Source of the DNA: Acidimicrobiia bacterium | Lineage (GTDB): Bacteria; Actinomycetota; Acidimicrobiia; Acidimicrobiales; AC-14 | DNA: 34,338 bases | NCBI GenBank assembly: GCA_023265025.1 | Contig: JAHFUP010000057.1 | Location: forward strand, 1 to 34,338 | Direction: 5' to 3' | In this document: positions 1 to 34,338 of the stretch, piece by piece | Position numbering within the stretch: the first letter of the stretch is position 1 | Layout: every line of letters begins with the position of its first letter | Program-made: the position numbers and the translations under genes | The notes under the pieces: model-generated | The model's input: the letters and a program-made list of their open reading frames with translations, nothing else | What the model was told of the DNA's origin: nothing | Databases searched by the model: none

Positions 1-19
1 CGGCTCTCGAAGCGCTCCC

Positions 20-421
20 TCACCTACACAGCGCTACCACCCCACCCCAACCCCGCGCCAGTCCGGGTACAAACCCGCAGGTCACAGCCTCGCCGCTCCG
101 ACTTCCGCGCAGCCCTGCCTGGTCGAACCCCCGGGCCCGCAGCCGGGCCGGCGTGGTCGGCGCCCACGTGACCACGTCGACCTCCTCGGTGACCACGTCG
201 GCCATCCCCCGGGCCAGGAACCGGACCGACGCCCGGGCGTTGCGGTACTTCAGCCGGGCGACCAGCTCACGGCCGGCGCCGGCATAGGCCAGCAGGGCGG
301 CGCAGCTCTCCACGCCGGCCGGCGGCGGCAGGGCCGGCGCCGGCCGCATGTCGCCGGCGCAGCCGGCGCACGGCGCCGGCCCCGGGGCGGCGCACACGGG
401 GCAGGTCGTGGGCAGGAGCAC
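20..421 (-). pseudogene. comF: ComF-family phosphoribosyltransferase, C-terminally truncated
   Basis: The N-terminal half reads like ComF: a zinc finger (CPVC followed by CAGC), then the segment AYAGAGRELVARLKYRN and the motif RLRARGFDQA that opens the phosphoribosyltransferase domain. After GFDQA the similarity stops. The remaining 30 or so residues are Gly/Arg/Val-rich, and none of the three minus-strand frames over positions 20-130 restores the expected helix or the PRPP-binding DDVxTTG motif, so the catalytic half is missing rather than simply frameshifted. I chose the GTG at 421, just before LLPTTCPVC. The frame stays open to a GTG at 487, but that lies inside the palindrome at 451-510 and the extra residues do not look like ComF. 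In intact form ComF proteins are linked to DNA uptake or act as orphan phosphoribosyltransferases. Here it is probably non-functional. Confidence 0.6.
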
Positions 422-450
422 GCCCGGAGAGTACGCAGGGGGTGCGACAC

Positions 451-510
451 CCCATCGTTCTGGCTGCACTGACGTGCCTATAGGCACGTCAGTGCAGCCA
501 GTTCGATCGG
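451..510. repeat. Long perfect palindrome, copy 1 of a dispersed family
   Basis: Positions 460-480 and 481-501 are exact reverse complements (42 bp, no spacer). After a 2-bp mismatch the pairing resumes for 4 bp (454-457 with 504-507). The hairpin starts 6 bp past the ahcY stop codon, so it can act as a terminator or 3'-end stabiliser for that operon. There is no T-run. A near-identical copy lies at 28641-28690 and a variant at 31889-31936. Confidence 0.9.
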
Positions 511-515
511 TGGGA

Positions 516-2883
<2,368 letters not shown>

Positions 2884-2887
<4 letters not shown>

Positions 2888-3123
2888 CCGACCTCGAACG
2901 TCGGACGGAGGCCCTCGGCGGTGGCCTTGGCGGTCAGCCGGGCGTGCTCGTCGTCGGAGACGGTCTCCGCCTCGTCAATCAGCATCACCGGGATGCCGTC
3001 GCGGATGGCGTAGCGCCGGCGCAGGCGGGGGTTGTAGAGCGCGTCCTCGTCGGCGAAGTAGACCAGCGGCCCCTTGTCCTCGGGACAGGCCAGTATCTCC
3101 AGCAGCATCGGGTCCAACGCCAC
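2884..3123 (-). CDS. Trm112-like / UPF0434 small protein
   Basis: A 79-residue protein starting MALDPMLLEILACPEDKGPL and ending with the YAIRDGIPVMLIDEA block, the usual signature of Trm112/UPF0434 proteins. In eukaryotes and archaea Trm112 is a partner subunit that stabilises methyltransferases; the role of bacterial members is less clear. Only one cysteine of the zinc-binding set is present (LACPEDKGPL), so metal binding is doubtful. The GTG start directly abuts the manB stop, with a GGAGAG-like ribosome-binding site inside the manB end, and the gene overlaps the isomerase by ATGA. A small gene at this place between phosphomannomutase and isomerase is common in actinobacteria. Confidence 0.85.
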
Positions 3124-4467
3124 CTAGCTCTCCTCTTTCATAAGTGCCAGCACCTCAGCCACATGCTCCTTGCACGACCCATCGTCGGGAGCTTCGAGGT
3201 TGAGCCGCAACAGAGGCTCGGTGTTCGACGGCCGAAGGTTGAACCACCAGTCGCCGAGGTCGACGGTGAGCCCGTCGACCCGCTCCTGGTCGGCCCCAGC
3301 GTACGCCTCCGACACCCGCTCGACCGTTCCGGAAGGATCGGCGACCTCCACGTTGATCTCGCCGGAGGCCGAGTAGCGCTCCAGGGGCTTGCGCAGCTCC
3401 GAGAGCGGCTCGGACACCCGCGACAGCTCCTCGAGCACGACCATGGCGGCGATGAGTCCCGAGTCGGCGCGGTAGTTCTCGCGGAAGTAGTAATGGCCGG
3501 AGTGCTCGCCACCGAAGATGGCGCCGGTGTCGGCCATCACCGACTTGATGAACGAGTGACCGACCCGGGTCCGGATGGGCTTGCCGCCGTTCTCGGTGAT
3601 GATCTCGGGCACCGCCTTGGAACAGATCAGGTTGTAGATGACCGCCTCGCCACTGTTCTTCCGCAGGATCGACTTGGCCACGAAGGCGGTGGTGGTCGAG
3701 CCGGACATGGGCCGGGCCTTCTCGTCGATCAGGAACACCCGGTCGGCGTCGCCGTCGAAGGCCAGGCCGACGTCGGCACCCGCCTCAAGGACACGGGCCT
3801 GGAGGGCCTTGAGGTTCTCGGGGTTGATGGGGTCGGGCGGATGGTTCGGGAAGGTGCCGTCCAGCTCGCCGAACATGACTTCGAGCTCGTAGGGCAGGCC
3901 CTCGAACACCACGGGGGCGACCAGGCCGCCCATGCCGTTGGCGGTGTCGGCCACCACCTTGAGCGGGCGCAGCGACTCCACGTCGACGAACGACCGGACG
4001 TGGGCGGCGAACTTCTCGAGCAGGTTCATCTCGGTGACCGTGCCCTTGGCGTCCGCCGGCGGCAGGTCGCCTGAGGCGACCATCGTCTTGATGTCGGCCA
4101 GCCCGGTGTCCTGGCCGACGGGCTTGGCGCCGGCCAGGCACAGCTTGATCCCGTTGTACTTGGCCGGGTTGTGGGAGGCGGTGAACATGGCCGCCGGCGC
4201 ATCCATAGAGCCGGCCGCGTAGTAGGCCAGGTCGGTCGAGATGAGGCCGAGGTCGACGACGTCGGCGCCTTGAGACGTGGCGCCGTCGGCGAAGGCAGCG
4301 GTCAGTTCGACGCCGGACGGCCGCATGTCGCGACCGAAGAGGATGCGCGGCGCACCCGTGAACCGGGCGAACGCTGCACCGACCGATCGGGCCACATCGG
4401 CGTCGAGCTGGTCGGGCACGACGCCACGAATGTCGTACGCCTTGAAGATGGAATCGAGCGTGGACAC
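3124..4467 (-). CDS. manB: Phosphomannomutase/phosphoglucomutase
   Basis: Interconverts hexose 6-phosphates and 1-phosphates, providing mannose-1-phosphate (and possibly glucose-1-phosphate) for nucleotide-sugar and polyprenyl-phosphate-sugar synthesis. The 447-residue protein has all alpha-D-phosphohexomutase signatures in order: KAYDIRG (9-15), the phosphoserine loop TASHNP (96-101), the Mg-binding loop DGDADR (238-243), the sugar-binding GEHSGH loop and the C-terminal phosphate loop RPSNTEP. It is the first gene of the four-gene operon ending in ahcY. The GTG start at 4467 lies 7 nt behind a TAGGGT box, suggesting a leaderless mRNA. The gene is divergent from the glycosyltransferase at 4500. 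Confidence 0.95.
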   Translation of the reverse strand: MSTLDSIFKAYDIRGVVPDQLDADVARSVGAAFARFTGAPRILFGRDMRPSGVELTAAFADGATSQGADVVDLGLISTDLAYYAAGSMDAPAAMFTASHNPAKYNGIKLCLAGAKPVGQDTGLADIKTMVASGDLPPADAKGTVTEMNLLEKFAAHVRSFVDVESLRPLKVVADTANGMGGLVAPVVFEGLPYELEVMFGELDGTFPNHPPDPINPENLKALQARVLEAGADVGLAFDGDADRVFLIDEKARPMSGSTTTAFVAKSILRKNSGEAVIYNLICSKAVPEIITENGGKPIRTRVGHSFIKSVMADTGAIFGGEHSGHYYFRENYRADSGLIAAMVVLEELSRVSEPLSELRKPLERYSASGEINVEVADPSGTVERVSEAYAGADQERVDGLTVDLGDWWFNLRPSNTEPLLRLNLEAPDDGSCKEHVAEVLALMKEES

Positions 4468-4474
4468 CCCGGTG

Positions 4475-4480
4475 ACCCTA
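4475..4480 (-). promoter_or_regulatory. Putative -10 box TAGGGT for leaderless manB transcript
   Basis: TAGGGT on the minus strand ends 7 nt before the GTG start of manB, leaving no room for a Shine-Dalgarno site. This matches the spacing seen at more than ten other genes in the window. No convincing -35 box is visible. Confidence 0.5.
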
Positions 4481-4499
4481 GTTGGGCCAGGATGAGGGG

Positions 4500-5204
4500 G
4501 TGATCTCGGTTGTCATGCCCGCCCACGACGAGGAGGAGTTCATCGCCTCCGCGGTGCGGGACGTGGCCGAGGGCATGCGCAGCCGGGGCGAGTTCGAGGT
4601 CATCGTCGTCGAGAACGGCTCCTCGGACGCCACCGCCGAGGCGGCCAAGGCGCTCGTCGAGGACATTCCCGAGCTGCGGGTGCTCTCCCTCGGCGCCGCC
4701 GACTATGGCAAGGCGCTGCGCATGGGGTTCCTTGCCGCCCGGGGCGAGGTCGCCGCCTTCTTCGACGTCGACTACTACGACCTGGGCTTCCTCGACCGGG
4801 CCGTCGCCCTCATGGAGGCACCGGACGGGCCGGCGGTGGTCGTCGGCTCCAAGCGGGGCGAGGGCGCGCTGGACACCCGGCCGTGGCCGCGGCGCATGGT
4901 CACCCTGGTGTTCTCCACCATCTTGAAGGTGGCGTTCGGCCTCACCGTGTCCGACACCCACGGCATGAAGGTCCTGCGCCGGCAGCCACTCGTCCCCCTG
5001 GCCGAGGCGTGCCGGTTCGGCACCGACCTGTTCGACACCGAGCTGATCCTGCGGGCCGAGCGGGCCGGGCTGAAGTCGGGCGAGGTGCCCGTGATCGTGC
5101 AGGAGCTGCGCCCGTCGAGGAGCTCCATCGCCCGGCGCATCCCCCGCACCATGGCCAACCTGGTGCGCCTGCGCATCGCCCTGTGGCAGGACCGGTCAGG
5201 TTAA
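4500..5204 (+). CDS. Family 2 glycosyltransferase (polyprenyl-phosphate sugar synthase-like)
   Basis: A 234-residue GT-A enzyme. It opens with the GT2 strand VISVVMPAHDEEEF, has the VIVVENGSSDATAE nucleotide-binding block and the metal-binding aspartates in FFDVDYYD, and resembles dolichyl/polyprenyl-phosphate hexose synthases, though no C-terminal membrane segments are present. The likely product is a polyprenyl-phosphate-linked sugar that GT-C membrane enzymes can use; the two genes downstream on the other strand are of that kind. I chose GTG at 4500, preceded by AGGATGAGGGG; a TTG at 4482 is possible but extends only poorly conserved residues. The stop codon overlaps that of the convergent gene within TTAA (5201-5204). 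Confidence 0.8.
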   Translation: MISVVMPAHDEEEFIASAVRDVAEGMRSRGEFEVIVVENGSSDATAEAAKALVEDIPELRVLSLGAADYGKALRMGFLAARGEVAAFFDVDYYDLGFLDRAVALMEAPDGPAVVVGSKRGEGALDTRPWPRRMVTLVFSTILKVAFGLTVSDTHGMKVLRRQPLVPLAEACRFGTDLFDTELILRAERAGLKSGEVPVIVQELRPSRSSIARRIPRTMANLVRLRIALWQDRSG

Positions 5205-6784
5205 GAGGGCAAGAACTTGATCAGCGCCGGCTTCTCGAAGTTCTTCGGCAGCTTGACCGGCCGGGTGTTGTCCCGGCGGACCAGGTCGAGGTTGCCCAGG
5301 AGCCCCTGGCACTTGTCCTTCAACGTCCGGTAGCCCGGCGCCCACACCACCCAGACGGCATGGGTGGGGCCGGCTCGGGCGAGCAGCATCTGGGCGAACG
5401 CCTCAGGATCGCCGGCCTTGTTGACCGCGGCGTAGTCGACCCAGTCGACGAGCTGGGGTGCGGTGGCACGGGGGAAGGTCAGCTGGGCCGCGCCCAGGTC
5501 GGGCGGCAGGAGCCGGCTGACCGACGGGCCGAGCTGGTCGGGACAGTAGGCGACGACGTCGCCGGGCTCGACGCCGGCGGTGAGGGCGGCGGCCACCCGG
5601 GCGGCCGAGGTACGGTCCCCGAAGACGTTCGGCGCCGTGGCCCAGAACCCGGAGACGACCATGACGCCGAGGAGGGCGTAGCGCACCCGGTGGCCGAGCA
5701 GGGCCTTGGTGCCGTAGGCGGCCAGCAGCACGATCATCGGGAACATCACCGCCGCGTAGCGCACGGCGAACGCCGAGCGGCCGACCACGGTGGCGACGAT
5801 GGCCACGGCCAGCGTGCCGAACCCGACGACGGCCAGGTGCCGGGCGCCGGGGCGGGCGCGGAGGTCGATCTCGATGCGCCGGCGGTCGACGGCGACGCCG
5901 GCGAGGGCCAAGACGATCAGGCCGTAGGTCGCCATGCCGAGCAGGAGGCCGGGGTCCCAGTAGCCCCCGGAGAAGGAGAAGACGGTGTCGACCATGGACC
6001 GCAGCCGGCCGGCGCCCCCCCACGGTGTGCCCGTGTGCCGGGCCTGGTACAGGAACGACGGCAGCCACGGCACGAACACCAGCGACCCGACACCCATGGC
6101 CGCCAGGCCGCGGCGGGCACCCTCGCGGGTGGGTGACGGGGCTCGGCGAGCCAGCACGGCCAGCGTCACCCCGGTGACGAACAGCAGGTACAGCGACCAG
6201 TAGTGGGTCAGCAGCAGCGCCCCGGTGACGGCGGCCACGCCGGCGGCCGCAGGGCGTGACCCCGGTCGCTTCAGCAGCTCGGTGACCGCCAGGTAGCCGG
6301 CCAGCACCAGCAGCACCACGAGGGAGTACATCCGCGCCTCGGTGGCGTAGCGGGCCGCGAACGGCGACGCCGCCAGGATGATCAACGCCGACCACGCCAC
6401 CGTCCTGCCGCCGAGACGCCGGCCCGCCAGCCAGGCCAGGGGCAGGGCGGCGACGGCGAACAGGCCGGGGAGGGACCGCACGGCCAGGTTGCCGTCGCCG
6501 AAGACGTTCATCCACCCGTGGAGGAGCACGTAGAACAGCGGTGGCGCCCCGTCGTGGCGAAGGCCCTCGGCCATCTGGCTCAGGGGCAGGCGGGCGATGT
6601 TGACGGTCTGGGCCTCGTCGAGCCAGAGGGGCGAGACGGTGGCGAAGCGGACGGCGACGCCGAGCAGGAGGACGAAGCCCGTCGCCAGCGCCGGCCAGGG
6701 CAGCCGTCTGCGGGCCGGCGGCGCCGCCGGCTGGGCGCGGCGGCCCTCGACGCGGGGGGAGAGGAGCTCCTCGGTCAGATCCAC
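5201..6784 (-). CDS. GT39/ArnT-like polytopic glycosyltransferase
   Basis: A 527-residue membrane protein with roughly ten or more hydrophobic helices. After the first helix (about 33-48) comes an extracytoplasmic loop with the acidic motif LWLDEAQT (54-60), then HDGAPPLFYVLLHGW (78-91), the pattern of the GT39/PMT and ArnT-like GT-C enzymes, in which the Asp/Glu pair is catalytic. Such enzymes move a sugar from a polyprenyl-phosphate donor to a protein or lipid outside the membrane. The gene starts with GTG 23 bp behind the larger membrane gene at 6808-9180, so the two form an operon. The acceptor cannot be told from sequence. Confidence 0.8.
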   Translation of the reverse strand: MDLTEELLSPRVEGRRAQPAAPPARRRLPWPALATGFVLLLGVAVRFATVSPLWLDEAQTVNIARLPLSQMAEGLRHDGAPPLFYVLLHGWMNVFGDGNLAVRSLPGLFAVAALPLAWLAGRRLGGRTVAWSALIILAASPFAARYATEARMYSLVVLLVLAGYLAVTELLKRPGSRPAAAGVAAVTGALLLTHYWSLYLLFVTGVTLAVLARRAPSPTREGARRGLAAMGVGSLVFVPWLPSFLYQARHTGTPWGGAGRLRSMVDTVFSFSGGYWDPGLLLGMATYGLIVLALAGVAVDRRRIEIDLRARPGARHLAVVGFGTLAVAIVATVVGRSAFAVRYAAVMFPMIVLLAAYGTKALLGHRVRYALLGVMVVSGFWATAPNVFGDRTSAARVAAALTAGVEPGDVVAYCPDQLGPSVSRLLPPDLGAAQLTFPRATAPQLVDWVDYAAVNKAGDPEAFAQMLLARAGPTHAVWVVWAPGYRTLKDKCQGLLGNLDLVRRDNTRPVKLPKNFEKPALIKFLPS

Positions 6785-6807
6785 AGACGCTTGCGGCGGA
6801 CGGCGGC

Positions 6808-9180
6808 TCAGCTGCCCCGGTCGGGCACCGTCACCGGATCGCGGAACGGTGGCGGCGGGGGCGGCGAAGCGCCGAGGTCACCGAGGGACACGACGGGCTC
6901 GGTGTCGGGGTGGGGGTCGTCGAAGTGCACGGGGCCAAAGCGGGTGAAGGCGACAGCAAGGGCGATGCCGCCAAGGGTCAAAAGGTACCCGAGACCGTCG
7001 GCGGGGGTGAAACCGTAGTGCAGCCTCACGTGGTTCGACGTCGGGATGACGACCATCAGGTTGGGCGTGACGCGGTAGGGGCCCTTGGCCCCGGACGCCT
7101 TCCAGTTCGGGAAGTACGACGCCTTCACGACGACCGGTGTACCCACCTGGTCGACGTCGAACCGGATGTCGTTGTCGTCGGAGGAGATGTTGGTGACCCG
7201 GGCCGGCTGGACCGGCCGGCGCTCGGGCTCGTCGACGGTGACGCCGGAGCCGACCGTCTTCACGTCCGACGCCACGGTGTGGGCCTTGACCCGCTGCCAC
7301 TCCTTGGGCCCCGAGGCGGCGAAGAAGACGTCCTGACCGTCGAAGTTCGTGTACCAGTCGACGCTCATGTTCATCCAGGGCACCTCACCCTTGACCGGCC
7401 CAGTGACGACTGCGGGCTGGAAGTTCAGGGGGGCGACCAGCTCGGACCCGCGGATCTCATAGACGATCCACCGGCCGGTGGTGGCGACCTGATGGAGATC
7501 GGGGTTCACGTTGGCCTGGGCGATCGTCTCGGGCGAGAAGGCCATGTAATAGCGGGCACCCAGGAGCTGGAGGTGGCGCACGCCGTCGGCCACGTTCATC
7601 GTCGGGTAGGGCAGGTCCCGCATGGGATTCGAGGGTGCCTTCGACAGCTCGGCGGCGGAGAGGAAGTGGTACGGCACCGTCGCCGAGGACTCGAAGTAGA
7701 GGCCCTCCATCGAGCCGATGCAGCCGTCGGTCCAGTACGGCAGGAGCATGAGCGCCATCGGCGTGCCGAAGCGGTCGAGGCCCGACTCGTACTCCCAGTG
7801 GGCCCGGCCGCAGCCGTTGGTGCGCCCGACGTCGGCCATGGTGTCGACGATGGCCTTGTACTCGGGGTAGGCGGCCTTGCGCTCGTAGCCCGAGTAGTTC
7901 CACTTGGCCCAGGACGGGATGAAGCTGGCGTCGGTCGTCGCCGGCTTCGGCAGCCAGCTCGGCAGGACGCCGAGCGGGAGGCCGACGATCATCCACACCG
8001 CCAGCGCGGCGCCTATCGGGGTGAGGAGCCGGCCCAGGGGCGACGGCTGCTCGGGGTCGGTGGCCAGCCACCGCCCGATGGCGGGGCCGGCCTCGGTGAC
8101 GGCGACGCCCATCAGGAGGTACAGGCACAGGTACCAGAACGGCAGGATGCGGGCGTTCCAGAGCCGGCTCTGGGGCGCCACGATGAAGAGGGCGCCGGCA
8201 ATGGTGGCCATGCCGACGAAGAAGAGGCCGGACCGGCGCCGGTTGATGACACTGAGCACCGCCCCGAGCGCGGCGAGGGCGACCACCCAGCGGAGGTTGT
8301 GGGGGAACAGGTTCTTGCCGTACTCGGTGATCTTCTCCCAGCCCATGTTGTTGGCATAGGGCAGTCGGAAGGCGAAGGGCACCGACCAGAAGGCGGCGAG
8401 CATGGCGCCGACCGCGAACACCGCGCCAACGAAGCCCAGCCGGCGCCGGCCGGGCCGCAGGAGATAAAGGACAAGCGCGCCGATGACGGCGAACACGGTC
8501 GGCAGGAGGTGGGTGAGCCCGGTCATGGCCAGCAGGACCCCGGCCAGGGCCCGGTGCTTGCCGGTGTCGAGGCCCCGGGCCACCACACCCAGGAAAAGGA
8601 GCGCGAGCGACAGGCTGATGGAGAACGAGAACTCACCCGCCAGCGTGGACGGGATGTTGCCGCCGTAGATCGTGAAGCCCCGGTCGAACAGGAACGGCAC
8701 CGTGGCCACCGCCAGCACCGCCGGGCCGGGGAAGCGCATGCCCGACAGCCGGCCGAAGGCCCAGGCCGCGACCGGGAGGGTCAGCAGGCCCGCGATCGTG
8801 ATCAGCTTGAAGGCGACCTCGTAGGGCAGGATGAAGCTGAGCAGGGCGATGGCGAGCGCCGGCAGCGGGAAATAGAACTGGTAGGCCGGGAAGCCGGAGT
8901 ACCAGTCGGGCGCCCAGCCGGTCAGCCGTCCTTTGGGCAGGAGGTGGTCCCGCATGAACGCCGGGCCCCAGACGTGGGAGCCCGTGTCGCCGCCGGCCGG
9001 CGTGGTGTGGGCGAAGATCAGCCCGGGCTGGAGCTGGGCGAAGGTGAAGATCACCGCGGCCGCCACCACTGCGAAGGTGATGATGGTCTCGACCGAGGGC
9101 TTGGTTGTCAGGCGGGCCTTCGTCGAGTCCACGACTCTCTGGCGGACGTCAGCGACCGCCGGCCACCGGGAACCTGGCAT
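6808..9180 (-). CDS. Large polytopic membrane protein, 6-pyruvoyl-tetrahydropterin-synthase-related (GT-C-like) family
   Basis: A 790-residue protein. The N-terminal two thirds is strongly hydrophobic with many helices. After helix 1 (33-50) there is the loop PAGGDTGSHVWGPAF (61-75), whose Asp65 sits where GT-C glycosyltransferases have their catalytic acid, then WYSGFPAYQFYFPLP. The last 300 or so residues form a soluble, probably extracytoplasmic domain, followed by a final helix and a Pro-rich tail (SPPPPPPF). The organisation fits the membrane family annotated as 6-pyruvoyl-tetrahydropterin-synthase-related, which is GT-C-like and not an actual pterin enzyme. It precedes the GT39-like gene by 23 bp. 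The ATG lies 7 nt after a CAAGAT box. Function as an envelope glycosyltransferase is inferred. Confidence 0.65.
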   Translation of the reverse strand: MPGSRWPAVADVRQRVVDSTKARLTTKPSVETIITFAVVAAAVIFTFAQLQPGLIFAHTTPAGGDTGSHVWGPAFMRDHLLPKGRLTGWAPDWYSGFPAYQFYFPLPALAIALLSFILPYEVAFKLITIAGLLTLPVAAWAFGRLSGMRFPGPAVLAVATVPFLFDRGFTIYGGNIPSTLAGEFSFSISLSLALLFLGVVARGLDTGKHRALAGVLLAMTGLTHLLPTVFAVIGALVLYLLRPGRRRLGFVGAVFAVGAMLAAFWSVPFAFRLPYANNMGWEKITEYGKNLFPHNLRWVVALAALGAVLSVINRRRSGLFFVGMATIAGALFIVAPQSRLWNARILPFWYLCLYLLMGVAVTEAGPAIGRWLATDPEQPSPLGRLLTPIGAALAVWMIVGLPLGVLPSWLPKPATTDASFIPSWAKWNYSGYERKAAYPEYKAIVDTMADVGRTNGCGRAHWEYESGLDRFGTPMALMLLPYWTDGCIGSMEGLYFESSATVPYHFLSAAELSKAPSNPMRDLPYPTMNVADGVRHLQLLGARYYMAFSPETIAQANVNPDLHQVATTGRWIVYEIRGSELVAPLNFQPAVVTGPVKGEVPWMNMSVDWYTNFDGQDVFFAASGPKEWQRVKAHTVASDVKTVGSGVTVDEPERRPVQPARVTNISSDDNDIRFDVDQVGTPVVVKASYFPNWKASGAKGPYRVTPNLMVVIPTSNHVRLHYGFTPADGLGYLLTLGGIALAVAFTRFGPVHFDDPHPDTEPVVSLGDLGASPPPPPPFRDPVTVPDRGS

Positions 9181-9243
9181 GGCCCCTATCTTGTCATCCT
9201 CGTCAGTGGCACCGGGATCGGGTCCCGTCAGCGGCGCGACCAG

Positions 9244-9411
9244 CTACTTCGCGGCGACGAGCTCCAGCACGGACGGGAGCGTCATCCGCTCACCGCCACG
9301 GTCCCACCAGCGGTTCTCGCACATCGAGCACGAGTGCATCGTGACCAGTTGGTCGTGAACTCGGAGGCCGATCTCCACCAGCGCGGTCGAGCGGCATGAA
9401 GGACAGGACAT
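9244..9411 (-). CDS. Small zinc-ribbon protein
   Basis: A 55-residue protein with two CxxC knuckles, CPSC (3-6) and CSMC (28-31), separated by a 21-residue beta-like segment, then NRWWDRGGERM and a short helix. This is the form of a stand-alone zinc ribbon that may bind nucleic acid or protein. I chose the ATG at 9411 because it follows the good ribosome-binding site GAGGGGG with 6-nt spacing and directly opens the first knuckle. The frame stays open upstream to 9540, but that part reads through the intergenic region shared with the divergent L,D-transpeptidase gene. No precise function is recognisable. Confidence 0.65.
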   Translation of the reverse strand: MSCPSCRSTALVEIGLRVHDQLVTMHSCSMCENRWWDRGGERMTLPSVLELVAAK

Positions 9412-9548
9412 CGCGAACCCCCTCGTAATTGAGTGCCTCCCAAGGCTCCTTCGGTATCGGCACATTCCGGTCCCACCTTGAGCTTCCGCGCGCAACCAGT
9501 GGAAAAAGTGTGGAACCATTGACGCTCCTGAGAAGTCCAAAGGCGGTT

Positions 9549-10571
9549 ATGAGCAAGAAGACGGGGCCGCGGGGCCAGAAGAGAGCGGCGGGGAGGACGG
9601 CCGTCGGCGTGGCCCTGGCGCTGGCGCTGGCCGCGTGCTCCTCGGGCGACGGCGACGGGTCCGGCCGGTCGCTGGCCGCGTCGGCGACCACCGTGAGCAC
9701 CCGGGCCGTCCTGGTGCCCGAGACCACGAGCTCCAGCACCACCAGCACCACCGAGGAGCCGACGACCACCTCGACCAAGCCGGCGCCGGCGGTAAGTGCG
9801 GCGATCCCCTCGGTCAAGGCTCTCCAGGAGAAGCTGGCCGAGCTGGGCTACGACGTGGGCACGCCCGACGGGAAGTGGGGCGCCCGCACGACCTATTCCC
9901 TGATGGCGTTCCAGAAGGTCGAGGGCTTGAGCGTCGACGGCCAGGACGGCCCGCAGACCCAGGGCGCCCTCGCCACGGCATCCCCGCCGGGGCCGATGGT
10001 GCCCGGGGGCGCGGCCACCCGCATCGAGATCGACGTCGCCCGCCAGGTGCTGTTCCACTGGGTGAACGGGTCGCTGGCCCGCATCCTGCCGGTGTCGACG
10101 GGCAACAACGAGCATTACTGCGTCGACGGCGAGTGCAGCGTGGCGGTGACGCCGGGCGGGTCGTTCCGGATCGGCCGCAAGGCCGCGGGACTCGAGGTCG
10201 CCCCCCTCGGCGAGCTGTGGTGGCCGATGTACTTCAACGGCGGCATCGCCATCCACGGGTCACCGTCGGTGCCCGCCTACCCCGCGTCGCATGGCTGCAT
10301 CCGCATCCCGATGTACGCGGCGCCGACGTTCTACGACCAGGTCGGCGCCGGCACACGCGTCCACGTGCTGAACAGCCCCGAGGCCGAGGCACCGCCCGAC
10401 CAGGGCAAGCCCGTCCCCGGCGCCGTGGCTCCCCCCGACACGACCAGCACGACGGCGCCGGCGCCGGCGCCGACCACCACGACGGTCGTCCCTGACCCGA
10501 CCACCACCACCACCACGACCTTCCCCATCATCATCCCGACGCTCCCGCCGACGACGACCATCACCCCGTAA
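9549..10571 (+). CDS. L,D-transpeptidase lipoprotein with peptidoglycan-binding domain (copy 1)
   Basis: Forms 3-3 cross-links in peptidoglycan, or attaches proteins to it, on the outer face of the membrane. From the ATG at 9549 the 340-residue protein has a lipoprotein signal with lipobox LAAC (Cys30), a Ser/Thr-rich linker (41-80), a peptidoglycan-binding repeat (about 87-142, VKALQEKLAELGYD through FQKVEGLSVDG), and a YkuD domain with HGSPSVPAYPASHGCIRIP, in which Cys250 is the nucleophile. Two further cysteines (191, 196) are shared with the paralog at 17975-18949 and may form a disulfide. The C-terminus is a Pro/Thr-rich tail encoded by ACC-rich DNA (10440-10565). The frame is open further upstream, but the signal peptide fixes the start. 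Confidence 0.9.
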   Translation: MSKKTGPRGQKRAAGRTAVGVALALALAACSSGDGDGSGRSLAASATTVSTRAVLVPETTSSSTTSTTEEPTTTSTKPAPAVSAAIPSVKALQEKLAELGYDVGTPDGKWGARTTYSLMAFQKVEGLSVDGQDGPQTQGALATASPPGPMVPGGAATRIEIDVARQVLFHWVNGSLARILPVSTGNNEHYCVDGECSVAVTPGGSFRIGRKAAGLEVAPLGELWWPMYFNGGIAIHGSPSVPAYPASHGCIRIPMYAAPTFYDQVGAGTRVHVLNSPEAEAPPDQGKPVPGAVAPPDTTSTTAPAPAPTTTTVVPDPTTTTTTTFPIIIPTLPPTTTITP

Positions 10572-10628
10572 GGGCGGCCACACGGGGCCGCGCGACGAGC
10601 GCCACAGGACCGCCGGGTCCGTTCGGCG

Positions 10629-10634
10629 TAGCCT
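10629..10634 (+). promoter_or_regulatory. Putative -10 box TAGCCT for the ABC permease gene
   Basis: TAGCCT ends 8 nt before the GTG start at 10643, the window-wide leaderless spacing. It lies in the 71-bp gap after the L,D-transpeptidase gene and suggests that the ABC pair has its own promoter. Confidence 0.45.
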
Positions 10635-10642
10635 TCGACCTG

Positions 10643-11701
10643 GTGAGCTCGCTAATCTGGCTGGCCAGCCGGCGGGATCTCGGCTGGCGACGCCGACGAT
10701 TTGTGATCGCCGTGGCCGCCATCACCCTGGTCCTCGCCCTGACCCTGCTGCTGTCGGGCTTCCGCGACGGTATCGACGTCGAGACGGCACGCACGGTCCG
10801 GGCGCTGGGCGGTGACAGCTTCGTCGTCCGGGAGGGGGTGAGCGGGCCCTTCACGACCGTGTCCCAACTCGCTGAGGACGTCACGGAGGTCGTTCTCTCG
10901 CTGCCGGGAGTCGAGCGGGCCGACCCGATCGTGAGCATCCGCCATGCCATCGAGTCCTCGCCCGTGACCGACGTCTACCTCGTCGGCGCCCGACCGAACG
11001 GCCTCGGCATGCCGGCGGTCAGCGCCGGCCGGCAACCGCGCGCCCGTGGCGAAGCCGTGCTCGACGCCCGCGCCGGCCGCAAGGTCGGCGACCGGGTCGC
11101 GCTCGGAGGCAGGACGTTCGACGTGGTTGGACTGGTGCGCGGCGTGACGGTGTGGGCCGGAGTGCCCGCCATGTTCGTCACCCTCGCCGACGCCCAGGAC
11201 CTGGTCTTCGCGGGTGCCCGCTCAGCAACGGCGATCGTCGTCTCCGGAACGCCGCAGGCCAGGCGGGTCGGCCTGAGCATCGTCGACGCCGACCGGGCGC
11301 GCGCCGACCTGAAGCGGCCGTTGGCCAACGCGATCACCACGATCGACCTGCTGCGCTTCTTCCTCTGGATCGTGGCCGCCGCCATCGTCGGCTCCGTCCT
11401 CTACGTCTCGGCCCTCGAGCGATCGCGCGAGTTCGCCGTGTTCAAAGCCTTCGGCACGGACTCATGGGACCTGGTGGGCACGTTGGTGGTCGAGGCGTTC
11501 GTGCTCTCCGCCTTGTCCGCCGCGGCCGCCGTCGCCCTGTCGCGGGTGCTGGCCGCGCTGTTCCCAGCCGTGATCTCCTTCCCGGCCCGCACGATGGTGC
11601 TGCTGCCCCTCGTCGCCCTCACCGTGGGGCTCGTCGGCAGCCTGGCCGGGGCCCGGCGGGCCATCGTCGTCGACCCGGCCACCGCGTTCGGAGGTCCGTA
11701 G
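10643..11701 (+). CDS. FtsX/MacB-type ABC transporter permease
   Basis: A 352-residue permease with the layout of the FtsX/LolE/DevC class: one N-terminal membrane helix (about 20-38), a large extracytoplasmic domain of some 200 residues, then three helices near the C-terminus. The segment SALERSREFAVFKAFGTDSWDL after helix 2 matches the coupling region of FtsX-domain permeases. Such transporters act as mechanical devices that extrude lipids, lipoproteins or peptides, or signal across the envelope, rather than classic importers. The stop codon shares one base with the start of the ATPase gene (TAGTG at 11699-11703), so the two are co-translated. The substrate is unknown. Confidence 0.85.
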   Translation: MSSLIWLASRRDLGWRRRRFVIAVAAITLVLALTLLLSGFRDGIDVETARTVRALGGDSFVVREGVSGPFTTVSQLAEDVTEVVLSLPGVERADPIVSIRHAIESSPVTDVYLVGARPNGLGMPAVSAGRQPRARGEAVLDARAGRKVGDRVALGGRTFDVVGLVRGVTVWAGVPAMFVTLADAQDLVFAGARSATAIVVSGTPQARRVGLSIVDADRARADLKRPLANAITTIDLLRFFLWIVAAAIVGSVLYVSALERSREFAVFKAFGTDSWDLVGTLVVEAFVLSALSAAAAVALSRVLAALFPAVISFPARTMVLLPLVALTVGLVGSLAGARRAIVVDPATAFGGP

Positions 11702-12366
11702 TGCCCGACCTCCGAGTACGCGAGCTGTCCGTGGAGTACGGATCGGGTGGCGAGGTCATCCGACCCCTTGACGGGTTCGAGATGTCGGCGCCGCCGGGAT
11801 CGTTGGTGCTGCTGCTCGGTCCGAGCGGGAGCGGGAAGACCACCCTGCTCTCGTGCCTGGCTGCCATCCAGTCGCCCAGTGCGGGCACGATCGATTTCGG
11901 GGACATCGCCGTTTCGACCTTGGCCGGCAAGGAGCGCACCGCCTTCCGGCGCCACACCGTCGGCATCGTCTTTCAGGCCTTCAACCTGGTACCCAGCCTG
12001 ACGGCGGCAGAGAACGTCATGGCTCCGCTCCTGGCCGCTGGCGTCGGCTGGGCCGGGGCCTCGGCGCGGGCGGCCAGCCTTCTCGAGCGCGTCTCGTTGG
12101 GGCATCGAGCGACGCACCGCCCGGGGGAGCTGTCCGGCGGTCAGCAGCAGCGGGTCGCCATCGCCCGCGCCCTCGTCCACGACCCACCGCTGATCCTCGC
12201 CGACGAGCCCACGGCGCACCTCGACCACACCCAGGTCGAGGGCGTTCTCGGCTTGCTGGCCGGGCTCATGGACGGCGAGCGGGTGATGGTCATCGCCACC
12301 CACGACGACCGGGTGCTCGCCCTCGGCGGCCAGCGTGTCGACCTCGGGCGCCGCACGGCGCGATGA
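11701..12366 (+). CDS. ABC transporter ATP-binding protein (LolD/MacB type)
   Basis: Energises the permease encoded just upstream. The 221-residue protein has Walker A GPSGSGKT (40-47), Q-loop FQAFNLVPSLTAAENV (91-106), signature LSGGQQQRVAIARAL (144-158), Walker B LILADEP (164-170) and the H-loop in VIATHDD. The FNLVPSLTAAENV wording is typical of the LolD/MacB/FtsE subgroup that pairs with FtsX-like permeases. The start is the GTG at 11701, which shares its G with the permease stop codon. No substrate-binding or periplasmic adaptor gene adjoins the pair. Confidence 0.92.
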   Translation: MPDLRVRELSVEYGSGGEVIRPLDGFEMSAPPGSLVLLLGPSGSGKTTLLSCLAAIQSPSAGTIDFGDIAVSTLAGKERTAFRRHTVGIVFQAFNLVPSLTAAENVMAPLLAAGVGWAGASARAASLLERVSLGHRATHRPGELSGGQQQRVAIARALVHDPPLILADEPTAHLDHTQVEGVLGLLAGLMDGERVMVIATHDDRVLALGGQRVDLGRRTAR

Positions 12367-12424
12367 CGACGACGCGCGGACGATCGAACCGTCGAGGGGG
12401 GCACGGCGAGACACGCGCCATCTA

Positions 12425-12444
12425 GCCCGAACTTTGCGTCGGGC
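12425..12444 (+). terminator. Weak hairpin after the ABC operon
   Basis: GCCCGA (12425-12430) pairs with TCGGGC (12439-12444) around an 8-nt loop, 59 bp past the ATPase stop. No T-run follows, so a terminator role is only a possibility. Confidence 0.3.
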
Positions 12445-12478
12445 GGGCCGACGGCACGGGCGCAAGGGGGATGACTCG

Positions 12479-12541
12479 ATGGCGACCGCATTCATCTTCG
12501 AGAGCGACCCCGGCCGCCGCTACTTGGTCAACGTCAGGTAG
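12479..12541 (+). CDS. Tiny ORF (20 codons), possible small protein or gene remnant
   Basis: The ORF opens with ATG preceded by AAGGGGGA at 7-nt spacing and encodes MATAFIFESDPGRRYLVNVR. Nearly every codon ends in G or C (18 of 19 sense codons after the ATG), like real genes here, although only the last 22 bp overlap the convergent CPBP gene. It may be a genuine small protein or the surviving 5' end of a longer gene cut off by a rearrangement. I do not recognise the sequence. Confidence 0.3.
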   Translation: MATAFIFESDPGRRYLVNVR

Positions 12542-13263
12542 AGCAGGGTGAAGAGGTTGAAGACGGCATGGGTGACGATGCCGGCGCCCAGGCGGCCGGT
12601 GCGGATGGCCAGGACGGCCAGGATGGCACCGAAGACGGTCAGGCTGACCATGACCAGCACGACGGCGTCGACGGGAAGTGCGCTGCCGTGGGCCAAGCCG
12701 AAGGCGAGGGCCGACAACGCCACGGAGACGCCGTTTCCGAAGCGCCGCTGGAGCGAGCGCAGCAGCAGACCGCGGAAGAACAGCTCCTCGACGATCGGCG
12801 CCCCCACCGCCACCGAGAGCACGAGGCCCAGGAACCTGACCCCGCCGGCCTGGTCGAGCAGGTCCTTCACCGGCCCCGAGACCTCCGGCTCCCCGAGCAA
12901 CGGCCGGAGCAGGAAGGCGATCCCCGGAAGGACCATCAACTGGACGGCGAGGGCCACGACCGCGCCGATGGCGAGATCGGACCAGCGGAACCGGAGGCCG
13001 AAGTCGTCCGCCAGCCGGCCGGCGCCCTTACGCCGGCTCGCCATCAACGCCACACCGACCATTCCGGTCCACAACCCGAGCTGGCTGGCCGCCTGGCCGG
13101 CCAGGCTCAGCTCCTCGTCGCCGGCGGCGGCATACCAAAGGCCGGCCACCACGGTGGCCAGCAGATAGCCGACGATCACGCCGATCAGGAAGTCGCCGAG
13201 GCCCCAGCGCGGTGGTGGCGCCGACGTCTCCTTCGCCGGCGGCAGGACGGGCTGAGGCTCCAC
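12520..13263 (-). CDS. CPBP-family intramembrane metalloprotease
   Basis: A 247-residue membrane protein of the CPBP (CAAX protease and bacteriocin-processing, Abi) family. The motifs are present in order: EELFFRG (159-165, the catalytic Glu pair and Arg), FGLAHG (188-193, His192) and THAVFN (231-236, His232 and Asn236). About eight hydrophobic segments surround them. Family members cleave within or next to the membrane; in bacteria they have been tied to prenyl-protein-like processing, peptide immunity or unknown roles. The N-terminus is a Pro/Lys-rich cytoplasmic tail. The gene stands alone, downstream of the DUF3499 gene on the same strand with a 24-bp gap, so the two may be co-transcribed. 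Confidence 0.88.
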   Translation of the reverse strand: MEPQPVLPPAKETSAPPPRWGLGDFLIGVIVGYLLATVVAGLWYAAAGDEELSLAGQAASQLGLWTGMVGVALMASRRKGAGRLADDFGLRFRWSDLAIGAVVALAVQLMVLPGIAFLLRPLLGEPEVSGPVKDLLDQAGGVRFLGLVLSVAVGAPIVEELFFRGLLLRSLQRRFGNGVSVALSALAFGLAHGSALPVDAVVLVMVSLTVFGAILAVLAIRTGRLGAGIVTHAVFNLFTLLYLTLTK

Positions 13264-13287
13264 GCGCCCCAGCGTAGGGCGGGCGAG

Positions 13288-13521
13288 TTAGGAGGCCACC
13301 GACGTCGTCATGCCCGGCGACGCGCTGGCCCGCCGGTCGTGGGCGGTCCACCCACGAGGAGGCGAGGTCTTGTCGGCATGACGCGCGCAGAGGTCGATGG
13401 CGGAGGGCTCATCGTCGCCGGAGTCGAGCACCCACACCGTTCGGGTGGAGTACTGGAAGGTGAGCACGGCGGTGCCGGGGGCACCGCAGCCCGGGCGGGC
13501 GCAGAGGCGCTGGCGGAACAT
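13288..13521 (-). CDS. DUF3499 family protein
   Basis: A 77-residue protein with the family pattern: LCARPGCGAPGTAVLTFQYS (two cysteines), WVLDS, then DLCARHADKTSPPRGW. The paired Cys and CxxH elements suggest a small metal-binding fold. DUF3499 is largely restricted to actinobacteria and its function is unknown; in several actinobacteria it lies near phosphomannomutase genes, which are about 9 kb away here. I chose ATG 13521, which lies 7 nt behind a TAGGTT box. The frame is open for another 89 codons upstream, but that reading crosses the ftsH promoter and is Arg/Pro/Gly-rich noise. Confidence 0.8.
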   Translation of the reverse strand: MFRQRLCARPGCGAPGTAVLTFQYSTRTVWVLDSGDDEPSAIDLCARHADKTSPPRGWTAHDRRASASPGMTTSVAS

Positions 13522-13528
13522 CCAGGGC

Positions 13529-13534
13529 AACCTA
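13529..13534 (-). promoter_or_regulatory. Putative -10 box TAGGTT for DUF3499 gene
   Basis: TAGGTT on the minus strand ends 7 nt before the ATG at 13521, consistent with leaderless transcription. It shares the 97-bp divergent region with the ftsH promoter. Confidence 0.5.
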
Positions 13535-13604
13535 CCCGGGCGGCGCCGGCGCAGCGCGGACCCCCGGAGGCGCCGGTGGCGCCCGGTTACCGGTCGCCGG
13601 CGCC

Positions 13605-13610
13605 TACCAT
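13605..13610 (+). promoter_or_regulatory. Putative -10 box TACCAT for ftsH
   Basis: TACCAT ends 8 nt before the ATG at 13619. No Shine-Dalgarno site precedes the start, so a leaderless transcript is likely. Confidence 0.5.
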
Positions 13611-13618
13611 GGGCGGCA

Positions 13619-15556
<1,938 letters not shown>

Positions 15557-15580
15557 CCGGCGCTTCCCCTAGACTCCGGT

Positions 15581-16909
15581 GTGGGCCGCCTGGCCCCGCC
15601 TCCGCGGCTTCCACCCCGCACCCGTGAGGAAAGGCTCTCCCTGAAGACGTTCACCCCTGACGCCGCCGCCGCCCTGGCCGGCCCCGAATGGCTGCGGGCC
15701 CGACGGCTGGCCGCCGCCGAGCGGTTCGCGGCGGGATCGCTCCCGGACCCGTCCGAGGAGATTTGGCGCTACAGCCGCATCGGCGAGCTGGACCTCGACG
15801 CCTACCGGCCGGCGTCGGGCGAGACCGGCGGCACGGCGCAGCTCCCCGAGGGGACGGCCGAGCGCGCCGCCCTCGTCGTCGTGCACAACGGCCGGCCGAG
15901 CCGCATCGAGGTCGACCCGGCGCTGGCGGCCACGGGCCTGGTCGTGGCCGACATCGCCGACCTGCCCGACGGCGACGACCTCCTGAGCCGCACCGCAGTG
16001 GCCGACGCCTTCACCGAGCTCAACAGCGCCTTCATCCCCGGTGCCACCGTCGTCCGCATCCCCCGGGGCATGGTCGTGGACCTGCCGATCATCATCGTCC
16101 ATCACCTCGACGGCGACGGGATCGCGTCCTTCGCCCGCACGATCGTCCTGGCCGGCGAGAACAGCGACGCCACCGTCATCGAGCACCAGTCGTCGTCCGA
16201 CGTGGCCGCCTTCTCCGACCCCGTCGTCGAGCTCGACGTGGGCGACGCCGCCCGCCTGCGCTACCTCAACGTGCAGGACCTCGGCGCCCGGGTCTTCCAG
16301 GTCGGCTACCAGACCAGCCGGGTCGGCCGCGATGCCACCCTGCAATCCTCGGTCGTGGCCCTCGGCGGCGACTACGCCAGGGTCCGCACCGACTCCCGGA
16401 TCGACGGCAAGGGCGGCACCAGCTTTCTCACCGCCGTGTACTTCGCCGACGGCTCCCGGATGCACGACTTCCGCACGATCCAGGACCACATCGCCCCCAA
16501 GACCACCAGCGACCTTCTGTTCAAGGGCGCGGTGTCCGACACGGCCCGGTCCGTCTACTCCGGGCTGATCCGAGTCGGGAAGGAAGCCCGCGGCACCAAC
16601 GCCTACCAGACGAACCGGAATCTGGTCCTATCCGACGGCGCCGGCGCCGAGTCGGTTCCCAACCTGGAGATCGAGACCAACGACGTGGTGTGCAGCCACG
16701 CCTCGGCGGTGGGTCCGATCGACGACGAGCAGCGCTACTACCTCGAGAGCCGGGGCATCCCGCCCGAGGTGGCCGAGCGCCTGATCGTGCTCGGGTTCTT
16801 CGGCGAGGTCCTCGATCGCCTGCCCCTGTCCGAGGCGGTGACCGGCCTGCGGGGCACCCTGGTGCGCCGGCTGGCCGAGCGGGCCGGCGAGAGCACAGGC
16901 GGCGCATGA
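15581..16909 (+). CDS. sufD: Fe-S cluster assembly protein SufD
   Basis: Scaffold subunit of the SufBCD complex that builds Fe-S clusters in the cytosol. The protein (442 residues from this start) begins its family match at FTPDAAAALAGPEWLRARR, has the EIWRYSRIGELDL segment, a long right-handed beta-helix region, and ends with the conserved block NDVVCSHASAVGPIDDEQRYYLESRGIP, in which the Cys and the helix after it face SufC. The GTG at 15581 is the only standard start, 5 nt behind a TAGACT box. However, the first 20 residues are Pro/Arg-rich and unlike SufD, and an in-frame CTG at 15641 follows GAGGAAAGG at 6-nt spacing and begins exactly at the conserved sequence, so translation may really start there. 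It is translationally coupled to the Rieske ferredoxin gene. No sufB is seen. Confidence 0.9.
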   Translation: MGRLAPPPRLPPRTREERLSLKTFTPDAAAALAGPEWLRARRLAAAERFAAGSLPDPSEEIWRYSRIGELDLDAYRPASGETGGTAQLPEGTAERAALVVVHNGRPSRIEVDPALAATGLVVADIADLPDGDDLLSRTAVADAFTELNSAFIPGATVVRIPRGMVVDLPIIIVHHLDGDGIASFARTIVLAGENSDATVIEHQSSSDVAAFSDPVVELDVGDAARLRYLNVQDLGARVFQVGYQTSRVGRDATLQSSVVALGGDYARVRTDSRIDGKGGTSFLTAVYFADGSRMHDFRTIQDHIAPKTTSDLLFKGAVSDTARSVYSGLIRVGKEARGTNAYQTNRNLVLSDGAGAESVPNLEIETNDVVCSHASAVGPIDDEQRYYLESRGIPPEVAERLIVLGFFGEVLDRLPLSEAVTGLRGTLVRRLAERAGESTGGA

Positions 16910-17232
16910 TGCCCGTGACGACCCAGCGCCTGTGCAGAGTCGATGACATCGCGCCCAACACGGCCAAGCGATTCGAGGTCGGTCGGGCCCGCATCTGCGT
17001 CGTGCGCATCGGCGACGACTTCTACGCCATCGGCGATCGCTGCAGCCACGCCGACTTCTCCCTGGCCGAGGGCGAGATCTGGCCCGACGAGAAGGAGATC
17101 GAGTGCTGGAAGCACGGCAGCACCTTCTCCCTGGTCACGGGCGAGCCCCAGTCGCTTCCGGCCACCGTGCCGGTGCCGGTCTACCGGGTTCGGGTCGAGG
17201 GTGACGACGTGGTGGTCGAGGTGACCGAGTGA
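16906..17232 (+). CDS. Rieske-type [2Fe-2S] ferredoxin of the suf cluster
   Basis: A 108-residue soluble Rieske ferredoxin with the cluster ligands in CSHAD (Cys46, His48) and CWKHG (Cys67, His70). The fold resembles the ferredoxins of aromatic-ring dioxygenases (NirD/BphF-like), but its place between sufD and sufC indicates a role as electron donor or carrier in Fe-S cluster assembly. This sufD-ferredoxin-sufC order is seen in other actinobacteria. The start is ATGATG, overlapping the sufD stop by 4 bp (or 1 bp for the second ATG), and the end overlaps sufC as GTGA. A small molecule oxygenase role is possible but no oxygenase gene is nearby. Confidence 0.9.
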   Translation: MMPVTTQRLCRVDDIAPNTAKRFEVGRARICVVRIGDDFYAIGDRCSHADFSLAEGEIWPDEKEIECWKHGSTFSLVTGEPQSLPATVPVPVYRVRVEGDDVVVEVTE

Positions 17233-17966
17233 GCGCGCTGATCGTCCGCGCCCTGCGGGCCGGTGTCGACGGCAAGGAGATCCTGCGGGGCGTCGACCTC
17301 GAGGTCTCCAGTGGGCAGGTCCACGCGGTCATGGGGCCCAACGGGTCAGGCAAATCGACCCTCGCCCACGTCATCATGGGCGGCCCCGGCTACGAGGTCT
17401 ACGACGGCAGCGTGACCCTCGACGGGGTCGAGCTACTCGGCATGCCGACGTGGAAGCGGGCCCAGGCCGGGCTGTTCCTGGCCATGCAGTACCCGACCGA
17501 GGTGCCCGGGGTGTCGCTGGCCGACGCCATGGCCGCCGCCCTCGCCCCGCAGGGCCGGGCGCCGGCGGACGTCGCCGACCTCGTCGCCACCGAGGCGGTG
17601 CGCATCGGGATGAGCACGGCGCTGCTGGAGCGGCCGCTCAACGTCGACCTCTCGGGCGGCGAGAAGAAGCGCAACGAAACCCTCCAGCTGGCGGTGCTGG
17701 CGCCCAAGGTCGCCATCCTCGACGAGATCGACTCCGGCCTCGACGTCGACGCCCTCAAGGCGGTGTCCCAGCGGGTGGAGCTCATCACCAACGAGGTGGG
17801 CCTGGGCGTGCTGGTCATCACCCACTACAGCCGGCTCCTCCGGGAGCTGCGCCCCGACGTGGTGTCGGTGCTACGCAACGGCCGGGTGGTGGCCTCGGGC
17901 GGTCCCGAGCTGGCCGAGGAGCTGGAGGCCACCGGCTACGAGGGCTACGGCGAGACGCCGGCGTAG
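17229..17966 (+). CDS. sufC: Fe-S cluster assembly ATPase SufC (copy 1)
   Basis: The ABC-type ATPase of the SufBCD scaffold complex. The 245-residue protein has Walker A GPNGSGKST (36-44), the SufC-specific stretch GLFLAMQYPTEVPGVSL (81-97), signature LSGGEKKRNE (141-150) and Walker B VAILDEIDSGLDVDAL (161-176). The GTG start overlaps the ferredoxin stop as GTGA. A second SufC is encoded at 24760-25515 with clear divergence: this copy has a shorter, Ala-rich helical insert (100-125) and DEIDSGLDVD where copy 2 has DETDSGLDID. The stop lies only 8 bp from the stop of the convergent L,D-transpeptidase gene. Confidence 0.93.
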   Translation: MSALIVRALRAGVDGKEILRGVDLEVSSGQVHAVMGPNGSGKSTLAHVIMGGPGYEVYDGSVTLDGVELLGMPTWKRAQAGLFLAMQYPTEVPGVSLADAMAAALAPQGRAPADVADLVATEAVRIGMSTALLERPLNVDLSGGEKKRNETLQLAVLAPKVAILDEIDSGLDVDALKAVSQRVELITNEVGLGVLVITHYSRLLRELRPDVVSVLRNGRVVASGGPELAEELEATGYEGYGETPA

Positions 17967-17974
17967 GGCCCGGG

Positions 17975-18949
17975 CTAGGGCGCCGGCGGGAACAGCCCGC
18001 TCAGCAGGCCGGGGGTGGTTGTCGCTGTCGGCGGGGTGATGATCGGTGCGGCCGTCGTCGGCGGCGCGGTGGTCGCCGGGCTGGCGCCCGGGGTGGGCGG
18101 CTGGCCGGGGACGCCGACGACGTCAACCGCCATCCCGACGTAGACCTGGCCCGGGAACCACTCGGCCGCGGCCATCGGGATGCGGATGCAGCCGTGGGAC
18201 GCCGGCGACGCCGGCACCGACCTCGACCCGTGGATGGCGATACCGCCGTTGAAGTAGGCCGGGTTGTAGAGCCCGCCCAGCGACCCGTACTCCCAGCCCC
18301 GGCCCTGGCGGTAGATGCCGTACGAGCCCCCCGGGGTCACCGCCTTGCGGCAGAAGCCGTCCGAGCAGAAGCGCTGGTTGTTCCCGCTGGAGATCGTGAG
18401 GATCTTCTGCAGCGCGTTGGCCTTGTAGAGGAACAGGACCTGGCGGGGGATGTCGATCTCCACCCGGTCCGCGTTGCCGTTCGACACCAGCGCCGGCGGC
18501 GGCGTGGCCGACGCCAGGGCGGCGATCACGTCGTCCGTCGCCCGGCCGGTCCGGGCCATGCCGGTGACCTTCTGGAACGCCACGACCCCATAGGCGGTGT
18601 TCTGGTCGTAGACGTCGTCGACCGCACCAACGTCGTAGTGCAGGGCCTCCAGCTTCTTCTCGAGCAACGCAACGTCGGCGCCCCGAGCGCCGGCGCCGAG
18701 GCCGGCGGGGGCCGCGGTCGGTGTGGTGACCCGGGCCAGCGTGGTGGCCGTGGTGGCCGGTTGGCCCGACGTGGACGTCACGGCGCGGGTGGTCACCGTG
18801 GTCGACGCCGGCGTCGTGCTGCTCGACGCGGCGAAGGCGATCGACGCCGCCGTGCGCTCGAGCTCGCTCGGCCCGCCGTCGGCGCACGCGGAAGCGACCA
18901 GGCCCACGAGGGCGACGACCACCAACCACACCCGTCCTGCCCTCTGCAT
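17975..18949 (-). CDS. L,D-transpeptidase lipoprotein with peptidoglycan-binding domain (copy 2)
   Basis: A paralog of the 9549-10571 protein with the same layout in 324 residues: lipoprotein signal with lipobox ASAC (Cys22), Ser/Thr-rich linker (about 40-80), peptidoglycan-binding repeat (about 90-145, ADVALLEKKLEALHYDVG), and YkuD domain with HGSRSVPASPASHGCIRIP, nucleophile Cys254. The core segments YFNGGIAIHGS and SHGCIRIPM are identical in both, and the extra cysteine pair (195, 200) is conserved. The tail is Pro/Thr-rich but shorter and has no long Thr run. It is expected to make 3-3 peptidoglycan cross-links outside the membrane. The ATG start lies 6 nt behind GAGACT, a weak -10 candidate. 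Confidence 0.9.
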   Translation of the reverse strand: MQRAGRVWLVVVALVGLVASACADGGPSELERTAASIAFAASSSTTPASTTVTTRAVTSTSGQPATTATTLARVTTPTAAPAGLGAGARGADVALLEKKLEALHYDVGAVDDVYDQNTAYGVVAFQKVTGMARTGRATDDVIAALASATPPPALVSNGNADRVEIDIPRQVLFLYKANALQKILTISSGNNQRFCSDGFCRKAVTPGGSYGIYRQGRGWEYGSLGGLYNPAYFNGGIAIHGSRSVPASPASHGCIRIPMAAAEWFPGQVYVGMAVDVVGVPGQPPTPGASPATTAPPTTAAPIITPPTATTTPGLLSGLFPPAP

Positions 18950-18966
18950 GACGGCAGTCTCGCGCG

Positions 18967-19725
18967 TCAGTGGGGGACCTTTTCCGGCCCCTTGTTGCGG
19001 TAGCTGGTGACGAACTGCTCCAGGGCGGCCACGTCAGGTCGCTGGCAGAGCAGCCGGCGGTGCCAGGCCGTCGCCGCCACCGGCGTGTCGGTGAGCGACG
19101 GCCGGGGCACCAGGAGGACGTCCTTGATGGAGCGGTTGGCGAGGGACTGGAGGTCGGTGAGCTCGCCGGGTGAGATGTCGGGCCGGTACCAGATGGCCAC
19201 GTACCCGTGCTCGAGGGAGTGGACGATCTGCGCGTCGGAGGGCGCGGTGTCGGCCGTGAAGATCCCGGGAGCGGCCGGGGAGGGGTTGTGGTTCCCGCCC
19301 GACGGGGGGTTCGTCTTGTACGTGATGTCGCCGGGGACGTGGTTGTTGCCGGGACCGGAGTCCGAGTCGGTCTTGGTGTCGTAGGTGCAGGCGCCGCTGG
19401 CCTCCAGCTTGTCCACGACCGCGTCGTTCGAGCGCCGGCTGTTGGTGACCGTGACGACGAGCAGGACGAGCACCGCCACCAGCCCGCCGATCACGAGGAA
19501 CCGGTTCCGCGTGGCCTTGCGCCGGCGGGCGGCCTCGGCCGCGGCCAGGCGCTCGGACCGAGTCGGGCCGGTGCGCTCCTTCGGCGCCTTGGGTGCCGCC
19601 TTGGCCGCTTGCGGCACCGGGCCGGTGCCCTTCGCCCCCCCGCCGGCGGGCTGGCCCGGGCGCTTGGCTGCGGGTCGGGACCCGGACTGGGGGCGCGACG
19701 GGGGCCGCTTCTTCTTGGAGGCCAT
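18967..19725 (-). CDS. DUF3105 domain membrane-anchored protein
   Basis: A 252-residue protein: a basic, Pro/Ala/Lys-rich cytoplasmic region (1-73), one membrane helix (76-95), and an extracytoplasmic DUF3105 domain with the family motifs NPPSGGNHNPSPAAPG and HSLEHGYVAIWYRPD. The three cysteines outside the membrane could pair. The function of DUF3105 is unknown; it often occurs near thioredoxin-fold or disulfide-related genes, and here a thioredoxin-like gene is divergent with a 41-bp gap. I chose ATG 19725, which lies 8 nt behind TAACCT. A GTG at 19752 would add nine residues. Confidence 0.8.
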   Translation of the reverse strand: MASKKKRPPSRPQSGSRPAAKRPGQPAGGGAKGTGPVPQAAKAAPKAPKERTGPTRSERLAAAEAARRRKATRNRFLVIGGLVAVLVLLVVTVTNSRRSNDAVVDKLEASGACTYDTKTDSDSGPGNNHVPGDITYKTNPPSGGNHNPSPAAPGIFTADTAPSDAQIVHSLEHGYVAIWYRPDISPGELTDLQSLANRSIKDVLLVPRPSLTDTPVAATAWHRRLLCQRPDVAALEQFVTSYRNKGPEKVPH

Positions 19726-19733
19726 GGCGTCGG

Positions 19734-19739
19734 AGGTTA
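19734..19739 (-). promoter_or_regulatory. Putative -10 box TAACCT for DUF3105 gene
   Basis: TAACCT on the minus strand ends 8 nt before the ATG at 19725. The divergent redoxin -10 box lies only 14 bp away, so the two promoters overlap and may compete or be co-regulated. Confidence 0.5.
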
Positions 19740-19753
19740 GTTCCGGATTCACC

Positions 19754-19759
19754 TACCAT
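19754..19759 (+). promoter_or_regulatory. Putative -10 box TACCAT for thioredoxin-like gene
   Basis: TACCAT ends 7 nt before the ATG at 19767, matching the leaderless pattern of the window. Confidence 0.5.
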
Positions 19760-19766
19760 CGAGGTG

Positions 19767-20225
19767 ATGCTCAGTGCGGGTGACAAGGCTCCGTCGTTCA
19801 CCCTTCCCGCCGTCGGCGGGTATGGCGAGGTCTCCGATCCCTGGACCGATGGGACCACGCTGGTGGCCTTCTTCAAGACCAGCTGCCCGGTCTGCAAGAT
19901 GGTTGCCCCCATGTGGACCAAGCTCTCGGAGGGCGGCGTCCGCATGTTCGCCGTCGGCGAGGACCCCCCCGAGGCGATCACCCGGTACAACGAGGCCCAG
20001 GGCCAGCGGGTGCCGACCCTGAGCCAGCCGGCGCCCTATGACGTGTCGCGGGCCTACGACATCGAGGCCGTGCCCAGCATGTTCCTGATCGCCTCCGACG
20101 GGGCGATCCAGCACGCCCTCGCCGGCTGGAACCGGGACACCTGGAACCGCCTCGCCGCCGACCTGGGCCTCGACGAGCCGCTGTCGACGCCCGACGACGG
20201 GCTGCGCCCCTTCCGCCCAGGCTGA
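19767..20225 (+). CDS. Thioredoxin-fold (redoxin/AhpC-TSA-like) protein
   Basis: A 152-residue thioredoxin-fold protein with the opening AGDKAPSFTLP typical of peroxiredoxin/TlpA-like proteins, the redox motif TSCPVCKMVAP (Cys40 and Cys43) and the cis-Pro segment EAVPSMFLI. No signal peptide is visible, so it acts in the cytosol, unlike classic TlpA/ResA. The CPVC pair argues for disulfide exchange; a peroxidatic role is possible. I chose ATG 19767 because it starts directly at the conserved N-terminus, 7 nt behind TACCAT; a GTG one codon upstream is the alternative. The divergent DUF3105 gene is a likely functional neighbour. Confidence 0.85.
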   Translation: MLSAGDKAPSFTLPAVGGYGEVSDPWTDGTTLVAFFKTSCPVCKMVAPMWTKLSEGGVRMFAVGEDPPEAITRYNEAQGQRVPTLSQPAPYDVSRAYDIEAVPSMFLIASDGAIQHALAGWNRDTWNRLAADLGLDEPLSTPDDGLRPFRPG

Positions 20226-20261
20226 ACGAGCAAGCACCTCCACTGACCCCGTGCGGGCCGA

Positions 20262-21575
20262 CTACACCACATCTTCGAGCGGGACGTAGCCCGCCGGCGC
20301 GTCATCGTGCGAGCCCGGCGGGTCCTCGAAGGCGGCGACCAGGTCCGGCCGGACCAGGCCGGCGGCGACCGCCACCGCCAGGAACACCGCCGCCCCGCCG
20401 AGGGTGACCACCCGAAGCCCGAACCGGTCGCCCAGGGCGCCCTGCACCACCGCCCCCAGCGGGTAGACGGTGCCGAGGGCAACCATATACAGGCTGAGGA
20501 TGCGGGCCCGGAGGACCGCCGGCGCCCGGAGCTGGACCACCGTGCCCAGCCCGGACAGCACGCCGACGTACGCGGCGCCGACGGCGACGAGCACCACGAC
20601 GGCGACAGCCAGCGTCGGGGCAAGGGCGTAGGCGGCGAGCAGGAACGGAAGCACGAGCAGGTTCACCACCAGCACCCGCCGGCGCCCGTGGCGCCGGGCG
20701 AGCGACGCCACGCTCAGGGCGCCGGCCACCGCCCCGACGCCCTGGGCGCCGATGAGCAGCGACGTCGCCCCTTCGCCGCCGGCGAACAGCTTGACCGTGA
20801 CGGCCGGGATGAGGGCAATGAACGGCGACAGCAGGAGGGCGATGACGGCGATGGTCAGGATGGCCGCCCGGCAACCTGGCTCCGTCCAGGCGCCTCGGGC
20901 GCCGGCCGCGATCCGGGCCCACAGGGCCGGCGGTGCGTCGTCGCTCGCCGCCGGCGGCTGGAGGCGGACGAGAAGCAGGGCGACCATCACCGCGCCGTAG
21001 GACCCCGCGTTGAGCGCGAACGCCCACGTGTAGGAGCCGGCCACCAGCACCACGCCGGCCAGCACCGGCCCGACCACACGCCCGAGGTTGTACTGGGCCA
21101 TGGACAGCGAGTTGGCGCCGAGAAGGTCGTCGCGGTCGACGAGGTCGGGGAGGATGGCCTGGTAGGCCGGGAGGCCGAGGGCGGTCATGCAGCCGCCGGC
21201 GAGGACGATGGCGGTGACGCCGAGCGGCGTGGCGTGGCCGGTGCCGACGAGGACGGCCAGGAGGGCGGCGAACAGCGTCTCGCCGATCGTCGTGCCGAGA
21301 AGGAGGCGCCGGCGGTTCACCCGGTCGGCGATGGCCCCGCCGACGGGCGACAGCACGCCCACCGGCACGAAGGCGGCGGCGGCGACCAGGCCGGTCCAGC
21401 GGGCCTGACCGGTGAGCTCGGTGACCAGCACCCCGACGGCGATGGTCTGCAGCCACGACCCGATGTTGGAGACGAGCGCCGCGATCCAGATGAGGGCAAA
21501 GTCCCGCCGTCGCAGCGGGCGGAGCGAGGTCAGGGCGAGCAGCCGCCGGCCGAGGCCGGCGGCGGGTGCCGTCAT
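20262..21575 (-). CDS. MFS transporter (EntS/MFS_3-like exporter)
   Basis: A 437-residue protein with 12 hydrophobic helices and the MFS loop 2-3 motif GGAIADRVNRRRLLL. The N-terminus RDFALIWIAALVSNIGSWLQTIAVGVLV is typical of the EntS/MFS_3 subgroup, which exports siderophores, drugs or other small molecules by proton antiport. It overlaps the upstream lyase/mutase-like gene by ATGA (21572-21575), so the two are translated together and may act on related compounds. The substrate cannot be deduced. The longer open frame upstream of 21575 is a shadow of the lyase gene. Confidence 0.88.
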   Translation of the reverse strand: MTAPAAGLGRRLLALTSLRPLRRRDFALIWIAALVSNIGSWLQTIAVGVLVTELTGQARWTGLVAAAAFVPVGVLSPVGGAIADRVNRRRLLLGTTIGETLFAALLAVLVGTGHATPLGVTAIVLAGGCMTALGLPAYQAILPDLVDRDDLLGANSLSMAQYNLGRVVGPVLAGVVLVAGSYTWAFALNAGSYGAVMVALLLVRLQPPAASDDAPPALWARIAAGARGAWTEPGCRAAILTIAVIALLLSPFIALIPAVTVKLFAGGEGATSLLIGAQGVGAVAGALSVASLARRHGRRRVLVVNLLVLPFLLAAYALAPTLAVAVVVLVAVGAAYVGVLSGLGTVVQLRAPAVLRARILSLYMVALGTVYPLGAVVQGALGDRFGLRVVTLGGAAVFLAVAVAAGLVRPDLVAAFEDPPGSHDDAPAGYVPLEDVV

Positions 21576-22438
21576 TCCTCGGCCTGGTACCGGGCCTCCA
21601 GCCGGTAGTGCCCCTCGAGGTCGACCACCCGGTTGAACTCGTCGAAGGTGGTCACAAGTTCCATGTGGTTCCGCAGGGTGCCCTGGTCGGCGAGCACCTG
21701 GTAGGCGGTCCCGACCGACTTGGCCATGGCGAACAGGCCCGACAGGGGCGACACGATGAGGTCGTAGCCGAGCCCGTGCAGTTCCGCCGGCGTGAGCAGC
21801 GGCGTGCGCCCCGCCTCGATCATGTTCGCCACGAGGACCACCCCGGGAAGGGCGTCGGACACCGCCTGCATCTCCTCCACCGACTCGGGCGCCTCGACGA
21901 AGACCGCGTCCACGCCCAGCTCGGCGGCCATGCGGGCCCGGAGGATCGCCTCGTCGAGGCCCAGCGCCTGCCGGGCATCGGTGCGGGCGACGACGAAGAG
22001 CTTCCACCGGTGGTCGAGAGCGGCCTGGAGCTTGCCCAGCCAGTCCTCGCGTGGGACGACCCGCTTGCCGGCCATGTGCCCGCACTTCTTGGGCCAGACC
22101 TGGTCCTCCAGGAAGATGCCGGCGGCGCCGGCGGCCTCGAACAGCTCGACGGTGCGGATGGTGTTGAGGGCGTTCCCGCCGCCGGTGTCGCCGTCGACGA
22201 CGACCGCGCACGCACCGACGGTGCGGCAGGCCCGCCGGGCGACGTCGGCCATCTCGGCCTGGGTCAGGTACCCGAAGTCGGGGAGGCCGAGGTGGCTGGC
22301 TGCGGTGGCGAAGCCGGAGAGGAACAGGACCTCGAAGCCGGCGTCACTGGCCAGGCGGGCCGACAGGGCGTCCCAGACTCCGGGCATCAGCACCGTCTGG
22401 TCGGATCCGAGGAGCGACCGCAGGTGGTCGCCGTTCAC
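21572..22438 (-). CDS. Isocitrate lyase/PEP mutase superfamily enzyme
   Basis: A 288-residue TIM-barrel enzyme that makes or breaks C-C (or P-C) bonds of oxyanion substrates. It has VVDGDTGGGNA (80-90, metal-binding aspartates), FLEDQ (109-113) and KKCGHM (117-122), which fits the isocitrate/methylisocitrate lyase signature K-[KR]-C-G-H with its catalytic Cys. A lyase such as methylisocitrate or dimethylmalate lyase is therefore likelier than a PEP mutase, but the substrate is open. I chose GTG 22438, which has GAAGGG at 6-nt spacing; a GTG at 22474 would overlap the upstream lipoprotein gene. The MFS gene follows with a 4-bp overlap. Confidence 0.8.
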   Translation of the reverse strand: MNGDHLRSLLGSDQTVLMPGVWDALSARLASDAGFEVLFLSGFATAASHLGLPDFGYLTQAEMADVARRACRTVGACAVVVDGDTGGGNALNTIRTVELFEAAGAAGIFLEDQVWPKKCGHMAGKRVVPREDWLGKLQAALDHRWKLFVVARTDARQALGLDEAILRARMAAELGVDAVFVEAPESVEEMQAVSDALPGVVLVANMIEAGRTPLLTPAELHGLGYDLIVSPLSGLFAMAKSVGTAYQVLADQGTLRNHMELVTTFDEFNRVVDLEGHYRLEARYQAEE

Positions 22439-22463
22439 TGGGCGCCCTTCAACTGGTCGGGCC

Positions 22464-22922
22464 TCAGCCGACACCGCAGTGGGCCCGGGCCCAGCGGTTC
22501 ACGTTGCCGTAGGCGTTCTGGAAGGCGGGCTCCTGCAGCTTGGAGAACTCGGGTGTCTTGGCCAGGTCGAAGTCGTTCTTGCGGAGGGCGGCGAGGACCG
22601 TCCCGGCCGTGGTGGCCACGGTGTTGACGTCGGTCTTGATCTCCGCCGGCGCCGCGCCCTGCGCCTGGGAGATCGTCGCCTCTGCGTCGGTGGCTGCCGT
22701 CCGCAGCTTGGCCTTGTCGCTCAGGTTGGCGACCACGGCGGTCAGCTTCGGCTCCAGGGTCCGCGCCAGCCCGCAGAACGGGGTGCCGGCCTGGTCGTTC
22801 CCGATGGCCGCTGTGGTCACCGGCCCTGCGGTCGTCGGCGACGCCTTGTCGTCGGAGCCTCCCCCGCAAGCGGTGAGAGCCAGCGCGCCGATGAGCCCCA
22901 GCGTTCCGAGCAGTCTTCGCAT
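22464..22922 (-). CDS. Small secreted lipoprotein of unknown function
   Basis: A 152-residue protein with a short lipoprotein signal (MRRLLGTLGLIGALALTAC, lipobox Cys19), a Gly/Ser/Thr linker, then an all-alpha domain rich in Ala, Thr and Lys. Two cysteines (PFCGLA and AHCGVG) bracket that domain and may form a disulfide. It is expected to sit on the outer face of the membrane. No family is recognisable; similar short helical lipoproteins are common in actinobacteria. The ATG lies 7 nt behind TAAGTT, which overlaps the sufU stop codon. The gene ends 26 bp before the start of the lyase gene, so they may share a transcript. Confidence 0.75.
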   Translation of the reverse strand: MRRLLGTLGLIGALALTACGGGSDDKASPTTAGPVTTAAIGNDQAGTPFCGLARTLEPKLTAVVANLSDKAKLRTAATDAEATISQAQGAAPAEIKTDVNTVATTAGTVLAALRKNDFDLAKTPEFSKLQEPAFQNAYGNVNRWARAHCGVG

Positions 22923-22929
22923 CCGTCCG

Positions 22930-22935
22930 AACTTA
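22930..22935 (-). promoter_or_regulatory. Putative -10 box TAAGTT overlapping the sufU stop codon
   Basis: TAAGTT ends 7 nt before the lipoprotein ATG at 22922, and its first three bases are the sufU stop codon (22935-22933). This suggests an internal promoter that separates the lipoprotein from the suf genes. Confidence 0.45.
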
Positions 22936-23439
22936 GTCGGCGGCGCGTTCCAGTCGAGCCTCGTCGAAGGCTTGGGCGAGTGTGTTCCACGACAGCGTGG
23001 CGCACTTGATCCTGACGGGGAACTTCACGACGCCCCGGAGGGCCTCCAACTCGCCCATGTCGACGGCGGGATCCGGCGCCACCGCGCCACCGTCGCCATC
23101 GAAGGCGTCGCCGCCGCCGTCGAGGCCCCGCTCGTGGATCGACATCATGGCCTTGAACGCCCGGATCAGGTCCCTGGTCTCGGCCTCGGTGCGCCCCTTC
23201 ACCGCCGCGGTCATCATCGATGCCGACGATTGGCTGATCGAGCAACCCTGACCGTCAACCTTGATGTCGGTGACCCGCCCGGTGTCGTCGATGTCGACGT
23301 AGAGCACGACCTCGTCGCCGCAGAGGGGGTTGAACCCCTCGACCCGGTGCGCCGGCGGCGTGGGCAGCTCCCCCCGGTTCCGCGGGCTCCGGTAGTGGTC
23401 CAGGATGATCTCCCGGTACAGGTCTTCGAGGCCCGCCAT
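22933..23439 (-). CDS. sufU: SufU-type Fe-S assembly sulfur carrier
   Basis: Zinc-binding sulfurtransferase that takes persulfide sulfur from SufS and passes it to the SufBCD scaffold. The 168-residue protein has the three conserved cysteines in FNPLCGD (Cys40), GQGCSIS (Cys66) and IKCATLSW (Cys146), and the opening LYREIILDHYRSPRNRG, all typical of SufU rather than IscU. Compared with most SufU proteins it has a longer Gly/Asp-rich insert (about 106-128, GLDGGGDAFDGDGGAVAPD) before the third Cys. The ATG shares its A with the stop codon of a 30-codon ORF upstream (TGATG), and sufS lies 91 bp upstream. Confidence 0.93.
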   Translation of the reverse strand: MAGLEDLYREIILDHYRSPRNRGELPTPPAHRVEGFNPLCGDEVVLYVDIDDTGRVTDIKVDGQGCSISQSSASMMTAAVKGRTEAETRDLIRAFKAMMSIHERGLDGGGDAFDGDGGAVAPDPAVDMGELEALRGVVKFPVRIKCATLSWNTLAQAFDEARLERAAD

Positions 23440-23531
23440 CAGTTTCGCCCTCGCTCGCTTGTGACGTCTTCGGCGTGAAGGGCGGCGGCCGACATTGCCT
23501 GTCGCAGGATGAACGAGTGAGGTCGAGACAT
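23439..23531 (-). CDS. Possible 30-residue ORF between sufS and sufU
   Basis: The gap between sufS and sufU is exactly filled by an open frame that starts in TGATG with the sufS stop codon and ends in TGATG with the sufU start codon. The product begins MSRPHSFILRQAMSAAALHA and has no recognisable motif. Third-position GC is visibly lower than in the neighbours, so it may serve only to carry ribosomes from sufS to sufU, or be a chance reading. Confidence 0.3.
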   Translation of the reverse strand: MSRPHSFILRQAMSAAALHAEDVTSERGRN

Positions 23532-24763
23532 CACAGTGCGAAGATCCCGGCGGCGGCGACGAGGCCGCCGGAGAGGGCGTCGACGTCGGCTTCGTCGTTG
23601 TAGACGTAGAACGACGCCCGCGAGGTGGCGGTGACGCCGAGGCGGCGCATCAGGGGGCGGGCGCAGTGATGGCCGGCCCGGATGCACACGCCGGCGCTGT
23701 CGAGCACCTGGGACAGGTCGTGGGGGTGGACGTCGCGGTAGGTGAAGGAGACGACGCCGCCCCGGTCGTGGGCGTCGGGCGGGCCGAAGATGCGCAGGTC
23801 GGCGCCGTGGCGCTCGGTCAGCGTGGCCAGCGCGTACGTCGTAAGCGCCACCTCGTGCTCGCGCACCGCCTCCATGCCCAGGTCGGACAGGTAGTCGATG
23901 GCCGCGCTGAGGCCGATGGCCTCGGCGATCGGCGGCGTGCCGGCCTCGAACTTCCAGGGAATCTCGTTGGGCGTCCACCCGTCGAGACGGACATCGCGGA
24001 TCATCTCGCCGCCACCGAGGAACGCCGGCATGGCCTCCAGCAGCGACTCCCGGCCCCACAGCACGCCGATGCCGGTTGGGCCGCACATCTTGTGCGACGA
24101 GAAGGCCAGGAAGTCACAGCCCATGGCCGCGACGTCGGTGACCGCATGGGGGACGGACTGCGCGGCGTCGACCAGGACCACGGCGCCGGCGGCATGCGCG
24201 GCGGCGGCGATCTCGGCCACCGGGTTGAGGGTGCCGAGGACGTTCGACATGGCGGTCACCGCGACCAGGCCGACACCGTCGAGCTGGCGGTCGAGGTCAT
24301 CGAGCACGAGCTGGCCGTTGTCGTCGATCTTCAAGAAGCGCAGCTCGGTGCCCCGCTCCTCCCGCAGCATGAGCCAGGGCACCAGGTTGGCGTGGTGCTC
24401 CATCTCGCTGAGCAGCACGGCCTGGCCGGGGGCGAGGATCGAGCGGCCGTAGGAGTGGGCGACCAGGTTGACGGCCTCGGTGGCGTTCTTGGTGAAGACG
24501 ACGCCCCGGGTGGAGGGGGCGCCGATGAAGCGGGCCACTTTGGTGCGGGCCGCCTCATAGGCCTGGGTCGCCTCCTCGGCGATGGTGTAGACGCCCCGGT
24601 GCACGTTGGCATGGGTGGTGGCGTAGTAGTGGTCCATGGCGTCGAGGACGGCCTGCGGCTTTTGGGAGCTGGCCGCCGAGTCGAGGAACACGAGGCGGTG
24701 GCCGCCCATGTCCCGCTCCAGGATCGGGAAGTCCTTCTTCACGCTTCCGACATCGAGCGTCAA
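23531..24763 (-). CDS. sufS: Cysteine desulfurase SufS
   Basis: PLP enzyme that removes sulfur from cysteine for Fe-S cluster assembly, working with SufU. The 410-residue protein has LDSAASSQKP (28-37), the EMEHHANLVPW block (120-130), the PLP lysine in FSSHKMCGPTG (Lys225) and the catalytic cysteine in RAGHHCARPLM (Cys367), the SufS/CsdA type active-site loop. I chose the TTG at 24763: it overlaps the sufC stop as TTGA, has GGTGGAGGG 7 nt upstream and gives the usual length. GTG at 24742, seven codons in, is the alternative. The frame stays open into sufC but that is a shadow. Confidence 0.93.
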   Translation of the reverse strand: MTLDVGSVKKDFPILERDMGGHRLVFLDSAASSQKPQAVLDAMDHYYATTHANVHRGVYTIAEEATQAYEAARTKVARFIGAPSTRGVVFTKNATEAVNLVAHSYGRSILAPGQAVLLSEMEHHANLVPWLMLREERGTELRFLKIDDNGQLVLDDLDRQLDGVGLVAVTAMSNVLGTLNPVAEIAAAAHAAGAVVLVDAAQSVPHAVTDVAAMGCDFLAFSSHKMCGPTGIGVLWGRESLLEAMPAFLGGGEMIRDVRLDGWTPNEIPWKFEAGTPPIAEAIGLSAAIDYLSDLGMEAVREHEVALTTYALATLTERHGADLRIFGPPDAHDRGGVVSFTYRDVHPHDLSQVLDSAGVCIRAGHHCARPLMRRLGVTATSRASFYVYNDEADVDALSGGLVAAAGIFAL

Positions 24764-25515
24764 GACGCCGCCCTCCACCCCTCGTACCCCTCCGCCTCCA
24801 GCCGGTGAGCCAGGTCCATGCCGCCGCTGGCCACGATCCGGCCGTCGACGAGAATGTGGACCACGTCGGGCTCCAGGTACTGGAGGATCCGCTGGTAGTG
24901 GGTGATGACCAGCACGCCGAGGTCGGGCCGGTCGGCCCGCACCTCCTGGACGCCCTTGGAGACGACCTTCAGCGCGTCGATGTCGAGGCCGGAGTCGGTC
25001 TCGTCGAGCACCGCGAACTCGGGCTCCAGGATGGCCATCTGCAGCACCTCGTTGCGCTTCTTCTCGCCGCCGGAGAAGCCCTCGTTCAGGTAGCGGTCGC
25101 CGAACGCCGGGTCGATGCCCAGGCGGCTCATCCAGCTCATGATGGCCAGCCGGAGCTCGAGGATCGACAGGTCGATCCCCTTGCGGGCCGAGAGCGCCTG
25201 GCGCAGGAACTGGATCACCGAGACGCCGGGGATCTCCTCGGGGTACTGGAAGGCCAGGAACAGGCCGGACTTGCCCCGCACGTCGGTGGGCCACGACGTG
25301 ATGTCCTCACCCTTGAACAGGATGCGGCCGGCGGTCACCGTGTAGTCCGGGTGGGCCAGCAGCGTGTTGGCCAGCGTCGACTTCCCCGAGCCGTTGGGTC
25401 CCATCAGCGCGGCCACCTGGCCGGGCAGGATGGTGAGGTCGACACCCTTGAGGATCTCCTTGCCGTCGACCTCGACGTGCAGTCCCTGGATCTCGAACAG
25501 AGGGGGGGCGCTCAC
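24760..25515 (-). CDS. sufC: Fe-S cluster assembly ATPase SufC (copy 2)
   Basis: A second SufC, 251 residues, with Walker A GPNGSGKST (39-47), the stretch GLFLAFQYPEEIPGVSV (84-100), signature FSGGEKKRNE (147-156) and Walker B AVLDETDSGLDIDAL (168-182). It reads closer to the typical SufC than the copy at 17229-17966 and leads a sufC-sufS-sufU operon with 4-bp coupling to sufS. No scaffold gene (sufB or sufD) adjoins it. The GTG start lies 6 nt behind TAATCT, and a GGAG also precedes it at very short spacing. A perfect 12-bp palindrome sits just upstream of the -10 box, a likely operator site. Confidence 0.93.
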   Translation of the reverse strand: MSAPPLFEIQGLHVEVDGKEILKGVDLTILPGQVAALMGPNGSGKSTLANTLLAHPDYTVTAGRILFKGEDITSWPTDVRGKSGLFLAFQYPEEIPGVSVIQFLRQALSARKGIDLSILELRLAIMSWMSRLGIDPAFGDRYLNEGFSGGEKKRNEVLQMAILEPEFAVLDETDSGLDIDALKVVSKGVQEVRADRPDLGVLVITHYQRILQYLEPDVVHILVDGRIVASGGMDLAHRLEAEGYEGWRAAS

Positions 25516-25521
25516 CGCTCC

Positions 25522-25542
25522 AGATTAGCACTACGGCCGTAG
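25522..25542 (-). promoter_or_regulatory. sufC2-sufS-sufU promoter with 12-bp palindrome
   Basis: TAATCT (25527-25522 on the minus strand) ends 6 nt before the sufC start. Three bases further upstream lies the perfect palindrome CTACGGCCGTAG (25531-25542), in the spacer between -35 and -10, where a repressor would block RNA polymerase. It does not resemble the CAAC-N6-GTTG SufR site. Confidence 0.45.
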
Positions 25543-25544
25543 GA

Positions 25545-25560
25545 GAAACCCCTTCGGGGC
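25545..25560 (-). terminator. Rho-independent-like terminator of the HEXXH lipoprotein gene
   Basis: On the minus strand, right after the stop codon at 25562, the sequence reads GCCCCGAAGGGGTTTCT: a CCCC/GGGG stem with a GAA loop and a short T-run. It separates this gene from the suf promoter. Confidence 0.5.
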
Positions 25561-25561
25561 G

Positions 25562-26443
25562 TCAGCTGCCGAGCAGCGCGTTGTACTCGTCGATGCGGGC
25601 GTTCAGGGCGTCGACCTGGGCGTTGTAGCGGTCGATCAGGCCGTTGATGACCCCGACCTGGGCGTTGTAGCCGCGGATGTCGCCGGCGGCCCGAAGCTGT
25701 TCCTGGGTGTCCCTCAGCACGTCGATGCGGGTGTCAAGAGCGTCGATATCGGCCCGGAGGCGCTGGATCTCGTCCTCCCGGGCGCCGAGGGTGCGTTGGC
25801 GGAAGGCGACGACGCCGGCCCGGTTGACGAAGAACTGGGCGTAGTGGGCCTCCAGGGCCGGCGACAGGCCGTCGAACTCCGAGCCGAGGATGGAGTGGAC
25901 CTCGTTGACCAGCGTGGGACCGGTGCCATAGGGCTTGAGGCGTTCCTCGAGCCGGGTGTTCCCCACCCGGGCCGCCTCCAGCTCGGCGTCGACGCGGGCC
26001 CGCTCTGCGGGGCCGAGGTTGGCGTACGCGGCGTGGAGCAGCTCGTGGGCGGCCACGACGTACAGCAGCTCGCGGGCCTCGGCCCGATCGGGCGCCAGGA
26101 GGTGGATCCGACCCGACGCGTAGCAGCCGGCCGTGTGCGTACGGCCTCCGTCGGGCGAGTCCGTCTTGCTCTCGACGCCGCAGCTGGCGGCGAACGTGGT
26201 GGCGTCCTCGACGGTCGGGGTGGCGGCGAAGAAGAGCCGGCGGGCCCGGTCGGTCATCGTCGTGGTGGTCGCAAGGTCCTGCACGTCGGCCGGCACCGGC
26301 ACGGTCGTGGTGGTCGGCGCCGCCGTCGTCGCCGGAGCTGCGGTCGTCGTCGGACCCAACGGGTCGGTCCGGTCGATCGGGGCCGTCGAGCACCCTGCGG
26401 CCAGCGCCAGCACCAACCCGACGACGGCCCGACGCCTGCCCAC
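25562..26443 (-). CDS. Secreted HEXXH lipoprotein with C-terminal coiled coil
   Basis: A 293-residue putative lipoprotein: signal with lipobox AAGC (Cys18), Thr/Pro/Ala linker (30-65), a globular region with two cysteines (88, 107), the zincin motif AAHELLHAAYA (His133, Glu134, His137), then NEVHSILGSEFDGL (180-192), whose glutamates could give the third zinc ligand, and a C-terminal helical region (about 214-290) with coiled-coil spacing and repeats of the YNAQV / IDRYNAQVDALNARIDEYNA kind. It is expected to act outside the membrane, possibly as a metalloprotease; activity is inferred from the motif alone. I chose the GTG 8 nt behind TACCTT; a GTG one codon upstream is equally possible. It is divergent from the debranching enzyme gene. 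Confidence 0.75.
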   Translation of the reverse strand: MGRRRAVVGLVLALAAGCSTAPIDRTDPLGPTTTAAPATTAAPTTTTVPVPADVQDLATTTTMTDRARRLFFAATPTVEDATTFAASCGVESKTDSPDGGRTHTAGCYASGRIHLLAPDRAEARELLYVVAAHELLHAAYANLGPAERARVDAELEAARVGNTRLEERLKPYGTGPTLVNEVHSILGSEFDGLSPALEAHYAQFFVNRAGVVAFRQRTLGAREDEIQRLRADIDALDTRIDVLRDTQEQLRAAGDIRGYNAQVGVINGLIDRYNAQVDALNARIDEYNALLGS

Positions 26444-26451
26444 CACCCCAG

Positions 26452-26457
26452 AAGGTA
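26452..26457 (-). promoter_or_regulatory. Putative -10 box TACCTT for HEXXH lipoprotein gene
   Basis: TACCTT on the minus strand ends 8 nt before the GTG at 26443 (5 nt before the GTG at 26446). Confidence 0.4.
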
Positions 26458-26486
26458 CCGGCGAGGAGGCTGCTGCCGGCCGCAAG

Positions 26487-26492
26487 TAACCT
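26487..26492 (+). promoter_or_regulatory. Putative -10 box TAACCT for glucosidase gene
   Basis: TAACCT ends 9 nt before the ATG at 26502. No ribosome-binding site is seen, in line with a leaderless mRNA. Confidence 0.4.
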
Positions 26493-26501
26493 CCCGGTCT
26501 C

Positions 26502-28634
26502 ATGGCCGAGCCCTGGATCATCGCCGGCGACGAGCCCGTCGACGCCCCCGAGGGCGACGTCACGCTGGTGGAGGGCTCGGCCTTCTGCATCTCCGGGCGC
26601 CACGGCGACGTGTCCCCCGGCACGCCACAGGGCCTGTTCTTCCGCGACACCCGTTTCCTGTCGACGGTGGACCTGCACATCAACGGCCACCGCCCCCAAG
26701 TCCTGGCCGCGGAGCGCACCGCGCCCTTCTCGGCGACGTTCGTCCTCCGGACCCATCCAGTGACCGGTCGGGCCGACAGCACGCTCTTGATCCTCCGGTA
26801 CCGCTATGTCGGCCGCGGCATGCGGGAGGACCTGGTCGTGCGGAACTTCGGCGAGGAGCCGGCGTACTGCTCGGTCCAGCTCAGCTTCTCCGCCGACTTC
26901 GCCAACCTGTTCGCGGTCAAGGAGGGCCGGGCCCGGCCCGAGGGCAGCATCACCCTCGACACCACCCGCGAGGGGCTGGTCTTCGACTGGCGGAAGGGCG
27001 CCAGCCGGCGGGGGCTGCGGATCAGCTCCACCGCGCCGGCGCAGTTCGTGTCGAACACCGCGGCGTGGGAGACGGTGGTGCCCGCCCGGGGCAGTTGGAG
27101 CACGTGCCTGCAGTTCACGCCGATCATCGACGGCGACGAGATCGAGCCCCGGTACCTCTGCGGCCAGCCCGTCGAGCTCTCGACCCCCCACCAGCGCCTC
27201 GACCGGTGGCGCCAGGCTCTGCCGGCGGTGGAGACCGACTTCGACCCGTTCCACCAGGCGGTCACCAAGGGCGCCGAGGACCTGGGCGCCCTGCGCATCT
27301 TCGACCCCGACTACCCCGAGCGCGCCGTGCTCGCCGCCGGCGCCCCGTGGTTCATGACCCTGTTCGGCCGCGACTCGCTGCTGACGTCGTGGATGGCGCT
27401 CATCGTCGACCCGACGCTCGCCCAGAACGTCCTGCAGACTCTCGCCCGGTTCCAGGGCACCAAGGTCGACCCGATCAACGACGAGGAGCCGGGCCGCATC
27501 CTCCACGAGATGCGCTTCGGCGAGGCGTCGTCGCTCTCCCTCGGGGGTGGCACCGTCTACTACGGGACGGCCGACGCCACGCCGCTCTTCGTCATGCTGC
27601 TCGGGGAGCTCCGCCGCTGGGGCCTGGCGCCCGACGTCGTCGACAGCCTGCTGCCGGCGGCCGACCGGGCCCTGGCGTGGATCGAGAACTACGGCGACCG
27701 TGACGGCGACGGCTACGTGGAGTACCAGCGGTCCTCCGACAAGGGCCTCGCCAACCAGGGTTGGAAGGACTCCTGGGACGCCATCCGCTTCGCCGACGGC
27801 CGCCTGGCCCGGGCGCCGATCGCCCTCTGCGAGGTGCAGGGCTACGTCTACGGTGCCTACCTGGCCCGGGCCCACTTCGCCGACGAGCTGGGCGATGACG
27901 CGACGGGCGCCCGCTACCGGGCCAAGGCCGGGGCCCTGAAGACCGCCTTCAACCGCGACTTTTGGCTGGAGGACCGGGGCTGGTTCGCTATGGGCCTCGA
28001 CGCCGGCAAGACGCCCATTGACGCCCTCGGCTCCAACATCGGCCACTGCCTGTGGACCGGCATCGTCGACGAGGACAAGGCCCGGGCCGTGGCCGACCGC
28101 CTGCTCTCACCCGAGATGTTCAGCGGCTGGGGCATCCGGACCCTGAGCTCGGCCATGACCGGCTACAACCCCGTCAGCTACCACGTCGGCTCGGTGTGGC
28201 CCCACGACAACGCCATCATCGCCGCCGGCCTGACCCGGTACGGGTTCGTGGACGAGGCCCACCGGGTGATCATGGGCCTGCTCGACGCGGCCACCCACTT
28301 CGGGGGCCGCCTCCCGGAGCTGTTCGGCGGCCTCGGGCGCGACGAGGTGCCGTTTCCCGTCAGCTACCCGTCGTCGTGCTCGCCCCAGGCGTGGGCGGCG
28401 GCGTCGCCCCTGCTGTTCCTGCGCAGCATCCTGCGCCTCGACCCGTGGGTGCCCCACGGCAAGGTATGGATCGACCCCGCGCTGCCGCCCCGCATCGGCC
28501 GCCTCCGCGTCGACCGCATCCCCCTCGCCGGCCGGCGGGTCACCGTCGTGGTCGACCGCCACGGCATGGTCGCCGAGGGCATGGGCGCCGACATCCAGAT
28601 GGTCCGCTCCCCCCGGGACCCCCTGACGGCCTGA
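26502..28634 (+). CDS. Glycogen-debranching-type amylo-alpha-1,6-glucosidase
   Basis: A 710-residue cytosolic protein. The N-terminal half is a beta-rich domain (about 15-240, with GLFFRDTRFLSTVDLHINGH) seen in bacterial debranching-enzyme-like proteins, and the C-terminal half is an (alpha/alpha)6-barrel. Barrel motifs are APWFMTLFGRDSLLTSW (about 286-302, likely acidic catalytic residue), NQGWKDSWDAI, EVQGYVYGAYL, GSNIGHCLWTGIV and YHVGSVWPHDNAIIAAGL. Such enzymes cleave alpha-1,6 branches of glycogen or related glucans; some act on other alpha-glucosides, so glycogen as substrate is an inference. No other glycogen gene is in the window. It is followed by the palindrome at 28641-28690. Confidence 0.85.
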   Translation: MAEPWIIAGDEPVDAPEGDVTLVEGSAFCISGRHGDVSPGTPQGLFFRDTRFLSTVDLHINGHRPQVLAAERTAPFSATFVLRTHPVTGRADSTLLILRYRYVGRGMREDLVVRNFGEEPAYCSVQLSFSADFANLFAVKEGRARPEGSITLDTTREGLVFDWRKGASRRGLRISSTAPAQFVSNTAAWETVVPARGSWSTCLQFTPIIDGDEIEPRYLCGQPVELSTPHQRLDRWRQALPAVETDFDPFHQAVTKGAEDLGALRIFDPDYPERAVLAAGAPWFMTLFGRDSLLTSWMALIVDPTLAQNVLQTLARFQGTKVDPINDEEPGRILHEMRFGEASSLSLGGGTVYYGTADATPLFVMLLGELRRWGLAPDVVDSLLPAADRALAWIENYGDRDGDGYVEYQRSSDKGLANQGWKDSWDAIRFADGRLARAPIALCEVQGYVYGAYLARAHFADELGDDATGARYRAKAGALKTAFNRDFWLEDRGWFAMGLDAGKTPIDALGSNIGHCLWTGIVDEDKARAVADRLLSPEMFSGWGIRTLSSAMTGYNPVSYHVGSVWPHDNAIIAAGLTRYGFVDEAHRVIMGLLDAATHFGGRLPELFGGLGRDEVPFPVSYPSSCSPQAWAAASPLLFLRSILRLDPWVPHGKVWIDPALPPRIGRLRVDRIPLAGRRVTVVVDRHGMVAEGMGADIQMVRSPRDPLTA

Positions 28635-28640
28635 CCCCAC

Positions 28641-28690
28641 CGTTTTGGCTGCACTGACGTGCCTATAGACCCGTCAGTGCAGCCAAATCG
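28641..28690. repeat. Palindromic repeat, copy 2, between convergent genes
   Basis: A 16-bp stem (28644-28659 with 28672-28687) encloses a 12-nt loop, with two more outer pairs past one mismatch. Over the central 42 nt it differs from the 460-501 copy at only four places, and the loop replaces the inner paired part of that copy. It starts 6 bp after the glucosidase stop and ends 9 bp before the stop of the convergent MBL gene, the position of a bidirectional terminator. Confidence 0.9.
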
Positions 28691-28699
28691 AGTGGGGGG

Positions 28700-29305
28700 C
28701 TACCAGCCCCGGTCGATCCACTCCTGGAGGTGGGGGCGCTCGGTGCCGATGGTGGTCTGGTCGCCGTGGCCGGGCAGGACGATCGTCTCGTCGGGCAGGG
28801 TGAAGAGCCGCTGCTGGAGAGACCGGATGATCGTGGCGAAGTGGACCGGGTTGCGGCGGGTGTTGCCTGGCCCGCCGGGAAAGAGCGTGTCGCCCGAGAA
28901 CAGCACCGGAGAGCCCTCGATGGTGAAACAGGTCGAGCCCGCCGTGTGCCCCGGCGTGTGCAGGGCGTGGAGGCGGAGGCGGCCGACCTCGATGATTTCG
29001 TCGTCGGCGATCTCGAAGTCGTGCGCCGGCAGCATGTGGGCGTCGCCCTCGGCCACCCCCACCCGGTGGCCGGCGGCCCGGACCGCCGGCACCGCCTGGA
29101 TGTGGTCGCCGTGGCCGTGGGTGGTCAGCACGTCGCCGACCGCCAGCTCATCGCACAGCGGGAGGAGCACCTGCGGCTCGTCGGCGGCGTCGACCATCAC
29201 CGCCTCCCCGGTCTCGACACAACGGACGAAGTAGACGTTGTTCACCATCGGCCCGACGACGACCTTGGTGATCTGGACCTGGGCGTCTTCGTAGTGCACC
29301 GGCAT
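28700..29305 (-). CDS. MBL-fold metallo-hydrolase (glyoxalase II-like)
   Basis: A 201-residue metallo-beta-lactamase-fold hydrolase with the binuclear metal site THGHGDH (62-68: His63, His65, Asp67, His68), HTPGHT (His120), FSGDTLF (Asp139) and LPGHGD (His180). The fold and length fit the YcbL/glyoxalase-II-like group that hydrolyses thioesters or related compounds, but the substrate is not known. The ATG at 29305 lies 7 nt behind a CATACT box. The gene is divergent from an acyl-CoA dehydrogenase with an 18-bp gap, so their -10 regions overlap, and ends at the palindrome 28641-28690. Confidence 0.88.
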   Translation of the reverse strand: MPVHYEDAQVQITKVVVGPMVNNVYFVRCVETGEAVMVDAADEPQVLLPLCDELAVGDVLTTHGHGDHIQAVPAVRAAGHRVGVAEGDAHMLPAHDFEIADDEIIEVGRLRLHALHTPGHTAGSTCFTIEGSPVLFSGDTLFPGGPGNTRRNPVHFATIIRSLQQRLFTLPDETIVLPGHGDQTTIGTERPHLQEWIDRGW

Positions 29306-29323
29306 GGACGCGAGTATGCCCCG

Positions 29324-30385
29324 GTGACGACCGATCTCGACGACCCGCTGCGCGCCCGGGTCCGCGACCTCCTGGCCGAGGTGTCGCCGCCGGCGGAGGT
29401 CCGACGGCTCATGGAAGACGGGCGGGGGCACGACCTCGACGTCTGGCTGCGCATGGCCGATGACCACGAACTGCACGGCCTCCACCTGCCGGCGGAGGTC
29501 GGCGGCGCCGGCCTGGGGTGGGTGGAGCAGGCGGTGGTGCTGGAGGAGACCGGCCGGGTGCTGCTGTGCGCCCCGTACCTGGCGACGGTCACCGCCGCGC
29601 CGTTCCTGCCCCCCGAGCACCAGGCCGCGGTCGCCGGCGGCCTCTGCATCGCCACGCTGGCCGTGGCCGAGGCGTCGGGCCGGTGGGACGCCGCCGGCGT
29701 GCAGACCCGGGCGGTGCAGTCGCCGACCGGTGGGTGGCGGCTCGACGGCGAGAAGTCCTACGTGGTGGACGGGGCCGCGGCCGACGTCTTGGTGGTCGCC
29801 GCCCGGCCGGACGGAGCCGACGTCGGCCTTTTCCTCGTCGACGCCGGCGCCCCCGGCCTCGACCAGGGCCCGCTGGCGACGATCGACCAGACCCGTCGGC
29901 AGGCCCGCATCACGCTCGCAGCCACGCCGGCCCGCCAGCTCGCCGGCTCGCTCGACGACGCCATGGCCCTGTCGGCCGTCGCCCTCGCCGCCGAGCAGGT
30001 GGGCGGGGCGGGGCGCGCCCTGGAGATGGCGGTGGAGCACGCCGGCCGGCGGGTGCAGTTCGGTCGGGCCATCGGCAGCTTCCAGGCCGTCAAGCACCTG
30101 TGCGCCGAGATGCTGCTCGACCTGGAGTCGGCCCGCGGTGCCGCATCCCACGCCGCCGCCAGCGTCGGGTGCGACGAGTTGCCCGACGCGGCCGCGGTCG
30201 CCAAGTCGTGCTGCTCGGAGATGTACGTGCGAGTCGCCACCGACAGCCTCCACGTCCACGGGGGGCTCGGCTTCACCTGGGAGCACGACGCGCACCTGTA
30301 CTTCAAGCGGGCCCGGTCGTCGCGGCTCCTCTTCGGCGACCCCCGGTATCACCGCGAGAAACTGGCTCGGATCCTCGGCTTGTAG
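29324..30385 (+). CDS. Acyl-CoA dehydrogenase
   Basis: FAD-dependent enzyme that oxidises an acyl-CoA to an enoyl-CoA. The 353-residue protein has the N-terminal helical domain with LPAEVGGAGLGWVEQAVVLEE in order, the middle beta domain (about 106-190), and the C-terminal helical domain with VQFGRAIGSFQAVKHLCAEM and LHVHGGLGFTWEHDAHLYFKRA. The shortened form and the GFTWEHD wording resemble the small FadE-type subunits of actinobacteria that pair with a second subunit for steroid or other side-chain degradation. No partner is adjacent, so it may act alone or with a distant gene. GTG at 29324 is the start; the frame is open upstream through the MBL gene only as shadow. Confidence 0.85.
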   Translation: MTTDLDDPLRARVRDLLAEVSPPAEVRRLMEDGRGHDLDVWLRMADDHELHGLHLPAEVGGAGLGWVEQAVVLEETGRVLLCAPYLATVTAAPFLPPEHQAAVAGGLCIATLAVAEASGRWDAAGVQTRAVQSPTGGWRLDGEKSYVVDGAAADVLVVAARPDGADVGLFLVDAGAPGLDQGPLATIDQTRRQARITLAATPARQLAGSLDDAMALSAVALAAEQVGGAGRALEMAVEHAGRRVQFGRAIGSFQAVKHLCAEMLLDLESARGAASHAAASVGCDELPDAAAVAKSCCSEMYVRVATDSLHVHGGLGFTWEHDAHLYFKRARSSRLLFGDPRYHREKLARILGL

Positions 30386-30388
30386 CCT
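30383..30388 (+). promoter_or_regulatory. Putative -10 box TAGCCT overlapping the dehydrogenase stop
   Basis: TAGCCT starts with the stop codon of the acyl-CoA dehydrogenase gene and ends 8 nt before the ATG at 30397. The same box at the same distance precedes the ABC permease gene. Confidence 0.45.
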
Positions 30389-30396
30389 CGGCGTCC

Positions 30397-30837
30397 ATGG
30401 GCATCTTCCTCGGCGCCCTCGCCGTCGCCGCCGTCTTCGTGATCGCCGCCGTCGTGGTCGGCCGCGAGGCCCGGCGACTGGCCGGCAAGGCCCCCGGACG
30501 GGTGTTCGAGTTCGAGGACGCGGTGGCGTGGGTGTGCGACCACGTCGGGCCGGAGGTGGCGGCCGTGCTGTCGCCGGACGACGTCCGCCGCATCCTCAAC
30601 TGGCATCTGGAGTTCTTCCGCATCAAGGGGGTGTCCTCCAACGGGCACACCGCGGATGCCGACCATCCGGTGATCGTGAGCGGCGCGGAGACGGTCGACT
30701 TCGTGCTCATGAAGGCCGAGGCCGCCGGCTCCGCGTACACGCCGGCGCAGATCCACGCCGTGCTCGACGCCCAGATGGGCTACCTGGAGGACATCGGCGC
30801 CGTGGGCCCTGTCGAGGAGCGCGGCCCCGACCTGTAG
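30397..30837 (+). CDS. Membrane-anchored protein of unknown function
   Basis: A 146-residue protein with one N-terminal membrane helix (about 3-22), a basic stretch (GREARRLAGK), and a soluble helical domain of about 110 residues with VFEFEDAVAWVCDHVGPEVAAVLS, ILNWHLEFFRIKGV and YTPAQIHAVLDAQMGYLEDIGAVGP. I recognise no family motif; proteins of this kind are seen in actinobacteria with no known function. The membrane helix leaves the soluble domain most likely in the cytosol by the positive-inside rule. The gene follows the dehydrogenase by 11 bp but has its own -10 candidate. Confidence 0.7.
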   Translation: MGIFLGALAVAAVFVIAAVVVGREARRLAGKAPGRVFEFEDAVAWVCDHVGPEVAAVLSPDDVRRILNWHLEFFRIKGVSSNGHTADADHPVIVSGAETVDFVLMKAEAAGSAYTPAQIHAVLDAQMGYLEDIGAVGPVEERGPDL

Positions 30838-30885
30838 AAACTGCCTCGATTCACGACTTCACCTGTGATTCAATTGGGCTACCGA

Positions 30886-30902
30886 AGAAAGGAGGTGGTC
30901 CA
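30886..30902 (+). promoter_or_regulatory. Extreme Shine-Dalgarno / 16S rRNA 3'-tail complement
   Basis: AGAAAGGAGGTGGTCCA is the full complement of the usual 16S 3' tail (UGGAUCACCUCCUUUCU) apart from one A-to-G change that still allows a G-U pair, giving 17 continuous pairs. It lies 8 nt before a CTG codon. Confidence 0.6.
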
Positions 30903-30903
30903 C

Positions 30904-30948
30904 CTGAACGAATGTAGTTTTGGGACCTCGGAGGTGGCTGCCCGCTAA
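30904..30948 (+). CDS. Putative 14-residue peptide with CTG start
   Basis: Downstream of the very strong ribosome-binding site an open frame reads LNECSFGTSEVAAR then TAA. The CTG is at ideal spacing from GGAGG; a GTG at 30895 would add MVH but would lie inside that site. The stop codon lies in the loop of the hairpin 30936-30957. It may be a leader peptide or small protein. Confidence 0.35.
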   Translation: MNECSFGTSEVAAR

Positions 30949-31070
30949 CTGGCAGCTGGACCGGGTAGGCGGAATTCCCGCCGCCACCGCTCGGAGGATA
31001 CGTCCGGGAATTGGTCCCTCCTGGTGCAGTCCGTCTCCCCCAAGTTTTCCTTTCCAGCATTCGAAGCAAG

Positions 31071-31097
31071 ACAAGGGGGCGCTTGGCGCCCCTTTGT
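31071..31097 (+). terminator. Strong hairpin before the alpha/beta hydrolase gene
   Basis: ACAAGGGGGCGC pairs with GCGCCCCTTTGT around a TTG loop: 12 pairs including one G-T. CCCCTTTG gives a short T-run within the 3' arm. It could end the upstream RNA or act as an attenuator 30 nt before the hydrolase start. Confidence 0.6.
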
Positions 31098-31126
31098 CGC
31101 GCTGGCGCCCTGATGAGGTGAGGCCC

Positions 31127-31882
31127 GTGCAGTGTGAGATCGAGTCGGACGGCCTTCGCCTGTCCGGGTACCTGGCCCGGCCGGCGACGCGGGCCGCGGC
31201 ATCTGTCCCCGGCCTCGTGCTGTGCCACGGCTTCCCCGCCGGCCCCGGCGGCGCGGCCACGTCAGGGCAGACCTACCCCGAGCTCGCCGAACGGCTGGTG
31301 GCCGACACCGGCTGGGTCGTCCTCGCCTTCAACTTCCGGGGCACGGGCATGTCCGAGGGCGACTTCTCCCTCGGCGGCTGGCTCGACGACCTCCGGGCCG
31401 CCATCGACCACCTCCTCGCCGTCGAGGGCGTCTCTGAGGTCTGGGTCGCCGGCTCTGGCACGGGCGGTTCGCTGGCCCTGTGCGAGGCCGGCGAGGACGA
31501 ACGCGTCCGCGGGGTGGCCACCATGTCGGCCCGGGCCGACTTCGGCGACTGGGCGTCGGACCCCGAGGCCTTCCTCGGCCACGCCCGGAACATCGGCGTC
31601 ATCGGCAACCTCGACTTCCCCTCCGACTTCGCGGCCTGGAGCCGCGAGCTCCGTGAGATACGGCCGACGGCGCTCATCGCCAAGATCCCGCCCCGGTCCG
31701 TCCTGATCGTGCACGGTGCCGACGACGACATCGTCCCCCTCGACGACGCCCGGATCCTGGCTGACGCCGCCGGCGACGCCGTCGAGCTGCGGGTCCTCTC
31801 CGAGGCCGGCCACCGCCTCCGCCACGACCCCCGCGCCGTCGCCCTCCTCCTGGGCTGGATGGAGCGCCAGGCCGGCGCCTGA
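31127..31882 (+). CDS. Alpha/beta hydrolase-fold protein lacking the usual nucleophile
   Basis: A 251-residue single-domain alpha/beta hydrolase-fold protein with LVLCHGFPAGPGG (oxyanion loop, 30-42), NFRGTGMSEGDF (69-80), the nucleophile-elbow region WVAGSGTGGSLAL (106-118), VLIVHGADDDIVP (192-204, acid Asp) and SEAGHRL (His229). At the elbow the pattern G-x-S-x-G-G reads G-S-G-T-G-G, so Gly111 stands where the catalytic Ser should be; Ser110 lies one place too early. It may be inactive, use Ser110 with a shifted loop, or have a non-hydrolytic role. I chose GTG 31127 (GAGGTGAGG upstream); GTG 31118 is possible. The structured region 30838-31126 lies directly upstream and may control it. Confidence 0.82.
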   Translation: MQCEIESDGLRLSGYLARPATRAAASVPGLVLCHGFPAGPGGAATSGQTYPELAERLVADTGWVVLAFNFRGTGMSEGDFSLGGWLDDLRAAIDHLLAVEGVSEVWVAGSGTGGSLALCEAGEDERVRGVATMSARADFGDWASDPEAFLGHARNIGVIGNLDFPSDFAAWSRELREIRPTALIAKIPPRSVLIVHGADDDIVPLDDARILADAAGDAVELRVLSEAGHRLRHDPRAVALLLGWMERQAGA

Positions 31883-31888
31883 CCGCTC

Positions 31889-31936
31889 GAACTGGCTGCA
31901 GTTGACCGCGTCGGCGCGGCCAATTGCAGCCAGTTC
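31889..31936. repeat. Palindromic repeat, variant copy 3, between convergent genes
   Basis: A 22-position stem (31889-31910 with 31915-31936) with one mismatch and one G-T pair and a 4-nt TCGG loop. The outer arms (ACTGGCTGCA / TGCAGCCAGT) match copy 1 while the inner arms differ in both strands so that pairing is kept. The thiE stop codon lies within it, and the hydrolase stop is 7 bp before it. Confidence 0.88.
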
Positions 31937-32567
31937 AGCCGAGGGGGACGGCGTCGATAGCGGCTCGCAACGCCCGGGCGGCGGCTTCCGGGTTCGACGA
32001 CTCGGTCAGCCAGCGGACAACCACGAACCGGCGGGCGCCGGCGTCGAGCATCTCCCCAACCGTTGCCGGCGTCACGCCGCCGGTCACGAACCACGGCCGG
32101 GTGGTGGTCCTGGCCGCGTAGCGCAGGTAGTCGAGGCCGGTGCCGGGGCGGCCGGGCTTGGTCGGCGTCGGAGCGACCGGGCCGACGGAGAGGTAATCGG
32201 CGGGCTCCGAAGCCGACGCATCCAGCTCCGCTGGCGCGTGGGTCGAGAACCCGACGATGGCGTCCGGCCCCAGGATGCGGCGGGCCAGGCCGGGAGGGGC
32301 GTCGTCCTGGCCGACGTGGACGCCGGCGGCCTCGCACTCCAGCGCCAGGTCCGGACGGTCGTTGAGGACGAACGGCACGCCGTGGTCGGCGCAGACCTCG
32401 GCCGCCAGCCGGGCCCGGGCCAGCAGCGGCCGGGCGTCGAGCTGCTTGTCGCGGAGCTGGACCACGTCGACGCCGCCGGCGATGCAGGCGGCCAGGAACG
32501 ACGCCAGGTCGGGACGGTCGGCGGTGCAGAGGTACAGCCGGCGGTCGCCGAGAGGCCCGGGACTCAC
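31935..32567 (-). CDS. thiE: Thiamine-phosphate synthase
   Basis: Joins the pyrimidine (HMP-PP) and thiazole (HET-P) halves to thiamine phosphate in the cytosol. The 210-residue TIM-barrel protein has LYLCT, VVQLRDKQ (35-42), VLND (67-70), HVGQDD (84-89), VGFSTHA (105-111) and the phosphate-binding SVGPVAPTPTK (127-137), in the family order. The last gene of the HhH-GPD-thiS-thiE operon, its GTG start overlaps the thiS stop as GTGA (32564-32567). thiG and thiO are not in the window. The stop codon is part of palindrome copy 3. Confidence 0.93.
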   Translation of the reverse strand: MSPGPLGDRRLYLCTADRPDLASFLAACIAGGVDVVQLRDKQLDARPLLARARLAAEVCADHGVPFVLNDRPDLALECEAAGVHVGQDDAPPGLARRILGPDAIVGFSTHAPAELDASASEPADYLSVGPVAPTPTKPGRPGTGLDYLRYAARTTTRPWFVTGGVTPATVGEMLDAGARRFVVVRWLTESSNPEAAARALRAAIDAVPLG

Positions 32568-32764
32568 CCCCCGGCCACGGCCCGGACCAGCTCGATCCGG
32601 TCGCCTTCGGCGAGCACGGTCGTGGCCAGGTCGGCCCGGGCGACCGGCTCCCGGTTCCGCTCGACGACCACCCACTTGCCGCCGAGCCCGAGGGCGACGA
32701 GCAGGTCGTCGACCGTCGACCCCTCGGCCAGCTCGACCGGGTCGCCGTTGGCCACGACCGTCAC
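32564..32764 (-). CDS. thiS: Sulfur carrier protein ThiS
   Basis: Ubiquitin-fold carrier that delivers sulfur as a C-terminal thiocarboxylate for the thiazole half of thiamine. The 66-residue protein has the opening VVANGDPVELAEGSTVDDLL, a central ERNREPV segment and ends in the required AVAGG (Gly65-Gly66). Both ends overlap neighbours by 4 bp: the GTG start with the HhH-GPD stop and the stop with the thiE start. The length is usual for the family. Confidence 0.93.
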   Translation of the reverse strand: MTVVANGDPVELAEGSTVDDLLVALGLGGKWVVVERNREPVARADLATTVLAEGDRIELVRAVAGG

Positions 32765-33354
32765 GACGTCGCTGGAGTTGGGCCAGCCTTGGCCGCCGCC
32801 TTCATCGCCTTCTTGTGCTCGCGCACGGCGGCGAGAGCGTCGGGGCCGTCGATGTCGGCGACAGAGAAGTGACCGACCGCGCCGTAGGGGCCGGCGACGT
32901 CCTCCCAGCCCGGCGGGGTGATGCCCACCCGCTTGGCCAGCAGGGCGGTGAAGATGCGGGCCTTCTGCTCGCCGAAGCCGGGCAGGCTCTTCAGGTTGTC
33001 GAACAGCTGCCTCCCCGTCTCAGCAGACGTCCAGACCGACGCGGCGTCGCCGTCGAAGCGCTCGACCAGCACCCGGCACAGTTCCTGGGTCCGGCCCGCC
33101 ATCGACGCCGGGTAGCGGTGCAGCGCCGGCGGCCCCCGGAACACCGCGGCCAGCTCCTCCGAGTCGTACTCGGCGATCTCGCCGGCGTCGAGCCGGCCGC
33201 CCATCCGCTCCTTGAGGTCGTACGGCCCGCGGAAGGCCTTCTCCATCGGCACCTGCTGGTCGAGAAGCATGCCGATAAGCAGCGCCAGCGGGTCGGCGCT
33301 CAGCAGCGCGTCGGCCTCGGCATCACCGGTCAGGGGCAACGAGTGGGTAGGCAC
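32761..33354 (-). CDS. HhH-GPD family DNA glycosylase-like protein
   Basis: A 197-residue protein with the opening LPLTGDAEADALLSADPLALLIGMLLDQQVPMEKAF and a helix-hairpin-helix LPGFGEQKARIF (about 124-135). It is like the short HhH-GPD proteins of actinobacteria, relatives of base-excision glycosylases, although the usual catalytic Asp region and the Fe-S cluster cysteines of the Nth/MutY class are not visible. Its role as a repair enzyme is therefore inferred from the fold. I chose GTG 33354, which lies 7 nt behind TACCCT; the frame remains open upstream as non-conserved sequence. It leads the thiS-thiE operon by 4-bp overlap, with no known functional link. A truncated relative lies at 33777-33878. 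Confidence 0.8.
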   Translation of the reverse strand: MPTHSLPLTGDAEADALLSADPLALLIGMLLDQQVPMEKAFRGPYDLKERMGGRLDAGEIAEYDSEELAAVFRGPPALHRYPASMAGRTQELCRVLVERFDGDAASVWTSAETGRQLFDNLKSLPGFGEQKARIFTALLAKRVGITPPGWEDVAGPYGAVGHFSVADIDGPDALAAVREHKKAMKAAAKAGPTPATS

Positions 33355-33361
33355 AGCGTCA

Positions 33362-33367
33362 AGGGTA
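33362..33367 (-). promoter_or_regulatory. Putative -10 box TACCCT for the HhH-GPD-thiS-thiE operon
   Basis: TACCCT on the minus strand ends 7 nt before the GTG at 33354. The truncated relative at 33777-33878 keeps the same box at the same distance. Confidence 0.5.
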
Positions 33368-33410
33368 CCGATAGCGCGGAGGACGAAAACGACGCCGACA
33401 GACCGGCGAG

Positions 33411-33695
33411 CTACTCCGGCGGTCCGCTCGCTCTCAATCGCTCGGCGTCCCGCCGTAGACGGCGCTCCGCGCCCCATCCCTGCAACGCCTGCAACCCGCA
33501 CAAGCCGGGCGTGCCCATCAGGATGTTGGCCTCCGCTGTGTGCCCGGTCATATACAGAGCCCCTGGAATGACAAGCAGGACATGCCCCGCCACGAGCCAT
33601 CGCCGCCACCATCGCGCCCACTTCTGGTCATCTTCGACCGATCGGTAGAGGCCCAGCCGACGGTCGATGTCGTCCAGCCGTTCACCGAGCCTCAC
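33411..33695 (-). CDS. Small two-helix membrane protein
   Basis: A 94-residue protein with a charged N-terminus (MRLGERLDDIDRRLGL), two hydrophobic segments (about 33-50 and 55-72) separated by a short turn (TGHTAEAN), and a basic helical C-terminus (RRLRRDAERLRASGPPE). Both ends are probably cytosolic. I recognise no family. The GTG at 33695 lies 7 nt behind TACGCT, matching the leaderless pattern of neighbouring genes and supporting a real gene, although it is short. It lies 57 bp upstream of the HhH-GPD gene. Confidence 0.55.
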   Translation of the reverse strand: MRLGERLDDIDRRLGLYRSVEDDQKWARWWRRWLVAGHVLLVIPGALYMTGHTAEANILMGTPGLCGLQALQGWGAERRLRRDAERLRASGPPE

Positions 33696-33702
33696 AGGCT
33701 CA

Positions 33703-33708
33703 AGCGTA
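33703..33708 (-). promoter_or_regulatory. Putative -10 box TACGCT for the small membrane protein
   Basis: TACGCT on the minus strand ends 7 nt before the GTG at 33695. Confidence 0.4.
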
Positions 33709-33776
33709 CGGCTTCGCTCCGATCACAATCACCGAACCGCTGCCGTGGGTCCGGACGGGCGATGAGGACTCCATGG

Positions 33777-33878
33777 TCAACAAAGGTGCTGGTCGAGCAG
33801 CATCCCGATCAACAGGGCGAGCGGGTCGTCCTCGAGCAGCTGGTCGGCGGCACGATCGCCCGTCAGGGGGAGCTTCAT
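33777..33878 (-). pseudogene. Truncated 5' end of a second HhH-GPD gene
   Basis: An ATG-initiated frame of 33 codons encodes MKLPLTGDRAADQLL and, 16 residues in, EDDPLALLIGMLLDQ, then HLC and a stop. The first 30 residues align without gaps with the N-terminus of the HhH-GPD protein at 32761-33354, but many codons differ at silent positions, so it is a diverged homolog and not a recent copy. The match ends abruptly at LLDQ, where the longer protein goes on with QVPMEKAF. A TACCCT box 7 nt upstream (33886-33891) is preserved. Confidence 0.75.
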
Positions 33879-33948
33879 CGGGGCGAGGGTAGCTCGGGCT
33901 TCCTGGGTGAGCCTCGGGTAGGCGGTCGGCGGTTGACCTCTCGCCCGC

Positions 33949-34236
33949 TCACTGGTCGCTAGATCGAGAAACGATGGACTTGATTGCGATTATTCCGTGA
34001 GGTGGTCCCAAGCCCAGCGGCACCGCCAACACATCAAAAGCGACCCGTTCGTCGTTTGGACCTACAGCGACCTGAAGTCCGTCGCTGGTATAGCCCACAA
34101 CTGCTGGGGGTCCGGTGTGCTCTAGGTTTTTCGCCCACCGCTCAAGAGCGTCGTCGTGGTGGGTAGGCGGTTTGTCGGCTAAGAGCCACCCACGGAGCGC
34201 CTCTGCGAAATCCGCCGCGAACTCTGGAGCCGTCAC
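33949..34236 (-). CDS. Hypothetical protein of atypical composition
   Basis: A 95-residue soluble protein with an N-terminal helix (APEFAADFAEALRGWLL), then WAKNLEHTG and a beta-rich half (VVGYTSDGLQVAVGPNDERVAFDVLAVPLG). I recognise no family. Its GC content and third-position GC are clearly lower than in the rest of the window, as are those of the gene end just upstream. Its GTG start follows the TAG of that gene directly with no gap, so the two are probably one operon. The small size and composition would fit an accessory immunity or antitoxin-like pair, but nothing in the sequence shows this. Confidence 0.6.
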   Translation of the reverse strand: MTAPEFAADFAEALRGWLLADKPPTHHDDALERWAKNLEHTGPPAVVGYTSDGLQVAVGPNDERVAFDVLAVPLGLGPPHGIIAIKSIVSRSSDQ

Positions 34237-34338
34237 CTACGACTTCGGTAGACCAAACTCTTTCCGAACCGCCTCGAACTGTTCTTCGACGGACGGCATC
34301 TGCCGAAATGAACCATCAGCGATCATGCGCTCGTACTG
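34237..34338 (-). CDS. Partial gene at the window edge (C-terminal 33 residues)
   Basis: The visible end reads YERMIADGSFRQMPSVEEQF and closes with VRKEFGLPKS before TAG at 34239-34237. The rest lies outside the window. It directly abuts the start of the 33949-34236 gene and shares its lower GC. It is charged and helical, with no recognised motif. Confidence 0.5.
   Translation of the reverse strand, partial: QYERMIADGSFRQMPSVEEQFEAVRKEFGLPKS

Follow-up and report, generated by a model that had tools for sequence, protein, structure and literature searches.

The classic enterobacterial REP case is that of malE-malF. Enterobacterial REPs have been described as protecting mRNA from exonucleases and as stalling ribosomes near the stop codon (PMC12306157). 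GTAG-tagged REPs are short extragenic palindromes, high in copy number, that follow coding regions and lie mostly between convergent or unidirectional genes (PMC3733652). The described REP superfamilies bear a GTAG or a CGTC foot, and those with a GTAG foot are associated with RAYT enzymes (PMC3733652, PMC8266576). These enzymes are thought to move them, yet tagged families without a dedicated transposase leave the spread of such palindromes unexplained (PMC3733652). CGTC-tagged REPs, mostly from alpha-proteobacteria and including Neisseria dRS3 and Rickettsia RPE, are dispersed apparently without a dedicated transposase (PMC3733652). DNA uptake sequences, in turn, can form terminator hairpins (PMC2267715).

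The window analysed here, a stretch of 34,338 nucleotides from an Acidimicrobiia bacterium, contains three copies of a palindrome. They belong to a lineage-specific and very probably mobile family of dispersed palindromes at gene 3' ends. A literature search, with coverage that excluded most subscription journals, turned up no earlier account of the family for Acidimicrobiia. Palindromes of another lineage, Acidimicrobium ferrooxidans, have been counted with RepRanger (PMC12306157). The copies, their neighbouring genes and their scores with covariance model R1 are as follows.

456-505, no strand assigned: copy 1, type A palindrome of 50 nt (77.4 bits)
516-1811, minus strand: S-adenosylhomocysteine hydrolase gene, upstream of copy 1 (Pfam PF05221/PF00670)
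26502-28634, plus strand: glycogen-debranching-type gene (GDE_N_bis, Pfam PF14742), ending before copy 2
28641-28690, no strand assigned: copy 2, type A (74.1 bits), between convergent genes; both sister genomes are empty here
28700-29300 (start approximate), minus strand: metallo-beta-lactamase-fold gene (Pfam PF00753), its end adjoining copy 2
31127-31882, plus strand: alpha/beta-hydrolase gene (Pfam PF12146/PF00561), ending before copy 3
31888-31937, no strand assigned: copy 3, type B with the other inner stem (34.6 bits), between convergent genes
31935-32567, minus strand: thiamine-monophosphate-synthase-type gene (Pfam PF02581), ending at copy 3

Like the GTAG REPs, the family is short, high in copy number, mostly extragenic and placed at gene 3' ends; in contrast to them, its ends bear GTAG no more often than chance, the three genomes searched yielded no PF01797 gene, and the stem is longer and symmetric (about 24 bp). 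With the CGTC REPs it shares dispersed palindromes and no apparent dedicated transposase. However, CGTC REPs have stems of 8-9 bp, a CGTC foot and mostly a head-to-head dimeric arrangement, whereas here the stem is 24 bp, the units are mostly single and CGTC is at chance level at the ends (but present inside type A stems). A G+C-rich hairpin directly after the stop codon, common between convergent genes, is also what an intrinsic (Rho-independent) terminator looks like, but the present hairpins have no T-run of 4 or more at their ends, are conserved in sequence and are missing at many orthologous sites. Finally, gene ends that carry a lineage-specific word as inverted pairs recall DNA uptake sequences. 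Here, however, the exact arms are, with a single exception, parts of palindromes and not solitary words; an uptake-signal reading was dropped for this reason.

Copy 2 has the sequence CGTTTTGGCTGCACTGACGTGCCTATAGACCCGTCAGTGCAGCCAAATCG. Positions 28645-28686 are identical to 460-501 at 38 of 42 positions, exactly as the initial annotation had it, and the match amounts to 57 of 66 over a longer stretch. The placement that it gave for both copies, just past a stop codon, is likewise correct: copy 1 lies 10 nt beyond the stop of the minus-strand S-adenosylhomocysteine hydrolase gene, and copy 2 begins 6 nt past the TGA (28632-28634) of the glycogen-debranching-type gene and ends 9 nt short of the stop codon (28700) of the convergent metallo-beta-lactamase-fold gene. 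The PF00753 match of the latter covers residues 367-529 of a minus-strand open reading frame spanning 28700-30352; the genes at the same place in the two sister genomes are 606 nt long. Copy 3, overlooked in that annotation, is divergent and was found by the covariance model, built from 25 copies; the three bases at its right end (31935-31937) form the stop codon of the ThiE-type gene on the minus strand. Allowing up to 3 mismatches, the 17-nt arm matches the window 5 times against 0.27 expected, a number reached by none of 100 shuffles; one of these matches (31256-31272, 3 mismatches) is not part of the three palindromes. As the 13-nt arm core also has 40 exact occurrences in the whole genome and none in the reversed control, a chance origin of the arm repeats is excluded. 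Elsewhere in the window, positions 30881-31051 of the plus strand, between two called genes, match the actinobacterial sRNA Ms_IGR-5 (RF02471) with 46.1 bits, the Rfam cut-off being 45.

Genome-wide, the suspected dispersed family turned out to be real and far larger than two copies. In what follows, G000 denotes the source genome, and G001 and G002 those of two sister species of the same genus. Model R1 was seeded with 25 of 27 sites, excluding one without a right arm and one with an insertion. With it, 78 sites were mapped over 1.10 Mb of G000 DNA (84 sources, a non-random sample), after exclusion of small loci duplicating larger ones and of two copies at contig ends regarded as duplicates: C48 repeats C44, as the sequence confirms, and C72 was equated with C106 on the basis of identical score and position at a contig end only. 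Searched with an exact pattern of the two 8-nt arms, G000 has 65 palindromes, or 63 once two contig-end pairs are removed as duplicates. Since this pattern fits 61 of the 78 mapped sites, the total comes to about 80 copies (about 81). A figure of about 171, extrapolated from 26 sites in 830 kb of 41 large stretches, was rejected because the contigs of those stretches had been picked for carrying copies.

The conserved element is 50 nt long, within an inserted unit of about 62-80 nt, and consists of a stem of about 24 bp closed by a 4-nt loop. The copies fall into subfamilies with common outer arms (CGAWYTGGCTGCA...TGCAGCCARWTCG) and with inner stems that differ yet still pair. A crude sorting by inner stem gives 43 copies of type A (CTGACGTGCC or relatives) and 35 of type B (GTTGGCCGCG). 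Common to the copies are the outer arms TGGCTGCA/TGCAGCCA, with ends CGAWY/RWTCG, and further out a looser C-rich/G-rich flank. Most are single units, with two close pairs among the 78 sites. Alignment A4 contains 72 of the 78 sites, six with indels or weak matches being excluded. Bases pair in 87.5% of cells, compared with 78.1% after shuffling and 22-36% with slid partners. Shuffles are exceeded only slightly when the 25 seed copies are taken by themselves, so much of the pairing signal comes from few subfamilies, and the covariation stems largely from these and hence from few independent events. The median predicted RNA folding energy is -37.0 kcal/mol, against -14.9 for mononucleotide shuffles. 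The outer arms are conserved beyond what pairing alone requires, and their dyad symmetry is near-perfect. An Rfam search of the elements gave no match, nor did a search of plasmid and phage collections with the type A consensus; a single viral-contig match was rejected, its interior not being palindromic.

The family had also been supposed to be specific to its lineage, which is borne out within the limits of the search. Model matches were found in 3 of 41 relatives, all of one Acidimicrobiia genus, with about 80 copies in G000, at least 16 in G001 and at least 2 (perhaps 3) in G002. Across the order, 5 of 298 genomes have model matches; the two additional ones, G192 and G251, match weakly (34-37 bits), and their palindromes are clearly different in sequence from the family (G192) or partly similar to it (G251). 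Weak members may have escaped both searches, which applied strict filters and scored 138 and 19 candidates per genome listed. Seven of 60 relatives contain the exact two-arm pattern, G000 65 times, G001 11, G002 3 and four others once or twice each. One of the G002 matches (C186) has an interior that is not palindromic, and among the matches listed those of the four other genomes are also non-palindromic inside, except possibly one in G050. Twelve of 19 stretches examined come from the two sister MAGs, and two (L208 and L210) could be distant members; the other five were discarded because they look like chance or, in L200, like an unrelated hairpin. By these sequence matches, the family does not appear convincingly present outside the three species.

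The preference for gene 3' ends, read initially from two copies, is a property of the family. A stop codon lies within 30 nt of an arm at 67 of 74 resolved sites, compared with 10.3% under random intergenic placement, and at 6 of these 67 the called stop is inside the arm. The median stop-to-arm distance is 11.5 nt (68 sites having a stop on either side). Four of the 78 sites are outside these statistics, three at contig edges and one within a called gene; with only that one inside a gene, the family is mostly extragenic. According to a codon-usage gene caller, the neighbouring genes are convergent at 33 of the 74 sites, in tandem at 35 and divergent at 6, the divergent class depending on the same caller, which misplaced at least one neighbour (window 28700), so that the site of copy 2 was called tandem although it is convergent by Pfam. 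Counted over all junctions of the 41 large stretches, an element is present at 13 of 118 convergent, 10 of 494 tandem and 3 of 118 divergent ones, a five-fold enrichment at convergent gene pairs. Where non-divergent gaps are at least 100 nt wide (a test that omitted the miscalled window site), 12 of 14 elements are still within 25 nt of a stop codon, against 5.55 expected (P ~1e-4). The placement is therefore more than tolerance of intergenic space. The asymmetric arms, inspected by eye, show no clear orientation. One copy of the family is in frame within a gene that encodes FAD_binding_2 and Succ_DH_flav_C domains, at L134:2501-2556 in G000 and likewise at L168:7168-7223 in G001, so that this copy is common to the two species; the gene is read as L-aspartate oxidase.

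The three genomes are 82.4-83.0% identical in pairwise comparison over 12-13 kb of the window region, so that flanks can be aligned and orthologous sites compared. In G001, where the same family is over-represented because the stretches were chosen around its own copies, 21 resolved G000 sites correspond to a family copy in 7 cases, to another hairpin in 6 and to nothing in 8, two of these eight being one locus. In G002, the 14 resolved sites hold a family copy in 2 cases, another hairpin in 4 and nothing in 8. All these classes were assigned by eye, after dropping three spurious alignments and setting aside as unresolved three site/genome pairs with gaps of more than 200 nt. Six of the ten cases with another hairpin were confirmed by a palindrome scan, and four were judged by visual inspection and folding energy (L107 and window 31885 in G001; L095:14271 and L136:2501 in G002).

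Several of the empty sites are tightly packed gene junctions. At the site of copy 2 both sisters are empty, with the called stop codons 3 nt (G001) and 4 nt (G002) apart. The copy at L095:4458 lies between two peptide-type ABC ATPase genes, which in G002 overlap by 4 nt (ATGA). That at L125:2501, between an Rrf2-type gene and hemD, corresponds to a 4-nt overlap in G001 and a 2-nt gap, as called, in G002, and for L125:3349, between hemD and a sulfite-reductase-type gene, the sisters have empty gaps of 34 and 57 nt. At L146:2501, between a binding-protein gene and a permease gene, G001 is empty (32 nt as called) and G002 has the family. One double site has the type B unit without the adjoining type A unit in G002, and neither unit in G001. 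The copies thus come and go between sister species, which is mobile-element-like behaviour.

The ATGA that is single in the sister flanks the element on both sides in G000 at L095:4458, and the same is true of CTCA (TGAG on the coding strand) at L146:2501; at L125:2501, the words at the two sides are GTGA and ATGA. Doubled words such as the first two are what target duplication would give. Across the 78 copies, no clear target duplication at a fixed offset was found, one 4-letter offset having 6 matches against a shuffled maximum of 5, and lengths of 2, 3 or 5 letters have no support. An outgroup search with DNA of the hemD region found the genes in 7 of 7 genomes and not the same junctions, as judged by called gene order, so outgroups gave no polarity. 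Gain in G000, as opposed to loss elsewhere, is suggested by the near-equal distances between the three genomes and by gene overlap as the likely older state.

We consider it probable that the element is a short, non-autonomous dispersed palindrome that multiplied in one Acidimicrobiia genus, mostly in the present species, and that copies were inserted and then kept as mRNA 3'-end hairpins. Insertion, and rare loss, would be the work of an enzyme other than a Y1/RAYT transposase of the kind that these assemblies would reveal. In a transcript, the hairpin behind the stop codon would act as an mRNA 3'-end element, analogous to the enterobacterial REPs: it would block 3'-5' exonucleases, uncouple or tune the downstream gene, and limit read-through between convergent genes. 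Selection would then retain mainly those copies for which a stop-proximal hairpin is harmless or useful. By this analogy, a role in stabilising or insulating transcripts seems likely, and a general 3'-end signal is possible. New with respect to the described systems are the taxon, the long stem without a tag, the lack of a detected RAYT gene and the empty and filled sites, which make effects testable. An untagged family of this kind, with natural filled and empty sites that include packed operon junctions, poses the question of what moves such palindromes, and orthologues with and without the element can be compared to learn what the hairpin does to neighbouring genes.

Ordinary native terminators, homogenised by gene conversion (concerted evolution) and not really mobile, are an unlikely alternative. 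They would explain why hairpins are present in all the species at several orthologous 3' ends but differ in sequence, as at window site 1, where those of G001 and G002 are unrelated, and they are compatible with both the stop-proximal spacing and the convergent bias. Gene-converted terminators would not leave the sister without a strong palindrome, as is the case at 8 of 21 sites in G001 and 8 of 14 in G002. Moreover, a run of at least 4 T within 15 nt is present at none of 156 ends, and several copies lie between operon genes, where a strong terminator would keep the next gene from being transcribed; both make canonical termination unlikely. The initial annotation had left the choice between a REP-like mobile family and a shared terminator or 3'-end signal. 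The mobile part is supported by empty orthologous sites and copy-number jumps, and the terminator part is weakened by the missing T-runs and the operon copies, so that, from the sequences compared, a REP-like mobile family appears to fit better than fixed terminators.

A true REP family, with a RAYT gene that is missing from the assembly, has diverged beyond recognition or was lost recently, is quite improbable. Palindromy, copy number and gene-end placement are all REP-like (PMC3733652, PMC8266576), and CGTC or GTAG words do occur, paired, within type A stems. In the 18 nt outside the arms, however, GTAG is found at 5 and CGTC at 11 of 156 ends, near the roughly 9 expected by chance for a four-letter word at even base composition, in a count confined to the ends. 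PF01797 (Y1/RAYT) was not matched at E 0.01 in any of the three genomes of the genus, which are 95-98% complete, while the same search was positive in 6 of 14 control genomes. Because the RAYT gene, to which the initial annotation had pointed, was sought and none was found, the name REP is valid in a loose sense and not in its canonical one. The family appears to sit and work like a REP; the tag and RAYT tests do not support membership in the tagged families.

There is a slim chance that the element is a palindromic MITE, mobilised in trans by a DDE-type transposase that belongs to an insertion sequence whose terminal repeats match. Its common outer ends and variable inside resemble terminal inverted repeats, and the flanking 4-nt words at L095:4458 and L146:2501, single in the sister, would fit. 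Against this, the 78 copies have no clear fixed-offset target duplication, and every exact 13-nt arm but one is paired with a second arm inside the same short palindrome, which gives no indication of a longer element. Among the genes between close copies, nine were compared with Pfam, as was one gene containing a copy; their matches are of metabolic, DNA-glycosylase or AbiEi/DUF559 type, and none is a transposase. A DNA-level binding site at gene ends (nucleoid, gyrase or supercoiling) would account for the arm conservation beyond pairing need and for the dyad symmetry but hardly seems credible, as elements spaced so tightly from stop codons suggest a role in transcripts or translation.

The family is not the only one of its kind in the genus. 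The other hairpins at stop-proximal sister sites, some of them dispersed, include ones with arms TGGTGACR or TTTGGTCAA and with inner CTACCG/CGGTAG. The unrelated families with arms TGGCTGCA, TGGTGACR and TTTGGTCAA appear to have ends of the form CGRWYTGG/CCARWYCG in common and to interchange at the same stop-proximal sites. Returning to the reading as an inserted, REP-like palindrome, a speculative and rather doubtful extension is that several unrelated families are substrates of one stop-codon-directed, RAYT-independent hairpin-inserting enzyme, which would leave both genes intact by doubling the NTGA at junctions where stop and start overlap. A second dispersed family (arms AACTGGTGACG...) was seen at L143:4738-4793, L085:13216-13271, L175:8470-8529 and L170:8560-8607, in G000 and G001, its two G000 copies sitting between convergent genes. 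A third family (CGAGTGWGCAATCTTGTACC...) has at least three copies in G000 (L090:1182-1226, L119:302-346 and L122:1651-1697).

Elsewhere in the order, strong intergenic palindromes number 0 and 1 per 120 kb in two other genera of the same taxonomic family and 6 in 140 kb in a third (G006), two of these being copies of a sequence of its own; the trait is therefore patchy. In G006, a long palindrome (CCTGCGCGGGAAYCGTGGGCG...) is present in two copies, L234:780-856 and L232:9567-9631. G192, of another genus of the order, has its own repeated palindrome (GGTGCACAGRCGGGCC...) at L229 (C174) and L231 (C16). In L088, a 42-nt terminator-like hairpin occurs three times (109-150, 504-545 and 899-940) at a spacing of 395 nt, which suggests a tandem 395-bp repeat.
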